64,000 nucleotides of DNA. Source: Desulfovibrionaceae bacterium (lineage in GTDB: Bacteria; Desulfobacterota; Desulfovibrionia; Desulfovibrionales; Desulfovibrionaceae). The position numbers and the translations under genes are program-made. The notes under the pieces were generated by a model, which saw only the letters and a list, made by a program, of their open reading frames with translations, did no database searches and was not told the origin of the DNA. The stretch is taken from contig JAQXLA010000007.1 in the NCBI GenBank assembly GCA_029011315.1, positions 1 to 64,000 of the forward strand, given 5' to 3'. This document shows positions 1 through 64,000 of this stretch, piece after piece. Positions within the stretch are counted from its first letter, which is position 1. Each line of letters starts with the position of its first letter.

Positions 1-675
1 CGTAAGCTTCTTTTTTCGGGTCTGGGATTTTGTTTTCTGTGCCTCATCGCGCAGTTCCACACGAAGTGCTTCCAAATCAAGTTCTTCAAGAAGAGCCCGA
101 ATGGATTCCGCGCCCATGCCGACTTTCAGCGCATCATCTCCAAATCTCTCGACGATCTGCAGATAACTGTCTTCTGAAATGACCTGAAGACGGGTCAGAT
201 TGGTCGTGCCCGGATCAAGAACGATATAGGAATCAAAATACAGAACTTTTTCCAAATCGCCCATGGTCATGTCAAGCAACGTGCCGATTTTCGTCGGGAG
301 CGTCTTAAGAAACCAGATATGGGCAACAGGAGCCGCAAGTTCAATATGTCCCATGCGTTCACGGCGAACCTTGGAAGCGATAACTTCAACACCGCATTTT
401 TCGCAGACAATGCCGCGATGCTTCATGCGCTTGTATTTTCCGCAGTTGCACTCAAAGTCCTTGACCGGGCCGAAAATTTTCGCGCAGAACAGACCGTCAC
501 GTTCCGGTTTGAACGTACGGTAATTGATGGTTTCCGGCTTTTTCACTTCGCCGTATGACCATCCGCGGATGGCTTCCGGAGACGCAATAGAGATCTGAAT
601 AGCCTTCAGGTTGCGGACTTGCGTCGCATTTCCGGCAATCAGACTGCGTGCGCCCAACAAATCGTCAATGCTCAT
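1..675 (-). CDS. rpoC: DNA-directed RNA polymerase subunit beta' (N-terminal part, runs off window)
   Basis: Reverse-strand frame begins [10 protein letters not shown] at 675; lies directly downstream of rpoB; Cys-rich zinc-finger region typical of the beta' N-terminus. Partial, so absent from the ORF track. Confidence 0.9.
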
Positions 676-693
676 GATTCGAAAGCTCCCTCT

Positions 694-3600
694 TTAGCGG
701 ATTTGCTGTTCCCGGTTTTCTTCATACCGTTCCTGCTCTTCCCTTCTCTGCTTCATTTCATCTTCGCCAAATGCAGCGCGGTGAACACGCTTTTTGGCTT
801 CATTCTGATGAAGCGTCACATTCAGTCCGAGAGACATCAATTCCTTTACCAGAACATTAAAGGACTCCGGCAGACCGGCTTCAAGGAAGTTGTCTCCCTT
901 CACAATTCTCTCATACATGTCAACTCTTCCAAGCACATCGTCAGACTTGACCGTGAGGAATTCCTGAAGCAGATACGAAGCGCCATAGGCTTCCAGAGCC
1001 CAGACTTCCATTTCGCCAAGTCTCTGTCCGCCAAACTGAGCCTTGCCGCCCAGAGGCTGCTGCGTCACAAGAGAATAAGGTCCGGTAGAACGGGCATGTA
1101 TTTTTTCATCAACAAGATGATGCAGCTTCAGGAAGTACATAATGCCGGTTGTGACCCGATTCTTAAACGGCTCGCCGGTACGACCGTCGTACAGAACCGA
1201 CTTGCCATCGTCCGGAAGACCGGCTCTTGAAAGCCAATTCCAGATTTCCGATTCTTCTGCACCGTCAAATACAGGCGTGTACGTAATAATGCCCTTGCGC
1301 AGCTTCAGCACAGCCTTACGGAACGTCTCGTCATCCATGGCATCCACTTCTGCCGAGATATCGGGCGAATTGAAGATATCTTTCACCTCGCTGCGCACGG
1401 AATCCAGAGCTTTGCCGGAATCAATCATGCCGGCAAGCTGCCTGCCAAGCTCCCGTGCAGCCCAGCCCAGGTGCACTTCCAAAATCTGACCGATATTCAT
1501 TCGAGAAGGCACGCCAAGAGGATTCAGAACAATATCCACAGGACGGCCATCGGCAAAGAACGGCATATCTTCTTCAGGCAGGATACGGGATACGACACCC
1601 TTGTTTCCATGCCGTCCCGCCATTTTATCGCCCACGGACAACTTTCTCTTAATGGCCACGTAAACCTTGACCATTTTGACGACACCCGGAGGCAGATCAT
1701 CGCCTTCCGTCGCCTTTTCGCGCTTGGCTTCATAAATATTTCTTATGAATTCAATCTGCCGGCCGTAATCATCAAGCATGCCGCAGACTTCTTCATTGAC
1801 GGAAAGATCTTCGAAAGCATCCCGCAGCTGGCTCAGTGGCACGACTTTCAACACTTCTTCTGTCAATCTGTCTCCGGATGCAGCCAGAACAGCAGGACGA
1901 TCCGCCCCGTCTGTCAGCGTTTTGCATAGCACAGCATTTTCCGCAACAGCCAGCAGACGTTCACGCATTCTGTTGGCAACAGCACGGGCGTGATCCGCTT
2001 CCTTCCGATCAAGCAGACTGATTTCATAGTCTTCAATATTCTTCGTCCGATCATCCTTTTCAGCTGAACGGCGATTGAAGACCTTCACATCGATAATCGT
2101 TCCTTCAACTCCCGGAGGAACTTTAAGAGACGAGTTTTTCACGTCGCGAGCCTTGTCGCCAAAAATAGCCCGCAACAGTTTTTCTTCCGGAGTCAGCTGC
2201 GTTTCACCCTTCGGGGTAATCTTGCCAACCAGGATATCTTCAGGCTTCACCTGCGCACCGATGCGAATGACACCGCTTTCATCAAGATTGCGGAGCATAT
2301 CCTCGCTGACATTGGGAATATCCCGCGTAATTTCCTCCGGTCCGAGCTTCGTATCCCGAGCAGAAACTTCAAACTCTTCAATATGAATGGAAGTGTAAAT
2401 ATCTTCCTTGACAACTTTTTCAGAAATCAGAACAGAGTCTTCGTAGTTATAACCGCACCAGGGCATGAACGCGATCATCATGTTCTTGCCGAGAGCCAGT
2501 CCGCCATCGTGAATTGCCGGGCCGTCAGCAAGGACGTCGCCTTTCTTCACAATCTGTCCCGGAACGCAGCTGGGAACCTGACCAAAACAGGAATTCTGAT
2601 TCGATTTGTGAAATTTCTGCAGCTCATAGGCTTTCACGCCGCCAACTTTGGGATACAGTGCCGGATCATCATAGGCCACGATAATACGATTGGCATCGGC
2701 ATAATGCACCACGCCGCTGCCTTCCGCCAGAATGCAGGCACCAGAGTCCCGAGCGACATCCACTTCCATGCCCGTACCGACGAGAGGACGTTCAGAACGC
2801 AGCAGAGGTACCGCCTGCCTCTGCATGTTCGATCCCATCAGTGCCCGGTTAGCGTCATCGTGTTCCAGAAAAGGAATGAGAGCAGCAGAAATAGACACCA
2901 TCTGACTCGGCGAAATATCCATCAGCGTCACATCTTCCCGAGGAGACATCAGAACATCTCCGCCCACGCGGGTAATGACGAACTCATCCTTCAGCCGGCC
3001 GTTTTCATCAACTGCGGCATTCGCCTGCGCTACGACATTGCCTGTTTCCCGAGACGCATCCAAATGCACAATTTCATCTGTCAGGCAACCATCCCGCACA
3101 ACCCGATACGGGGCTTCAATGAAACCGTATTCATTGACCTTGGCGTATGTGCTCAACGATACAATCAGTCCGATATTCGGACCTTCAGGCGTTTCAATGG
3201 GACAGATTCGTCCATAGTGGGAAACATGGACATCTCGAACTTCAAAGCCGGCTCTTTCACGAGTCAAACCTCCAGGACCCAGAGCGGAAAGACGACGCTT
3301 ATGTGTCACTTCCGACAGAGAGTTCGTCTGATCCATGAACTGAGAAAGCTGTGATGTACCGAAAAATTCCTTCAGGACAGCTGCCACTGGTTTAGGATTG
3401 ATCAGATCGTGAGGCATGAGCGAAGCAATTTCCTGAATGCTCATACGCTCCTTGATCGCCCGTTCCATACGCACCAGACCGATGCGATACTGATTTTCAA
3501 CCAGTTCACCGACGAGACGAACCCGACGGTTGCCAAGATGATCAATATCATCAGACGGCAGATGAGAATCTTTCATATTGACCAGAATCCGAATGGCATC

Positions 3601-4893
3601 AAGGATATCATCATCCTTCAACGTATGCACATTCAGATGATCCGGATCATTTTCAGGACGGCCAAGTCTGAGATTCAGCTTATAGCGGCCTACGGCAGAC
3701 AGATCGTAATATTCGAGATTACGGAAAATATTATCAAAAAATGTCGCGGCAATTTCTGGAGTTGGCGGAGCACTGGGACGTACACGGCGATAAATCTCTT
3801 CCTGAGCCTTTTCCTTTGTCGGAGTCTTATCCAGAACCAACGTATCACGAATGGATGACGAGGTATCTGTGCCACGAGTATGAAGCACGGTAATCTCTGT
3901 GATTCCAGCTTCCCGACACGCGTCAAGTGTCCCCTGCACAATTTCATCAGCCGCTTCGGCAATAACTTCGCCGGTATTTCCGTCCACCAGATCTTCAGCG
4001 AGGAAAAGTCCGATCGGCGTATTGGGGTCAACTTCAAAAGAAGCGATTCCGGCCTTGCCGATTTCTTTCCAGGCACGACGGGTCAGAGGCGCTCCTGCCT
4101 TGACAATGACCCGGCCTTCAGCGTCGGAAATATCTGAAAAGGCATTTTCCTTGCGGTACATTTCCGGATTAAACCGCCAGAAAACCCGCCCATCAGATCC
4201 CAGTTCGTACGTTTCCTGAACATAAAAGGCCTTCAGGATATCCTCCTTGGACATCCCCATAGCCTTCAGCAGAATTGTGGCGGGCATTTTACGCCGACGG
4301 TCAATACGCACATACAAAATATCTTTGTGATCGAAATCAAAATCCAGCCAGGAACCGCGCATTGGGATAACCCGACACGAATACAGCACCTTATGGCTGG
4401 AGTGCGTTTTGCCTCCGTCATTTTCAAAAATAATGCCGGGCGAACGCTGAAGCTGATTAACGATAACCCGTTCGGTTCCGTTAACTATAAAAGTACCCTT
4501 TTCCGTCATCAGCGGCAGCGTGCCAAAATAAATTTCCTGTTCTTTCGTATCGCGGATTTTGCGCTCTTTTGTCACTTCGTCCACATCATATGCGACAAGA
4601 CGAACACGAATGCGCACCGGCGATTCGTAGGTCAGTCCCTTGGAAATACATTCAGCCTGATCGTACTTCGGCTCGCCGATCTCATAGCTGACGAATTCCA
4701 GGCTGGCGGTACGGTTGAAATCCTCAATGGGAAATACGGAGTTGAACACGCCTTCCAATCCCACATCGGGCAGAAGTTCCTGTCGCCCCTCCTGAAGAAA
4801 TTCCCGATAGGATTCGACCTGCAGGTTGAGCAGATGCGGAACAGGCACCTCAACCTTAATTTTGCCGAACTGTTTGGTAAGCTGACCCATCAT
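694..4893 (-). CDS. rpoB: DNA-directed RNA polymerase subunit beta
   Basis: 1399 aa ORF with RpoB motifs ([32 protein letters not shown]). Confidence 0.98.
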
Positions 4894-5132
4894 TACACCT
4901 CTGAAAAAGGTCGGTAACCGAATGCGCAGGCGGACGGGATCCTCTGCGCGGCATCAGACAACATATAAACGACACGACGCCCTCAAGCCGTTTTATTCAA
5001 CGGAGGTTGTCGATCGTAGAAAAATACGTTATAAAAAAATAAATTGAGAGGGCTATTCTCTCTCATTGTAATGGCAAATTGTTAGTATACTGTGTTTTTT
5101 ATTTTTTTTCAAGATACAAGCTTCACTGAATC

Positions 5133-5167
5133 AAAAAAAAAGAGGGAGTTTTTCTCCCTCTTTTTTT
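5133..5167. terminator. Bidirectional rho-independent terminator after rpsA
   Basis: aaaaagagggag-ttttt-ctccctcttttttt hairpin with A and T tracts between rpsA stop and rpoB upstream region. Confidence 0.8.
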
Positions 5168-5183
5168 CTATGGCAAATCAGAC

Positions 5184-6902
5184 TTAGTTGTCGGAAGAAC
5201 CGGCCATCGTCTGCTTCAGGATATCGCCAAGAGTCTGGCTGACATCAGAACCGGAACGGCTGTATTCGCGAGGCTTACGGCGTTCTTCCTCCTCCTTCAG
5301 CTGCTTAATGGAAAGACCAAGGCGGCGTTCTTCAGCACTGACATGAATGATGCGAGCCTGAATTGTATCGCCTTCCTTATACATTTCGTTCGGGCTTTTC
5401 ACTTTCTTATTGCTCAGTTCGGAGACGTGAACCAGGCCTTCGATGCCTTCTTCAACTTCAACGAACAGACCGAAATCCGTGATATTCGTGATCACGCCCT
5501 TCACAATGCCGCCCACGGGATACGCGGTAGGAACATTGGCCCACGGATCTTCAGAAAGCTGCTTAATACCGAGGGTAAATTTCTCATTTTCCTGATCCAC
5601 GGTCAACACTTTCGCCTGAACTGTGTCGCCAACCTTGTACAGTTCATTGGGATGGCGAATTTTCTTCGTCCAGCTGATGTCAGAGACATGAATCAGGCCA
5701 TCGATGCCGTCTTCGATACCGATGAACATCCCGAATTCGGTAATATTCTTAATCGTACCTTCAAGGATCGTACCTTCAGGATATTTTTCACCAACAAGTT
5801 CCCAGGGATTCTGCTTAATCTGCTTCATTCCGAGGGAGATACGCTTCTTTTCAGGATCCACACCGAGGATAACAACCTCAACTTCGTCTCCCTGATGAAC
5901 CATCTGAGAAGGATGACGCAGCTTGCGAGTCCAGGACATTTCAGAAATATGAACCAGACCCTCAACGCCGGGTTCCAGTTCCACAAACGCCCCATAATCG
6001 ACAAGATTCGTTGCCTTGCCCACATGGCGGGATCCAACGGGGAAGCGTTCGGTGATATCCTGCCAGGGATCAGGAATCAGCTGCTTCAGTCCGAGAGAAA
6101 CTTTCTGCGTTTCTTTGTCAAAAGACAGCACTTTCAGTTCAAGTTCCTGTCCAAGCGTCACCATTTCACGGGGATGACGGATACGCTTCCAGGACATATC
6201 CGTGATATGCAGCAAACCGTCAAGGCCACCGAGATCAACGAATACGCCATATTCCGTGATATTCTTTGCCTTGCCTTTGACAATCTGACCTTCAGCCAGA
6301 GTCTGCAGAAGATCCTGACGCTTGCTGTCACGCTCCTCTTCAAGCAGGACGCGACGGGAAACGATCACATTGCTGCGGCGGCGATTGATTTTCAAAACTC
6401 GGAAGCTGTATTCCTGATTGACCAGCGCGTCCATATCAGGCACAGGACGAAGATCGACATGAGAGCCAGGCAGGAAGGCTTCCACTCCGCCGAGATCGAC
6501 AGTGTAGCCGCCCTTAATGCGGCGAATGATGCGACCAGTAATTTCACCGTTCTTTTCCTGGACCTGCTCAAGCTGATCAAACAGCTTATTGCGCTTTGCC
6601 TTTTCAAAGGACAGGGAAATTGTGCCTTCCTGCTCATTCTTATGAGCCACGAAGACATCGATCTTATCGCCTTCGCTGACGGTGATGTTGCCCTGAGAAT
6701 CGCGAAATTCAGCCGTCGGGATCTGACCTTCAGACTTGAAATTCACATCTACCAGGATATTGTCGTCATCAATGCGAACAACAGTTCCCTTTACAATAGT
6801 GCCCTCTTCGAGCTCATTTGTATCGGTAGTCAGATATTCTTCCAGGGCACTGGCAAAATCCATGTTATCAGAGTCCATGCCGTGCTTTTCAATGTTTTCC
6901 AT
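5184..6902 (-). CDS. rpsA: 30S ribosomal protein S1
   Basis: Repeated S1 domains (EYGVFVDLGGLDGLLHITDMSW and similar). Start placed at MENIEKHGM rather than the upstream in-frame ATG of the ORF track. Confidence 0.93.
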   Translation of the reverse strand: MENIEKHGMDSDNMDFASALEEYLTTDTNELEEGTIVKGTVVRIDDDNILVDVNFKSEGQIPTAEFRDSQGNITVSEGDKIDVFVAHKNEQEGTISLSFEKAKRNKLFDQLEQVQEKNGEITGRIIRRIKGGYTVDLGGVEAFLPGSHVDLRPVPDMDALVNQEYSFRVLKINRRRSNVIVSRRVLLEEERDSKRQDLLQTLAEGQIVKGKAKNITEYGVFVDLGGLDGLLHITDMSWKRIRHPREMVTLGQELELKVLSFDKETQKVSLGLKQLIPDPWQDITERFPVGSRHVGKATNLVDYGAFVELEPGVEGLVHISEMSWTRKLRHPSQMVHQGDEVEVVILGVDPEKKRISLGMKQIKQNPWELVGEKYPEGTILEGTIKNITEFGMFIGIEDGIDGLIHVSDISWTKKIRHPNELYKVGDTVQAKVLTVDQENEKFTLGIKQLSEDPWANVPTAYPVGGIVKGVITNITDFGLFVEVEEGIEGLVHVSELSNKKVKSPNEMYKEGDTIQARIIHVSAEERRLGLSIKQLKEEEERRKPREYSRSGSDVSQTLGDILKQTMAGSSDN

Positions 6903-6981
6903 TACAGCCTCCAAAGCCACTTTTTTTGCTCTTTCGAAGCAAGCGCTGTAACCTAGCAAAGTCCATGAAAAAAAGCAAGAA

Positions 6982-7449
6982 CTATTCCCTTGCGTACCCC
7001 GGGTCATTTTGAAGACCCAGGCCGGAGGCTGCGTTTCTGGCTGCTTCATCGCAGCGTTCGTTTTCCGGATGTCCGCTGTGACCCCGAATCCATTGAAAGC
7101 GTACAGTATGCCGCGCGGCAAGCTGATCGAGCAGAAGCCAAAGATCCTGATTTTTCACGGCTTTCCTGCCAGATGTCTTCCATCCGTTTTTCTTCCAGCG
7201 CTGCAGCCATTTTTTTTCTATGGCATCGCGCAGATATCGGGAATCGGTGAAAATTTCCACCTCGCAGGGCTCTTTGAGAGCTTCCAGACCTCTGACAGCG
7301 GCAAGAAGTTCCATTCTGTTGTTCGTTGTCCTCAGAAACCCTCCGCTCAAAAGCTTCTCATGATCACCGCAGCGGAGGATAGCGCACCATCCGCCGTTTC
7401 CCGGATTGCCAAGACAGGATCCATCCGTATACATCCGTACAAATTTCAT
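6982..7449 (-). CDS. rnhA: Ribonuclease HI
   Basis: [25 protein letters not shown] and [25 protein letters not shown] are diagnostic RNase HI motifs. Confidence 0.95.
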
Positions 7450-8006
7450 TGTTCAGCACCGTGTACCGCGTTAGTCCGGGATCGGGCAGTCCGAAAATTT
7501 CTTTTCCCGCGTTTTGAGGCAGACAGAATCTTCACAGCTCCTTCAGAAGAAAGTGCCCGTTCGGTCAGGCCAAAAGGCTCCCAGGTCGAAGGCAGCAGAC
7601 TCATTTCCTCAAAAGCATCTCCAGTAGCGTAAATAACCGGAATATCTCCAGCTTCGGAACCGGCTTTTAAAGAAACGCCTGTCGGCAAAGTTTTCACATC
7701 TGTTTCATACACAGGATTCCTGTCTGGTCTTTGCCTCAATCTATCGTCTGGAAGCGTGATGGTTTCCTGAAGTTCCCCGCGACTGCGCAAATATCGGACG
7801 AAATCATTGCCGGTCAGACCGACCAGCGCGATCATGGGTTCCCCATCTCCAGCAGCCAGCAAACTCACCGGCACCGTTCCTCCGTGAATGCCGATGTAGG
7901 CAATGCGGGCTCCAGCCGGCATATCCCTCCAATCTGAAACAGCTGACGCCGTACAGCAGACTGACAGCAGGATTGCCGTCATCAGGCCTATTGCGCGCTT
8001 CGCCAC
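7446..8006 (-). CDS. Hypothetical secreted protein
   Basis: 186 aa ORF with N-terminal signal peptide ([22 protein letters not shown]); overlaps both neighbours by a few nt, operon-like. Confidence 0.65.
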
Positions 8007-8638
8007 AAAGACCTCACTTCCTCAACGCGCCTTCCGATATCTTCTGCTCCGACGAACTCCGAGACCAGACAGGCGCATTTCGCTCCATGAGCCCGCACTT
8101 CAGCGATATTATGTCGCTTAATGCCTCCGATAGCGACAAAAGGCAGTCTGCTGTGTGCCGCTGCCCAGTCCAGATAGGACAGCGTTACCGGCTGGCAGAC
8201 ATCTTTTTTTGTCTTTGTCGGGAAAAGCGGACCTACACCAATATAATCTGCTCCGGCTTGCAGCGCGGCTTCGGCCTGTTCAGGAGAATGTGTGGACTGG
8301 CCGATAATCATGGAATCGCCCACCAGACGACGAACTTCCTCAACAGGCAGATCCTCCTGCCCCACGTGCACGCCATCAGCCCTGCACAGCATCGCGATAT
8401 CCACATAATCATTGACAATAAAGCATGCGCCATATTCCAGAGTCAGCTTGCGGATTTTCAAACACTCCCGCAGCATCTCTCCGGCTTTTTTTTCCTTTTC
8501 ACGATACTGAATGATGCGGACGCCCGCATTCAGCAAAGCTCTGACAACTTCATCGACAGGACGCCCGAGCGAAAGTCCGGAATCAGTAATTCCGTAAAAC
8601 TCTGTTTCGGGCGAAGTTCCGGGCAAAAGCTTCGGCAT
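7988..8638 (-). CDS. thiE: Thiamine-phosphate synthase
   Basis: RIIQYREK, DGVHVGQEDLPVEEVR, IGQSTHSPEQAEAALQAGADYIGVGPLFPTKTKK motifs. Confidence 0.93.
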   Translation of the reverse strand: MPKLLPGTSPETEFYGITDSGLSLGRPVDEVVRALLNAGVRIIQYREKEKKAGEMLRECLKIRKLTLEYGACFIVNDYVDIAMLCRADGVHVGQEDLPVEEVRRLVGDSMIIGQSTHSPEQAEAALQAGADYIGVGPLFPTKTKKDVCQPVTLSYLDWAAAHSRLPFVAIGGIKRHNIAEVRAHGAKCACLVSEFVGAEDIGRRVEEVRSLWRSAQ

Positions 8639-8642
8639 GCAG

Positions 8643-10367
8643 CTAATCCTCCTTGCCTATGGGCACAAAACGAAATGCTCCAACATCAAAAAGTCCCTGA
8701 TCCGTAAGTTTCAATTCCGGAATAACCGGCAGTGTCAGGAAGCTCAATGTCATAAACGGATGCACATCTTCCGGGATTCTCAAATGATCGTGCGCATACT
8801 GCGTCATTCTGGACAGCGTCGCGCTGATCTCCGTCGGCGTCAAAGAAGACGTCATCAGTCCGCCGACAGGCAACGGCAGCTCTCCAACAGTTTTGCCTCC
8901 TGCCGTTATGACCAGACCTCCCCCAATGTGCTGTATACGCTGAACCGCCAGAAGCATGTCGGCGTCGTTATCTCCTATTACGACAACATTATGCGAATCG
9001 TGCGCGATAGTCGTCGCGACGGCACCGCCGCAGATGCCATATCCGCTGACAATGCCGAGCCCCCTCAAACCTGTCGCCTTATGCCGTTCAAAAACAGCCA
9101 GTTTGGATAGTCCGGGATTATCCTCACAACAAAACAGTCCATTTTCCCGTTTTCTTATGGGCATCTCAAGCGACTTTGTAGTAATACTGTGCCCTTCAAT
9201 ACCGATAACTCTGGCCTTTTCTTCTGCAACGGTGAGAACAAAATCCTGTTCGCTGATCGGTTTCATGAAAACGGAAGCCAAATCAGAAACGTCCTCCGTC
9301 CGATAACAATCCTCCGTTATCCTGCATCCACAGGAATAAACATGAACAGCTCTGAACGATTTGAGATCTTCCATCAAAACGAAATCCGCATCCCACCCCG
9401 GCGCAATAGCGCCTTTACGGGGAATCCGGAAGCATTCCGCTGCATTCAGTGTCGCCATCGTCACAGCGCGAACAGGATCCAGACCAAGCGCAACAGCCTT
9501 GCGCAGAATGGCATCAATATTCCCGTCGCAGAGGAGATCGTACACACTGCGATCGTCACAGCAAAAGGCGCATCGGCGCGCATTGTCTGCAGTCACTTCC
9601 GGAAGAAGCTCACGAAGATTTTTCGCAGCCGTTCCCTCCCGAATCAGAACATACATGCCCCGGGCAATCTTCTCACGCATTTCATCAGGATAACAACATT
9701 CATGATCAGAAATGATGCCGGCAGCGGCATACGCATCCAGACCGTTTCCCCTCAGACCTGGGGCATGTCCATCTGTCAGCTTGCCATATTTCCGTGCCAG
9801 TTCAATTTTCGACAGGACAGCGGGATCTCCGTTGATCACGCCTGGAAAATTCATCATTTCCGCCAGACCAAGCACCGATGGATCCTCGATAAGCGCTTCC
9901 AGATCCCTGCTGTCCAGCACAGCTCCGGCATGTTCGAAGGGAGCAGCCGGCACACAAGAAGGAAGCATGAAAAACGTATGCAGGGGCAGATCCCGGCAGG
10001 CATTTATCATGTAGCGAATGCCGTCCAGACCGCATACGTTGGCGATTTCATGCGGATCCGCGATGACCGATGTCGTGCCTCGCGGCAAAACCAGCGACGC
10101 AAACCGTACGGGATCCAGCAAAGTTGATTCGATATGAATATGCGCGTCAATCAGACCAGGCGTCATGTACAGCCCTTCCGCATCGAAAACGGCTTCGCTT
10201 TCTCCTTCTCCGAATCCCAGAAAAATCCCGCATCCGATGCGTACGCTTTCTCTGCGAATCGTCCCGCTGAACACATCGACGAGCCGTACATTTCGAATCA
10301 GCAAATCGGCAGGAAGACGTCCCGAAGCCCTCTCTATCACATCTGACAAGCGCATTGTTCCCTCCAT
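8643..10367 (-). CDS. ade: Adenine deaminase
   Basis: TPGLIDAHIHIESTLL, DGHAPGLRGNGLDAY and the C-terminal GGLMTS region typical of Ade. Confidence 0.92.
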   Translation of the reverse strand: MEGTMRLSDVIERASGRLPADLLIRNVRLVDVFSGTIRRESVRIGCGIFLGFGEGESEAVFDAEGLYMTPGLIDAHIHIESTLLDPVRFASLVLPRGTTSVIADPHEIANVCGLDGIRYMINACRDLPLHTFFMLPSCVPAAPFEHAGAVLDSRDLEALIEDPSVLGLAEMMNFPGVINGDPAVLSKIELARKYGKLTDGHAPGLRGNGLDAYAAAGIISDHECCYPDEMREKIARGMYVLIREGTAAKNLRELLPEVTADNARRCAFCCDDRSVYDLLCDGNIDAILRKAVALGLDPVRAVTMATLNAAECFRIPRKGAIAPGWDADFVLMEDLKSFRAVHVYSCGCRITEDCYRTEDVSDLASVFMKPISEQDFVLTVAEEKARVIGIEGHSITTKSLEMPIRKRENGLFCCEDNPGLSKLAVFERHKATGLRGLGIVSGYGICGGAVATTIAHDSHNVVVIGDNDADMLLAVQRIQHIGGGLVITAGGKTVGELPLPVGGLMTSSLTPTEISATLSRMTQYAHDHLRIPEDVHPFMTLSFLTLPVIPELKLTDQGLFDVGAFRFVPIGKED

Positions 10368-10370
10368 GCG

Positions 10371-12383
10371 CTAGGCGTCCAGACCAAGCAGAGCCCGGGA
10401 GAAATCATCACCGTCAAAAGGACGCAGATCTTCAACTTTTTCACCGAGACCAACGAAAGAAATAGTCAAACCGAAACGCAGAGCGATGGCCACAGCGATA
10501 CCGCCCTTGGCTGTCCCGTCCAGCTTCGTCAGAATAATTTCATCCACGCCCGCAGCTTCCTTGAAAATTTTGGTCTGCTGCAATGCGTTCTGGCCTGTCG
10601 TGGCATCCACAACAAGGACACTGCGGTGCGGCGCTCCGGGACATTTGCGGCCAAGAACATTCCGAATCTTCGAAAGCTCTGCCATGAGGTTATCCTTGGT
10701 ATGAAGCCGCCCAGCCGTATCCACAAACACGACATCATATCCCTCTTTTACGGCGATATCCATCGCTTCCCAGGCCACAGCCGCAGGATCTGCATCCTGT
10801 CCCTTGGAATGAAATCCGGATCCAGTGCGATCCGCCCAGATGCGAAGCTGTTCCACAGCAGCAGCACGGAAGGTATCCGCAGCCGCCAGCAGGACTTTCT
10901 TCCCCTGCATACGCGCTCTGTAGGCAAGTTTGGCTATGGTCGTTGTCTTGCCGACGCCGTTGACGCCGATCACCAGGACAACTTCCGGAGGATTGACAGC
11001 CACGACTTTCCGCGAAGCCCGGAATATCTCGCGCAGTTCCTCAGCCAGAGCCGGACGCAAATCCTCAGGGGATGCCATATGCGCCTTGCCCGCACGTGCC
11101 TTCAGGCGTTTCACCAGTTCCATAGACGTTTCCACGCCCATGTCGCCCATGATAAAGACTTCTTCCAATTCTTCCCAGAAAGACTCTGACAGGCTGTCAT
11201 GGCCGGCGAATAAAGCGGTCAAACTCCGTCCAAGATGCTCTCTGGTGCGGCTCAATCCTTCCTGAAGTTTCAGGAACAGACGGCTGCGCTCATCTTCCTC
11301 ATCTTCCAAATCCAGAGCAATGGCCAGCCGATATTGAAGTTCTGAACGAAAATCCGCCAAAGCTTCATATTCCATGCGTTCAGCCCATCGGGCAAAATCC
11401 TCGACAAAGCGATCCGATTCATCAGCAGGCGCGCCCAGAGAAACCAGCAGAAAACGAATACGCTCCCATAGCGCTTCTCCGGCCACGGCGTTTTCTCCCA
11501 GTCCTTCAAGACAGATGCCGAGCCAGACTGACAGCTTCGGTTCGGCATTGCGCAGTTGGGGCAGGATCTCCGCTTTCCAGTCGTGGGCTGACGGTTTCGG
11601 ACGCGTCCAGGAAGCGTCATGCACTGCTTGGAGTGCCGGTTCAGGTTCCGCAAGTTCCGTCAAATCCACAATATCTTCTTCCACAGCTGACAGGGAAGCC
11701 TCAGTCTCCTGAATTTCGGACGAAACAGGACTCCGCTCTTCCGGCGTTTCTGCCTCGGACTCTGCAATCGTTTCGGTTTCCTGATGAAGCAGAGCTTCCG
11801 TCTCAGCTATATCTTCCATATCCGGAAGAGATGCTTCCAGTTTCTTCTCTTCCTGCTGTACCGCATCGGTAATTTCTGGAATGATCCTGTCTGAATCGGA
11901 TTCTTCTGGCGAAGTTTCCGGCTTCTCTTCATTTTCAGCAAACATCATCAAATCGATGACATCATCCTCATCGGCTTTTTGCTCAGCCTCTGCCTGAGCA
12001 TCGGATGTTTCGAGATGCCTCGAAAAGTCCGGTTCCGGAAAGCATTCCGGTTTTGCAAGAGCATCCGGTCCGGATATCGTGTCAGCCGAAGCGGAACTGT
12101 CAGATTCCATTTCTTCCGGCATATTATTCAGATTCTGCTTCAGCGCAGCATTTTCCACCTCAATAAGCGTTGATAGATCCGAAACCAGCGGCTTCAGATC
12201 CGTTTCGTCAACGTTGTCAGGCTGCTCCGAATCCTCAGACGCATTTTCGCCGGAGAGAGATTCAGATGGCTCACCAGATGATTCTTTTTCTTCAGGAGAT
12301 TGAACAGCAGATGGCTCCACCGCTTCGTTGACGTTGTCACTTTTGCCCGACCAAAGTTTCTTAAAAGCTGAAAAGAACCCCAT
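10371..12383 (-). CDS. ftsY: Signal recognition particle receptor FtsY with long acidic N-terminal domain
   Basis: GVNGVGKTTTIAKLA, DTFRAAAVEQL, DTAGRL, TKLDGTAKGG G-motifs. Start placed at MGFFSAFKKLWSG. Confidence 0.95.
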   Translation of the reverse strand: MGFFSAFKKLWSGKSDNVNEAVEPSAVQSPEEKESSGEPSESLSGENASEDSEQPDNVDETDLKPLVSDLSTLIEVENAALKQNLNNMPEEMESDSSASADTISGPDALAKPECFPEPDFSRHLETSDAQAEAEQKADEDDVIDLMMFAENEEKPETSPEESDSDRIIPEITDAVQQEEKKLEASLPDMEDIAETEALLHQETETIAESEAETPEERSPVSSEIQETEASLSAVEEDIVDLTELAEPEPALQAVHDASWTRPKPSAHDWKAEILPQLRNAEPKLSVWLGICLEGLGENAVAGEALWERIRFLLVSLGAPADESDRFVEDFARWAERMEYEALADFRSELQYRLAIALDLEDEEDERSRLFLKLQEGLSRTREHLGRSLTALFAGHDSLSESFWEELEEVFIMGDMGVETSMELVKRLKARAGKAHMASPEDLRPALAEELREIFRASRKVVAVNPPEVVLVIGVNGVGKTTTIAKLAYRARMQGKKVLLAAADTFRAAAVEQLRIWADRTGSGFHSKGQDADPAAVAWEAMDIAVKEGYDVVFVDTAGRLHTKDNLMAELSKIRNVLGRKCPGAPHRSVLVVDATTGQNALQQTKIFKEAAGVDEIILTKLDGTAKGGIAVAIALRFGLTISFVGLGEKVEDLRPFDGDDFSRALLGLDA

Positions 12384-12675
12384 ATCTGTTATTCCTGTGT
12401 TCAAATGTTCAAAAAATAACGTGGTAAAGACGCATTTCCCAGTTTCAGAAGAATCGCGAATCATTCCTGATGAAACGAGGGCAGAATATGTCGCTCATCG
12501 GCAATGCTACACAACTTCATTCCTTGAATCAAAGAAAAAAGTCTGCTTGCATAATCCGGATCAATCTGCAAAAACTCACCAATCGCAGCAGCTGAAAATC
12601 AGAAAAAACAAAAGTAAAAATTTTTTTACGAAAAAGCTTGCTTTTTCAGAAAGAATATCTTAAAAATAAAGTCGT

Positions 12676-12696
12676 TGAAAATGATAATTATTTTCA
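12676..12696. promoter_or_regulatory. Candidate Fur box upstream of porin 1
   Basis: TGAAAATGATAATTATTTTCA palindrome; contains TGATAAT-T-ATTTTCA (7-1-7). Confidence 0.6.
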
Positions 12697-12753
12697 AACA
12701 CCACAGAAATAGGCGCTTGGCCTCTTTCCAAAATTCAAATGGGGATAGTTTCC

Positions 12754-14163
12754 ATGAAACGTATTGTGACTCTTCTTCTTGCTGCAGGCCTCGTAATGGG
12801 CGCCTCTTCTGCCTCCCAGGCTGTGGATATTAAGGCTTCAGGCATGTGGGACTTCACGTTCGAATATGCCACCAATCCGAGAAAGGGTGATGATGCCGAT
12901 AACTTCCACGCTATTCAGCGTCTCCGCACGCAAATCGATATCATCGCCTCTGAAAATCTGAAAGGCGTTGTCTTCCTGGAAATGGGCAACACGACTTGGG
13001 GTGAAAAGGCTTCAGGCGGACAGATGGGCACCGACGGCAAAATCGTCGAAGTCCGTTATTCCTATGTTGACTGGGTTATTCCGGAAACCGACGTCAAGGT
13101 TCGCATGGGTCTCCAGCCGCTTACCCTTCCCAACTTTGTTGACGGTGAAAACAACGTCATGGGCGGTCCTGCCGATACGGCCGCTGTCGTCCTGTCCTAT
13201 GACTTCAATGAAAACTTCGGACTGACAGCTTTCTGGGCTCGTCCTGCCAACGACAACGGTTCTGATGTCGCGGTAACCCGCACCAATATCTCCGATACGC
13301 TTGATCTCTTTGGCTTCACTGTTCCCATGCAGTTCGACGGATTCAAGGTGACCCCCTGGTTCATGGGCGCTGTGATTGGACGTGACTCTCTTGGCACCAA
13401 TGACTCCACCACCGGCTATGTCGCCAACGATCTTCTGCCTGCCGGAGCCGATCCTTCTCTGAGCCGCAACAAGCACGGCCACGGACTGTGGGCCGGCGCC
13501 ACTGCCGAACTGACAGCATTCGATCCCTTCCGTGTGGCTCTTGACTTCAACTACGGCGCGGTCAATCTGAATGAAGAATCCTCCACCGGCATGGATCTGA
13601 AACGCAGCGGCTGGCTGATTGAAGGCGTGGCCGAATACAAGCTCGATTTCATGACTCCCGGCATCGTGGCCTGGTATTCCTCCGGTGATGACAGCAATCC
13701 GTATGACGGTTCCGAACGCATGCCTTCCGTACACGGTTCCAGCATTTTGACATCGTACGGCTTTGACGGCGACTACTCACTCTCCGTCTGCGACTTCCTG
13801 GGCAACAATCTCATTGGCACCTGGGGTGTTCTCGCCAGAGCGAAAGACATTTCCTTCATCGATGATATGTCTCATATCTTCCAGATTGGCTATTATCGCG
13901 GCACGAACAGCAAGGCTATGGCTTCCATCGTTCTGGATCCCATCGACGGCAATCGTACTGACGGCTTCTATCTGACTCGCGGAGACTACGCTATCGAAGC
14001 CAACTTCGACACGGAATACAAGATTTACGACAATCTGACCGCCGTTGTCGAACTCGGCTATATCCATCTGAATCTTAAGAGAGACACCTGGACCGACAGC
14101 GTCGTAGACAGCATCCGCAAGAACAACTACCGCGCCGCTTTCAACCTGCGCTACTCGTTCTAA
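12754..14163 (+). CDS. Outer membrane homotrimeric porin (copy 1)
   Basis: Signal peptide MKRIVTLLLAAGLVMGASSASQA, beta-barrel character, C-terminal aromatic ...NLRYSF. Confidence 0.85.
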   Translation: MKRIVTLLLAAGLVMGASSASQAVDIKASGMWDFTFEYATNPRKGDDADNFHAIQRLRTQIDIIASENLKGVVFLEMGNTTWGEKASGGQMGTDGKIVEVRYSYVDWVIPETDVKVRMGLQPLTLPNFVDGENNVMGGPADTAAVVLSYDFNENFGLTAFWARPANDNGSDVAVTRTNISDTLDLFGFTVPMQFDGFKVTPWFMGAVIGRDSLGTNDSTTGYVANDLLPAGADPSLSRNKHGHGLWAGATAELTAFDPFRVALDFNYGAVNLNEESSTGMDLKRSGWLIEGVAEYKLDFMTPGIVAWYSSGDDSNPYDGSERMPSVHGSSILTSYGFDGDYSLSVCDFLGNNLIGTWGVLARAKDISFIDDMSHIFQIGYYRGTNSKAMASIVLDPIDGNRTDGFYLTRGDYAIEANFDTEYKIYDNLTAVVELGYIHLNLKRDTWTDSVVDSIRKNNYRAAFNLRYSF

Positions 14164-14188
14164 CACCGGAAAGACCGGCTATTTCCGC

Positions 14189-14224
14189 AAAGAGCGGAGT
14201 TCGCAACACGACTCCGCTCTTTAT
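14189..14224 (+). terminator. Rho-independent terminator after porin 1
   Basis: aaagagcggagt-tcgcaacacg-actccgctcttt hairpin. Confidence 0.75.
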
Positions 14225-14453
14225 GACATTAATTTAATATAAAAACCGGATTCATATTCATAACCATAACCATATTATAAACAGCCAGAGACACAGCCCA
14301 ACCTTCCGTAAGCTTGTCAGCAAAAATTTTTTTGTACATCCCGACAAAAAATTTTTACCGATCGCTTGATTTTTTCTATCAGCTATGCCATTGTGGGCGA
14401 AACAAGGCGAATATTTTATTATTTGCCGAATTTTCAGAAGGAAGGAAAAAGCT

Positions 14454-15863
14454 ATGAAGCGTATCGTTACGTTACTTCTTGCTGCCGGTCTCGTTATGGG
14501 TGCCGCCTCCATGTCCCAGGCTACTGATATTAAGGTCAAGGGCATGTGGGACTTTACGTTTGAATATGCCACCAATCTGAGAAAGGGAGCTGACGTCGAC
14601 AACTTCCACGCTAAGCAGCGTCTGCGTACTCAGGTGGATTTCATCGCCTCTGAGAACCTGAAGGGCGTCGTCTTCTTCGAAATGGGTGACACGAACTGGG
14701 GTAAGAAATCTGAGGGCGGCCAGATGGGCACCGACGGCAAGATCGTCGAAGTCCGTTATTCCTACATCGACTGGGTTATCCCGGAAACCGATGTGAAGGT
14801 TCGCATGGGTCTCCAGCCCTGGAAACTCCCCAACTTTGTCGTTGCTGAACACAACGTCATCGGTGGTCCTGCTGACGCAGCCGGCATCACTCTGTCCTAT
14901 GATTTCAATGAAAACTTCGGCCTGACCGCTTTCTGGATGCGTCCTGCCAATGACAACGGATCCGACGTTGCGGTGACCCGCAATATTTCCGATACGCTCG
15001 ATCTGTTCGGCTTCACCGTTCCCATGCAGTTCGACGGATTCAAAGTGACTCCGTGGTTCATGGGTGCTGTGATCGGCCGTGACTCCATGGGCAACACCAC
15101 TTCCACCACCAGCTATGTTAAAAACGATCTTATGCCGATCGGCGCAATGCCTGCTCTGAGCCGCAATCATCATGGTCATGGTCTGTGGGCTGGTGCCACT
15201 GCCGAAATGACCCTGTTTGATCCCTTCCGCCTTGCTCTTGATCTCAACTACGGTAATGTGAACCTGAATGAGATCAATAACGGTATGGATCTGAAGCGTG
15301 ACGGCTGGCTGATCGAAGGCGTCGCTGAATACAAGCTCGACTACATGACCCCCGGCCTGATCTTCTGGTATGCCTCCGGTGATGACGACGATCCGTATAA
15401 CGGTTCCGAACGTATGCCTACGCTGCATGGCTCCTCCTGGATGACCACCTACGGCTTTGACGGCAACTACGCTATTTCCACCACTGCCGCCATCAACCGT
15501 ACGCTCGTTGGCACTTGGGGTATCGGTCTGCAGCTGAAAGATATTTCCTTCATCGACGATCTGAAGTCCACGCTGCGCGTTGTGTACATGCAGGGTACCA
15601 ACGACAAGGAAATGGCTCCCATCGCTCTGATGTCCAGTGGAGTCGGACTGGGTGAACGCAACGGTCTCTATCTGACCGAAGAAGATAACGCGATCGAAGT
15701 GAACTTCGATACTCAGTACAAGATTTACAAGAATCTGACCCTGATCACCGAAATCGGTTACGTTCACCTGAATCTGGATGACGGCACATGGGGTTCCGCC
15801 TATGTTGACAGCATCCGGAAGAACAACTACCGTGCTGCTCTGAACCTGCGCTACTCCTTCTAG
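14454..15863 (+). CDS. Outer membrane homotrimeric porin (copy 2)
   Basis: Close paralog of copy 1; signal peptide MKRIVTLLLAAGLVMGAASMSQA, C-terminal NLRYSF. Confidence 0.85.
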   Translation: MKRIVTLLLAAGLVMGAASMSQATDIKVKGMWDFTFEYATNLRKGADVDNFHAKQRLRTQVDFIASENLKGVVFFEMGDTNWGKKSEGGQMGTDGKIVEVRYSYIDWVIPETDVKVRMGLQPWKLPNFVVAEHNVIGGPADAAGITLSYDFNENFGLTAFWMRPANDNGSDVAVTRNISDTLDLFGFTVPMQFDGFKVTPWFMGAVIGRDSMGNTTSTTSYVKNDLMPIGAMPALSRNHHGHGLWAGATAEMTLFDPFRLALDLNYGNVNLNEINNGMDLKRDGWLIEGVAEYKLDYMTPGLIFWYASGDDDDPYNGSERMPTLHGSSWMTTYGFDGNYAISTTAAINRTLVGTWGIGLQLKDISFIDDLKSTLRVVYMQGTNDKEMAPIALMSSGVGLGERNGLYLTEEDNAIEVNFDTQYKIYKNLTLITEIGYVHLNLDDGTWGSAYVDSIRKNNYRAALNLRYSF

Positions 15864-15902
15864 TTCGCATCGTTCAGAAACTCTTCGGAGTTTGAATTGA
15901 TT

Positions 15903-15936
15903 GAAGAGCCGTCCAAATCTGGACGGCTCTTCTTTT
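15903..15936 (+). terminator. Rho-independent terminator after porin 2
   Basis: gaagagccgtcca-aatc-tggacggctcttc followed by tttt. Confidence 0.85.
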
Positions 15937-15968
15937 ATGCTGTGTCAGTCATTTCTGATTGGCAGAAC

Positions 15969-16052
15969 GAGAGAGGGGCGGATTCGAACCATTCGAACCG
16001 CCCCTCTCTCTGGGAAGCTTGGAGAAAGCCGGACACCCCCGGATGTCCGGCT
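15969..16052. repeat. Pair of adjacent strong hairpins without U-tract
   Basis: 13-bp perfect stem gagagaggggcgg/ccgcccctctctc (15969-15981/15998-16010), then 9-bp stem agccggaca/tgtccggct (16027-16035/16044-16052). Confidence 0.6.
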
Positions 16053-16174
16053 GTGGAGGAAACATATCCATGTCTGCGCCTTATCGGATACCGCATACCG
16101 ATTCAGGCAGAAAAAATGATGGATGGAAGCAGGAGGAGGCGAGCCCCATCCGAAGCTATATAGTTTAGAAGAGT

Positions 16175-16669
16175 CTATTGCCTTGCTTCATCAGAATGGA
16201 TGTCATAACAGGGAGGAACCGCCGGACATCCCTGATAAGGATCCGCACCTCTTCGTCCATCTCCCCGTTTGGGATGATCAATCAGGGAAATGCCGAGTTC
16301 GCGATGGATCTTGTCTGCAGCTTCGCGACGAATCGAACGTGCCTTTTCACGCAATGTCACCACTTCTTCAGCCATTTTTCCGATGATGGCAGGATCCGCC
16401 TGAGGCGTTGTACCATATGTTCTCAGCTGCAAAGTTTTTACGTCAAGATCATGCATTATGGGACGAAGCTTATTGCGGCGTTCTTTGAGGATTGCCTGCA
16501 ATTTTTCCTTTTGATCTCTGTTCAGCTTGTTTGATTTTTCAAGCATCGTTTCCTGCTGTTCGACAGCTTCTTCATCACCGGCCACACAGTTGCCGGAAAA
16601 GCTGAATGATCCGGCAACAAGCAGAGCGGCTGCTGTCAGGGAAATCATACCTTTATTCAATGCACGCAT
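16175..16669 (-). CDS. Periplasmic Spy/CpxP/ZraP-like heavy-metal or stress-sensing protein
   Basis: Signal peptide plus LNRDQKEKLQAILKERRNKLRPIMHDL helical repeat-like sequence; divergent from a two-component system. Confidence 0.7.
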   Translation of the reverse strand: MRALNKGMISLTAAALLVAGSFSFSGNCVAGDEEAVEQQETMLEKSNKLNRDQKEKLQAILKERRNKLRPIMHDLDVKTLQLRTYGTTPQADPAIIGKMAEEVVTLREKARSIRREAADKIHRELGISLIDHPKRGDGRRGADPYQGCPAVPPCYDIHSDEARQ

Positions 16670-16921
16670 GATTTTTCCTCAATTGATCGTCTTGCGACCT
16701 GTTATAAAAAACGTGTTGACGTTATATTTTAAGCATTTTTCATGCTAAAATATAAAAATCCTTTATTATCAATATGTTATAAAAAAATAAAAAAAACTAT
16801 CTCTTTCAAAATGTTAAAAAATTAGACATTTTTTTCAAAATATGTCAAAAAAATATCCATTACATCAATTTTCTGTCAAAAAAATAATCTTTCTTTCACC
16901 ATATTCCCTGCAGAGATCCGT

Positions 16922-18682
16922 ATGGCACCTGTTCAGATGCTGAAATTCCACGAACAAAAAGGCAATTCCCTGATTACAACCGTCGGAGCTGTCTGTATTC
17001 TGGTTTTGGTCGTTTTTCTTGTTACAGCTCTGTCCATAGACAACACCCAAACAGATGTGGAAAGAATCCTTGCGGAAAAAGGTTCCGCTCTGATTTCCGC
17101 TTTGGAAAGCGGAGTGCGTTCAGGCGTGAGATCCAAAGCAGGGCTGAGACTGCAATATCTTGTGGAAGAAATGGCTTCACGAACCGATGTTCAGTTCATT
17201 GCCGTCACCATGCCTGATGGCACTATCATCGCTCACAGCGATACGGAACGCATTGGCAAAAAGCTGATGATTGATTATGCGCTGCCCGATGCTACCGGTT
17301 CAAGAGACTGCCTCGTCCCGACTGAGGATCCGGCATGGAAAATTGTCATGACTGACGGTCTCCGAACATTTTTGGTCTACGGTTTGTTTCATCCCGGCTG
17401 GCACAGTCTGAAAAACATTCGCAGTGCTCTGCCTCCCGTTCTGCAAACGGAATTTCAGGGACGTCTTCCTTCAGTATTTCTTGGCCTGGATATGACTCCC
17501 ATCATTACCTCTCAGAAAAAAAGTCTGCAGAGAGCTTTGCTATTCAGCGGCAGCACTGTCCTTGCAGGCATCCTTGCGCTTCTGTTTCTGCATGGTATCG
17601 AACGCTTCAGAGCCTCCCGGCACAGTCAGCAGATTGCCGAAAAAATTGCTCAGGAACTCGCGTCAACGCTGTCCGACGGCTTAATTATTCTTGACAATGA
17701 AGGCATGGTCACACGGGTGAACAGTGCCGCTCTGAATCTGTTTTCCCTGCCGGGACGGTATGATTTTTATACAGGACAGACTCTTGATCATATCCTGCCC
17801 CCAAATGTGCTGCACACTCTTCGAAAGCTGTTCAGCTCTGCGTCCATCCCGGATACGGAAATCCGTATCAAAGATGGAGAAAAGAACAAATTCATCAGCG
17901 TGCGAGGCGGTCATATTCGCGATAACAATCACAACAGAATCGGTACGCTGCTCTTTTTTCGGGATTTAACCGAAGTCAGACGTCTGGAAGAGGAAATTCG
18001 GCGAAATGAAAAACTTGCGGCGGTCGGCAATCTGGCGGCAGGCGTCGCACATGAACTCAGAAATCCGCTCAGTTCAATTAAGGGATACGCCGTCTATTTC
18101 TGCGGAAAATTTCAGAGAGGCAGTTCCGACAGGGAAGCCGCTGAAGTCATGATCCGCGAAGTCGATCGGCTCAACCGCTGTGTCAGCGATCTGATTGGTC
18201 TTGCAAGACCGACCATTCTCAATAAAAGGCCGGTCAATGTCCTGCAAATCTGCCAGGATGTTTTGAGACTGATTCAAAGAGATGTGGAAACACGGGGCGT
18301 GGCTGTCCAGCTCAACGCTCCGGAAAATCTTCCGGCTGTTCTGGTGGACTGCGATCGCTTCCGTCAAGTGCTTCTGAATCTCTGCCTCAACGCACTCGAA
18401 GCGATGAAAGAAGGAGGCAATCTGCTGATCACGCTTGGCCTCGAAGGCCACGATTTTTTCTGCGAAGTTCAGGACACGGGCATGGGAATGAATCCCGAAG
18501 TGCTTGATCATATTTTTGAGCCTTATTTTACGACAAAGGGAGACGGAACAGGTCTGGGCCTTGCCGTTGTGCACAAAATCATTGCCGCACATGAAGGATC
18601 CATTTCAGTAGCCTCAGAACCTGGCATAGGCTCCCTGTTCCATATTTCTCTGCCGCTGAATGCGACCCATATGGAGGGCTAA
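16922..18682 (+). CDS. Membrane sensor histidine kinase (ZraS/NtrB-like)
   Basis: N-terminal TM, sensor loop, TM, PAS-like region, AAGVAHELRNPLSSIKGY H-box, N/G boxes (NLCLNALEAM, DTGMGM, GTGLGLAVVHKI). Confidence 0.9.
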   Translation: MAPVQMLKFHEQKGNSLITTVGAVCILVLVVFLVTALSIDNTQTDVERILAEKGSALISALESGVRSGVRSKAGLRLQYLVEEMASRTDVQFIAVTMPDGTIIAHSDTERIGKKLMIDYALPDATGSRDCLVPTEDPAWKIVMTDGLRTFLVYGLFHPGWHSLKNIRSALPPVLQTEFQGRLPSVFLGLDMTPIITSQKKSLQRALLFSGSTVLAGILALLFLHGIERFRASRHSQQIAEKIAQELASTLSDGLIILDNEGMVTRVNSAALNLFSLPGRYDFYTGQTLDHILPPNVLHTLRKLFSSASIPDTEIRIKDGEKNKFISVRGGHIRDNNHNRIGTLLFFRDLTEVRRLEEEIRRNEKLAAVGNLAAGVAHELRNPLSSIKGYAVYFCGKFQRGSSDREAAEVMIREVDRLNRCVSDLIGLARPTILNKRPVNVLQICQDVLRLIQRDVETRGVAVQLNAPENLPAVLVDCDRFRQVLLNLCLNALEAMKEGGNLLITLGLEGHDFFCEVQDTGMGMNPEVLDHIFEPYFTTKGDGTGLGLAVVHKIIAAHEGSISVASEPGIGSLFHISLPLNATHMEG

Positions 18683-18685
18683 CAG

Positions 18686-20047
18686 ATGCCTGCGGTTATT
18701 TTGATAGTTGATGATGATGAAGCGCACCGGGGAATGCTGACTACAGTTCTCCGTGGGTGGGGCTATGCCACGGAAGAAGCTGACGATGGAGATACGGCTG
18801 TCGAAAAAGTTCAGAAGAAGCCATATGATGCCATTTTATGCGACATCCGTATGAGGAGAGTCGACGGTATTACAGCCATACGGAATATTTTTTCCATCAA
18901 CCCTGCCATTCCCGTTCTGGTCATGACGGCCTGGCAGTCTGTTGAGACAGCCGTTGCGGCACTTCGGCTCGGAGCCTACGATTATCTCGAAAAGCCCCTT
19001 GATTTTGACCTGCTGCATCTTACGTTGGAAAGAGCTCTCGACCATACCCGTCTTGCCCTGGAAAACAGGGAACTTCGAGAACGACTTTGGCTGAACCAGC
19101 CAGAAAATTTCATTGGACGAAGTGAAAAGATGAGGGATCTGCTGGCACTTATTCAAACAGTTGCGCCTTCAGAGGCAACCGTTCTGATTACCGGAGAATC
19201 TGGCACAGGCAAGGAATGCGTCGCCAAAGCCATTCAGCGTGCAGGGCTTCGCAGGGACAAGCCCTTTGTGACCGTAAATTGCGCAGCTCTTTCAGAGTCT
19301 CTGCTGGAATCCGAACTGTTCGGGCACGAAAAAGGCGCCTTTACCGGTGCAGATCGCCACAGAGAGGGACGATTCAAGCAGGCCGATGGAGGAACAATCT
19401 TTCTCGATGAGATCGGAGAAGTGCCGCTCCAAATTCAGCCCAAGCTTCTCAGAGCTCTCCAATCTGGAGAAATTCAGCGTGTCGGAAGCGATGTGCCGTT
19501 AATGACGGATGTTCGCGTCATTGCGGCCACAAACAGAGACCTGCTCAAGGAAGTCGAAGCCGGACATTTTCGAGAAGATCTGTATTACCGCCTCAATGTC
19601 ATCGGCATCGAAGTTCCTCCGCTCAGAGAGCGGCGTGAGGATATTCCGGTTCTGTCAAAATATTTCATAGAAAAATTCGCAAAAGCCAATCAAAAAAATA
19701 TCAAGGGCATTTCTCCTCAATGCATGGATCTGCTCACCCATTATGACTGGCCGGGAAACGTGCGTGAACTCGAAAATGCTATGGAGAGGGCTGTTATTCT
19801 CTGCCTTGGGGATTTCATTACCCAACGAGAACTTCCTTTGTCCTTGACATCTTCTTCCAAAAGCGTTTCTACCAGCACAGCTTCAATTTCCGAAGAGGCT
19901 ATGACTCTGGAGGAAATCGAACGGAACGCTATTCTGCGGACGCTGCAGAAAACTGGTGACAATAAGAGCGAAACGGCCCGCTTGTTGGGGATTACCCGAG
20001 CCACGCTTCATAATAAGCTGCGCCGCTATGATGTGGAAAAAAATTAG
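18686..20047 (+). CDS. Sigma-54-dependent response regulator (ZraR/NtrC family)
   Basis: Receiver VDDDEAHRG..., AAA+ GESGTGKE, ESELFGHEKGAFTGA, C-terminal Fis-type HTH. Confidence 0.95.
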   Translation: MPAVILIVDDDEAHRGMLTTVLRGWGYATEEADDGDTAVEKVQKKPYDAILCDIRMRRVDGITAIRNIFSINPAIPVLVMTAWQSVETAVAALRLGAYDYLEKPLDFDLLHLTLERALDHTRLALENRELRERLWLNQPENFIGRSEKMRDLLALIQTVAPSEATVLITGESGTGKECVAKAIQRAGLRRDKPFVTVNCAALSESLLESELFGHEKGAFTGADRHREGRFKQADGGTIFLDEIGEVPLQIQPKLLRALQSGEIQRVGSDVPLMTDVRVIAATNRDLLKEVEAGHFREDLYYRLNVIGIEVPPLRERREDIPVLSKYFIEKFAKANQKNIKGISPQCMDLLTHYDWPGNVRELENAMERAVILCLGDFITQRELPLSLTSSSKSVSTSTASISEEAMTLEEIERNAILRTLQKTGDNKSETARLLGITRATLHNKLRRYDVEKN

Positions 20048-20083
20048 CTGACGATTGAATACCGTCTCTGGAAGTTTCAAACT

Positions 20084-22504
20084 ATGCCATATCTTATTCT
20101 ACTTCTCATTCTCTGTCTGAATGTCAATCTATGCTATGCAGAAAACGACTCTTCAATTCCCGAAGATCAGAAAAAACAGGAAGTCCAGATAGCTTCTCAA
20201 GAGGCTGTCGATACCGTTTGGAATCTGATGCTGCAAAATAAAATTGAGGAATTGACAGAGGTCAAAAAAAAGCTGAGTGCCATCAATCAGATCATTCCGC
20301 AGGAGACGAAAAAACTCAACGCTCAAAGCGAGGCGATTGAAACAGAATATCGCTCCCTGATGAGTATTTCCCGCATGAGCCAAAACAATCCGCTCAAGCT
20401 CTCCGTCATCCGCATGCGCCTCATCCGCCTGGATGACAGTCTGCACGATTCCATTGCTCCTCTGTCATCCATTGCTCAGTCACTTAAGGACAGTGCCGCA
20501 GAACTTATGGAGTTGAAAAACGCTTCCTCTTTCGAAGCCGGTGCCCATTCGAGCGAACTGGATGCCTTTCTACGGGATGTAGACAGTATTGTACGGGATA
20601 TCAAGACGCTCTCAGGCCGAATCGATCGCATACTCAGGCAGGCTCAAAGACAGGATCAGCATATTGAGAAGACGATCGGGGGACTGTATAACGAACTGCC
20701 GAAACTCTGGGAAGAATATTACCTGGACAGAGAGCAGGATCTTCTTGGACATATCAGTCTGGATACCATACGAAAAAACGTCATTGCTACGCAGGAAGCG
20801 TTCATGCTTCGCATGACCTCAGAACTGCCTTTAACGGTTCAGGGATGGAAGGCGGTTCTAGGACGTTTTCTGATTCTTCTCGTGCCACTCCAGATTCTGA
20901 GCATCTGCTCCAGAATGTGGGCGAATAAACAGGAAGAACCCATCAAATCAGGCTGGCTTCAGCTGACTATCAACAGCTTTATCTGGTTTTCAACAGGAAT
21001 CGCCATGCATTTTGCCGCATGGCAGCCATCTGGAGCGTCTTATCACGTCATTGCCGTTGCCGGCACAGTGGTGCTCAGTCTGGGGCAAATGGCTTTAGCA
21101 TGGGATCTGTATACGTTTGAACGGAAGGATTTGAAAAGCCATTCTCCTTTCCTGCCGCTTTTCGCTCCGCTGGTAGGAGGACTCCTTTTGCTGCTGTTCG
21201 ATCTGCCACCTCTCATGCTCAGCGCAGGATGGCTTCTTATCCTGGGTATCAGCATTACGCACAGTGTATTGAAGCGCAAGACACGCTCAACCCCCTTCCC
21301 TCTTGTATCCCATATCGTTGCATGCCATACGATTATTCTGGTTATCTCCGGCATTATGACCTGTATGGGATGGGGACGGCTTTCAATCCTTATGGCCATG
21401 AGCTACGTTGCCATAGCCGTCTGCATCCAGCAGGCCATTGGGTTGATGAAAGTCATCAATCTGTTCATTGACTGTCTGCCCAAAAAAGGACTTCTGACTT
21501 TATGGTTCGGCTTTCTGCTGGCAATCGCCATGCCCATCATTCTGATCGCCGCTACTGCTGCTACAGCTCTGTGGCTTTTAGCATACCCGGGAGGAGAATA
21601 TCTGCTCGATCAAGTTGCAGGGCTGAATTTCAATATCGGAGAATCAACGGTCGACTTTTTGCAGATTCTGTTTATCTTCAGCGCCTTTTACATCACCCGT
21701 TCCGTCACGCGTGTCGGACATTCTTTTATTGCCGAACTTCCCAACCGCAGCCTTAAATTTGATAAAAATCTGGTCAGCCCCATTCAGACTCTGCTTTCCT
21801 ATCTCATCTGGGGTCTGTTCGGCCTGTATGCTCTCAACGCGCTGGGCGTCGGCATTGAAAACTTCGCTATGGTTGCTGGCGGCCTTTCTGTGGGCATCGG
21901 TTTCGGCATGCAGAATATCATCAATAACTTCATAAGCGGTCTACTGGTTATCTTCGGTCAAATTCTCCGAGAAGGCGACGTTATTGAACTCGGATCCGGA
22001 AAAATCGGTACCGTACGCCGCATCAGTATCCGATCAACTATGGTTGAAACAGCTGATGGAGCACTGACCTTCATTCCCAATGCAGAATTTCTCTCCGGAA
22101 GGCTGACTAACTGGACCAGAAACGGCCGTTCCGTGAGGCGGGAACTGAATGTCGGCGTTGCGTACGGCAGCGATGTTGCTCTGGTCATCGATCTTCTTAT
22201 CAACGCGGCTAAAAAACATCAGCGCATTCTCATGTATCCTGAACCCCAGGTTCTTTTCAAAGATTTCGGTGCCAGTTCACTGGATTTCAGTCTGCTGTTC
22301 TGGGTCAAGGATATCTCTATAGCTCTTGCCATTACTGCGGATCTTCGCGTAGCGATTGAACGTTCTTTTACGGAACACGGCATTGAAATGGCGTTTCCTC
22401 AGCTTGATGTCCATTTGAAAGAATGCGATTCCGTACCCATTTCTCTGAGAGGAAACGCAAAAAAGGAAAATTCTGCACACGAACCAGAAAATTCTGAAGC
22501 GTAA
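20084..22504 (+). CDS. Large MscS-family mechanosensitive ion channel
   Basis: Signal peptide, periplasmic coiled-coil region, multiple TMs, MscS core GLSVGIGFGMQNIINNFISGLLVIFGQILREGDVIELG. Confidence 0.9.
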   Translation: MPYLILLLILCLNVNLCYAENDSSIPEDQKKQEVQIASQEAVDTVWNLMLQNKIEELTEVKKKLSAINQIIPQETKKLNAQSEAIETEYRSLMSISRMSQNNPLKLSVIRMRLIRLDDSLHDSIAPLSSIAQSLKDSAAELMELKNASSFEAGAHSSELDAFLRDVDSIVRDIKTLSGRIDRILRQAQRQDQHIEKTIGGLYNELPKLWEEYYLDREQDLLGHISLDTIRKNVIATQEAFMLRMTSELPLTVQGWKAVLGRFLILLVPLQILSICSRMWANKQEEPIKSGWLQLTINSFIWFSTGIAMHFAAWQPSGASYHVIAVAGTVVLSLGQMALAWDLYTFERKDLKSHSPFLPLFAPLVGGLLLLLFDLPPLMLSAGWLLILGISITHSVLKRKTRSTPFPLVSHIVACHTIILVISGIMTCMGWGRLSILMAMSYVAIAVCIQQAIGLMKVINLFIDCLPKKGLLTLWFGFLLAIAMPIILIAATAATALWLLAYPGGEYLLDQVAGLNFNIGESTVDFLQILFIFSAFYITRSVTRVGHSFIAELPNRSLKFDKNLVSPIQTLLSYLIWGLFGLYALNALGVGIENFAMVAGGLSVGIGFGMQNIINNFISGLLVIFGQILREGDVIELGSGKIGTVRRISIRSTMVETADGALTFIPNAEFLSGRLTNWTRNGRSVRRELNVGVAYGSDVALVIDLLINAAKKHQRILMYPEPQVLFKDFGASSLDFSLLFWVKDISIALAITADLRVAIERSFTEHGIEMAFPQLDVHLKECDSVPISLRGNAKKENSAHEPENSEA

Positions 22505-22519
22505 TCTGGAGAAAAGACA

Positions 22520-23281
22520 ATGCCTGTTCTGCGTTTATTTTCTCATGAGCTAGCTGTGGCAGAAGCATTGGCAGCCGAGCTGAAACGGCTTTCTGAACAG
22601 GCCATCAGCAGTCATGGTCTGTTTCGCGTAGCACTGTCCGGAGGCAGCACACCGAAAACTCTGTTCCGTCTGCTGGTCTCCGACATCTGGAGAAACCGCA
22701 TAGATTGGAGCCGTACGGAAATATTCTGGGCTGACGAACGCTGTGTGCCACAAAACCAGGACGCCAGCAATGCCGGAACGGCACGGCGGCTTCTGCTCGA
22801 CCACGTTCCCGTATACGCCCTGCATCCGATGTGGACAGATATCGACGACTCTCCTGAACAGGCTGCCATGCGCTATGAAAATCTGCTCCGCCGACTCAAT
22901 CTGACACGAACGGAAAGTGGCTTTGATGCGGTCCTTCTCGGTATGGGATCGGATGGCCATACGGCATCGCTTTTCCCGGATTCTCCGCTTCTTGACGATC
23001 GGGAACATGCTGTAGGTATTGCGCATGCCCCTGAATATATTGCACAAAATCCTGCAGAAAGAGTGCGCTTGACATTGCTTCCCTGCGTGTTTAGTGTATC
23101 ATCTCATTGCTTTTTTTCTGTGTGCGGGGAGAGCAAGGCTCAGATGCTTGCCCGTGTCTTCGAAGGAGACGACGGACTTCCGGCATCCCGGATCGAGTCC
23201 AAAACTCCCCCGGTTTGGCTGGCCGACATGCGCGCATACGCGCTGTTCCCGCCTCAATTCGGCGGGATCCCGAAACATTAA
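22520..23281 (+). CDS. pgl: 6-phosphogluconolactonase
   Basis: FRVALSGGSTPKTLFRLL, FWADERCVP, LLGMGSDGHTASLFP. Confidence 0.93.
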   Translation: MPVLRLFSHELAVAEALAAELKRLSEQAISSHGLFRVALSGGSTPKTLFRLLVSDIWRNRIDWSRTEIFWADERCVPQNQDASNAGTARRLLLDHVPVYALHPMWTDIDDSPEQAAMRYENLLRRLNLTRTESGFDAVLLGMGSDGHTASLFPDSPLLDDREHAVGIAHAPEYIAQNPAERVRLTLLPCVFSVSSHCFFSVCGESKAQMLARVFEGDDGLPASRIESKTPPVWLADMRAYALFPPQFGGIPKH

Positions 23282-23295
23282 ACAGGCTGGAGCGT

Positions 23296-24405
23296 ATGAA
23301 AAAAACAGGGATTATCGCGATCATTTCCCTGGCCGGAGTTCTCTGTATTGATTTGGCTTTTGCCCCTCTGCAAACTTGCAGTACCTTTTCCACTCCTGAA
23401 ATTGTTTCCCGTTTTTACGCTGATGAAAACACACTGAGGGATTTTGCTGAAAAAACATTCCTTCCATCCTGCGCCCTGCAAAGCTTCCGAAGCCGCCGCA
23501 CTTCTCCTCTCTATATTTCCGATTCCCATGGCATCCGGCGAAACCTTGCCGGTGCTTTTTCCCAAAATGATCAAACTTCCGAATCTTTTCTTTTCCGCAG
23601 ACCGGAACAGACGAATTTTTCCCGAGAGAAAAAATCCCATTTGCTGGCATCAGCCACGCTGAAAGACGCGCCGATGCGGCAGAATCAGGATATCCTGCGC
23701 TGGAACAGAATTTCCATGCGTTATGAAATAGATCCGGACGCAAGGGACGATTTTCGTAAAACCATACGCAACACTCTGATTGCGCTGAATTTTTCCCAAA
23801 AGACCCGCGCCAAGGCGGAAAAATATCTGCTGTCTGCCATTCATTGGGGGGATATCTATCAGGTCTCTCCCGACCTTATGCTGGCGATGATTCACACGGA
23901 AAGCGATTTCAATCCAACTCTAGTAAGTCGCAAATCCGCTCATGGACTGATGCAGATCGTCCCGGAAACAGCAGGAGATGAAGTCCATCAGTGGCTTGGT
24001 TACAGTCAGCCTCTAACCTCGGACAGACTCTTTCATCCTGACACCAATATCCGCTACGGAGCGGCCTATTTCAGGCTTTTACAGAAACGATATCTCCAGG
24101 ATATCCGCAATCCCGTTTCCCGCGAATACTGCGCTATCGCGGCATATAACGGCGGAACAGCTCCCCTGATGCGAACTTTTGCTGCATCGCCCCGGGAAGC
24201 GATCCGCAAAATCAACGGCATGTCTTCGCAAAAAGTTCTGGAGAAATTGCGTCGGGATATGCCGTATGCGGAAACTCGCCGCTATATGAATCGTGTTCTT
24301 GCATCCAAAGAACGTTTTTCCTGTCTCCTTCCCCTTTCTAAGACAGTGCCTTTCGACGGCAATGTCAAGCCGATCCGAATCGCTGATCAGGAAATGATCT
24401 CATGA
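23296..24405 (+). CDS. Lytic transglycosylase (SLT domain)
   Basis: DLMLAMIHTESDFNPTLVSRKSAHGLMQIVPETAG and AIAAYNGG motifs. Start placed at MKKTGIIAII. Confidence 0.9.
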   Translation: MKKTGIIAIISLAGVLCIDLAFAPLQTCSTFSTPEIVSRFYADENTLRDFAEKTFLPSCALQSFRSRRTSPLYISDSHGIRRNLAGAFSQNDQTSESFLFRRPEQTNFSREKKSHLLASATLKDAPMRQNQDILRWNRISMRYEIDPDARDDFRKTIRNTLIALNFSQKTRAKAEKYLLSAIHWGDIYQVSPDLMLAMIHTESDFNPTLVSRKSAHGLMQIVPETAGDEVHQWLGYSQPLTSDRLFHPDTNIRYGAAYFRLLQKRYLQDIRNPVSREYCAIAAYNGGTAPLMRTFAASPREAIRKINGMSSQKVLEKLRRDMPYAETRRYMNRVLASKERFSCLLPLSKTVPFDGNVKPIRIADQEMIS

Positions 24406-24905
24406 AACGTTTCATTGCCGTCTGTATCCTGCTGCTTTCTTTTCCCGTCATAGTCGGCTGCAATAAAGTTGCCGTGGTGGATCCGTCCCGCCTTTTTCAA
24501 GAAAGCAACTCCGGACGCGCTGCCATCGCTTATCTGCAACGGCTGGAAAAGGAAGTGAAGAAAAAAAGCGAACAGGCTCGACAAACTCTGGAAAGAGCCT
24601 CAAATTATGAGGCAGCCGGAGAACTTTTTCAAAAACAATTCCAGGAATACCAGGCTGTCATTGAACAGGAACAGCAAAAAATCTCCGCAAGCATGAATGA
24701 GCAGGCACGCCATGCCATTGAAGTTTGCCGCAAACGATACGGATATACCATTATCGTCAGTGCAGATTCCGCTGTCGCGTATGACAAGCGTGCGGACATC
24801 ACCCATCTGATCATCGAGGAAATGAATCGGTATCCTCTGCCAGATACTCCAGCAGACCTTCCTCTTTTGTTTAACGAAAAAGCCGCGCCCCAAAGACAAA
24901 AATAG
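24402..24905 (+). CDS. OmpH/Skp family periplasmic protein
   Basis: Signal peptide, VAVVDPSRLFQES...; coiled-coil Skp-like body. Confidence 0.75.
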   Translation: MKRFIAVCILLLSFPVIVGCNKVAVVDPSRLFQESNSGRAAIAYLQRLEKEVKKKSEQARQTLERASNYEAAGELFQKQFQEYQAVIEQEQQKISASMNEQARHAIEVCRKRYGYTIIVSADSAVAYDKRADITHLIIEEMNRYPLPDTPADLPLLFNEKAAPQRQK

Positions 24906-24917
24906 GGATTCATCGCC

Positions 24918-25157
24918 ATGGCAAAAAAAATTCAGGACAACAGCGCAATGTTTGACGCTCTCAGCCGCGCCAGCGTCATGGGACTCCATCTGATATCTGG
25001 CATCATTGTGGGATCAGGTCTGGGCTACGCCTGCGACAGATGGCTGGAAACCTTTCCCTGGTGTTCCGCCATTGGCTTCGTCTTCGGTGTCGCCGCAGGA
25101 TTCCGCAATTTATGGATTGATGCCAAGTACCTGATCCGCAATATTGATAAGAAGTGA
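24918..25157 (+). CDS. AtpZ/AtpI-type ATP synthase accessory membrane protein
   Basis: 79 aa with two TMs, GLHLISGIIVGSGLGYACDRWLETFPWCSAIGFVFGVAAGFRNLW. Confidence 0.8.
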   Translation: MAKKIQDNSAMFDALSRASVMGLHLISGIIVGSGLGYACDRWLETFPWCSAIGFVFGVAAGFRNLWIDAKYLIRNIDKK

Positions 25158-25555
25158 GGGAGGGATATATGCTTTTCTCCCGTCTGGCCGCATGGATTCA
25201 GCTGGGAAGTGCGGCTGCGGCGGCCATATTCAGCGGAATCGCCTTCTGCCTCAAATATCCGTCTGCTTGCTGGCTTCTGTGGTTTTCCGGAACGGCTCTT
25301 GTCATATTCTTTGATTTTCTCGCACTGGTTCGACTGGTGAAAGGGCTTACTTCAGGCGGATGGTCTGCAAGAAAAGGATCTTTCTTCTTCTTTTCCACGC
25401 AATTGAGACTTTTAATTACGGGCATTTTGGGGTATGTTGCTTTTGCTTGGCTCAATGCGCCTGTGTCTGCTATTGTCTGTGGTGTGGGTTTGCTGCCTAT
25501 TTCATTGATATGCGCAGGGCTGATGTCGGCAGCAATGTCGGCACAGCTGCGATGA
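25154..25555 (+). CDS. ATP synthase subunit I-like membrane protein
   Basis: 133 aa with TMs, overlaps the preceding gene, immediately upstream of atpB. Confidence 0.7.
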   Translation: MREGYMLFSRLAAWIQLGSAAAAAIFSGIAFCLKYPSACWLLWFSGTALVIFFDFLALVRLVKGLTSGGWSARKGSFFFFSTQLRLLITGILGYVAFAWLNAPVSAIVCGVGLLPISLICAGLMSAAMSAQLR

Positions 25556-25612
25556 AACAAATTTTCGCGGGCAGAGTGCAGTGAGGCCATAACCTCTTGC
25601 AAGGAGTTTCTC

Positions 25613-26317
25613 ATGGCTGGCGGACTTCCGGAACCGGTACTTCTTTCCGAAATCTTCCATCTGGATCACATTGTCATTGCGGGTCAGACCGTAGAATTCC
25701 GACATGTGTTCTACACATGGATCGCCATGCTGATTCTCTTCGTAGTGGGCTGGGTCGTTCGACGCAACGTATCCATCATTCCGGGGAAACTTCAAAGTTT
25801 CTTTGAAATGCTTATTGACGGGCTGGAAAATTTCACCGTTACCAATTTAGGTGAAAAGGACGGCCGCAGGGTTTATCCCGTTCTGATCGGATTGTTCCTG
25901 ATTATCGCTACGGAAAACCTGCTCGGCCTTCTTCCGGCATTCGATGCGCCCACGGCCAACGTGAATACGAACATCGGTATGGCCCTGTTCGTATTCCTGC
26001 TGTACAACTATGAAGGTATCAAGCGCTGGCGTTTCCATTACGTCCATCATTTTATGGGACCTATGCTTCCCCTGGCTCCCTTTATGATGATTTTGGAATT
26101 TATTTCTCATCTGGCGCGGCCTTTGTCGCTGACACTCCGTCTTTTCGGCAACATCCGCGGTGAAGAAATCGTGCTTGTGCTGTTTTTCCTTATGGCGCCC
26201 TTTGTCAGCACGATTCCGATTTATTTCCTGTTCCTGCTTGCCAAAGTTCTTCAGGCCTTCATCTTCTACATGCTGACGATGATCTACCTGAAGGGGGCGC
26301 TGGAACCGGCCCATTAA
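25613..26317 (+). CDS. atpB: F0F1 ATP synthase subunit a
   Basis: [15 protein letters not shown] and C-terminal FYMLTMIYL. Confidence 0.95.
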
Positions 26318-26707
<390 letters not shown>

Positions 26708-26713
26708 TAGTCA

Positions 26714-26751
26714 GGGGTGCGAATCCTCAGGGGTTCGCACCCCCTTTTTTT
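26714..26751 (+). terminator. Rho-independent terminator after atpE
   Basis: ggggtgcgaa...ttcgcacccc followed by ttttttt. Confidence 0.85.
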
Positions 26752-26792
26752 GCCCTGTTTCCGCCGGGATAATTCCCAATCTTCTTTTTTTC

Positions 26793-27557
26793 ATGACACG
26801 TCTTCGACTGACTGTCGCCTATGTCGGCACTGCATATTGCGGATGGCAAACCCAGCTCATCCCAAACGGCGAACGACCTACTGTGCAAAGTTTTCTTGAA
26901 GCAGCGGCATCACATATCGCCGGAGTTCCCGTACATGTCCATGGAGCGGGACGCACCGATTCCGGAGTTCATGCCGAAGGGCAAACGGCTCATATTGACG
27001 TCCCTGATGCACGTATGCACATTGACTGGCAGCTGGCCATGAACACGCTTCTTCCTAGAGATATCCGTGTGCTGGAGGCTGTGCCGGTTTCTTCTGATTT
27101 TCACGCTCAGTTCGGCGTCGTGAGCAAATGCTACGAATATCATCTTTGGCCGAACAGGCGCTTTACTCTCCCTCAAAGATATCCTTTTGTCTGGGCATGC
27201 GGTCCTTTTGATGCAGACAAAATGCGTGCTGCCGCTCAATATCTGATCGGAACGCATGATTTTGCCAGTCTGTGCAATGCCGGATCCAGCGCAAAGACAA
27301 CGATCCGAACCATCACTTCCATTTCAGATCGCCTGTTTGATCCGGAAACGGGTGAAAGCATCTGGCGGTTTGAGGGAAAAGGTTTTCTCAAGCAAATGGT
27401 TCGAAACTGCATTGGAATGCTTGTGGCCGTTGGTCAGGACAGGCTAAAGGCTGAAGATATCCCGGAAATTCTTCTGTCTCGAGACAGAACAAAAGCCCCT
27501 CAGACGGCTCCCGCCCAGGGGCTTACGCTGAAATTTGTCCGCTATAACGAACAATAG
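26793..27557 (+). CDS. truA: tRNA pseudouridine(38-40) synthase
   Basis: GTAYCGWQTQ, GAGRTDSGVHAEGQTAH, FLKQMVRNCIGML. Confidence 0.95.
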   Translation: MTRLRLTVAYVGTAYCGWQTQLIPNGERPTVQSFLEAAASHIAGVPVHVHGAGRTDSGVHAEGQTAHIDVPDARMHIDWQLAMNTLLPRDIRVLEAVPVSSDFHAQFGVVSKCYEYHLWPNRRFTLPQRYPFVWACGPFDADKMRAAAQYLIGTHDFASLCNAGSSAKTTIRTITSISDRLFDPETGESIWRFEGKGFLKQMVRNCIGMLVAVGQDRLKAEDIPEILLSRDRTKAPQTAPAQGLTLKFVRYNEQ

Positions 27558-27574
27558 TCATTCACCGGGAAATG

Positions 27575-29031
<1,457 letters not shown>

Positions 29032-29054
29032 GAGTGAATCTCCTTCTCTGCCAA

Positions 29055-29363
29055 TCAGGCAAGTATGGACGTAACACGAATGGCCGTGTAGTCCTGACGA
29101 TGCCCCTGAAGCTTCCGGGAGTCATTGCGGCGTTTATGCTTAAAAACAAGCACCTTATCGCCGCGCACATGATCCAGCACGGTCGCAGTTACCTTGGCAT
29201 TGTCAACATAAGGGGCACCGATTTTCACATCGTCACCACCAACCATAAGCACTTTGTCGATGGACACCTCGCTGCCCGCTTCGGCACCCATTCTGTCAAC
29301 GAGAACTTTCGTGCCTTCTTCAACGCGGAACTGCTTGCCGCCCATTTCGATGATCGCGTACAT
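29055..29363 (-). CDS. rplU: 50S ribosomal protein L21
   Basis: [20 protein letters not shown]...[21 protein letters not shown]. Confidence 0.97.
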
Positions 29364-29600
29364 GAAAAAACCTCCAAAAAAAGAGAATGTTTCTTCTAGC
29401 CAATTTTATTGGCTCTGTCAACATTCCCTGCGATTCCGCTTTTCTGTCTAAAAAAATATTTTCTTTTTATTTATCTTGATTTAAGAAAAATCTTCTATAG
29501 TATTAAAAGAAGAGAAAAAATGAATTGCCGTTTTTCCATGCAAGTTTAATCCAGAACATTTTAATCTTGACCATTACCCTGTGCTGAAAAGGAAATACCT

Positions 29601-31643
29601 GTGGGCAGAATCTTTTTTTCAAAAAAAATTACACAGATTCCCTATCTTGATATGTTCTTTAGCAACAATAAGGCAGAAACTAACTGCGTTGTTGGCTGGG
29701 GACATAAAGAGACTTCTGAAAAAGCACGGGATTATGCAAGAAAAAATGATCTGCCCTATGTTGCACTGGAAGATGGATTTCTCCGTTCGCTGGATCTTGG
29801 ATGCCGCGGCGTTCCGCCTCTTTCCCTGGTTCTGGATCATACGGGCATTTATTATGACGCTTCCGCTCCTTCAGATTTGGAAAATCTCCTTGAACAGGGC
29901 GGATGGGAAACAGCCGAGATGCTTGAAAGAGCCAGAAAACTCATTCAGGATATTGTTCGCCTGAATTTGAGCAAATACAATCAGGCTCCAGAAGCAGAAC
30001 AGGGAATACTTGGCAAAGCGGATCCGAACAGGCCCAGAATTCTGCTTGTGGATCAAACATTCGGCGATGCTTCCGTTAAGCTGGGCATGGCTTCGGAGAC
30101 GGATTTTCAAAAGATGAAAAAAGAGGCTCTCCGTCTTTTCCCCAATGGGCGCTTTTTCATCAAAACACATCCGGACGTCATAGCCGGAAAAAAACAGGGC
30201 TATCTGTACAAACAGCCCGGAGAAACGTTTTCCTTTATTTCCCAGGATGCTGCGCCTCTTTCGCTGCTCAGGCAGGCTGATGCCGTATTTTGCGTCACGT
30301 CGCAATTGGGCTTCGAGGCTCTTATGCTCGGCTTGCCCGTGTACTGTTTCGGAATGCCCTTCTATGCGGGATGGGGATTAACGAAAGACTTTCAAAAATG
30401 CTCCAGAAGAACACGGAAAAGAACGCTTGAAGAGGTGGTCGCCGCTTCATTGATCATGTATGCGCGCTACGTCGATCCTGTCCGCGGTCAAAAGTGCGAA
30501 GCTGAAGAAACCGTTCTCCGTCTGGCACTGCAGCGCCAGTACAATGAACAGAACAGGGGATTTCATGCCTGCGTAGGCTATTCGCACTGGAAGCACACGC
30601 ATGCGAAATCCTTTCTGCAGAGTACTGGAGCCTCTTTCAGATTCTATTCTCTGTCCAAAGCCGCCCGCGCCATAGCCGATGCGGCAGCAAAAGGCGGCGA
30701 TGTGGTTGCCTGGTCATCAAAATGCACCGACGGCAAGCTGGAACAACAGTGTTCCGACGCCGGCGTTCCCCTTCTGCGCATGGAAGACGGGTTCATACGC
30801 TCTATCGGACTGGGATCCGACTTTTATTATCCATACTCTCTCGTTGTGGATCAGAGCGGCATTTACTACGATCCTTCACAGCCAAGCGACTTGGAAAAAC
30901 TCCTCAACAGCCTTCCAGATCATCCGGATCATGATGCCCTTTGCAGACGCGCAGCGGCAATACGCCATCTGATTGTGGAAAAGGGATTGACAAAATACAA
31001 CGTCGGCAGCAGTCAGCCTCCCAATCTGTCTTTTCTTCAATCAGAAGAACGCATTCTTCTTGTCCCCGGACAAGTGGAGGATGATGCGTCCGTCAAACGG
31101 GGCGGAGGCAGGGTGCAAAGCAATCTCGATTTGCTTCGAGCCGTCCGCAGAGACAATCCCGATGCCTGCATTCTGTACAAGCCACATCCGGATGTCGAAT
31201 CAGGCAATCGTCGAGGAACAGTTTCTGATGAAGAGATTCTTAACGTTGCCAACCATATCATTCGAGACGTCCGCATGGACAGGCTTTTAAGCATCGCAGA
31301 TGAAATTCACACTCTGACTTCTCTCACTGGGTTTGAAGCTCTTCTGCGCAACATTCCCGTTACGACATACGGAGGGCCTTTTTATGCAGGATGGGGCCTG
31401 ACTCATGATAAGGCAGACAACATGTCCTGCTTCGCACGGCGTACCGCCCGTCTGACGCTTGATGAGCTGGCAGCCGGAGTTCTGCTTCTGTATCCCCGTT
31501 ATTATGATTGGCCGACACAGAGTTTCGTATCAGCCGAAGACGTCTGTTATCGCCTCTCTTCTCCTAATAGAGAAAAAAACTCGCAAAGAGGACTTCATCT
31601 TTTCGCATTGCTTCGGCAATATTTTAGACGGAGAAACAAATAA
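29601..31643 (+). CDS. kpsC: Capsule polysaccharide beta-Kdo transferase KpsC
   Basis: Duplicated KpsC-type modules (YVALEDGFLRSLDLG / PLLRMEDGFIRSIGLGSD, SLVVDQSGIYYD, YGGPFYAGWGLT). GTG start. Confidence 0.92.
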   Translation: MGRIFFSKKITQIPYLDMFFSNNKAETNCVVGWGHKETSEKARDYARKNDLPYVALEDGFLRSLDLGCRGVPPLSLVLDHTGIYYDASAPSDLENLLEQGGWETAEMLERARKLIQDIVRLNLSKYNQAPEAEQGILGKADPNRPRILLVDQTFGDASVKLGMASETDFQKMKKEALRLFPNGRFFIKTHPDVIAGKKQGYLYKQPGETFSFISQDAAPLSLLRQADAVFCVTSQLGFEALMLGLPVYCFGMPFYAGWGLTKDFQKCSRRTRKRTLEEVVAASLIMYARYVDPVRGQKCEAEETVLRLALQRQYNEQNRGFHACVGYSHWKHTHAKSFLQSTGASFRFYSLSKAARAIADAAAKGGDVVAWSSKCTDGKLEQQCSDAGVPLLRMEDGFIRSIGLGSDFYYPYSLVVDQSGIYYDPSQPSDLEKLLNSLPDHPDHDALCRRAAAIRHLIVEKGLTKYNVGSSQPPNLSFLQSEERILLVPGQVEDDASVKRGGGRVQSNLDLLRAVRRDNPDACILYKPHPDVESGNRRGTVSDEEILNVANHIIRDVRMDRLLSIADEIHTLTSLTGFEALLRNIPVTTYGGPFYAGWGLTHDKADNMSCFARRTARLTLDELAAGVLLLYPRYYDWPTQSFVSAEDVCYRLSSPNREKNSQRGLHLFALLRQYFRRRNK

Positions 31644-32845
31644 TGCGCTGCTTTCTTTTTCTTCAGGGACCTCACGGCAGCTTTTTCAGAAAATTGGGTC
31701 GCCATCTTGAATCACTGGGAGCTGCTGTCATACGGGTCAATCTCTGCGGAGGCGATTTCATTGACTGGCCGTCCGGATCTATTAACTATCGGGGACGCAA
31801 TTCAGACTGGAGCCTGTGGATAGCCAAACTGATGAATGAAAGGCAGGTGACCGATCTTATGGTCTATGGAGACTGGCGACCTCACCATCGGGAAGCGGTA
31901 CACATCGCCAGACTCCGTGGAATCAGCATCTGGGCCTTTGACGAAGGATATCTCCGTCCTAAATGGATCACCATGGAAATGAACGGCGTCAACGGAAATT
32001 CTTCGCTGCCTAAAACTCCGGAAGAGATCCGAAAGATTCTGCCGCAATGCATTGATTTGCCCGATAGCATTGATTCGGAAAACCCCTTTATGAATCGGCA
32101 GATCCTCGGCTTCCGCTATGCCGCTTTTTCCGTGCTGGGCCTGCCTTTCTTTCCATTTTACCGCACGCACAGGCCATATGGGCATCTCAAGGAAATGCTG
32201 TGCGGCTGGATTCCCCGTATTTTTTCGTCACGACGTCGCAGGCGTTCGACCAATGCAGAACTGACAAGGCTGGGCAACAAACCGTATATTCTCTTCCCTC
32301 TCCAACTTGACTCCGATTCCCAGGTACGCCGTTATTCCCCTTTCAGCGGAATGAAGGAAGCCATAGCTTTTATTATGACGTCATTTGCGAAAAATGCGCC
32401 GAAAGATATCTGCCTGCTCATTCGCAATCACCCTCTCGACAACGGATTAATCCGCTACGATCGCTTTATTTCCAATTTCAGCAAAGCCTGCGGCATTGCC
32501 GATCGCATCTTTTTCACCGATGATGCCAATAAAAAAGGCATGCTGGAACAGGCTCAGGCCGTTGTGCTTCTGAACAGCACCATGGGAATGACGGCTCTGG
32601 CCATGAACAAACCGGTTTTCTGCGTCGGCAAGGCCATCTATGCCATGCCAGGATTGGCACAAAATACAGAATACGGCAATCTTGATGATTTTTGGAGCCA
32701 TCCCCAGCCGCCGGATCCGCACCTTCTGGAGCAGTTTCAAACTGTTGTCACCTGCAAAGCCCTCGTTAACGGGAATTACTATTTTGGCAGCGGTCAGACA
32801 ATGGCCATCCACAACTGCGCAAAAAGGCTCCTCGCAATAAATTGA
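31643..32845 (+). CDS. kpsS: Capsule beta-Kdo transferase KpsS
   Basis: LQGPHGSFFRKLGRHLESLGAAVIRVNLCGGD, FDEGYLRP, FPLQLDSDSQVRRYSPF; overlaps kpsC stop. Confidence 0.92.
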   Translation: MRCFLFLQGPHGSFFRKLGRHLESLGAAVIRVNLCGGDFIDWPSGSINYRGRNSDWSLWIAKLMNERQVTDLMVYGDWRPHHREAVHIARLRGISIWAFDEGYLRPKWITMEMNGVNGNSSLPKTPEEIRKILPQCIDLPDSIDSENPFMNRQILGFRYAAFSVLGLPFFPFYRTHRPYGHLKEMLCGWIPRIFSSRRRRRSTNAELTRLGNKPYILFPLQLDSDSQVRRYSPFSGMKEAIAFIMTSFAKNAPKDICLLIRNHPLDNGLIRYDRFISNFSKACGIADRIFFTDDANKKGMLEQAQAVVLLNSTMGMTALAMNKPVFCVGKAIYAMPGLAQNTEYGNLDDFWSHPQPPDPHLLEQFQTVVTCKALVNGNYYFGSGQTMAIHNCAKRLLAIN

Positions 32846-32846
32846 C

Positions 32847-33581
32847 CTAATTCGAATCCAAAGCGGCAACGATACGGCGAACCCGCTCCAAATCTTCGGC
32901 GGTATTCACCTCTGGCTGCATTTCGGATACCTCCACCATCCGAATGGAGATTCCCGCCTGAAGGAGACGAAGCTGTTCCAAATCCTCTGCCTGTTCCAAA
33001 TCAGAGACAGGCAGAGTACCGTAGCGCAGCAATGTTTCCCGCCTCCATGCGTACATGCCGATATGAGCCAGATATCGTGGGGCAAAACCTCCGCTTCCCT
33101 GACAGGGAATGGGACTTCTGCTGAAATATAACGCATCACGGCTATGCCGCAGAACAACTTTTGCAAAATTCGGATTCGCGGCCTGCTCTGCGGGAATGGG
33201 AGTGCAGAGCGAAGCGACCTGAATCGATGGATCTTCCGCGATGGCTGCCGTCAGCCTTGCAAGATCCTCAGAATGGACAAGAGGCTGATCCCCCTGCACA
33301 TTCACATAAATATCCGCTTCATATTGGCGAGCTACTTCAATCACGCGATCGGATCCTGAAGGACATGAAGAAGAAGTCATGCAGACCTTTCCTCCAAAGG
33401 ATCGCACGGTATCCGCAATCCGATCGTCCTCAGTCGCTACGACGACTTCATCAAACAGGGAAACCTGCAGAGCCGCTGCATAAACCCACTGCACCATTGG
33501 CTTGCCGCATATATCTGCCAGAGGCTTTCCCGGCAGGCGAACGGAAGCATAGCGAGAAGGAATCACTGCCAGAACTTTCAT
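32847..33581 (-). CDS. kdsB: CMP-Kdo synthetase (3-deoxy-manno-octulosonate cytidylyltransferase), copy 1
   Basis: VIPSRYASVRLPGKPLADICGKPMVQWVY, CPSGSDR, VNVQGDQPL. Confidence 0.93.
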   Translation of the reverse strand: MKVLAVIPSRYASVRLPGKPLADICGKPMVQWVYAAALQVSLFDEVVVATEDDRIADTVRSFGGKVCMTSSSCPSGSDRVIEVARQYEADIYVNVQGDQPLVHSEDLARLTAAIAEDPSIQVASLCTPIPAEQAANPNFAKVVLRHSRDALYFSRSPIPCQGSGGFAPRYLAHIGMYAWRRETLLRYGTLPVSDLEQAEDLEQLRLLQAGISIRMVEVSEMQPEVNTAEDLERVRRIVAALDSN

Positions 33582-33649
33582 ATATCTCTCCTCAAAAAAA
33601 TTTAAGCATTGAGCCTGTTTTTTCAGGTTCAGAAGATATTGTCAAAAAA

Positions 33650-33952
33650 ATATCGTGTTCTCCATATTTCCTATTGCAGGATAAAAAATGGTAAATTGTG
33701 CTATAAAATCTTATAAAATCAATTTATATTATAAATATATAAATTTTTTATAAAATTATAAAAACACCATAAGTGAAAAAAAAAAAATATTTAATCTAAA
33801 ATTGTTTTTATTAAATATAAAATTTATACTATATTAAATAATAAATTTATTGATATTATTTCCTAATAATATATAGATGTATATTACATATAAGATGCTG
33901 AAGGATCTCTCCTTATCCAATATATTATCCAATATATCAAGGTTTGTAAAAT
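33650..33952. promoter_or_regulatory. Extremely AT-rich divergent intergenic region
   Basis: Roughly 300 bp dominated by A/T, with an A12 tract (33776-33787) and a perfect 12-bp tandem repeat (33914-33937). Confidence 0.55.
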
Positions 33953-35872
33953 ATGCTCTATCAAAGACTAAAACCGTACGAAGCAGGCATTGCGACAGCC
34001 GGAATATTCTTCTTTCTGTCATGTCCTTCAGCTTTTACGGCAGATACATTTTTTGCTTCGGAAACCCCGTCAGCCGTATTCCTGGCCTGTCTTGCAAGTG
34101 TGATTCTGACGTCAGTCATTGTCTGCCTGATATATCTCTCGCGCGTTCAATGTCTTAAAAAGGAAAACAGGGAACTTCGCAAGACCCTTTTGCGCAAGGA
34201 AACAAACTATGCGGCTCAAAACAGGTTTCTTGATGACTTTTCCCGAAATGTCCGCACCCCCATCAATACGATTCTCGGAACGGCGGATTTGGCACGCCGC
34301 ACCCTGCCTTCTTCCAATCATCAGATTACTGACTATCTGAACTGCATGGCCGTTGCATCCGGTCAGATTTTGGCCATTGCGAGCGAACTTTCCGACGTGA
34401 CCTATCCAGAAGGAAAAGATATTGAGATTCTGGACGATCTCTTCAATATGAACGACTTCGCATCAAAATGCCGGACGACAATTCCTTTTTATTTGACAGG
34501 GAGAAACCTGGCTTTTGAATGTGTTACAGATGCTATTGTCCATCCTGAAATTATTGGCGATGAGATGCACCTGCACCAGATTCTGCTGAATCTGATAGAA
34601 AATGCTGTAAAGTTTACGCCGGATAACGGGAAAATAACTCTGCACATTTCCGAAATCTCCGCAGGCCACCGCATGGCATCATTCCGCTTTGAAGTCAGAG
34701 ATACCGGCATCGGCATGACGCAACAAAAGCTCAACAGCATACTGGCACAGGATTTACGCCAGGATGATCCGTCTGATTCTTCCGTCCACGGAACAGGACT
34801 CGGTCTGCTCATTGTCCGGGAACTCGTGGAAAGGCTCGGAGGCTCATTCAGCGCGGAAAGCCGTCTGAACGAAGGAAGCCGATTCATCGTTGAAATCCCC
34901 TTCGCCATCAATCTTCTGACATTCCAGAATAAAGACCAATCTCAGGAAATAAAGCATCTCGACGGCATCAACATTCTCCTGGTTGAAGACAATCTGCTGA
35001 ACGCCATGATGGCTCAGGAAGTGCTTGAAAAAGAATCGGCTTCCGTCGTGCTTGCTGAAAACGGCCGCATTGCCCTGGAAAAGTTCCGGCAAAGCCAGAT
35101 CAATTTTTTTGATGCCATTCTCATGGACATCATCATGCCTGAAATGGACGGCTTTGAGGCTGCACGGGCAATTCGTTCTCTGGAACGGACAGACGCCCCT
35201 GTCGTTCCGATTGTTGCCTTATCGGTACAGGCATCAACCGATGATATTCGGAAATCCCGCGATGCGGGCATGAATGCCATGCTGGGCAAACCCATTGAGA
35301 TTCCTCTGCTCATCAAAACGCTGATGCAATGCATTCAGAAAAAATCCATCGAACTCAGTGAACAGCTGGATCACTCCAGAATTCAGGCGATGCGAGACGG
35401 ATTAACCGGCGTCAAAAACCGCATGGCCTATTTGACAGCGATATCTTCTCTGAATCAAAAGCTGAAAAGAAAAGAAGTATCCGAATTTGGCATAATCGTT
35501 TTTGACATCAATGGTCTCAAAGAATCGAATGATACGCGGGGACATACGGCTGGCGACAGGCTTATCCAATGCGCATGCCGGCTTATCTGTCGCATTTTTG
35601 CGCACAGTCCTGTGTTCCGAATCGGCGGCGATGAATTTGTGGTGCTTCTTCTGGAAGAAGATTACCTCAACAGGGAAATGCTGCTGCAACAGTTCGAAAC
35701 TTCGATGAGGACAACAGTCATTGACGAAAATCGCCGGGATTATCTTTCTGTCGCCTACGGTCTGGCCGTATATGATAAAAACCATCCTGACAGCGAATCC
35801 GTCTTCCAGCAGGCCGATGCCAATATGTATGCCCGCAAGGCTCTCATGAAAGGCATTCGCAACGTGCACTAA
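33953..35872 (+). CDS. Membrane hybrid histidine-kinase-like/REC/GGDEF protein
   Basis: N-terminal TMs; degenerate H-box SRNVRTPINTI; intact N/G boxes (LNLIENAVKFT, DTGIGM, GTGLGLLIV); REC (LVEDN, AILMDIIMPEMDG, GKP); GGDEF domain RIGGDEF. Confidence 0.93.
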   Translation: MLYQRLKPYEAGIATAGIFFFLSCPSAFTADTFFASETPSAVFLACLASVILTSVIVCLIYLSRVQCLKKENRELRKTLLRKETNYAAQNRFLDDFSRNVRTPINTILGTADLARRTLPSSNHQITDYLNCMAVASGQILAIASELSDVTYPEGKDIEILDDLFNMNDFASKCRTTIPFYLTGRNLAFECVTDAIVHPEIIGDEMHLHQILLNLIENAVKFTPDNGKITLHISEISAGHRMASFRFEVRDTGIGMTQQKLNSILAQDLRQDDPSDSSVHGTGLGLLIVRELVERLGGSFSAESRLNEGSRFIVEIPFAINLLTFQNKDQSQEIKHLDGINILLVEDNLLNAMMAQEVLEKESASVVLAENGRIALEKFRQSQINFFDAILMDIIMPEMDGFEAARAIRSLERTDAPVVPIVALSVQASTDDIRKSRDAGMNAMLGKPIEIPLLIKTLMQCIQKKSIELSEQLDHSRIQAMRDGLTGVKNRMAYLTAISSLNQKLKRKEVSEFGIIVFDINGLKESNDTRGHTAGDRLIQCACRLICRIFAHSPVFRIGGDEFVVLLLEEDYLNREMLLQQFETSMRTTVIDENRRDYLSVAYGLAVYDKNHPDSESVFQQADANMYARKALMKGIRNVH

Positions 35873-35994
35873 CTTTGTTTTTACAATTCACGGGCATCTT
35901 CTCTGCTCTGCTGTCAGGCAAGAGTGAGGGGATGCCTTGATTTTTACCGTTAATACTTTATAGTTTTGTAAAATTTTTCGTCAGAGGACTTTTT

Positions 35995-36345
35995 ATGAAA
36001 CGAATGCTGCTTCTTTTGATTCTGCTGCTTGCGTTCGCTGCGGTATCCGCCTGCGTGCCGAAAAAGACATCTCAGGATTCCCCTGAGGGGCAGCAAACTC
36101 CCGCAGGGGATCCCTTTGCTCTGGCTATTTCCGGGATGGCACCTGAAACAACGGCCGTCATGAATTCTCCCTACGGAGAAAATTCCCAGGTCTATGTCGG
36201 ATATAACTATCGTTCAGGATTGGGCGCGCCATGCAAACGTGTTGATGTCCTGGCAGGGGGGCTCCGTCACAGACTGGCTGTCTGCATGGATCGCAATAAC
36301 ACATGGTATGTTGCAGAGCCCATTTTTGAACCTTCTCAAAGGTAG
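35995..36345 (+). CDS. Small putative lipoprotein
   Basis: MKRMLLLLILLLAFAAVSAC lipobox; 116 aa; directly upstream of kpsM. Confidence 0.75.
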   Translation: MKRMLLLLILLLAFAAVSACVPKKTSQDSPEGQQTPAGDPFALAISGMAPETTAVMNSPYGENSQVYVGYNYRSGLGAPCKRVDVLAGGLRHRLAVCMDRNNTWYVAEPIFEPSQR

Positions 36346-36353
36346 CCCAGCTC

Positions 36354-37121
36354 ATGCTTCGGGCCATAATCGTGCAGTGGCGCGTCATTTACGCTCTGAT
36401 TTTGCGGGAAGTGTATTCCTATTACGGCAAATCGCGCCTTGGATATCTCTGGAAGATTGTTGATGCGGCAAACATGGTTCTCGTCTTTTGGGGACTCCGC
36501 CATGCTATGGGCATTAACTCTTCAAACGGCATGCACATTCTGGTTTTCCTAATCGCAGGATTTGGCCTGTTTATAACCTTTCGCAAAATCGTATCCGGCT
36601 GCATCAGCGTTATGGTGGGCAACAAACGCCTGCTGTCCTTTCCTCAGGTAACAAATCTTGACTGTATCCTGGCTCATTTTCTTCTGGATTTTTCAACCAA
36701 CCTTGTCAGCTATCTTCTCATTCTTCTGACCGGAGTCATTTTTGGCGTTCCGCTGTTTATTGCAGACTTCGGAAGTCTTCTGTTCATTGTCATCATATTT
36801 CCAATATTTTGCCTTGGCATCGGACTGATTCTTGCTTCCCTCGTCATCATCTATCCCTTTATTGAACATTTCATCAAAGCTGCTCTCAGAATCCTGATGT
36901 TCACGTCAGGCACTTTTTTCTCTGTCAGCTCACTGCCATCGCATATTCTACAGTATCTCTGGCTCAATCCGATCACTCAGTTTATTGAATGGACACGGCT
37001 TTGCCTTTCAAAGGGATACTATACGCCGCCAATCGATGTTCCCTATATTCTGATCTGGACCTTTTCCAGCTTTTGTATCGGCCTTTTGCTTGAACGTCAT
37101 GTTCGTGGAAAAATTTCATGA
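36354..37121 (+). CDS. kpsM: Capsule ABC-2 transporter permease KpsM
   Basis: Six-TM ABC-2 permease; operonic with kpsT/E/D. Confidence 0.88.
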   Translation: MLRAIIVQWRVIYALILREVYSYYGKSRLGYLWKIVDAANMVLVFWGLRHAMGINSSNGMHILVFLIAGFGLFITFRKIVSGCISVMVGNKRLLSFPQVTNLDCILAHFLLDFSTNLVSYLLILLTGVIFGVPLFIADFGSLLFIVIIFPIFCLGIGLILASLVIIYPFIEHFIKAALRILMFTSGTFFSVSSLPSHILQYLWLNPITQFIEWTRLCLSKGYYTPPIDVPYILIWTFSSFCIGLLLERHVRGKIS

Positions 37122-37786
37122 TTTATCTTCAGCATGTCACAAAAACTCTGCGCCGGCTCAATGGTTCGAGAAATACCATTCTACGGGACATTTCTCATCA
37201 TTTTCGCAGAGGCGAACGTACCGGGATTCTCGGCCTGAGAGGCTCCGGAAAAAGTACGCTGATTGATCTGCTCTGCGGGAAACTGCAGCCTGATTCGGGA
37301 AAGGTGCTGAGAACGTGCCGGGTATCCTGGCCGCTCGGCTTCTCAATCGGCTTCTATACTCAGATGACAGGAAGAGAAAATCTTCGCTTTGCCAGCCGTA
37401 TCTACGGTGCCGACATCAAAAAAGTCATGAATTTCGTCGAGGATTTTTCCGAACTGGGCAAAGCCCTCAATCTTCCGCTCAGTGCCTATTCCAGCGCCAT
37501 GAGACTCAAACTGGCCTTTGGCTTAAGCATGGCCATAGACTTTGATCTCTATCTCATCGACGAAGGCTACCGCATCGGCGATCGGAATTTTCGCAGAAAA
37601 TGCGATGAATGTTTCCAGCAGCGGCTGAAAAATGCGTCCTGCATTATTGCCTCATCTCAGACATCCTTGATCAAACGATACTGCAGCCGCATCATGATTC
37701 TGCATGAAGGCCATTTTATGTCTTTTCCTACAGCGGATCAGACGCTTGAGGCATATGAAGCACTCTGCCAACACAGCATGGAATGA
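37118..37786 (+). CDS. kpsT: Capsule ABC transporter ATPase KpsT
   Basis: Walker A GLRGSGKSTL, YSSAMRLKLAFGLSMAIDFDLYLIDEG. Confidence 0.92.
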   Translation: MIYLQHVTKTLRRLNGSRNTILRDISHHFRRGERTGILGLRGSGKSTLIDLLCGKLQPDSGKVLRTCRVSWPLGFSIGFYTQMTGRENLRFASRIYGADIKKVMNFVEDFSELGKALNLPLSAYSSAMRLKLAFGLSMAIDFDLYLIDEGYRIGDRNFRRKCDECFQQRLKNASCIIASSQTSLIKRYCSRIMILHEGHFMSFPTADQTLEAYEALCQHSME

Positions 37787-37886
37787 ATATTCCGGGGATT
37801 GCTCACCGTATCAACAGGATTGATCCGTCGTATACATTCAACAACTACAGCAACTTCATGTTGCCTATGCCAAGCAGGAGCAGGCC

Positions 37887-39704
37887 ATGCCTGAATTCAA
37901 TGCCGTAAATCTCAAGCAGCTGCTGAAGCAGCAACGCTTTGCCTACAGCAAGCAGGGCACATTGCTTGCAGAGGTGCCAGCCCTGACAAAATACTTTGAC
38001 AGTGAAAACGAAGAGGAAAGCTCTCTGCAGAAAAACCTCAGTTACATTCATGAATTTTACGCGGCGGAACAGAACCTGCTGGTATCGATCAGGCAGCTGC
38101 GGAGCGCGACAACAGACATTGCCGCCCTGCTGAGTCATGCATCTCAAGCTTCGCCAGAGGAAAATCTTTCCGGCGAAGATTCCGATTTTGCCAATGCCAT
38201 TCAGAATGGCTCTGATATTGAGCAGCTGATTCTGGAGCAAATCAACATGCTGTACAAGATCCTGACGCAGCAGGAAGAAATCTGCCTGCCGTGCATTGAG
38301 GGAATGCCCGCCTCTCAATTTTCTGAAAACGAGGCCAAAGAAGCAATACTCAAATTGAATGAGCTTTATGAACAGGCGATGTATCATCATCGAAAAATCC
38401 GGATGTTTATGCTCAGAAATAGGCCTCATATGGAAACCATCCTGCGCAATTCTCATGACGCTGGGGAAAATGCCAATGTCCCGGAAACAGAACCTCTGTC
38501 GATGAGCCTGCCGAACGCTGATCCTCTGCGGGAAGAGATGCTTCAGGATGAAAAAGAAACTCAAAACGCATTCTCCTTTTCCCAAAACAGGCTCTTACGA
38601 ATAAAAGACTTTCTTGTTCAGCACAAATATCTCGCGCTTCTGCTCTCTCCGGCTCTGCTGGCCTTTCTGTATTTTCTGCTTTTTGCGTCCCCCATGTATA
38701 TTTCGCATGCGAGCTTTGCGATCCGCAATGCGGATTCCTCTTCCTCAGCTGGAAAGGAATTCGCCTCTCTTCTGCTCCCCGGGGGAGCCAGCAGCGCGTC
38801 CAATGATTCCTTTATTATTAATGATTACATACAAAGTCTGGATATCGCCAAGGACATCGCCCGGGAGCTGAATTTGATCGATCATTTCAGCAACCGCTCC
38901 CATGACATAATCTCCAGACTGTGGTCATCTCCCACGGATGACGACTGGCTGAAATACTGGCGCAGAGTCGTCATCACCGAGCACAATGTCGATACAGGCA
39001 TTATTTCCCTTGAAGTCCGGGCCTATTCTCCTGAAGTCGCCCAGAAAATGACACAGGCAATTCTGAAACGTGGAGAAAACCTCGTCAATGCGATGAATGA
39101 ACGTGCCCAGCGGGATGCTGTAGAGCTGGCACGGCAGGAAGTGACTAGAGCTGAAGAACGCATCCGCAATGTGCAGAATGCCATGCGCAACTTCCGCAAC
39201 ACGCACAATCTTCTTGATCCGAAAACAACGGCGGCCGGAGTTCAGACGCTCGTTTCCCGTCTGGAAACGGAGGCTGCCACGCTCCGTACGCAAATCATGG
39301 AAGCCAGAGCCTACATGCGCAAAGACGCGCCGCTTCTCAAGTCTCTGCATCAGCGTTTGGATGCTGTGGAAAAGCAGCTTGAAACGGAGATTCAGCGCGT
39401 TGCGGGACAGACTGCGCAGCAGAGCAATCTCAATGCGCTTGTCGCAGATTATGAAGATCTGACCATCGAAGCGGATTTTGCTCAAAAGCAGCTCATCTCC
39501 GCAATGAATTCGATGGAACAGGCTCGCATCCAACAGACGATGCAGTCACGGTATGTTGTCGCTTATCAGACGCCGACGCTTCCGGATGAATCGCTGTATC
39601 CCCGTCCTTTCCTGTTTACTGTCTACATTTTCCTGGGAACGCTGATCCTGGCGGGCATTGTTTCGCTGATCACGGTCTCCATCCGCGAACACATGGGATT
39701 CTAA
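37887..39704 (+). CDS. kpsE: Capsule polysaccharide export inner-membrane protein KpsE (long N-terminal extension)
   Basis: PCP/Wzz-like: TM (LALLLSPALLAFLYFLLF), SHASFAIRNAD, coiled coil, C-terminal TM; followed by kpsD. Confidence 0.88.
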   Translation: MPEFNAVNLKQLLKQQRFAYSKQGTLLAEVPALTKYFDSENEEESSLQKNLSYIHEFYAAEQNLLVSIRQLRSATTDIAALLSHASQASPEENLSGEDSDFANAIQNGSDIEQLILEQINMLYKILTQQEEICLPCIEGMPASQFSENEAKEAILKLNELYEQAMYHHRKIRMFMLRNRPHMETILRNSHDAGENANVPETEPLSMSLPNADPLREEMLQDEKETQNAFSFSQNRLLRIKDFLVQHKYLALLLSPALLAFLYFLLFASPMYISHASFAIRNADSSSSAGKEFASLLLPGGASSASNDSFIINDYIQSLDIAKDIARELNLIDHFSNRSHDIISRLWSSPTDDDWLKYWRRVVITEHNVDTGIISLEVRAYSPEVAQKMTQAILKRGENLVNAMNERAQRDAVELARQEVTRAEERIRNVQNAMRNFRNTHNLLDPKTTAAGVQTLVSRLETEAATLRTQIMEARAYMRKDAPLLKSLHQRLDAVEKQLETEIQRVAGQTAQQSNLNALVADYEDLTIEADFAQKQLISAMNSMEQARIQQTMQSRYVVAYQTPTLPDESLYPRPFLFTVYIFLGTLILAGIVSLITVSIREHMGF

Positions 39705-39705
39705 T

Positions 39706-41493
39706 ATGAAAAAACACTGTCTTTCTCTTCTGGCATTGGTTTTCTGTGCTTTTCCGTCATTTGCGTCAGATACCATCTCCAACAGTGCGGCCACTTTTCA
39801 GCCGTCAGATCTTTCCTCAGGCATTCCTCTGCAGGGCAAGCTTTCCGACTCAGCCCAGCAGCAGATGATCCGGCCGCAGACAACCCCCGGAGGCTATGCC
39901 ATTCCGACTGTCCCGGTGCAGCAATATCAGGAACGCAGCATGCAGCCTTCGGTACTCAACGCTCCGCCGGCCTGGGCTCAAGACTCCTTCCTTGAAAAAT
40001 CAACGCATATGCTGGCTCCGTTCGGCGCCAATCTGTTCCAGGGCAATTTTTCAGGAACCTACAGCGACGGCATGGACGGAAGCTATACCATTATGCCGGG
40101 AGATCGCATCGTTGTCAGAATCTGGGGTGCAAAAGTGTTCAATGATGTGCTTCCAGTCGATCAGCAAGGCAATATTTTTCTTCCTGAAGTCGGACCGGTT
40201 CATGTGGCTGGAGTCTCGCAGTCTGCGCTTCAGAGGACAGTCAGTGCAAAACTGGCCTCGGTCTTTACCAGCAACGTCAATATCTATGTGAACTTACAAA
40301 GCTCTCAGCCCGTTGCGGTCTATGTTGCCGGATTTGTCAATCGTCCAGGACGATATGCCGGGAGTTCCGCTGATTCCGTCATGTCCTTTCTGGACAGAGC
40401 CGGAGGCATTACCCCCAACAGGGGCACGTTTCGGACAATTCTTGTCAAGCGAGGGAAAAAAACGATTGAATCTCTCGATTTGTATGATTTTGCCCTGAAA
40501 GGCGAAATTCCTGATATTCGCCTCAAAAGCGGAGATGTAATTCTGGTCGGCGAACGGGGCATCAGCGTCTCGGCCTACGGTCTGATTCGGCAGGAAGCAC
40601 GATATGAATTTACCGGCAGCAGGCCTACAGGAAGCCAGCTGATTCGTTATGCCAAACCGCTGGCAGGCGTCACACATGTCAGTGTCTCCGGCGTGCGGCA
40701 GGGACTCCCCTTCCACAACTATATGCCGCTGTCCGAACTGCAGTCATTGAGGCTTGCTGACGGAGATGCCGTAGAATTTGTCGCAGACATTCGAGGCAAA
40801 ACCATTTTGGCATCTGTCTCCGGTGCTATCCGTGGAGAATCCAGATTCCCTGTCAAAAGCAGCACCACTTTGCGGGATATTCTTTCGTATATTGAAGTCG
40901 ATCCCGTCCTCGCATCCGTCAAATCCGTCTATGTGCGCCGTCAAAGCGTAGCTCAGCAGCAGAAAGCCATTTTGCAGGATGCCCTGAGACGCTTGGAACA
41001 ATCGACGCTGACAGCGACTTCCGCAACTTCTGAAGAAGCGGAAATCCGAATCAAGGAAGCTCAGCTGGTGCAAAATTTTGTACAGAGAGCCGCGGCTCTG
41101 ACACCTGACGGCATCGTTGTTGTCTCCCGCAATGGCCGAATCGGTGATCTTGTCCTGGAAGACGGAGATGAAATCGTCATTCCCCAATACAGCGATGTGA
41201 TCCAGATTTCCGGCGAAGTCATCATGCCCAAAGCGATTGCCTATGATCCGGCCATGAAATTTGAAGACTATATCACCGGAGCCGGAGGGTTCACCCCAAA
41301 AGCAGACACATCTTCTGTTCTGGTTGCAAGGCTGAACGGTGAAATCGGTCTGGTTCGTGAACTGGGCATCAGCCGGGGAGACAGGATTCTGGTGCTGCCC
41401 AGAGTGGAAAGCAAAAATCTTGCTCTTGCCAAGGGTCTTTCTCAAATTCTCTACCAGATTGCCATTGCCGCAAAGGTGGCTATAGGGCTGTAA
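39706..41493 (+). CDS. kpsD: Polysaccharide export outer membrane protein KpsD
   Basis: Signal peptide; [17 protein letters not shown]...[25 protein letters not shown]-type repeats. Confidence 0.9.
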
Positions 41494-41504
41494 GGAGATC
41501 CGGA

Positions 41505-42332
41505 GTGTTTCATTTCTCTTTTAAAGAGCAGGATCTGTTTGCCGTAGGCAATGCATGTCCCCTCTTTTTCATTGCCGGTCCATGCGCGATTGAAAGCCGA
41601 TCGCACGCCATGGAAGTTTCATCTGCTCTGAAGGAAATTTTTGCCGACGCAGATATCCCGTTCATCTACAAATCAAGCTTTGACAAGGCGAACCGTTCCT
41701 CAGGAACAGGCTTCAGAGGTCCTGGCATCAAAGATGGCCTGGAGATTCTTGCCGAAGTCCGCGAAAGTCGCCAAATTCCTGTTTTGACAGATATTCATAC
41801 GGCAGATCAGGCAGCTCCAGCAGCTCAGGCCGTAGACTATCTTCAGACTCCCGCCTTCCTGTGCCGCCAGACGGATCTGATCCAGGCTGCCGCCGCAGCA
41901 GGCAAACCCGTCAATATTAAAAAAGGTCAGTTTCTGGCTCCCTGGGAAATGGAAAATGTGCTGAAAAAGGCACTGGCAACCGGAAATGACAAGATTTCCC
42001 TTTGTGAGCGGGGCACAAGTTTTGGCTATGGCAACCTTGTCGTCGATATGCGCGGGCTTGAAATTATGAAGCGTTTCGCTCCGGTGATCTTTGACGCCAC
42101 GCACAGCGTGCAGCTTCCGGGATCCCGAGGATCATGCAGCGGCGGACAGAGAGAATTCGTTGCGGCTCTTGCCCGTGCAGCCTCCGCGATAGGTGTCGCC
42201 GGAATTTTTATGGAAGTGCATCCTGACCCGGATAAAGCGCCTTGCGACGGGCCCAATATGCTGGCAATACGAGATCTCCCGAATTTGCTCAGGCAGCTGA
42301 AGAAAATTGACCGCATCGCCAAAACATTATGA
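41505..42332 (+). CDS. kdsA: 3-deoxy-8-phosphooctulonate synthase
   Basis: [27 protein letters not shown]-like [34 protein letters not shown] start. Confidence 0.96.
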
Positions 42333-42344
42333 GGATCCTGTGTC

Positions 42345-43079
42345 ATGAGCATCATTGCCGTTATTCCTTCCCGATACGCATCAACGCGTCTTCCGGGCAA
42401 ACCGCTGGCTGATATCTGCGGAAAGCCGATGATTCAACGCGTGTACGAACGTGTTCTGCAGTCGGAAGCCTTTGATCGTGTTCTGATTGCAACTGATGAC
42501 CAACGCATCTTCCATGCTGCGTCCCTATTCGGAGCCGAATGCTGCATGACCGATCCCCGATGTCCATCGGGATCGGATCGGCTTCTGGAAGTGGCTTCAG
42601 CACATCATGCTGATATTTACGTCAATATTCAGGGTGATGAACCGCTGATCAACCCGGATGCACTGAGGCAGCTTGCCGAGATGATGTTGGCAGATCCTGC
42701 GGTTTCCGTCGGAACGCTCTGCTGTGCCATTTCCGCAGAACAGGCGCAGAATCCCAATCTCGTCAAAGTCGTGATGGATCATACGGGCAATGCGCTGTAT
42801 TTCAGCCGAAGCCCGATTCCCTATCCTCGCTCAGGCGGAATACCTCCTCACTATTTCGGACATATCGGCGTTTATGCCTACAGACGGGATTTTTTGATGG
42901 GATTCAGCGCACTGCCGTACTCGCCACTGGAGCATACGGAAAAACTGGAACAGCTCCGCATTCTCCAGGCCGGCACGGCGATACGGGTTCTTGCCGTTGA
43001 TCCAATGGGACCCGGCGTGGATACGCCTGAAGATCTCGAACAGGTCAGAAAAATATTCAGGGAGACGATCGGCGCATGA
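42345..43079 (+). CDS. kdsB: CMP-Kdo synthetase, copy 2 (kpsU-like position)
   Basis: VIPSRYASTRLPGKPLADICGKPMIQRVYERV, CPSGSDR, VNIQGDEPL. Confidence 0.94.
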   Translation: MSIIAVIPSRYASTRLPGKPLADICGKPMIQRVYERVLQSEAFDRVLIATDDQRIFHAASLFGAECCMTDPRCPSGSDRLLEVASAHHADIYVNIQGDEPLINPDALRQLAEMMLADPAVSVGTLCCAISAEQAQNPNLVKVVMDHTGNALYFSRSPIPYPRSGGIPPHYFGHIGVYAYRRDFLMGFSALPYSPLEHTEKLEQLRILQAGTAIRVLAVDPMGPGVDTPEDLEQVRKIFRETIGA

Positions 43080-44026
43080 CTGTTCTCGAAGAAGCCCGTC
43101 AGGTTCTCCGTGATGAAGCTGCGGCCCTGGAACGTACGGCGGCTTCCCTGGATGACCATTTTGCTCAGATTATTGACTGTCTGATTCACATCAGAGGACG
43201 CATTGCCGTAACAGGCATGGGCAAAAGCGGCCATGTCGCCCGCAAAATCGCCGCGACTCTGGCTTCAACCGGCTCTCCTGCCTATTTCATTCATCCCGCT
43301 GAAGCGAGCCATGGGGATCTCGGGATGATGACGACTCAGGATGCCGTCATTGCCATTTCCAATTCCGGAGATACTGCGGAGCTGCGGGATATCATTCTAT
43401 ACGCATCGCTGCACAATATGCCGATCATCGCCATAACCCGTCATGCCGACAGCTTTTTGGGCCGGCACTGCTCGTACCTTCTCCTTCAGCCTGATCTCCG
43501 TGAAGCCTGTCCTCTGGATTGCGCCCCGACAACGAGCACAACCGTTCAACTGGCACTCGGCGACGCCATTGCCCTTTGCCTCCTTTCCGCCAGAGGATTC
43601 AGCCAGGAGGACTTTCACCGCTATCACCCTGGAGGAGCACTGGGACTGCGCCTTCTCCATGTGCGGGAAATTATGCTGACAGGCGATGCCATGCCTCTGG
43701 TGTCAAGCGGAACTTCCCTGCTGGACGCGCTGCTTGTCATGACCAATAAAGGACTGGGCTGTCTCGGCATTACCGATGTATCAGGACGTTTAATTGGCAT
43801 CATTACAGACGGAGATATTCGCAGGCACTGCATAAAGGGCATGCTTTCCGTTTCTGTTGACTCGGTAATGACCAGAAATCCGATCTGCATTCATCCCGAT
43901 GCGCTCAAGGAAGAAGTCATCGCCCTGTTCAAGGCTAAAAAAATTTCCATGATTTTCGCCGTAGAACATGATATGCCTGTCGGCATTGTTACTGTGCATA
44001 CGCTTTCCCAGCAGAACGCTTTCTGA
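43076..44026 (+). CDS. kdsD: D-arabinose-5-phosphate isomerase (SIS+CBS), KdsD/KpsF family
   Basis: RIAVTGMGKSGHVARKIAATLASTGSPAYFIHPAEASHGDLGM; two CBS motifs. Confidence 0.95.
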   Translation: MTVLEEARQVLRDEAAALERTAASLDDHFAQIIDCLIHIRGRIAVTGMGKSGHVARKIAATLASTGSPAYFIHPAEASHGDLGMMTTQDAVIAISNSGDTAELRDIILYASLHNMPIIAITRHADSFLGRHCSYLLLQPDLREACPLDCAPTTSTTVQLALGDAIALCLLSARGFSQEDFHRYHPGGALGLRLLHVREIMLTGDAMPLVSSGTSLLDALLVMTNKGLGCLGITDVSGRLIGIITDGDIRRHCIKGMLSVSVDSVMTRNPICIHPDALKEEVIALFKAKKISMIFAVEHDMPVGIVTVHTLSQQNAF

Positions 44027-44058
44027 GCACAGCTTCTCTTTCACTTTTTACCCCTTTC

Positions 44059-45363
44059 ATGGAGTATGCCATGCCTTCTCAGCATTTCGGTAACGTTGAT
44101 GCGGAAACAAAAGACGCACTGCGGGCTGCATCAAAACAAAATCATTTTCGCACGGTGCTGTTCTGGTTTGCGGCCATGTTTATTGGCGGCATTCTCGGAT
44201 ATATGCAGATCGCACAGGTAAACAGCCTTTTTGGCTTTATTTCTTCGGTTTTCACGCGCCTTTTTCAATTCATCGCCGTTCCGATCATTGCCCTGGCAGT
44301 TATCACGACTCTTGCTACTCTCGGCGCCAGACAGGAAACCCGACGCATATTCTGCCATGCCGTTTTCTATACAATCAGCACGACACTGGCGGCTTCTTTG
44401 GTTGCGCTGCTCCTTTTCATCTGGATCTCTCCGGAAAATCTTCCGACTTCCATTGCTGCGGCAGGCTCCCAGTCCATACCTGAAAATCTTGGCAATCTTT
44501 CCTATGCCGATCATTTCCTTTCTGTCATTCCAAACAACCTGCTGAAGCCCTTTGTCAGTGGCAATGTGCTTTCAGTCCTGCTGATCGCCGTTGCCTTTGG
44601 TCTGGGACTGGCCTTTATGCCCCGAACTGAAAACAGAGAGATGCTGCTGAAGGGGATTTTCGGACTGCAGGAGCTGCTTTTTGTGCTGATTCGCGCTCTG
44701 CTTGCCGTTTTGCCGATCGGAATCATGGCCTTCACCGGGCAGCTGGCTTCAGAACTGGAAGCGGGCATTATCGTCGGATCCTTAGGTCAATACGTATCCG
44801 TGGTTCTCGGCGGCAACCTGATTCAGTTCTTCATCGTTATTCCCCTGTTCCTGATCCTGAGAGGACTGAAACCGTCCCGCATCTTCCGCGGCATGTTCCC
44901 GGCTCTGGCTGTAGCACTCTTCTCCAAAAGCTCTGCCGGAACCTTGCCTGTCACCATGGCCTCCGCAGAAAAGAATCTTCACCTCGATCCCCGCGTTACA
45001 CGCTTTGTTCTGCCCATTTGCACTACAATTAACATGAACGGATGCGCAGCATTCATTCTTGTCACGTCTCTGTTCCTGATGCGTAATGCCGGCATCGATC
45101 TTTCCTGCGGCTCCATGCTGGTCTGGGTGCTGATTTCCGTCCTGGCAGCTGTCGGCAATGCCGGCGTTCCCATGGGATGCTATTTTCTGACGATCTCTCT
45201 TATGGCTTCCATGCAGGTTCCTGTCGAAATCATGGGGGTGATTCTGCCGGTCTATGCCGTGATTGACATGGTAGAAACCTGCGTGAACGTCTGGTCTGAT
45301 TCGGCGGTCGCCTCAATGACTGATCATGATCTTCAGGGCAAACTTCCCGATCAGACAGCATAA
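44059..45363 (+). CDS. Dicarboxylate/amino acid:cation symporter (DAACS family)
   Basis: FSKSSAGTLPVT, TINMNGCAAFILVTSLFL, GNAGVPMGCYFL. Confidence 0.9.
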   Translation: MEYAMPSQHFGNVDAETKDALRAASKQNHFRTVLFWFAAMFIGGILGYMQIAQVNSLFGFISSVFTRLFQFIAVPIIALAVITTLATLGARQETRRIFCHAVFYTISTTLAASLVALLLFIWISPENLPTSIAAAGSQSIPENLGNLSYADHFLSVIPNNLLKPFVSGNVLSVLLIAVAFGLGLAFMPRTENREMLLKGIFGLQELLFVLIRALLAVLPIGIMAFTGQLASELEAGIIVGSLGQYVSVVLGGNLIQFFIVIPLFLILRGLKPSRIFRGMFPALAVALFSKSSAGTLPVTMASAEKNLHLDPRVTRFVLPICTTINMNGCAAFILVTSLFLMRNAGIDLSCGSMLVWVLISVLAAVGNAGVPMGCYFLTISLMASMQVPVEIMGVILPVYAVIDMVETCVNVWSDSAVASMTDHDLQGKLPDQTA

Positions 45364-45422
45364 CACAAGCGACCAGAGGACTTCAGAAAAAAATCCGCCG
45401 CAAACTCAAAAGCAAGGCATAA

Positions 45423-45457
45423 AAAAACCGTCTTCTCCCTGAAGGCGGTTTTTTTTC
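45423..45457 (+). terminator. Rho-independent terminator
   Basis: aaccgtctt-ctccctg-aaggcggtt followed by tttttt. Confidence 0.7.
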
Positions 45458-45487
45458 TATTCAGAATTTTCTTATCAAAGCCCATAC

Positions 45488-46169
45488 TCATGCCACCTTC
45501 CTCTTTCCTGTCACGACCTCGTAGATGAGCGACTTCTTGTAGCTTTCAAGGTCGGAGATGAGGGCTTCTTTCTCGCGGATGAGCTGGTCGATTTCACTGC
45601 ACTGCAAGTTAAGATAAGTAACAATTCTCTGCTGTTCTTCCGCTGAAGGCCACGGAATTTTTACACTGCCAATCTGCTCGAAGTTTAGACCTGCACGATT
45701 GCCACCAGTTTGGAATTTTTCAACGACAACAGGCCCACACGCAGAATTCCAAAAATATCGCAAATACACAGGAAGAATTTTTTCTTTTATCGTGCGAATA
45801 ATACAAACATGCTGATTCACATTAGCTCGTTCCCTTTTATCAAAAAGACAACATCTACCAATAGAACCACCACCTGTTATATTTAGCAATACATCCTTAT
45901 ACTGCACCCTTGTTTTTCATGTCTTCATCAATTTCTTCCGAAATAAATGAAACGTCATCAAGAACAAGGCCAGTGTTATACACGTTCTGACTGCGAAGAA
46001 ACATAATACCTTCGCTTGAATACACTTCAGCCCCGCCTGAAGGAGTTTTCCCACTTCCTATTTTAGAAGTAGCGTGCTTCAGGGCTATAGTATTCCAATG
46101 TCTCGGCATCATCCCAATCCACTCCACGCCGCTGTCCTTCATCTCGGCATAGCGCATCACTTCAGCCAT
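45488..46169 (-). pseudogene. Type I restriction-modification specificity subunit HsdS (half-size, frameshifted)
   Basis: Two overlapping frames (MAEVMRYAEMKDSGVEWIG...SEEIDEDMKNKG / VQYKDVLLNITGGGSIGRC...YKKSLIYEVVTGKRKVA) join by a one-base shift at about 45900. Confidence 0.8.
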
Positions 46170-46170
46170 G

Positions 46171-47954
46171 TCAGTCCTCCGCCTTGCCGAACAGCTTATG
46201 CAGTTTTTCCATGAAAACGCGTTCATGATCTTCGATACGCCGGGCAATGTCTGCCGCAGGTTCTATGGCCTTGTATTCATAAAAGGTACGGGTAAAGGGG
46301 ATTTCATAGCCCACTTTTGTTTTGCTGCGGTCTATCCATGCTTCGGGGTTATAAGGCAGAACTTCGCGGGCAAAATAGGCATCGATCTCTTCTGCAAGCG
46401 GCACATTCTCCGTGTCGCGCCTTGATGTGTCGGCCACCGGTTTCCCACGCTTGAGAACTTTGCTGCCGTCTTCATTGAGCAGGGGACTTTCCACCACGAT
46501 CTTGCGGTAGCCGAAGGAATCGCCTTCCAGCACCTTGCTTTTGCACACAATGCTTCTGCCGCTCTCGGTCACAGCCTCATAATCCTTGTCCACAAACTCG
46601 CCGCAGGCCTTCACGATGAGGTCGCGGCAGGCTTCGGAAATGTCCACGCGCTTGTTGCCAATAGCCTTGCGGCGCGGCTCGAAGCACTTGCTAGCATCTA
46701 CCAGCTGAACTTTGCCGGTACGCTGGCTGTCTTTATTCTTGGTAATGATCCAGACGTAGGTGGCGATGCCCGTGTTGTAAAAGCTGTCATTAGGGAGCTG
46801 AACAATACTTTCAAGCCAGTCGTTCTCAATAAGATAGCGGCGTATTTCAGACTGGCCGGATGCGGCATCTCCCGTAAACAGAGACGATCCGTTCTGAATG
46901 ATGGCCATGCGGCCTTCCGGGCGAAGCTTGGCAAGACCGTTGGGCAGGAAGAGCATCTGGCCATCTCTTTTGCTGGGCAGTCCGGGGCCGAAATGCCCGG
47001 ATTCGCCACGGCGATGTTCAGCCTCCACCATGGGGGACTCACGCTTCCAGTCAATGCCGAACGGCGGGTTGGAAATGCAGTAGTCGAACTGGTATCCCTC
47101 AAACTTGTCGTCGTCGAGAGTGTTGCCGAACTGCATGTTGTCGGGGTCTCCGCCACGGATGAGCATATCCGCCTTGGCAATGCCGAAGGTGAAGGGGTTG
47201 ATCTCCTGGCCGAAACAGGTCACGTCGGCATGAGCATCAAGCTGGGTGAGGCGTTCCTCCATGCAGGTGAGCATCTGGCTTGTACCCATGGCCATATCGT
47301 ATACGGTTTTTGTGATGCCTTCGGAACCAAAGGCGTTTTTGTCGCCTGATACCAGCAGGTCGCACATCAGGTAGATGATGTCGCGGCTGGTGAAGTGTGC
47401 CCCGGCTTCCTCGTTGTAGCTTTCAGAAAAACGTTGGACGAGGTTTTCAAAGATATAGCCCATATCTACGGCGCTGATTTTCTCCACGCTCATGTCGGCC
47501 TTTTCAGAGCAGAAATCCACGATAACCTGATACAGGCAGCCCGCTTCAACCATGCGATCGACCTGCGAGGAGAACTGCATACGGGTAAGGATGTCCTGAA
47601 CGTTGTCGGAAAAGCCGCTGAGATAGGCTCGGAAGTTGTCTGCGATATTCTGAGAGTCTGCCTTCAGCGTTTCAAAGGTAAAAGGACTGGTGTTGTAGAA
47701 CTGTAGCCGGACGCCTTGCGAAGAAAGGCATCCTTCACGGCAAGATGCCTGATGCTTTCCAGCTTTTCCAGCACTGCGGAATGCGTGGGAAGAAGGCAGT
47801 CATGGAAACGCTTGATGACGACCATCGGCAGGATGACCAGCCCGTATTCGTGCGGCTTGAACGCGCCAAAGAGCGAGTTGGCTACGTTCCAGATAAGGGC
47901 TGCCTTATCCTGAATATTTTTGCTGACAGACGAAATCCTTTCACTGCTGGTCAT
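46171..47954 (-). pseudogene. Type I restriction-modification methyltransferase HsdM (frameshifted)
   Basis: Frame 1: MTSSERISSVSKNIQDKAALIWNVANSLFGAFKPHEYG...FLRKASGY; shift near 47700; frame 2: FYNTSPFTFETLKADSQNIADNFRAYLSGF...NPPFGIDWK. Confidence 0.85.
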
Positions 47955-48016
47955 GGCTTCTCCCTTCTTTTGCAGACTATCTTATGCTGGAATAGACAGA
48001 ATAATGAATAAAAAAA

Positions 48017-48054
48017 TAAGTCCGTTCAGACACTTACGGACTAAAACGGACTTA
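48017..48054. repeat. Inverted repeat taagtccgtt/aacggactta with third copy acggact between
   Basis: Perfect 10-bp arms 48017-48026 and 48045-48054; extra acggact at 48036-48042. Confidence 0.6.
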
Positions 48055-48068
48055 CTTGGATTCTAGTA

Positions 48069-48086
48069 TGGCGGAGAGGGAGAGAT
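48069..48086. repeat. Displaced tRNA-Ser 3'-end copy (att-like direct repeat)
   Basis: TGGCGGAGAGGGAGAGAT matches 50941-50958 TGGCGGAGAGGGGGAGAT with one mismatch. Confidence 0.7.
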
Positions 48087-48195
48087 AATCCCCCAATCGT
48101 CAATATCCTATCAAGCCATTGGGTTATGGCAATGTGGAATCCTATTGTCTCGGACAAATGTAACAGACAAAGGGTAGCATCGGTTTGATTGGATA

Positions 48196-48762
48196 TCAAT
48201 CCTTTTTACAGTGAACATAGATGGTCTGACGCGAGACGTCATACTCTTTAGCAAGGGCGGAAACGGTTTCATTGTTAGTGAGACGGTTGTTGATTTCGTC
48301 TATCTGTTTTTCTGTCAGAGATGGCTTTCTACCGCACTTGTCGTAGGCGTTACGCTGTCTGGCTAGGGCTATTCCCTCTCGCTGTCTTTCTCGTATCATT
48401 TGGCGTTCAAATTCAGCCACCGCGCCAAGAATATTGAGATATAGAGTTTGGTTAGGGTTGGGCTTATCGCCGTTAAATTCCATATTCTCTTTTACAAAGT
48501 GGATACTGACTTTTTTAGAGAGTAGTTCTTGGACGATATTGAGTAGGTCACGCAAAGAGCGAGCCAATCTATCAATGCTGTGTATGTACAGGGTGTCACC
48601 GTCACGGAGATAGTCTAGGCACAGTTTGAGTTGAGGACGATTAGTGTCTTTGCCAGAACACTTATCCTCAAAGACCTTATCCAAATTGATACCGTTGAGT
48701 TGTCTTTCTGTATTTTGTTCGAGGGTGGATACACGGACATAACCAATTTTCTTACCGTTCAT
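48196..48762 (-). CDS. Serine recombinase (resolvase/invertase family)
   Basis: GYVRVSTLEQNTERQL (catalytic Ser), IHSIDRLARSLRDL, AEFERQMIRERQREGIALA, C-terminal HTH. Confidence 0.93.
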   Translation of the reverse strand: MNGKKIGYVRVSTLEQNTERQLNGINLDKVFEDKCSGKDTNRPQLKLCLDYLRDGDTLYIHSIDRLARSLRDLLNIVQELLSKKVSIHFVKENMEFNGDKPNPNQTLYLNILGAVAEFERQMIRERQREGIALARQRNAYDKCGRKPSLTEKQIDEINNRLTNNETVSALAKEYDVSRQTIYVHCKKD

Positions 48763-48790
48763 ATTTCATACTCACTTGTGTAAATTCATA

Positions 48791-48858
48791 TGTCAAAAAA
48801 TAGTTTTGACCTTTTTTATAATGTGTCAAGTAACCGGAATATCAGTAATTGTTTGACA
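48791..48858. promoter_or_regulatory. Candidate res/recombination sites upstream of the serine recombinase
   Basis: TGTCAAAAAATAGTTTTGAC (48791-48810) and TGTCAA-N23-TTGACA (48824-48858). Confidence 0.5.
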
Positions 48859-49075
48859 TACGACCAAGGTGAGATAGTCAAATAGAGGTGTACTTTTGAA
48901 TGGCACCTTGTAGGAAAGAATGAATGAAACCACCTAGGAATAGTCTTTGGTGGTCTATCTTATATGCTCTCATCAGCCAGACACTTTTCACTCGGATGCA
49001 ATGTCTGTAAAATGGCTAATACCAACGGGTTTCAGACATTAAGTCGCCCTAATAGACTATATAATAGACTAAAAA

Positions 49076-49117
49076 AGTAGCATAGGGGACTACGCTATGC
49101 TTTGCCCCTATGCTACT
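49076..49117. repeat. 13-bp stem hairpin within left inverted-repeat arm
   Basis: agtagcatagggg / cccctatgctact. Confidence 0.65.
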
Positions 49118-49310
49118 TGAAAGATGAATTGGTAGGTCGTTGAGAGGTGACTTGGAGATGATGTGTCTTCTCTACTGGGTAATGATGCTCTGTGCCGAGG
49201 AGTTCTTGATGAACAGAAATGTAAGAACGAGTAGTGGAGTTTTATCAAGACAAACAAAGAGAATTCTCTATTATGTACAGAAAGAAATATAGAGACTTCT
49301 CTATTAATTT

Positions 49311-49904
49311 TTAAAATCGTGAGGCGTCGCTTTTGAGTGAGGAGTTTTCTTCGTTTTGGCGAATATTAAAATTTTTATCTGTATACAATACACAAACACC
49401 TCCTCCATCTAAAAAACAGAATATACGTGAATTTTTACTTTCATACATACTTCCAAAGAGGCAATCAATTTTAGGCAAGGCTTCTTGCTCCCAAGAAGTT
49501 AGCGCATTAGGATTTAATTTATCAATGTATTCTTTATTAACTTGTTTATATTTTTTGTTAAGAAAATCTGCCATTTTGAGATAAAAATCCATAGAGTCAA
49601 GGTTTAATTGTACATTACTCTGTTTTGAATTTTCCGCTTTGGGAAATCCTACCATTACTTGATACAACTTATTTTTGGGAGAAAAAATATAAATAAAAAA
49701 TCCTGATTTTCCGAACAAATTACAACCATAACCCAAAGCATTTTCATCTTCTCTGATTAATGTTTTTTTTTCTATTGACTTTACTTCACTCGGTGACATT
49801 CCCCATTTGGAGTCGCCAAAATTACCTTCATTCGCAAAACCAGAAGATACAAAGGATTCTAGAAAGATAATACAACATAGGAATAAAGAAATAACCTTTC
49901 GCAT
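49311..49904 (-). CDS. Hypothetical secreted protein, cargo between inverted repeats
   Basis: Signal peptide MRKVISLFLCCIIFLESFVSSGFA; mature FGDSKWGMSPSEVKSIE...; AT-rich. Start placed at MRKVISL. Confidence 0.7.
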   Translation of the reverse strand: MRKVISLFLCCIIFLESFVSSGFANEGNFGDSKWGMSPSEVKSIEKKTLIREDENALGYGCNLFGKSGFFIYIFSPKNKLYQVMVGFPKAENSKQSNVQLNLDSMDFYLKMADFLNKKYKQVNKEYIDKLNPNALTSWEQEALPKIDCLFGSMYESKNSRIFCFLDGGGVCVLYTDKNFNIRQNEENSSLKSDASRF

Positions 49905-50252
49905 AGCATACTCCTTCTTGGCAGAGTTGAGAATTTTTTCATTTGATGTCAGAGTAGTCTGACTTGCTAACACAAAGAAGAGAATAGTTTACCTTAATCA
50001 TAGCAAATATTCCTATCTATTTATAGCAAAAATGAATAATTTGTAGGATATTGTTCACCCATTCAATTTATGCATATATTATATAATAAATAAAATATTT
50101 GTCAAGTATTAAAATTTATTAACATTAATATTCTTTTATTATAAAGAAGAATGACTCATATTATAGATATAAGTTGCTTTATTATTATCGTGAATATATT
50201 CAGTCTTTTTTCATCTACCGTTTTCATCCTTTCCCATCGTCGGGGCACACTT

Positions 50253-50738
50253 TCGGCACAGAGTATCTCTGATTACCTGATAGAAAGAATACAATTCTCA
50301 ATCCACCTTTCAACGACCTACCAATTCATTTTTCAAGTAGCATAGGGGCAAAGCATGGCGTAGTCCCCTATGCTCTTTTTTAGTCTATTATATAGTCTAT
50401 TAGGGCGACTCAATGCCTGAAAACCGTTGGTATTAGCCATTTTACAGACACACCATCCGAGTGAAAAGTGTCTGGCTGATGAGAGCATACAAAATAGACC
50501 ACCAAGGACTATCCACACGAGTGTGGTTTCATTCATTCTTTCCTACAAGGTGCCATTCAATCTCTCACCTTGGTCGTATGTCAAATAATTACTGATATTC
50601 CGGTTACTTGACACATTATAAAAAAGGTCTAAACTATTTTTTGACATATGAACTTACACAAGTGAGTATGAAATATAAACGGTAAGAAAATTGGTTATGT
50701 CCGTGTATCCATCCTCGAACAAAATACAGAAAGACAAC
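50253..50738 (-). repeat. Right arm of imperfect long inverted repeat
   Basis: Inverted counterpart of 48699-49199. Confidence 0.8.
50675..50738 (+). pseudogene. Truncated 5' fragment of serine recombinase
   Basis: ataaacggtaagaaaattggttatgtccgtgtatccatcctcgaacaaaatacagaaagacaac matches the start of the 48762 gene, with ATG changed to ATA, then diverges. Confidence 0.8.
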
Positions 50739-50821
50739 CTTTCCATACACAGATTTGAGTTTATTCGGAATGGGTAGTCTGAAATACCAAGAGTAGTCTC
50801 TTTTTTGGAGATAAATACGGA

Positions 50822-50858
50822 AAAAGCCCTATCAAGTTTTTGGCTTGATAGGGCTTTT
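50822..50858. terminator. Strong bidirectional terminator hairpin
   Basis: aaaagccctatcaag-tttttgg-cttgatagggctttt. Confidence 0.8.
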
Positions 50859-50940
50859 TTATATGACATTTTGACTTACAATTGTAACTTACAGAGGTAA
50901 TACCCCTGTTTTGGGCAATAAAGTCAATGATTTCAATGTC

Positions 50941-51030
50941 TGGCGGAGAGGGGGAGATTCGAACTCCCGATACCTTTCGGGTATACACGATTTCCAATCG
51001 TGCTCCTTCGGCCATCTCGGACACCTCTCC
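50941..51030 (-). tRNA. tRNA-Ser(GGA)
   Basis: Reverse strand GGAGAGGTGTCCGAGTGGCCGAAGGAGCACGATTGGAAATCGTGTATACCCGAAAGGGTATCGGGAGTTCGAATCTCCCCCTCTCCGCCA; acceptor GGAGAGG/CCTCTCC, long variable arm, anticodon GGA, encoded CCA. Confidence 0.96.
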
Positions 51031-51079
51031 GCAACGACAAGATATTTACCGTAAAAAAATGGCTCTGACAAGCTTTTTT

Positions 51080-51880
51080 TTACTTTTCTTCCAGTTCAAG
51101 CAGCATGCCGGCGTTAGAAAGATACTTTTCCATCACCGCGTCATCAATGTCCGCCAGCCGCTTGAATCTTTGAATTTCGTCAAGCGGATCATACAGAGGA
51201 TAATCCGTTCCGAAAAGAATATGATCCGAAGGATGACGGCGAAGAATTTTCTGGAACAGGGCTTTGCCAATAAACATTGTCGAACTTGATGTATCAAGCC
51301 ACAAATTTTCCCTTCCCACCACCGTATGCAACGCATGCTCCCATTGATGATACCCGCCAAGATGCGCGGCAATGCAGCGAAGCTTTGGAAAATTATCCAA
51401 AATTGCAGCCAGCTTGTACGGACAGGAAGGACTTTTGGCAGGATCGTCATCCTGTCCAATATGGATTTCAAAAATAAAATCGTTTTGAGCCGCTTCAAAA
51501 ATAGGCAGCAGCCGATGATCATTCAGCCAGAAGCCCTGAAAATCAGGATGGAGTTTCAGCCCCCGTATGCCGAGACGTTTCAGACGATCCAGCTCGGATT
51601 CCCAACGGGAAAAGCCAGGATGAATCGTGCCGAAGGCAATGATTTCCGGATATTCACGTTGAAGCTTGACGGCATAGTCATTCACTATGGAAACCTGATG
51701 CGGATCCGTAGCTGCGCAAAGCACCACGCAGCGATCGATGCCGGCTCTGCGCTCACGATCAAGCAAATCATCGCAAAGGCCGGTTCCGATACATTGAAGG
51801 CTGTAGGCATCATTCAGATGCGCTACAGCCCTTGAAGCTATCTTGGGAAAAAACGCGTGAGCATGGATATCAAACAGCAT
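51080..51880 (-). CDS. Amidohydrolase 2-family metal-dependent hydrolase
   Basis: MLFDIHAHAFFP, GLKLHPDFQG, IAAHLGGYHQWEHA, ILFGTDYPLYDP. Confidence 0.85.
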   Translation of the reverse strand: MLFDIHAHAFFPKIASRAVAHLNDAYSLQCIGTGLCDDLLDRERRAGIDRCVVLCAATDPHQVSIVNDYAVKLQREYPEIIAFGTIHPGFSRWESELDRLKRLGIRGLKLHPDFQGFWLNDHRLLPIFEAAQNDFIFEIHIGQDDDPAKSPSCPYKLAAILDNFPKLRCIAAHLGGYHQWEHALHTVVGRENLWLDTSSSTMFIGKALFQKILRRHPSDHILFGTDYPLYDPLDEIQRFKRLADIDDAVMEKYLSNAGMLLELEEK

Positions 51881-51917
51881 ACGCTTGCAAAAAAAGCCTT
51901 CCTCTGTCTTTTCTTGT

Positions 51918-52103
51918 TCAGGCGCATTTCTTCGCCGCAGAATCAGTAGACTCCGCAGACGACAGAGAACAATGCCGAACGCGTTCGCTCACTTCAGCGC
52001 GCTTCGCATCGTTAAAGCGATCCAGCGTTCCAACAAGATACCCTGTAATACGCCGAATGCGCTCGAATTTTACGCCTTCGCCAATGAGTTCATTTTTATT
52101 CAT
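51918..52103 (-). CDS. Small stand-alone glycyl-radical-domain-like protein (NrdD C-terminus-like)
   Basis: 61 aa; ERIRRITGYLVGTLDRFNDAKRAEVSERVRH resembles the NrdD C-terminal RxxxGYxG...FNxGKxxEVxxRVxH; ATG overlaps nrdD stop. Confidence 0.7.
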   Translation of the reverse strand: MNKNELIGEGVKFERIRRITGYLVGTLDRFNDAKRAEVSERVRHCSLSSAESTDSAAKKCA

Positions 52104-54402
52104 GGGAACAGCATCCTCCTGCCATATAAGGACGCATCAGCGTCATATGGCTGATTTTGTCTTCTTCCTCCCGACGTTCCTCAGGAGTCAGATAATCCGT
52201 CACATATCCCTTGACAGCGCGGAGACGTTCCAGAGAAATGCCTTCTCCATCCCTTCGTCCGCACCTCGGGCACACATCGCCGATAATTCCCGTATAGCCG
52301 CATACAGGATCCCGATCGACAGGATGATTGATCGATCCGTATCCGACCCCCATTTCTTTCATGCCTCGAATAATGGTTTCAAAGGCTTCCAGATTTTCCG
52401 AAGGATCTCCATCAATTTCCACATAGGTGATATGTCCGCCGTTGGTCAGCGCATGATACGGCGCTTCCAGACGAATTTTATTGTACGCACTGATGGGGAA
52501 ATAAACCGGAATATGGAAGGAATTGGTATAATAATCGTGATCTGTAATGCCTTCCTGCACGCCGAAACGTTTCCGATCAAGCGCGACAAAACGTCCGGAA
52601 AGTCCCTCAGCCGGCGTCGCGATCACCGTAAAGTTCAGCTTCCTTTTTTGAGATTCCGCATCGGCCCGGCGCCGAATATGGGCGACGATTTTCAATCCCA
52701 GTTCCTGTGAAGCCTCCGATTCGCCATGATGCCTGCCCGTCAAAGCCTTCAGGCATTCGGCAAGGCCGATAAACCCTACTGTCAGAGAACCGTGTTTCAG
52801 CACGTCGCGGACTTCACTGTCCGAGTCCAGCTTCTCTGAATCGATCCAAACGCCCTGCCCCATCAGAAATGGATAATTGCGCACCTTTTTGCGGCTCTGA
52901 ATTTCAAGACGCTCCAGAAGCTGCGCAAATACGAGATCGATCATCTTATCCAAAGAGGTAAAGAACTGATCGACATCACCGTGCGCCAGCAATCCAAGCC
53001 GTGGCAGATTGATCGACGTAAAGCTAAGATTTCCCCGGCCATAGACGATTTCCCGGGCGGGATCAAACACATTTCCTATGACCCGGGTGCGACATCCCAT
53101 ATATGAGATTTCCGTTTCAGGATGCCCGGGCTTGTAATAGGCAAGATTAAACGGAGCATCGATAAAGGAAAAATTCGGGAAAAGACGCTTCGCTGAAACG
53201 CGGCATGCCAGCTTGAAAAGATCGTAGTTGGGATCTTCGGGATTGAAATTGATTCCTTCCTTGACCTTGAAAATATGAATGGGAAAGATTGGCGTTTCCC
53301 CATTGCCCAACCCGGCTTCCGTCGCCAGCAGAACGCTTTTCGTTACCAGACGACCTTCAGGAGAAGTGTCCGTGCCATAATTGATGGAAGAAAACGGGAT
53401 CTGGGCTCCGGCTCTGCTATGCATGGTATTCAGATTGTGCACCAGAGCTTCCATGGCCTGAAACGTATCTTTCTCCGTATAGCGCATGGCCTTGGAAATG
53501 ACCCGTTCTGCGGTCCCCGGATCCGTTACCGTGCCGAGTTCGGCGCGCACTTTGGCCATACCTTCAGCACAGAGAATTGAATCACCATCCGCAAGCCAGC
53601 TGCGCAAAGCCCTGCGTACATCGGCAGAGCCAGCAATATCAAGAATATCAAGCACAGTATAAATGCGGTTGATAAACGTCTTGGCCACTCCCCGCGCCAG
53701 ACCGTAATCAAAATTCGGGATACTCTGCCCCCCATGCTGATCGTTCTGATTCGACTGGACGGCGATGCAGGCCAGGGCACTGTAGCTTTGAATGCTGTTG
53801 GGTTCCCGCAGGAAACCATGACCCGTATTGAAGCCGCCCCGAAACAGCTTTTTGATATCGATCTGACAGCATGTCGTCGTCAGCGACAGAAAATCCAGAT
53901 CATGAATATGGATATCGCCATTCTTGTGAGCTTCAGCATGAGCGGGATGCAGCATGTACATTTCATAAAACTGCTTTGACGCTTCGCTGCCGAAGCGAAG
54001 CATCGTCCCCATGGCAGTATCGCCATCAATATTCGCATTCTCCCGCTTGAGATTGCTTTCTGAAGCATCCTTAAATGTCAGATCCCGCAGCGTTTCCATA
54101 AGCCTGGTCTTCATTTCCCGAACTCTCGTGCGCTGATGCCTGTAGAGAATATAAGCTTTGGCAGTACGAGCATGACCGTTGTCAATCAGTGTCTTTTCAA
54201 CCAGATCCTGAACATGCTCCACACCGGGGATATCGTCGCCGCATTCCAGATCAAGCCGACGCTTGACTTCTTCCGCAATTTTCATTGACAGAGCATAGTC
54301 TTGCCCGCCCTGACTGGACGCAGCGCGAAAAACGGCTTTGGCAATTTTTTCGATATCAAAAGCCACAACGCGCGAATCTCTTTTACTGATGGCGGACACC
54401 AT
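52096..54402 (-). CDS. nrdD: Anaerobic (class III) ribonucleoside-triphosphate reductase
   Basis: N-terminal ATP-cone, GDIHIHDLDFLSLTTTCCQID, C-terminal zinc Cys pairs VCGYTG..CPRCG. Start placed at MVSAISKRDSR. Confidence 0.93.
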   Translation of the reverse strand: MVSAISKRDSRVVAFDIEKIAKAVFRAASSQGGQDYALSMKIAEEVKRRLDLECGDDIPGVEHVQDLVEKTLIDNGHARTAKAYILYRHQRTRVREMKTRLMETLRDLTFKDASESNLKRENANIDGDTAMGTMLRFGSEASKQFYEMYMLHPAHAEAHKNGDIHIHDLDFLSLTTTCCQIDIKKLFRGGFNTGHGFLREPNSIQSYSALACIAVQSNQNDQHGGQSIPNFDYGLARGVAKTFINRIYTVLDILDIAGSADVRRALRSWLADGDSILCAEGMAKVRAELGTVTDPGTAERVISKAMRYTEKDTFQAMEALVHNLNTMHSRAGAQIPFSSINYGTDTSPEGRLVTKSVLLATEAGLGNGETPIFPIHIFKVKEGINFNPEDPNYDLFKLACRVSAKRLFPNFSFIDAPFNLAYYKPGHPETEISYMGCRTRVIGNVFDPAREIVYGRGNLSFTSINLPRLGLLAHGDVDQFFTSLDKMIDLVFAQLLERLEIQSRKKVRNYPFLMGQGVWIDSEKLDSDSEVRDVLKHGSLTVGFIGLAECLKALTGRHHGESEASQELGLKIVAHIRRRADAESQKRKLNFTVIATPAEGLSGRFVALDRKRFGVQEGITDHDYYTNSFHIPVYFPISAYNKIRLEAPYHALTNGGHITYVEIDGDPSENLEAFETIIRGMKEMGVGYGSINHPVDRDPVCGYTGIIGDVCPRCGRRDGEGISLERLRAVKGYVTDYLTPEERREEEDKISHMTLMRPYMAGGCCSHE

Positions 54403-54659
54403 GAAGCCATGCCTCCAAAAAAATAATTCCAATGCCAGGATTGAAAATTTTTATCAATAACTATGCTTAACGATTACGCTTTTTATTGATTTTGAAGATG
54501 CGTTTTCTATGTATGTTCAAAAGGTTATATAGAAACAAGATCTCTGTCAATCTCTGGCGAAGTTCGACAGAATGCGGAACAGAGGTTATGAAAAGACTCT
54601 GTTCCGCGGAGTATTGAGACTACTCACAAAAATGAAAAAGTTCGCTGAAAAAAATTTTT

Positions 54660-56324
54660 TCAAAGTTTCTCCAACGTGCTTTCCCAAAGGTCGATGACGG
54701 ACTGATCCGCAATCGAAGCATACTGCTCACACCATTCATCCCGAGCTTCCCGGGTGGATTGCCACCACTGATCAAGATTATCCCATACAGCCCGTACCTG
54801 TTCTGCAGCATCAAGCGGCGAATCCATGAGAATGCCGGCTCGACGAAGACCTCTCAGAAGAGGCAATGCTTCAGGAGCGAACTGCACGGCATCCCGATTC
54901 CAAAAAAGAATCGTCGGCACATCTGCCGCAAAGGCCTGTGCCAACGCCGTTCCAGCATGATCGAGCACCAGAAGGCGACAGGAAAGCATTTGAGACAGAA
55001 AATCTCCCTCCCATACCGCCAAATCCGCAAAACGCTCACGCATCCATGCGGCATCGGAAAGAGAAATCGGCGAAGAATCGTGAGGACAATACACTATTTT
55101 CTTGCGCAGAGCTGAAGGAAGGGCGGCTGCAAACTTCGCCTTGTCTTCACGGTATGCATACTGCTGCCTGCCTCTCAGCATTGACGTCAGCGCATGAGGA
55201 AGCAGTGACATGTCCGTTCCGGCAAAAAGAAGGGTTTCCTCTGTTTCCCGATGCGACTTGCGCAGAGCATCCAGCGCAGGATGCGGCAAAGGCGTAATAT
55301 TGCCGGGCATGCCGCTGTGCTTTTTCCAGCCCCAGGAAATAAAACGGTGCTGCGAATATGCCAGCAAGGGATATTCCGCCGAAGAACGAACATAGCCGCA
55401 TTCACCATCCTTCTGAATAACCACCAGGCGATCTCCGGCAGCACGCCAGGCAGCGACCTGAAACCGGTATGCGTCATTTTCAAAATTCGCCGCGCTGATG
55501 ACCCGAATACCCGCTTGCTTCGGCACAGGAAGAGGAGGACAAAGATTTTGAAATGACCGAGGCAGATTCCGAATCGCCAGCGCAAAAGCTTCATCTTCTG
55601 TAAAATCCAGCGGGAGGGGATCCGCGTCGGGACAGCCGAGGAGACGAAGAGGAATCGTGTCATCCTGAATTCTGTGATTGCGCTGCAGTGCCTCGGACAA
55701 ACGCATGGCAGAGCCGGAATCAAATCCGGAAATCGGAGGGAAGCGTCTGGCGTATTCTTCTCCGTTCATCAACAGGTTTGCATCGGGTTTCCCTGCATCC
55801 CGATGCACCTCAGGCAACGCCGGATAATGCCAATGTGACGAAGGATTTTTGCGAATCAAAATAGAGAAAAGCCAATGATTCCAAACAGGATCAAGGATTC
55901 CGTTCTCAATGAAATCCCGCGTATCCGCAAAAGCGAATGTGGATTGCTCCGGAAGCAACGGCACGGAATGACTGAATAAACCGTATGTTTTGCGAAAATC
56001 AGCAATGCGATGCAGCCGATCGACCAGCACGGCAGAAAAACGCACAAGCCATGGGGCCAGAACCGTATCCCAATACGCCTCATCTTGCTTGGATCCAAGC
56101 TTCCTGTTCAATTCCTGCGCCAGACGAGGAGCCAGACGGGATGTCAACTCCCTGGCCTGCTTCACAGCCGTTTCAAGCAACTCTGGATCCGCAAAAATTT
56201 CCTCAGGCATAAAAAACATATCAAGAAATTTTTCCTGATGCGCTGGGATGCACCATGGTCCGATGACAATGCTCAAATCAAAAGCTGTAGGCAGAGGCGA
56301 TCCAAGATTCACGATTCGATTCAT
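54660..56324 (-). CDS. Putative transferase resembling LIC12162-family proteins
   Basis: 554 aa; N-terminal IGPWC-type motif and C-terminal LLVLDHAGTALAQAFAADVPTILFWN glycosyltransferase-B-like pattern. Confidence 0.6.
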   Translation of the reverse strand: MNRIVNLGSPLPTAFDLSIVIGPWCIPAHQEKFLDMFFMPEEIFADPELLETAVKQARELTSRLAPRLAQELNRKLGSKQDEAYWDTVLAPWLVRFSAVLVDRLHRIADFRKTYGLFSHSVPLLPEQSTFAFADTRDFIENGILDPVWNHWLFSILIRKNPSSHWHYPALPEVHRDAGKPDANLLMNGEEYARRFPPISGFDSGSAMRLSEALQRNHRIQDDTIPLRLLGCPDADPLPLDFTEDEAFALAIRNLPRSFQNLCPPLPVPKQAGIRVISAANFENDAYRFQVAAWRAAGDRLVVIQKDGECGYVRSSAEYPLLAYSQHRFISWGWKKHSGMPGNITPLPHPALDALRKSHRETEETLLFAGTDMSLLPHALTSMLRGRQQYAYREDKAKFAAALPSALRKKIVYCPHDSSPISLSDAAWMRERFADLAVWEGDFLSQMLSCRLLVLDHAGTALAQAFAADVPTILFWNRDAVQFAPEALPLLRGLRRAGILMDSPLDAAEQVRAVWDNLDQWWQSTREARDEWCEQYASIADQSVIDLWESTLEKL

Positions 56325-56767
56325 AGCGAGTCCCCCCGTTTTCCATCTTCGCCGCCATGTCTGCGGACATAGTCAAGAAAGTCATCCAGAATTTTTCCAA
56401 GGCTCTTTCCGCTGCTTTCATCTCCATGCTTCCGTTCCGAACCACTTTCTTTTTGCACTTCTGTTTGCGTTTCCCAGGCTGTACGGGTAGCTTCTCTGTA
56501 AAAAGAGACGGAAATGCCTTCGGCAGCCTTTTCTATTTCTCTCAGTTCATTTCCCGTAATCCGTCCATCTCGCATGGCACGATCAATGAGCGGCATAATT
56601 TTTTTTACAAAAAGATGACGGTCAACATCTCTCAAAGCCAAAAGAGCCGCATACTGAAGCGAAGAAATTTCCTCATTTTCCGATGTTCCGAACAGAGACG
56701 CTGATGCGGATCCTCCTGGAGTCATCAGAAAGCACGCTGTAAACAGCACCATAAAAAATTTTTTCAT
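56321..56767 (-). CDS. Small secreted hypothetical protein
   Basis: Signal peptide MKKFFMVLFTACFLMTPGGSASA; stop overlaps start of the downstream 554 aa ORF. Confidence 0.65.
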   Translation of the reverse strand: MKKFFMVLFTACFLMTPGGSASASLFGTSENEEISSLQYAALLALRDVDRHLFVKKIMPLIDRAMRDGRITGNELREIEKAAEGISVSFYREATRTAWETQTEVQKESGSERKHGDESSGKSLGKILDDFLDYVRRHGGEDGKRGDSL

Positions 56768-56849
56768 GTTTCAATCCTCAAAGGGTTGCAATGTCCGTTG
56801 GGATGCTTCAGACTGCCGCATCCACAACATACCATCAAAGGCTGGATTC

Positions 56850-57584
56850 ATGATCAATACACACCAGTTTCGCGAGGGACTAAGAGACGGCATTCCCATT
56901 GCTTCCGGATATTTTGCCGTGGCTTTTTCTCTGGGAATTGCCGCTCGGAATGCGGGGCTTACACCGCTTCAGGGTTTTTTGGCAAGTCTTCTGAACAATG
57001 CTTCGGCAGGCGAATATATCGGCTTTACCATGATTGCCGCAGGAGCTTCCCTTGCGGAAATCGCTCTCCTCACCATTATCGCCAACGCCCGCTATCTCCT
57101 GATGAGCTGCGCTCTCAGCCAAAAGCTTGCGCCGGACACTCCCCTTCGACACAGAATACTTCTGGGCTTTGATTTAACAGACGAACTCTTCGGCATTTCC
57201 ATAGCCAGAAAAGGATTCTTAAATCCTGTGTATACATATGGCGCCATGTGCGTAGCCATACCCGGATGGTCCATAGGAACCTACTGCGGCATTGTGGCTG
57301 GCAATGTTCTTCCAGTACGTATTGTCAGTGCGCTCAGCGTGGCTTTATACGGCATGTTTCTGGCCATTATTATTCCTCCTGCAAAAAGCAACCGTATCCT
57401 TGCCGCGTGCATTGCCTTCAGTTTCGCCGCAAGCTTTGCCGCCGCAAGACTCCCGCTCTTCACTTCCATTTCCAGCGGAACCATGACCATCCTTCTGACC
57501 ATCGCGATTGCCGGAGCCGCAGCGCTGCTTTTTCCCATAGATTCCCGGCCTCGACCGGACAAGACAGAGGAGAACCCGTCATGA
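56850..57584 (+). CDS. azlC: AzlC-family branched-chain amino acid exporter subunit
   Basis: REGLRDGIPIASGYFAVAFSLGIAARNAGLTPLQGFLASLLNNASAGEY, NARYLLMS. Confidence 0.9.
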   Translation: MINTHQFREGLRDGIPIASGYFAVAFSLGIAARNAGLTPLQGFLASLLNNASAGEYIGFTMIAAGASLAEIALLTIIANARYLLMSCALSQKLAPDTPLRHRILLGFDLTDELFGISIARKGFLNPVYTYGAMCVAIPGWSIGTYCGIVAGNVLPVRIVSALSVALYGMFLAIIIPPAKSNRILAACIAFSFAASFAAARLPLFTSISSGTMTILLTIAIAGAAALLFPIDSRPRPDKTEENPS

Positions 57585-57886
57585 GCTATGTCTCCGCAGC
57601 CATTTGCGTCATGGCTCTGGTGACTTTTGTCATCCGGGTTGTTCCTCTGACGCTCATCCGAGGCCAGGTTCGCAATCGATTTGCCTGTTCATTTCTCTTC
57701 TATGTTCCCTATGTCACGCTCGCTGTTATGACTGTTCCCGGCATTATTGACGCTTCCCAAAGTCCTGCAGCTGGTACGGCGGCTCTGGCAGCAGGAATTC
57801 TTCTGGCACTGAACGGATCAGGCCTTTTTACAGTGTCGCTCGTCTGCTGCGCCGCCGTATTCATTCTGGAGCTTTTTCTTATTTAA
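57581..57886 (+). CDS. azlD: AzlD-family branched-chain amino acid exporter subunit
   Basis: MSYVSAAICVMALVTFVIRVVPLTLIRGQVRN...FLFYVPYVTLAVMTVP; overlaps azlC stop. Confidence 0.88.
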   Translation: MSYVSAAICVMALVTFVIRVVPLTLIRGQVRNRFACSFLFYVPYVTLAVMTVPGIIDASQSPAAGTAALAAGILLALNGSGLFTVSLVCCAAVFILELFLI

Positions 57887-58971
57887 AGGATTTCAACGCC
57901 GTCTTCACGAATAAGCACCATGTATTCCCAGCGGATTCCTCCCCATTCGGGAAAGTACAGACCCGGTTCAACAGTAACGATCATTCCCGGCTCCAACGTC
58001 ATTTTGTTGCGAGCATGCAAACTGGGTGGTTCATGTGTCTCCAGCCCTACGCCGTGACCGAGTCCATGCGTAAAATGGGCATCTAAACCGAGTTCCGCAA
58101 AATACTTTCTGGCTACGGCATCCGCGTCGCTCGTTTTCATCCCAGGATGCATGGTCTGAATTGCTCTGTTCTGTGCTTCGCGTACAGCATCCAGCGTGCG
58201 CAGATACTGATCAGACGGATGATCGCCAATCCAGAAAACACGTGTCTGATCGGAACAGTACCGATTAAGCCGGCATCCGACATCAGTCAGAACCATGCAG
58301 TCTTCCTGAATGACCGTATCGTGTGAGGGAATGCAGTGAGGCAGAGCCGCATTGCGATCCACGCCCACAATGGAAGGAAAGGCCAGTTCTTCCGCTCCGT
58401 GTTCCCTGAAATATTTCTCAATTTCCCAGGCGACTTCCGCTTCGCTCCGGCCAGGCTGCAATATTGCAGGAAGCCAGGCCAGCATTTCATGATTCAGCCT
58501 GCAGGAAGCCTTCATCAGTCTGATTTCCTCTTCATCCTTGAAAAGGCGCAGTTCCTCCGCAAGATAATCTCCGCGTTCCAGCGAACATCCCTTGGCAGCG
58601 GCTTCAAAATCAAGATAGAAATCATGACTGACAAGCCTCGTTTCTATGCCAACGGTACAGACTCCGGAAAGTCCGGAGGCCAGAGCACCGATTTCAGAAG
58701 CGGCATTGCCTCTGTACTGGAGGATTTTGTTCACATCCCACAATCTTGCGGCCGCATCGGTATAGCGCCCATCCGTACAGAGCCAGTCACCGTGTCTGAG
58801 GGTAATCAGAAGGCATCCGGCACTTTCACCGGGCTGGGGATCATGCAGTTCAAAGCCGGACAGATAATATCTGTTGGTTGCTCCGCTTATCAGCAGCGCA
58901 TCAAATTTTTTGATTTTCATCAAACGCCGCAGTTTTTCACGCCGCTGGGCAAAAACCGTTCTGTCTATCAT
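57883..58971 (-). CDS. M24 family Xaa-Pro aminopeptidase
   Basis: LTDVGCRLNRYCSDQTRVF, HGLGHGVGLETHEPP, VTVEPGLYFPEWGGIRWEY metal-ligand motifs. Confidence 0.93.
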   Translation of the reverse strand: MIDRTVFAQRREKLRRLMKIKKFDALLISGATNRYYLSGFELHDPQPGESAGCLLITLRHGDWLCTDGRYTDAAARLWDVNKILQYRGNAASEIGALASGLSGVCTVGIETRLVSHDFYLDFEAAAKGCSLERGDYLAEELRLFKDEEEIRLMKASCRLNHEMLAWLPAILQPGRSEAEVAWEIEKYFREHGAEELAFPSIVGVDRNAALPHCIPSHDTVIQEDCMVLTDVGCRLNRYCSDQTRVFWIGDHPSDQYLRTLDAVREAQNRAIQTMHPGMKTSDADAVARKYFAELGLDAHFTHGLGHGVGLETHEPPSLHARNKMTLEPGMIVTVEPGLYFPEWGGIRWEYMVLIREDGVEIL

Positions 58972-60155
58972 ACGCTCTCCTTTGCAGTGCGCGAAAGATT
59001 TTCAAAAAACAGCTCAAAAAGGCTGTCGGAAAGAAGCATTCCCCGAAGCGTCAGACGGATATGATGTTCCTCAATATGCAGAAGACCGTTTTTTTCCGCC
59101 ATACAGACTGTTTCCCGATGCTGTTTCCAGAAATCATACCCTGTTTTTTGCGTATATTCTGCAATATCCAGACCTTCCGTCAACCGCAAACGGAGCATAA
59201 GGCACTCCTCAGCGCAAATTTCAGAATTGAGACTATCCTGTTCTCCGCAGCACATTCCCCTTTCTGTGCTCTCCAGCCATAACGCAAAATCCGGAGTATT
59301 CTTACGCCGCACCATGTTCTTTCCCCACATATGGCAGGATACAGCTCCAGGACCCAAGCCCAGATAGGCTTCCCCATGCCAATATCCCAAATTGTGCAGG
59401 CATTGTCCCCCGGCACGGGCATAATTTGAAATTTCATACTGTTTCAAACCACACGCATTGAGGAGATCGGCTCCTTCACAAAACATGGCTTCAAGTGCTT
59501 CCTCTTCCGGAAGTGCCCCAAGCACAGAGTCATCTGAGGCAAACGGCGTGCCCGCTTCCACGCTCAAGCCATAAGCCGAAAGGTGATCGAGTGGCAAATT
59601 GACAGCCGTTTTCAACATCTTCAGCCAATTATCCGGAGTCTGACCCGGCAGTCCCCAGATGAAATCCGCATTGACGTGCGGACATCCAATCTTCTGCAGG
59701 ATATCCAGGGTTTTACATGCCTGTTCAGCCGTATGGATACGCCCCATGCACCGCAAATCAGCATTGCTCAGAGACTGAACGCCAAGAGACACCCGATTGA
59801 TCCCGGCCGCGATAAAATCCGCAGCCCTGTTTGCTCTGCCCAATGATTCTGGATTAGCCTCCAGCGTAATTTCCGCCTTATCTTCCATTGCAAAGCAACG
59901 ATGCGCCTGATTCAGAACAGATGCAATCCCCTCCGGACTCAGCAGAGAAGGCGTCCCCCCTCCAAAAAATACGGTCTGTATTTTCGGATGCTCCAAGAAA
60001 TCCGCCATACGGCGCATTTCCGCCATCACTCCAGAGATATATTTTTCTTCTATACTGCGGGGGAGTCTTGAATCCGGGCAGCCTACAGGCATGGATTCAA
60101 AGGCGCAGTAACGGCATTTTGCCCTGCAAAAGGGAACATGAATATATAAAAGCAT
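58968..60155 (-). CDS. hemW: HemW-like radical SAM protein
   Basis: MLLYIHVPFCRAKCRYCAF (CxxxCxxC), FFGGGTPSLL, ISLGVQSL-like RVSLGVQSLSNADL, HNLGYW. Confidence 0.93.
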   Translation of the reverse strand: MLLYIHVPFCRAKCRYCAFESMPVGCPDSRLPRSIEEKYISGVMAEMRRMADFLEHPKIQTVFFGGGTPSLLSPEGIASVLNQAHRCFAMEDKAEITLEANPESLGRANRAADFIAAGINRVSLGVQSLSNADLRCMGRIHTAEQACKTLDILQKIGCPHVNADFIWGLPGQTPDNWLKMLKTAVNLPLDHLSAYGLSVEAGTPFASDDSVLGALPEEEALEAMFCEGADLLNACGLKQYEISNYARAGGQCLHNLGYWHGEAYLGLGPGAVSCHMWGKNMVRRKNTPDFALWLESTERGMCCGEQDSLNSEICAEECLMLRLRLTEGLDIAEYTQKTGYDFWKQHRETVCMAEKNGLLHIEEHHIRLTLRGMLLSDSLFELFFENLSRTAKESV

Positions 60156-60322
60156 GCGAAAGCGCTCCAGCGTCTAAATCATCAGGATCCATAAAAAAGT
60201 GACGTCTTTCCTCATGAAATTCAAGAGGAACAGCCTCTGCTTTACTTTGAATGCTCACGGGGATATTTTACGAAAAATACGCTGTTATCCACGACACCTT
60301 TAAAATTGAAAGGGAACCTTCT

Positions 60323-61279
60323 ATGGATGCGTCCTTTGTCTGGCCACATAAAGATTTGCTTGATGTGACACAGCTGAGCCGTGAAGAAATCGAATATCTT
60401 CTCGAAAAAGCTGCTTCTCTGCATGAAATGCATTCCCGTCCCATAAAAAAAATGCCTGTCATGACAGGCAAGAATGTTGTCCTCTTCTTTTCAGAAAACA
60501 GCACGAGAACCAGAACGTCTTTTGACGTTGCGAGCAAGCGGCTATCCGCCGATACGTTTTCACTTACCGCTTCGGGATCCAGCATGGAAAAGGGAGAAAG
60601 CCTGAAGGATACCACGCTGACACTTCAGGCCATGAGTCCTGACATCATCGTCGTACGGCATCCGTCAAGCGGGGCCGCACAGTTTCTGGCTGATCGTCTG
60701 CACTGTTCCATTGTCAATGCAGGCGACGGCTGGCATGCCCATCCTACGCAGGCACTTCTGGATGCCTTTACCCTGCGCTCTCTGTGGGGCACGGATTTCG
60801 CCGGCAAAACATTGCTGATTATCGGAGATGCCGCGCACAGCCGTGTATTCCGATCTGATGTGCATCTGTTTACCAAACTCGGCGTTCATGTCCGTCTTTG
60901 TTCTCCCCGGTCTTTACTGCCGGCAGGCATCGACAACTGGCCTGTAGAAGTGTTTACCGATTTGAAGGATGCCGTGCGAGATGTAGACGCCATCGTCAGT
61001 CTTCGCCTCCAACAGGAACGTATGAAAGCCGGCCTTCTCCCTGATTTAAGAGAATACGCATCGCGTTATTGCCTCACGCTTGATCATCTGAAACTGGCCA
61101 AGCCATCTGCCATGGCCATGCACCCCGGTCCGATTCTCCGGGGGCTGGATGTTTCGGCAGAACTGGCTGACAGCTGTAAATCTTTTATCTTTAACCAGGT
61201 TGCTTCCGGCGTTTCCATACGCATGGCTGTACTGTCAACGCTTGCGGCGCGGATTGATGCTCTGCGCAAGGGGGAATAA
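60323..61279 (+). CDS. pyrB: Aspartate carbamoyltransferase catalytic subunit
   Basis: [51 protein letters not shown]. Start placed at [13 protein letters not shown]. Confidence 0.96.
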
Positions 61280-61280
61280 C

Positions 61281-62531
61281 ATGCTGCGTATTACGAATGC
61301 TGCATATCTGGGCGAGCTCAGGGATGTCCTCGTTGAAAACGGCCATATAGCCGGATTCGGTCCTGCAGGCTCTTTGCATGGCGAAAATACATTCGATGCC
61401 AAAGGCAGAAAACTGTTTCCCGGATTTACGGATGCGCATACGCATCTGCGTGAACCTGGAGGGGAATGGAAGGAAACCATTGCATCCGGCCTTGATGCGG
61501 CGGCACACGGCGGATTCGTTTCCGTCATGTGCATGGGCAATACCAATCCCGTCAATGAAGAAGCCGGAGTAACCCGTCAAATGCTTGATTCGGCTTCAGC
61601 TTCCTGGCCTCACGGCCCGCGTCTTTATCCCATCGGAGCTGCAACCGTCGGCTTGAAAGGCGAAGAGCTGACGCGGATGCACGAGCTGAAAAAAGCAGGC
61701 TGCGTTGCCATTTCCAACGACGGCAAGCCCGTTGCCAATACGGAAATTTTCCGCAGGGTCATGGAATATGCCGCAGATCTCGGCATGATTGTCATTGATC
61801 ACTGCGAAGATCCTTTCCTTGCCGTCAATACCCATATGAACGAAGGCATCACCAGCGGAATTCTCGGACTCCGTGGTCAGCCTGATGTCGCAGAGACAAT
61901 CCAGGCAGCCCGCAGTATTTTTCTGGCTGAATATCTGAATATTCCTGTGCATATCGCCCATGTTTCTGCCAGAAAAACAGTGGATCTTATCGCCTGGGCC
62001 AAGCAACGGGGAGTCAAAGTGACGGCGGAAACGACACCTCATTATCTTCTTCTCGATGAAACAGCTGTGGGGCTGTATGATACCAATGCCAAAGTTAATC
62101 CGCCTCTGCGCACTCAGGCCGATATCGCTTCACTGAGAGAAGCTGTAAAAAGCGGAGTCATCGATATTCTTGTCACGGATCATGCGCCTCATGCCGTTCA
62201 TGAAAAAGAAGTGCCTTTTGACCGCGCGCCGAACGGTTTCACAGGCATGGATCTTGCCGTTTCTCTCACCTATGATCTGGTACGTCAAAATGTGCTTTCT
62301 GAAGAAGATCTGATTCGCCTGTGGGCTGTCAGGCCGGCTGAAATCTTCGGACTGCCCTGCAACCAGTTCCGAATCGGTGATCCTGCCGATTTCTTCCTTT
62401 TTGATCCAGAAGAGGAATGGACTGTATCGCGGGAAACACTGCATTCAAAAAGCTGCAATACGCCCTGGCTGGGACAGAAGCTTTGCGGCCGGGTGAGCAA
62501 TCTCTGGATAGGCGGTTACCAGATTTTCTAG
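61281..62531 (+). CDS. pyrC: Dihydroorotase
   Basis: FPGFTDAHTHLREPGGEWKETIASG, IAHVSARKTVDLI, TDHAPH. Start placed at MLRITNAAY. Confidence 0.95.
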   Translation: MLRITNAAYLGELRDVLVENGHIAGFGPAGSLHGENTFDAKGRKLFPGFTDAHTHLREPGGEWKETIASGLDAAAHGGFVSVMCMGNTNPVNEEAGVTRQMLDSASASWPHGPRLYPIGAATVGLKGEELTRMHELKKAGCVAISNDGKPVANTEIFRRVMEYAADLGMIVIDHCEDPFLAVNTHMNEGITSGILGLRGQPDVAETIQAARSIFLAEYLNIPVHIAHVSARKTVDLIAWAKQRGVKVTAETTPHYLLLDETAVGLYDTNAKVNPPLRTQADIASLREAVKSGVIDILVTDHAPHAVHEKEVPFDRAPNGFTGMDLAVSLTYDLVRQNVLSEEDLIRLWAVRPAEIFGLPCNQFRIGDPADFFLFDPEEEWTVSRETLHSKSCNTPWLGQKLCGRVSNLWIGGYQIF

Positions 62532-62538
62532 CAGAACA

Positions 62539-62574
62539 AAAAGAGCCCCCTTGCAGGAAAGGGGGGCTCTTTTT
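62539..62574. terminator. Rho-independent terminator after pyrC
   Basis: aaaagagccccc-ttgcaggaaa-ggggggctcttttt. Confidence 0.9.
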
Positions 62575-62997
62575 CTATTCCAATCGAGGCGGCTTCAGTT
62601 CCCGAAGCAATCCTCTGTCTGCATCCAAAAAAGGATAGGTCTGCGCCTCTTCCGGCGTCATCCAGCAGAAACGCTGTCCGTCATTGCCGACAGGATGACC
62701 TGAAAAATCCGTCACATGAAAGCAGTGAAGGATGATATCCGTATGAGGATATCGATGCTCTACTGTTTTCCAAAGCACGGGTCTGAGGACTTCCAGAGAA
62801 AGTTCTTCACGGATTTCACGGATCACAGCCTCTTCCGGAGTTTCTCCCGGCTCAATTTTCCCACCTGGGAATTCCCAATATCCTGACTGAGATCGATTTT
62901 TTGGACGCTGCGCCGCAAGAAATCTTTCTCCGCGCCAGATAATGCCGCCCACAACTTCAAGGCATGGGAAGCTGTCCTTTTCTCCTTCCGGTTCCAT
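62575..62997 (-). CDS. NUDIX hydrolase, MutT (8-oxo-dGTP diphosphatase) type
   Basis: GYWEFPGGKIEPGETPEEAVIREIREELSLEV Nudix box. Confidence 0.93.
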   Translation of the reverse strand: MEPEGEKDSFPCLEVVGGIIWRGERFLAAQRPKNRSQSGYWEFPGGKIEPGETPEEAVIREIREELSLEVLRPVLWKTVEHRYPHTDIILHCFHVTDFSGHPVGNDGQRFCWMTPEEAQTYPFLDADRGLLRELKPPRLE

Positions 62998-63006
62998 AAT
63001 ATTTGC

Positions 63007-63603
63007 CTACAGGTTCCGACCGAGATAGTCGGCAATCATGCGATCATATTCAGAAGTCAGCTTATAGGTGCGTACCGCCATCTGAATACGGAACTTCAGC
63101 GTCACGCACATGTCATGCGCCTTCATTTCTTCCATGACTTCCGCATATCCTGCAGCATCCGGAATCACAACCGTACTGTGACAGTTCTTCGCCGTAGCTC
63201 TCAGCAGACACGGCCCGCCGATATCAATCTGCTCGATAGCATCACGCAAATCCGCCTGGCGGGAAACAGCGGAAGCAAAGTCATACAGATTGACGCAAAC
63301 CAGATCAAAAGGCAGGATATCGTGTCTGGCAAGAGTTGCCAGATGCTCCGGATTATCCTTATCTGCCAGAATGCCGCCATGAATCCGGGGATGCAGCGTT
63401 TTGACGCGTCCGTCCAGAATTTCGGGAAATCCCGTCACATCGCTGACTGCCGTAACAGGCAGGCCGCAATCACGTAAAAAACGAAGCGTACCTCCGGTGG
63501 AAACCAGTTCCACTCCGTTTTCATGCAAAAAATTTCCAAGGACATCCAGTCCTTCCTTATGTGTCACGCTCAGCAGTGCGCGGCGAATGGGCAAAAGTTC
63601 CAT
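63007..63603 (-). CDS. Stand-alone IMP cyclohydrolase (PurH N-terminal/MGS domain)
   Basis: ALLSVTHKEGLDVLGNFLHENGVELVSTGGTLRFL, GRVKTLHPRIHGGILA, IDIGGPCLLRATAKN; ends at about 200 aa with no AICAR transformylase domain. Confidence 0.88.
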   Translation of the reverse strand: MELLPIRRALLSVTHKEGLDVLGNFLHENGVELVSTGGTLRFLRDCGLPVTAVSDVTGFPEILDGRVKTLHPRIHGGILADKDNPEHLATLARHDILPFDLVCVNLYDFASAVSRQADLRDAIEQIDIGGPCLLRATAKNCHSTVVIPDAAGYAEVMEEMKAHDMCVTLKFRIQMAVRTYKLTSEYDRMIADYLGRNL

Positions 63604-63641
63604 AGGATTCTCCAACTACTCATACGGAATGCTATTCCGCA

Positions 63642-63779
63642 TCAATGATGTCCGTCGGATTTGACGATACGGATGAACGCAGTAGCCACAATCAGAACAA
63701 AGTAGACGGCAATAAGAGAAACACCTATCATTCCCTGTCCGCTTGATTCCATGGCGTTGGACACGAGTTCTGAAAACAT
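63642..63779 (-). CDS. 45-aa predicted single-TM protein (not in ORF track)
   Basis: MFSELVSNAMESSGQGMIGVSLIAVYFVLIVATAFIRIVKSDGHH*; preceded by ggagga. Confidence 0.6.
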   Translation of the reverse strand: MFSELVSNAMESSGQGMIGVSLIAVYFVLIVATAFIRIVKSDGHH

Positions 63780-63846
63780 ATATCCTCCGACTGTTGCTGT
63801 CATGTATATTTTTGCCTGTCAACAGTCAAAAGGTCAAGACTGGCGT

Positions 63847-64000
63847 ATGAAAGAACTGCCGGAAAAAACTTCCTGGATTTTGCAAATTGAATCCCTGCTA
63901 TCTGACGGAAGAGGCCTTGCCAGAAAAGATGGTATGGCGGTATTCGTTTCCGGAGCCTTTCCCGGCATGACCGTGCGCGCTGTTCCGAAAATCCGGCATA
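63847..64000 (+). CDS. TRAM-domain protein, probable RlmD/TrmA-family 23S rRNA uracil methyltransferase (5' end only)
   Basis: ILQIESLLSDGRGLARKDGMAVFVSGAFPGMTVRAVPKI matches the N-terminal TRAM pattern; runs off window. Confidence 0.65.
   Translation, partial: MKELPEKTSWILQIESLLSDGRGLARKDGMAVFVSGAFPGMTVRAVPKIRH

What the first reader, a model, noticed from the sequence alone, without database searches (positions are those of the whole stretch)
48699..50738. ~490-500-bp imperfect inverted repeat flanking a ~1-kb segment, with a serine recombinase reading out of one arm
Seen directly: the reverse complement of 48699-49199 aligns to 50253-50738 along most of its length. Examples are the cataggggcaaagcat(a/g)gcgtagtcccctatgct block, the ccaattcat(c/t)tttcaagtagcat block and the recombinase start gtaagaaaattggttatgtccgtgtatcca(c/t)cctcgaacaaaatacagaaagacaac. 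The left arm continues into an intact serine recombinase. The right arm stops within its first ~20 codons and has lost the ATG (ATA). The segment between the arms (49200-50252) holds one secreted-protein gene. This is the geometry of an invertible cassette or a decayed composite element. Inference: either the central segment can be flipped, or this is a fossil of inverted duplication of a resolvase module.
Basis: partly seen in the sequence, partly recalled or inferred. Interest (0 to 1): 0.66.

Follow-up and report, generated by a model that had tools for sequence, protein, structure and literature searches.

The report
Decayed resolvase duplication in tRNA island
The inverted repeat is real, but it is best read as an old, half-dead inverted duplicate of a resolvase gene and its DNA site inside the remnant of a mobile island inserted at a serine-tRNA gene; it does not look like a working genetic switch.

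Summary
Observation confirmed. Arms 48699-49199 and 50253-50738 are inverted copies (94.5% identical without gaps, 88% with gaps). The right arm does not truly stop at codon ~20. A ~107-nt frameshifting deletion removes resolvase codons ~20-55, after which 26 nt of the gene are still recognisable (21/26). The right arm is therefore a dead second resolvase copy: ATG->ATA, T13I, deletion.

What it is: homologous resolvases elsewhere in this Desulfovibrionaceae family sit in tyrosine-integrase islands at tRNA/tmRNA genes, often tRNA-Ser(GGA), sometimes next to a type I R-M operon. The window keeps this order: tRNA-Ser(GGA), then resolvase, then (broken) hsdM-hsdS, with an 18-nt copy of the tRNA 3' end at 48069. 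The integrase is gone.

Mechanism: a Tn3/SGI1-like res site (site I 48877-48904, II 48825-48857, III 48792-48810) lies upstream of the intact resolvase. A related 28-bp site I lies upstream of many relatives, as a rule once per locus, which fits resolving island multimers. The right arm has lost the site I core, and the cargo gene has its own promoter inside the segment. A resolvase-driven or promoter-type switch is therefore unlikely. Rare RecA-mediated inversion is not excluded.

Ordinary, but well explained.

The parts
48196..48762 (-). Intact serine recombinase (resolvase), 188 aa, only one in the genome
   Evidence: PF00239 E 7e-38 + HTH_7; only PF00239 hit in the genome; NG86 dN 0.17 / dS 2.4 (saturated) against the Mailhella orthologue L003
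48699..49199 (-). Left arm of the inverted repeat: 5' end of the resolvase, res region, terminator hairpin
50253..50738 (+). Right arm: decayed copy of the same module (ATA in place of ATG at 50675-50677, T13I)
50733..50758 (+). Remnant of resolvase codons ~56-64 beyond a ~107-nt frameshifting deletion in the right copy
   Evidence: 21/26 identity anchored at the break, 0 of 2000 shuffles
48877..48904 (-). Predicted res site I (crossover site), core AAAAGTACACCTCT, centre 128.5 bp upstream of the start codon
   Evidence: position and 12/14 core match to the site found upstream of related resolvases; conserved block in Mailhella L003/L052. The full 28-bp matrix score is low
48825..48857 (-). 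Predicted res site II, 33-nt dyad GTC...GAC
   Evidence: same spacing in L003 and L051
48792..48810 (-). Predicted res site III, GTC...GAC dyad
50560..50561 (+). Junction in the right arm where ~19-22 nt including the site I core are missing
   Evidence: alignments; no site above background in the right arm (best 2.5)
50579..50645 (+). Surviving site II (50579-50611) and site III (50627-50645) of the right copy, one mismatch each
   Evidence: alignment, sequence
49311..49904 (-). Cargo gene: 197-aa secreted protein of unknown family
   Evidence: no Pfam, PHROGs or NCBIfam match; 26-29% relatives in two other genomes of the family
50078..50105 (-). Consensus sigma-70 promoter of the cargo gene (TTGACA-16-TATAAT, 12/12), inside the segment
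49075..49118 (-). Terminator-like hairpin in the left arm, between the cargo gene and the resolvase
   Evidence: -25.2 kcal/mol, z -6.5, T-run
50335..50374 (+). The same hairpin in the right arm
   Evidence: -20.3 kcal/mol, z -4.6
50941..51030 (-). tRNA-Ser(GGA), insertion site of the island
48069..48086 (+). att-like copy of the tRNA-Ser 3' end (17/18)
   Evidence: two matches in the window, 0.01 expected by chance
46171..47954 (-). hsdM remnant of a type I R-M operon, frameshifted between 47580 and 47664
   Evidence: 39% identical to hsdM of tRNA-Ser islands L103 and L130
45488..46247 (-). hsdS remnant, split and shortened (116 + 139 aa; 423-448 aa in the islands)
   Evidence: no HSDR_N match anywhere in the genome

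Best explanation
The inverted repeat is an inverted duplication of a res-resolvase module inside the remnant of an integrative genomic island at tRNA-Ser(GGA). Intact islands of this kind consist of tRNA or tmRNA, a ~570-620-aa tyrosine integrase, cargo, a res-resolvase module and sometimes type I R-M, closed by a copy of the tRNA 3' end. In this reduced genome the integrase and hsdR are gone, hsdM and hsdS are broken, one resolvase copy (left) is intact and the other (right) is dead. Shown: the duplication, the decay of the right copy, the tRNA repeat, the shared gene order. Inferred: the intact resolvase acts, or acted, like the Tn3/SGI1 resolution system, recombining directly repeated res sites so that tandem or circular multimers of the island become monomers. 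With one apparently complete res site in the genome it now has no second substrate and should not be able to use the two arms to invert the segment. How the duplication arose is open: two related islands with opposite resolvase orientation that became neighbours, or duplication within one island.
For: Right arm is a resolvase pseudogene: ATA start, T13I at the conserved RVST motif, ~107-nt deletion with the gene resuming at 21/26 identity. tRNA-Ser(GGA) at 50941 plus an 18-nt copy at 48069. AT-rich block, 31-43% GC against ~50% outside. 71 of 288 genomes of the family carry this resolvase at E <= 1e-40. Of 82 resolvase loci read, 29 also hold the integrase and 33 a tRNA/tmRNA, and more than a dozen have a tRNA or tmRNA 3'-end copy on the far side of the resolvase. 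tRNA-Ser islands L104 and L130 have resolvase then hsdM ~220 bp on; the window has 242 bp. A 28-bp site I consensus lies upstream of 23 relatives, as a rule once per locus; the left arm has a 12/14 core at the expected position and sites II/III at Tn3-like spacing. The right arm lost the site I core. Own promoter inside the segment. Island G029 (L088) has two intact same-family resolvases head to head, in the same orientation relative to integrase and tRNA-like gene as here. SGI1 precedent: res boxI 28 bp with AC centre, multimers eliminated (PMC12217951).
Against: No integrase remains, so island membership rests on the tRNA repeat and shared gene order. The att copy at 48069 lies between resolvase and hsdM, not beyond the R-M genes; either there were two neighbouring islands or the R-M genes lie outside this one. 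The left site I scores low with the full 28-bp matrix. Site I was found in only about a quarter to a third of the relatives. Multimer resolution was not tested. No empty site or sister strain was available: in the Lawsonia-sized relative G006 the tRNA-Ser has other neighbours.
Confidence: 0.76

Rival explanations
1. Invertible cassette: the serine recombinase flips 49200-50252 between the two arms and so switches the secreted-protein gene on and off or reorients it (phase variation).
For: Inverted arms around one surface/secreted gene, a recombinase next to them, and the best solved relative is the Gin invertase; PHROG name is DNA invertase.
Against: The right arm lost the core of the predicted crossover site; relatives carry as a rule one site per locus; the cargo promoter lies inside the segment, so flipping changes nothing at the promoter; no second orientation seen.
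Confidence: 0.06
2. Slow inversion by host homologous recombination between the arms, without any role of the resolvase.
For: Arms 94.5% identical without gaps, longest exact run 43 nt.
Against: Short, interrupted identity; arms have diverged with many indels and show no sign of recent conversion; no population data.
Confidence: 0.12
3. Composite mobile element: the two modules are the ends of a transposon-like unit that carried the cargo gene as one piece.
For: Two inverted end modules around one AT-rich foreign gene.
Against: No transposase ORF in 48069-50941; no other copy of the arms in the genome or the family; no terminal repeats or target duplication found beyond the tRNA att repeat.
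Confidence: 0.05
4. Assembly artefact at a repeat.
For: 26-contig draft genome.
Against: The arms differ at 26 positions plus indels and the locus is internal to a 66-kb contig; one copy shows ordinary pseudogene decay.
Confidence: 0.02

Closest known systems
tRNA/tmRNA-integrated genomic islands with tyrosine integrase (Islander class, PMC4383910)
   Same: Intact tRNA gene at one end, displaced 3' fragment as direct repeat, foreign composition, R-M cargo as in family islands L103, L104, L130
   Different: Integrase lost, R-M genes broken, fragment lies before the R-M genes; a remnant
SGI1 resolution system (S027 resolvase + res; PMC12217951)
   Same: Integrative island with a ~180-210-aa resolvase, res upstream with a 28-bp site I and AC centre, then sites II and III; multimer resolution is the shown role in SGI1
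   Different: Not homologous as an island; resolvases were not compared directly here; here a second, dead copy lies in inverted orientation; activity not tested
Island at tmRNA in family genome G029 (locus L088)
   Same: Two resolvases of the same family, head to head, between integrase and AAA gene, same orientation relative to integrase and tRNA-like gene
   Different: Both genes intact, 280 bp apart, sharing one site I between them; no cargo between
Gin/Hin/Mpi DNA invertases
   Same: Small serine recombinase; Gin is the best solved relative
   Different: No pair of inverted crossover sites and no promoter or gene fusion to switch

Membership tests
tRNA-integrated genomic island | Restored tRNA gene plus displaced 3' fragment as direct repeat | tested here: met
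   tRNA-Ser 50941-51030 and 17/18 copy at 48069-48086, 0.01 expected
tRNA-integrated genomic island | Tyrosine integrase gene in the element | tested here: not met
   Only two phage-integrase-family genes in the genome, 335-339 aa, on other contigs, XerC/D-like in size. Filed as a remnant, not as a functional island
tRNA-integrated genomic island | Gene order shared with intact islands | tested here: met
   tRNA-Ser, resolvase, hsdM, hsdS on one strand as in L103, L104, L130
tRNA-integrated genomic island | Atypical composition | tested here: met
   31-43% GC against ~50%
Tn3/SGI1-like resolution system | Resolvase of ~180-210 aa with catalytic domain and C-terminal HTH | tested here: met
   188 aa, PF00239 + PF02796, aligned to Gin over residues 6-183
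Tn3/SGI1-like resolution system | res upstream with 28-bp site I plus accessory sites II and III | tested here: inconclusive
   Sites at -142..-115, -95..-63, -48..-30; core 12/14, full matrix score low; binding not testable
Tn3/SGI1-like resolution system | Recombination of two directly repeated res sites | not testable with these tools
   needs an assay
Invertible DNA cassette (Hin/Gin/Mpi type) | Two intact crossover sites in inverted orientation | tested here: not met
   Right arm lacks the predicted site I core
Invertible DNA cassette (Hin/Gin/Mpi type) | Inversion changes expression (promoter or gene end crosses the boundary) | tested here: not met
   Cargo promoter 50105-50078 and whole gene lie inside the segment
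Invertible DNA cassette (Hin/Gin/Mpi type) | Both orientations found in reads or relatives | not testable with these tools
   One genome only; no reads
Composite transposon | Transposase and terminal repeats with target duplication | tested here: not met
   No transposase ORF between 48069 and 50941; no further copies

The most novel reading that the evidence does not exclude
The right arm, which keeps sites II and III but not the crossover core, works as an accessory or decoy res element in inverted orientation that restrains the resolvase or gives it a new topology. The inverted resolvase pairs (here and G029) would then be a selected feature of these islands.
Probability: 0.05. Interest if true: 0.5.

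Novelty: new member of a known kind. Interest (0 to 1): 0.27.

Why it matters
It shows how an apparent invertible cassette can be the scar of an island's own multimer-resolution module, in a host with a reduced genome that is otherwise nearly free of recombinases. The comparison also yields a testable 28-bp res site I consensus (TGTCnCAAAAGGTATACCTTTTGnGACA) for a resolvase found in 71 of 288 genomes of the family, repeatedly inside tRNA/tmRNA islands.

Tried and rejected
Phage and plasmid collections: only the tRNA matched. Rfam: nothing. Arm DNA in 199 family genomes: only three genomes of one other genus, with resolvase and res parts only. Inverted repeats in the other fetched resolvase loci: apart from L087, whose two resolvases belong to two neighbouring islands, only short unrelated ones. 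L124 at first looked like a second inverted pair, but its second stretch is only 30% identical, so it is not a same-family pair. L120 looked like a minimal twin (tRNA-Ser, resolvase, 37-nt repeat), but the repeat is a ~200-bp direct duplication. Polarising the arm differences with Mailhella gave 5 right-derived, 4 left-derived, 2 unclear, several at the deletion junction, so the count decides nothing; the coding changes do. An exact pattern for the crossover block in viral contigs: none. The cargo protein has no named family and no viral relative. First estimate of a 102-nt in-frame deletion was wrong; it is ~107 nt and out of frame.

Full report
OBSERVATION. The reverse complement of 48699-49199 aligns to 50253-50738 over its whole length. 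There are 450 identities, 26 mismatches and 35 gap positions; identity is 97% in the resolvase-proximal quarter and 91% at the distal end. The genome holds just these two copies. The left arm runs into an intact 188-aa serine recombinase, 48196-48762 (-), with the resolvase catalytic domain and its helix-turn-helix domain. It is the only such gene in the 1.49-Mb genome.

THE RIGHT ARM IS A DEAD RESOLVASE COPY. The apparent end at 50738 is a deletion, not the end of homology: 50733-50758 matches codons ~56-64 of the resolvase at 21 of 26 positions, anchored at the break, and none of 2000 shuffles did as well. The two GACA words at the break lie 107 nt apart in the intact gene, so the deletion shifts the frame and runs into a stop. 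The start codon is ATA, and the only other substitution in the remaining 5' coding part turns T13 of the conserved RVST motif into I. The left copy is under purifying selection relative to its Mailhella orthologue (76% identical; dN 0.17, dS saturated).

SETTING. The whole structure lies in an AT-rich block (31-43% GC against ~50%) between tRNA-Ser(GGA) at 50941-51030 (-) and an 18-nt copy of that tRNA's 3' end at 48069-48086 (0.01 expected). Beyond the copy lie hsdM, frameshifted, and hsdS, split and shortened. The genome has no HSDR_N match and no integrase other than two XerC/D-sized genes elsewhere.

RELATIVES. The resolvase occurs at E <= 1e-40 in 71 of 288 genomes of the family. I read 82 loci with it: 29 also carry a ~570-620-aa tyrosine integrase and 33 a tRNA or tmRNA (many loci are cut by contig ends). 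More than a dozen show a copy of the tRNA or tmRNA 3' end on the far side of the resolvase. Nine have the integrase and tRNA-Ser, among them L103, L104 and L130, where the order is tRNA-Ser, integrase, resolvase, hsdM on one strand, with hsdS following in L103 and L130. In L104 and L130 hsdM follows the resolvase by ~220 bp; here the distance is 242 bp. The window is thus what is left of such an island, or of two neighbours, since the tRNA copy lies before hsdM.

RES SITE. The ~160 bp upstream of the resolvase are conserved with Mailhella L003 and L052. A core close to AAAGGTACACCTTT recurs upstream of the family's resolvases, mostly 120-180 bp before the start: 30 of 84 upstream regions have it with at most 3 mismatches, against 4 in shuffled sequence. 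Extended to 28 bp, 23 sites give TGTCnCAAAAGGTATACCTTTTGnGACA, as a rule with one site per locus. The left arm has AAAAGTACACCTCT at -135 to -122, although its full 28-bp score is low, then two GTC...GAC dyads centred 49.5 and 89.5 bp further on. This is the layout of Tn3-type res. In SGI1, an island with such a system, boxI is also 28 bp with an AC centre, and restoring the system speeds the loss of SGI1 multimers (PMC12217951). The right arm keeps sites II and III but a 19-22-nt deletion removed the site I core (best score there 2.5).

WHY NOT A SWITCH. Besides the missing crossover core, the cargo gene 49311-49904 has its own perfect consensus promoter inside the segment at 50105-50078 and a terminator-like hairpin downstream in the left arm (-25.2 kcal/mol, z -6.5), so inversion would not alter its transcription unit. 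Inversion by homologous recombination remains possible in principle (longest exact run 43 nt).

ORIGIN OF THE DUPLICATION. Not resolved. Resolvase orientation relative to the integrase is 17 same to 15 opposite among 32 cases, so two related islands of opposite type becoming neighbours is plausible. Neighbouring islands are seen in L087. An intact head-to-head pair of the same family exists in G029 (L088), with one site I shared between the two genes.

VERDICT. Real and explained: a decayed inverted duplication of a res-resolvase module in a remnant tRNA-Ser island.

Noticed in passing
L088 (G029 C12) 5489-6893: Two intact resolvases head to head, 280 bp apart, share one crossover site I in a palindromic intergenic region, as if joined by site I recombination in inverted orientation.
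   Followed up: partly
G047 contig C22 (L048, L049): A 60-kb contig in a genome of the same genus is bounded on both sides by ~62-nt copies of the tRNA-Ser(GGA) 3' end, suggesting a large island or its circular form at the same tRNA.
   Followed up: no
window 45488-47954: Broken type I R-M operon (hsdM frameshifted, hsdS shortened), with no HSDR_N gene in the genome.
   Followed up: yes
L087 (G155 C1): Two neighbouring islands, at tmRNA and at tRNA-Met, each with integrase, resolvase and a copy of the RNA gene's 3' end.
   Followed up: partly
L120 (G249 C23) 5354-8842: tRNA-Ser and resolvase segment bounded by a ~200-bp direct repeat that includes the tRNA 3' end, with ankyrin-repeat-like cargo and no integrase match.
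   Followed up: partly
L051 (G190 C11) 7773-9973: A close relative of the resolvase (69%) sits beside an AT-rich lipoprotein gene and tRNA-Leu, but no attachment repeat was found.
   Followed up: partly
G006: Same-genus genome with a 1,457,619-bp chromosome in 4 contigs (size of Lawsonia intracellularis, from memory): no island genes were seen beside tRNA-Ser(GGA) and this resolvase is absent.
   Followed up: partly
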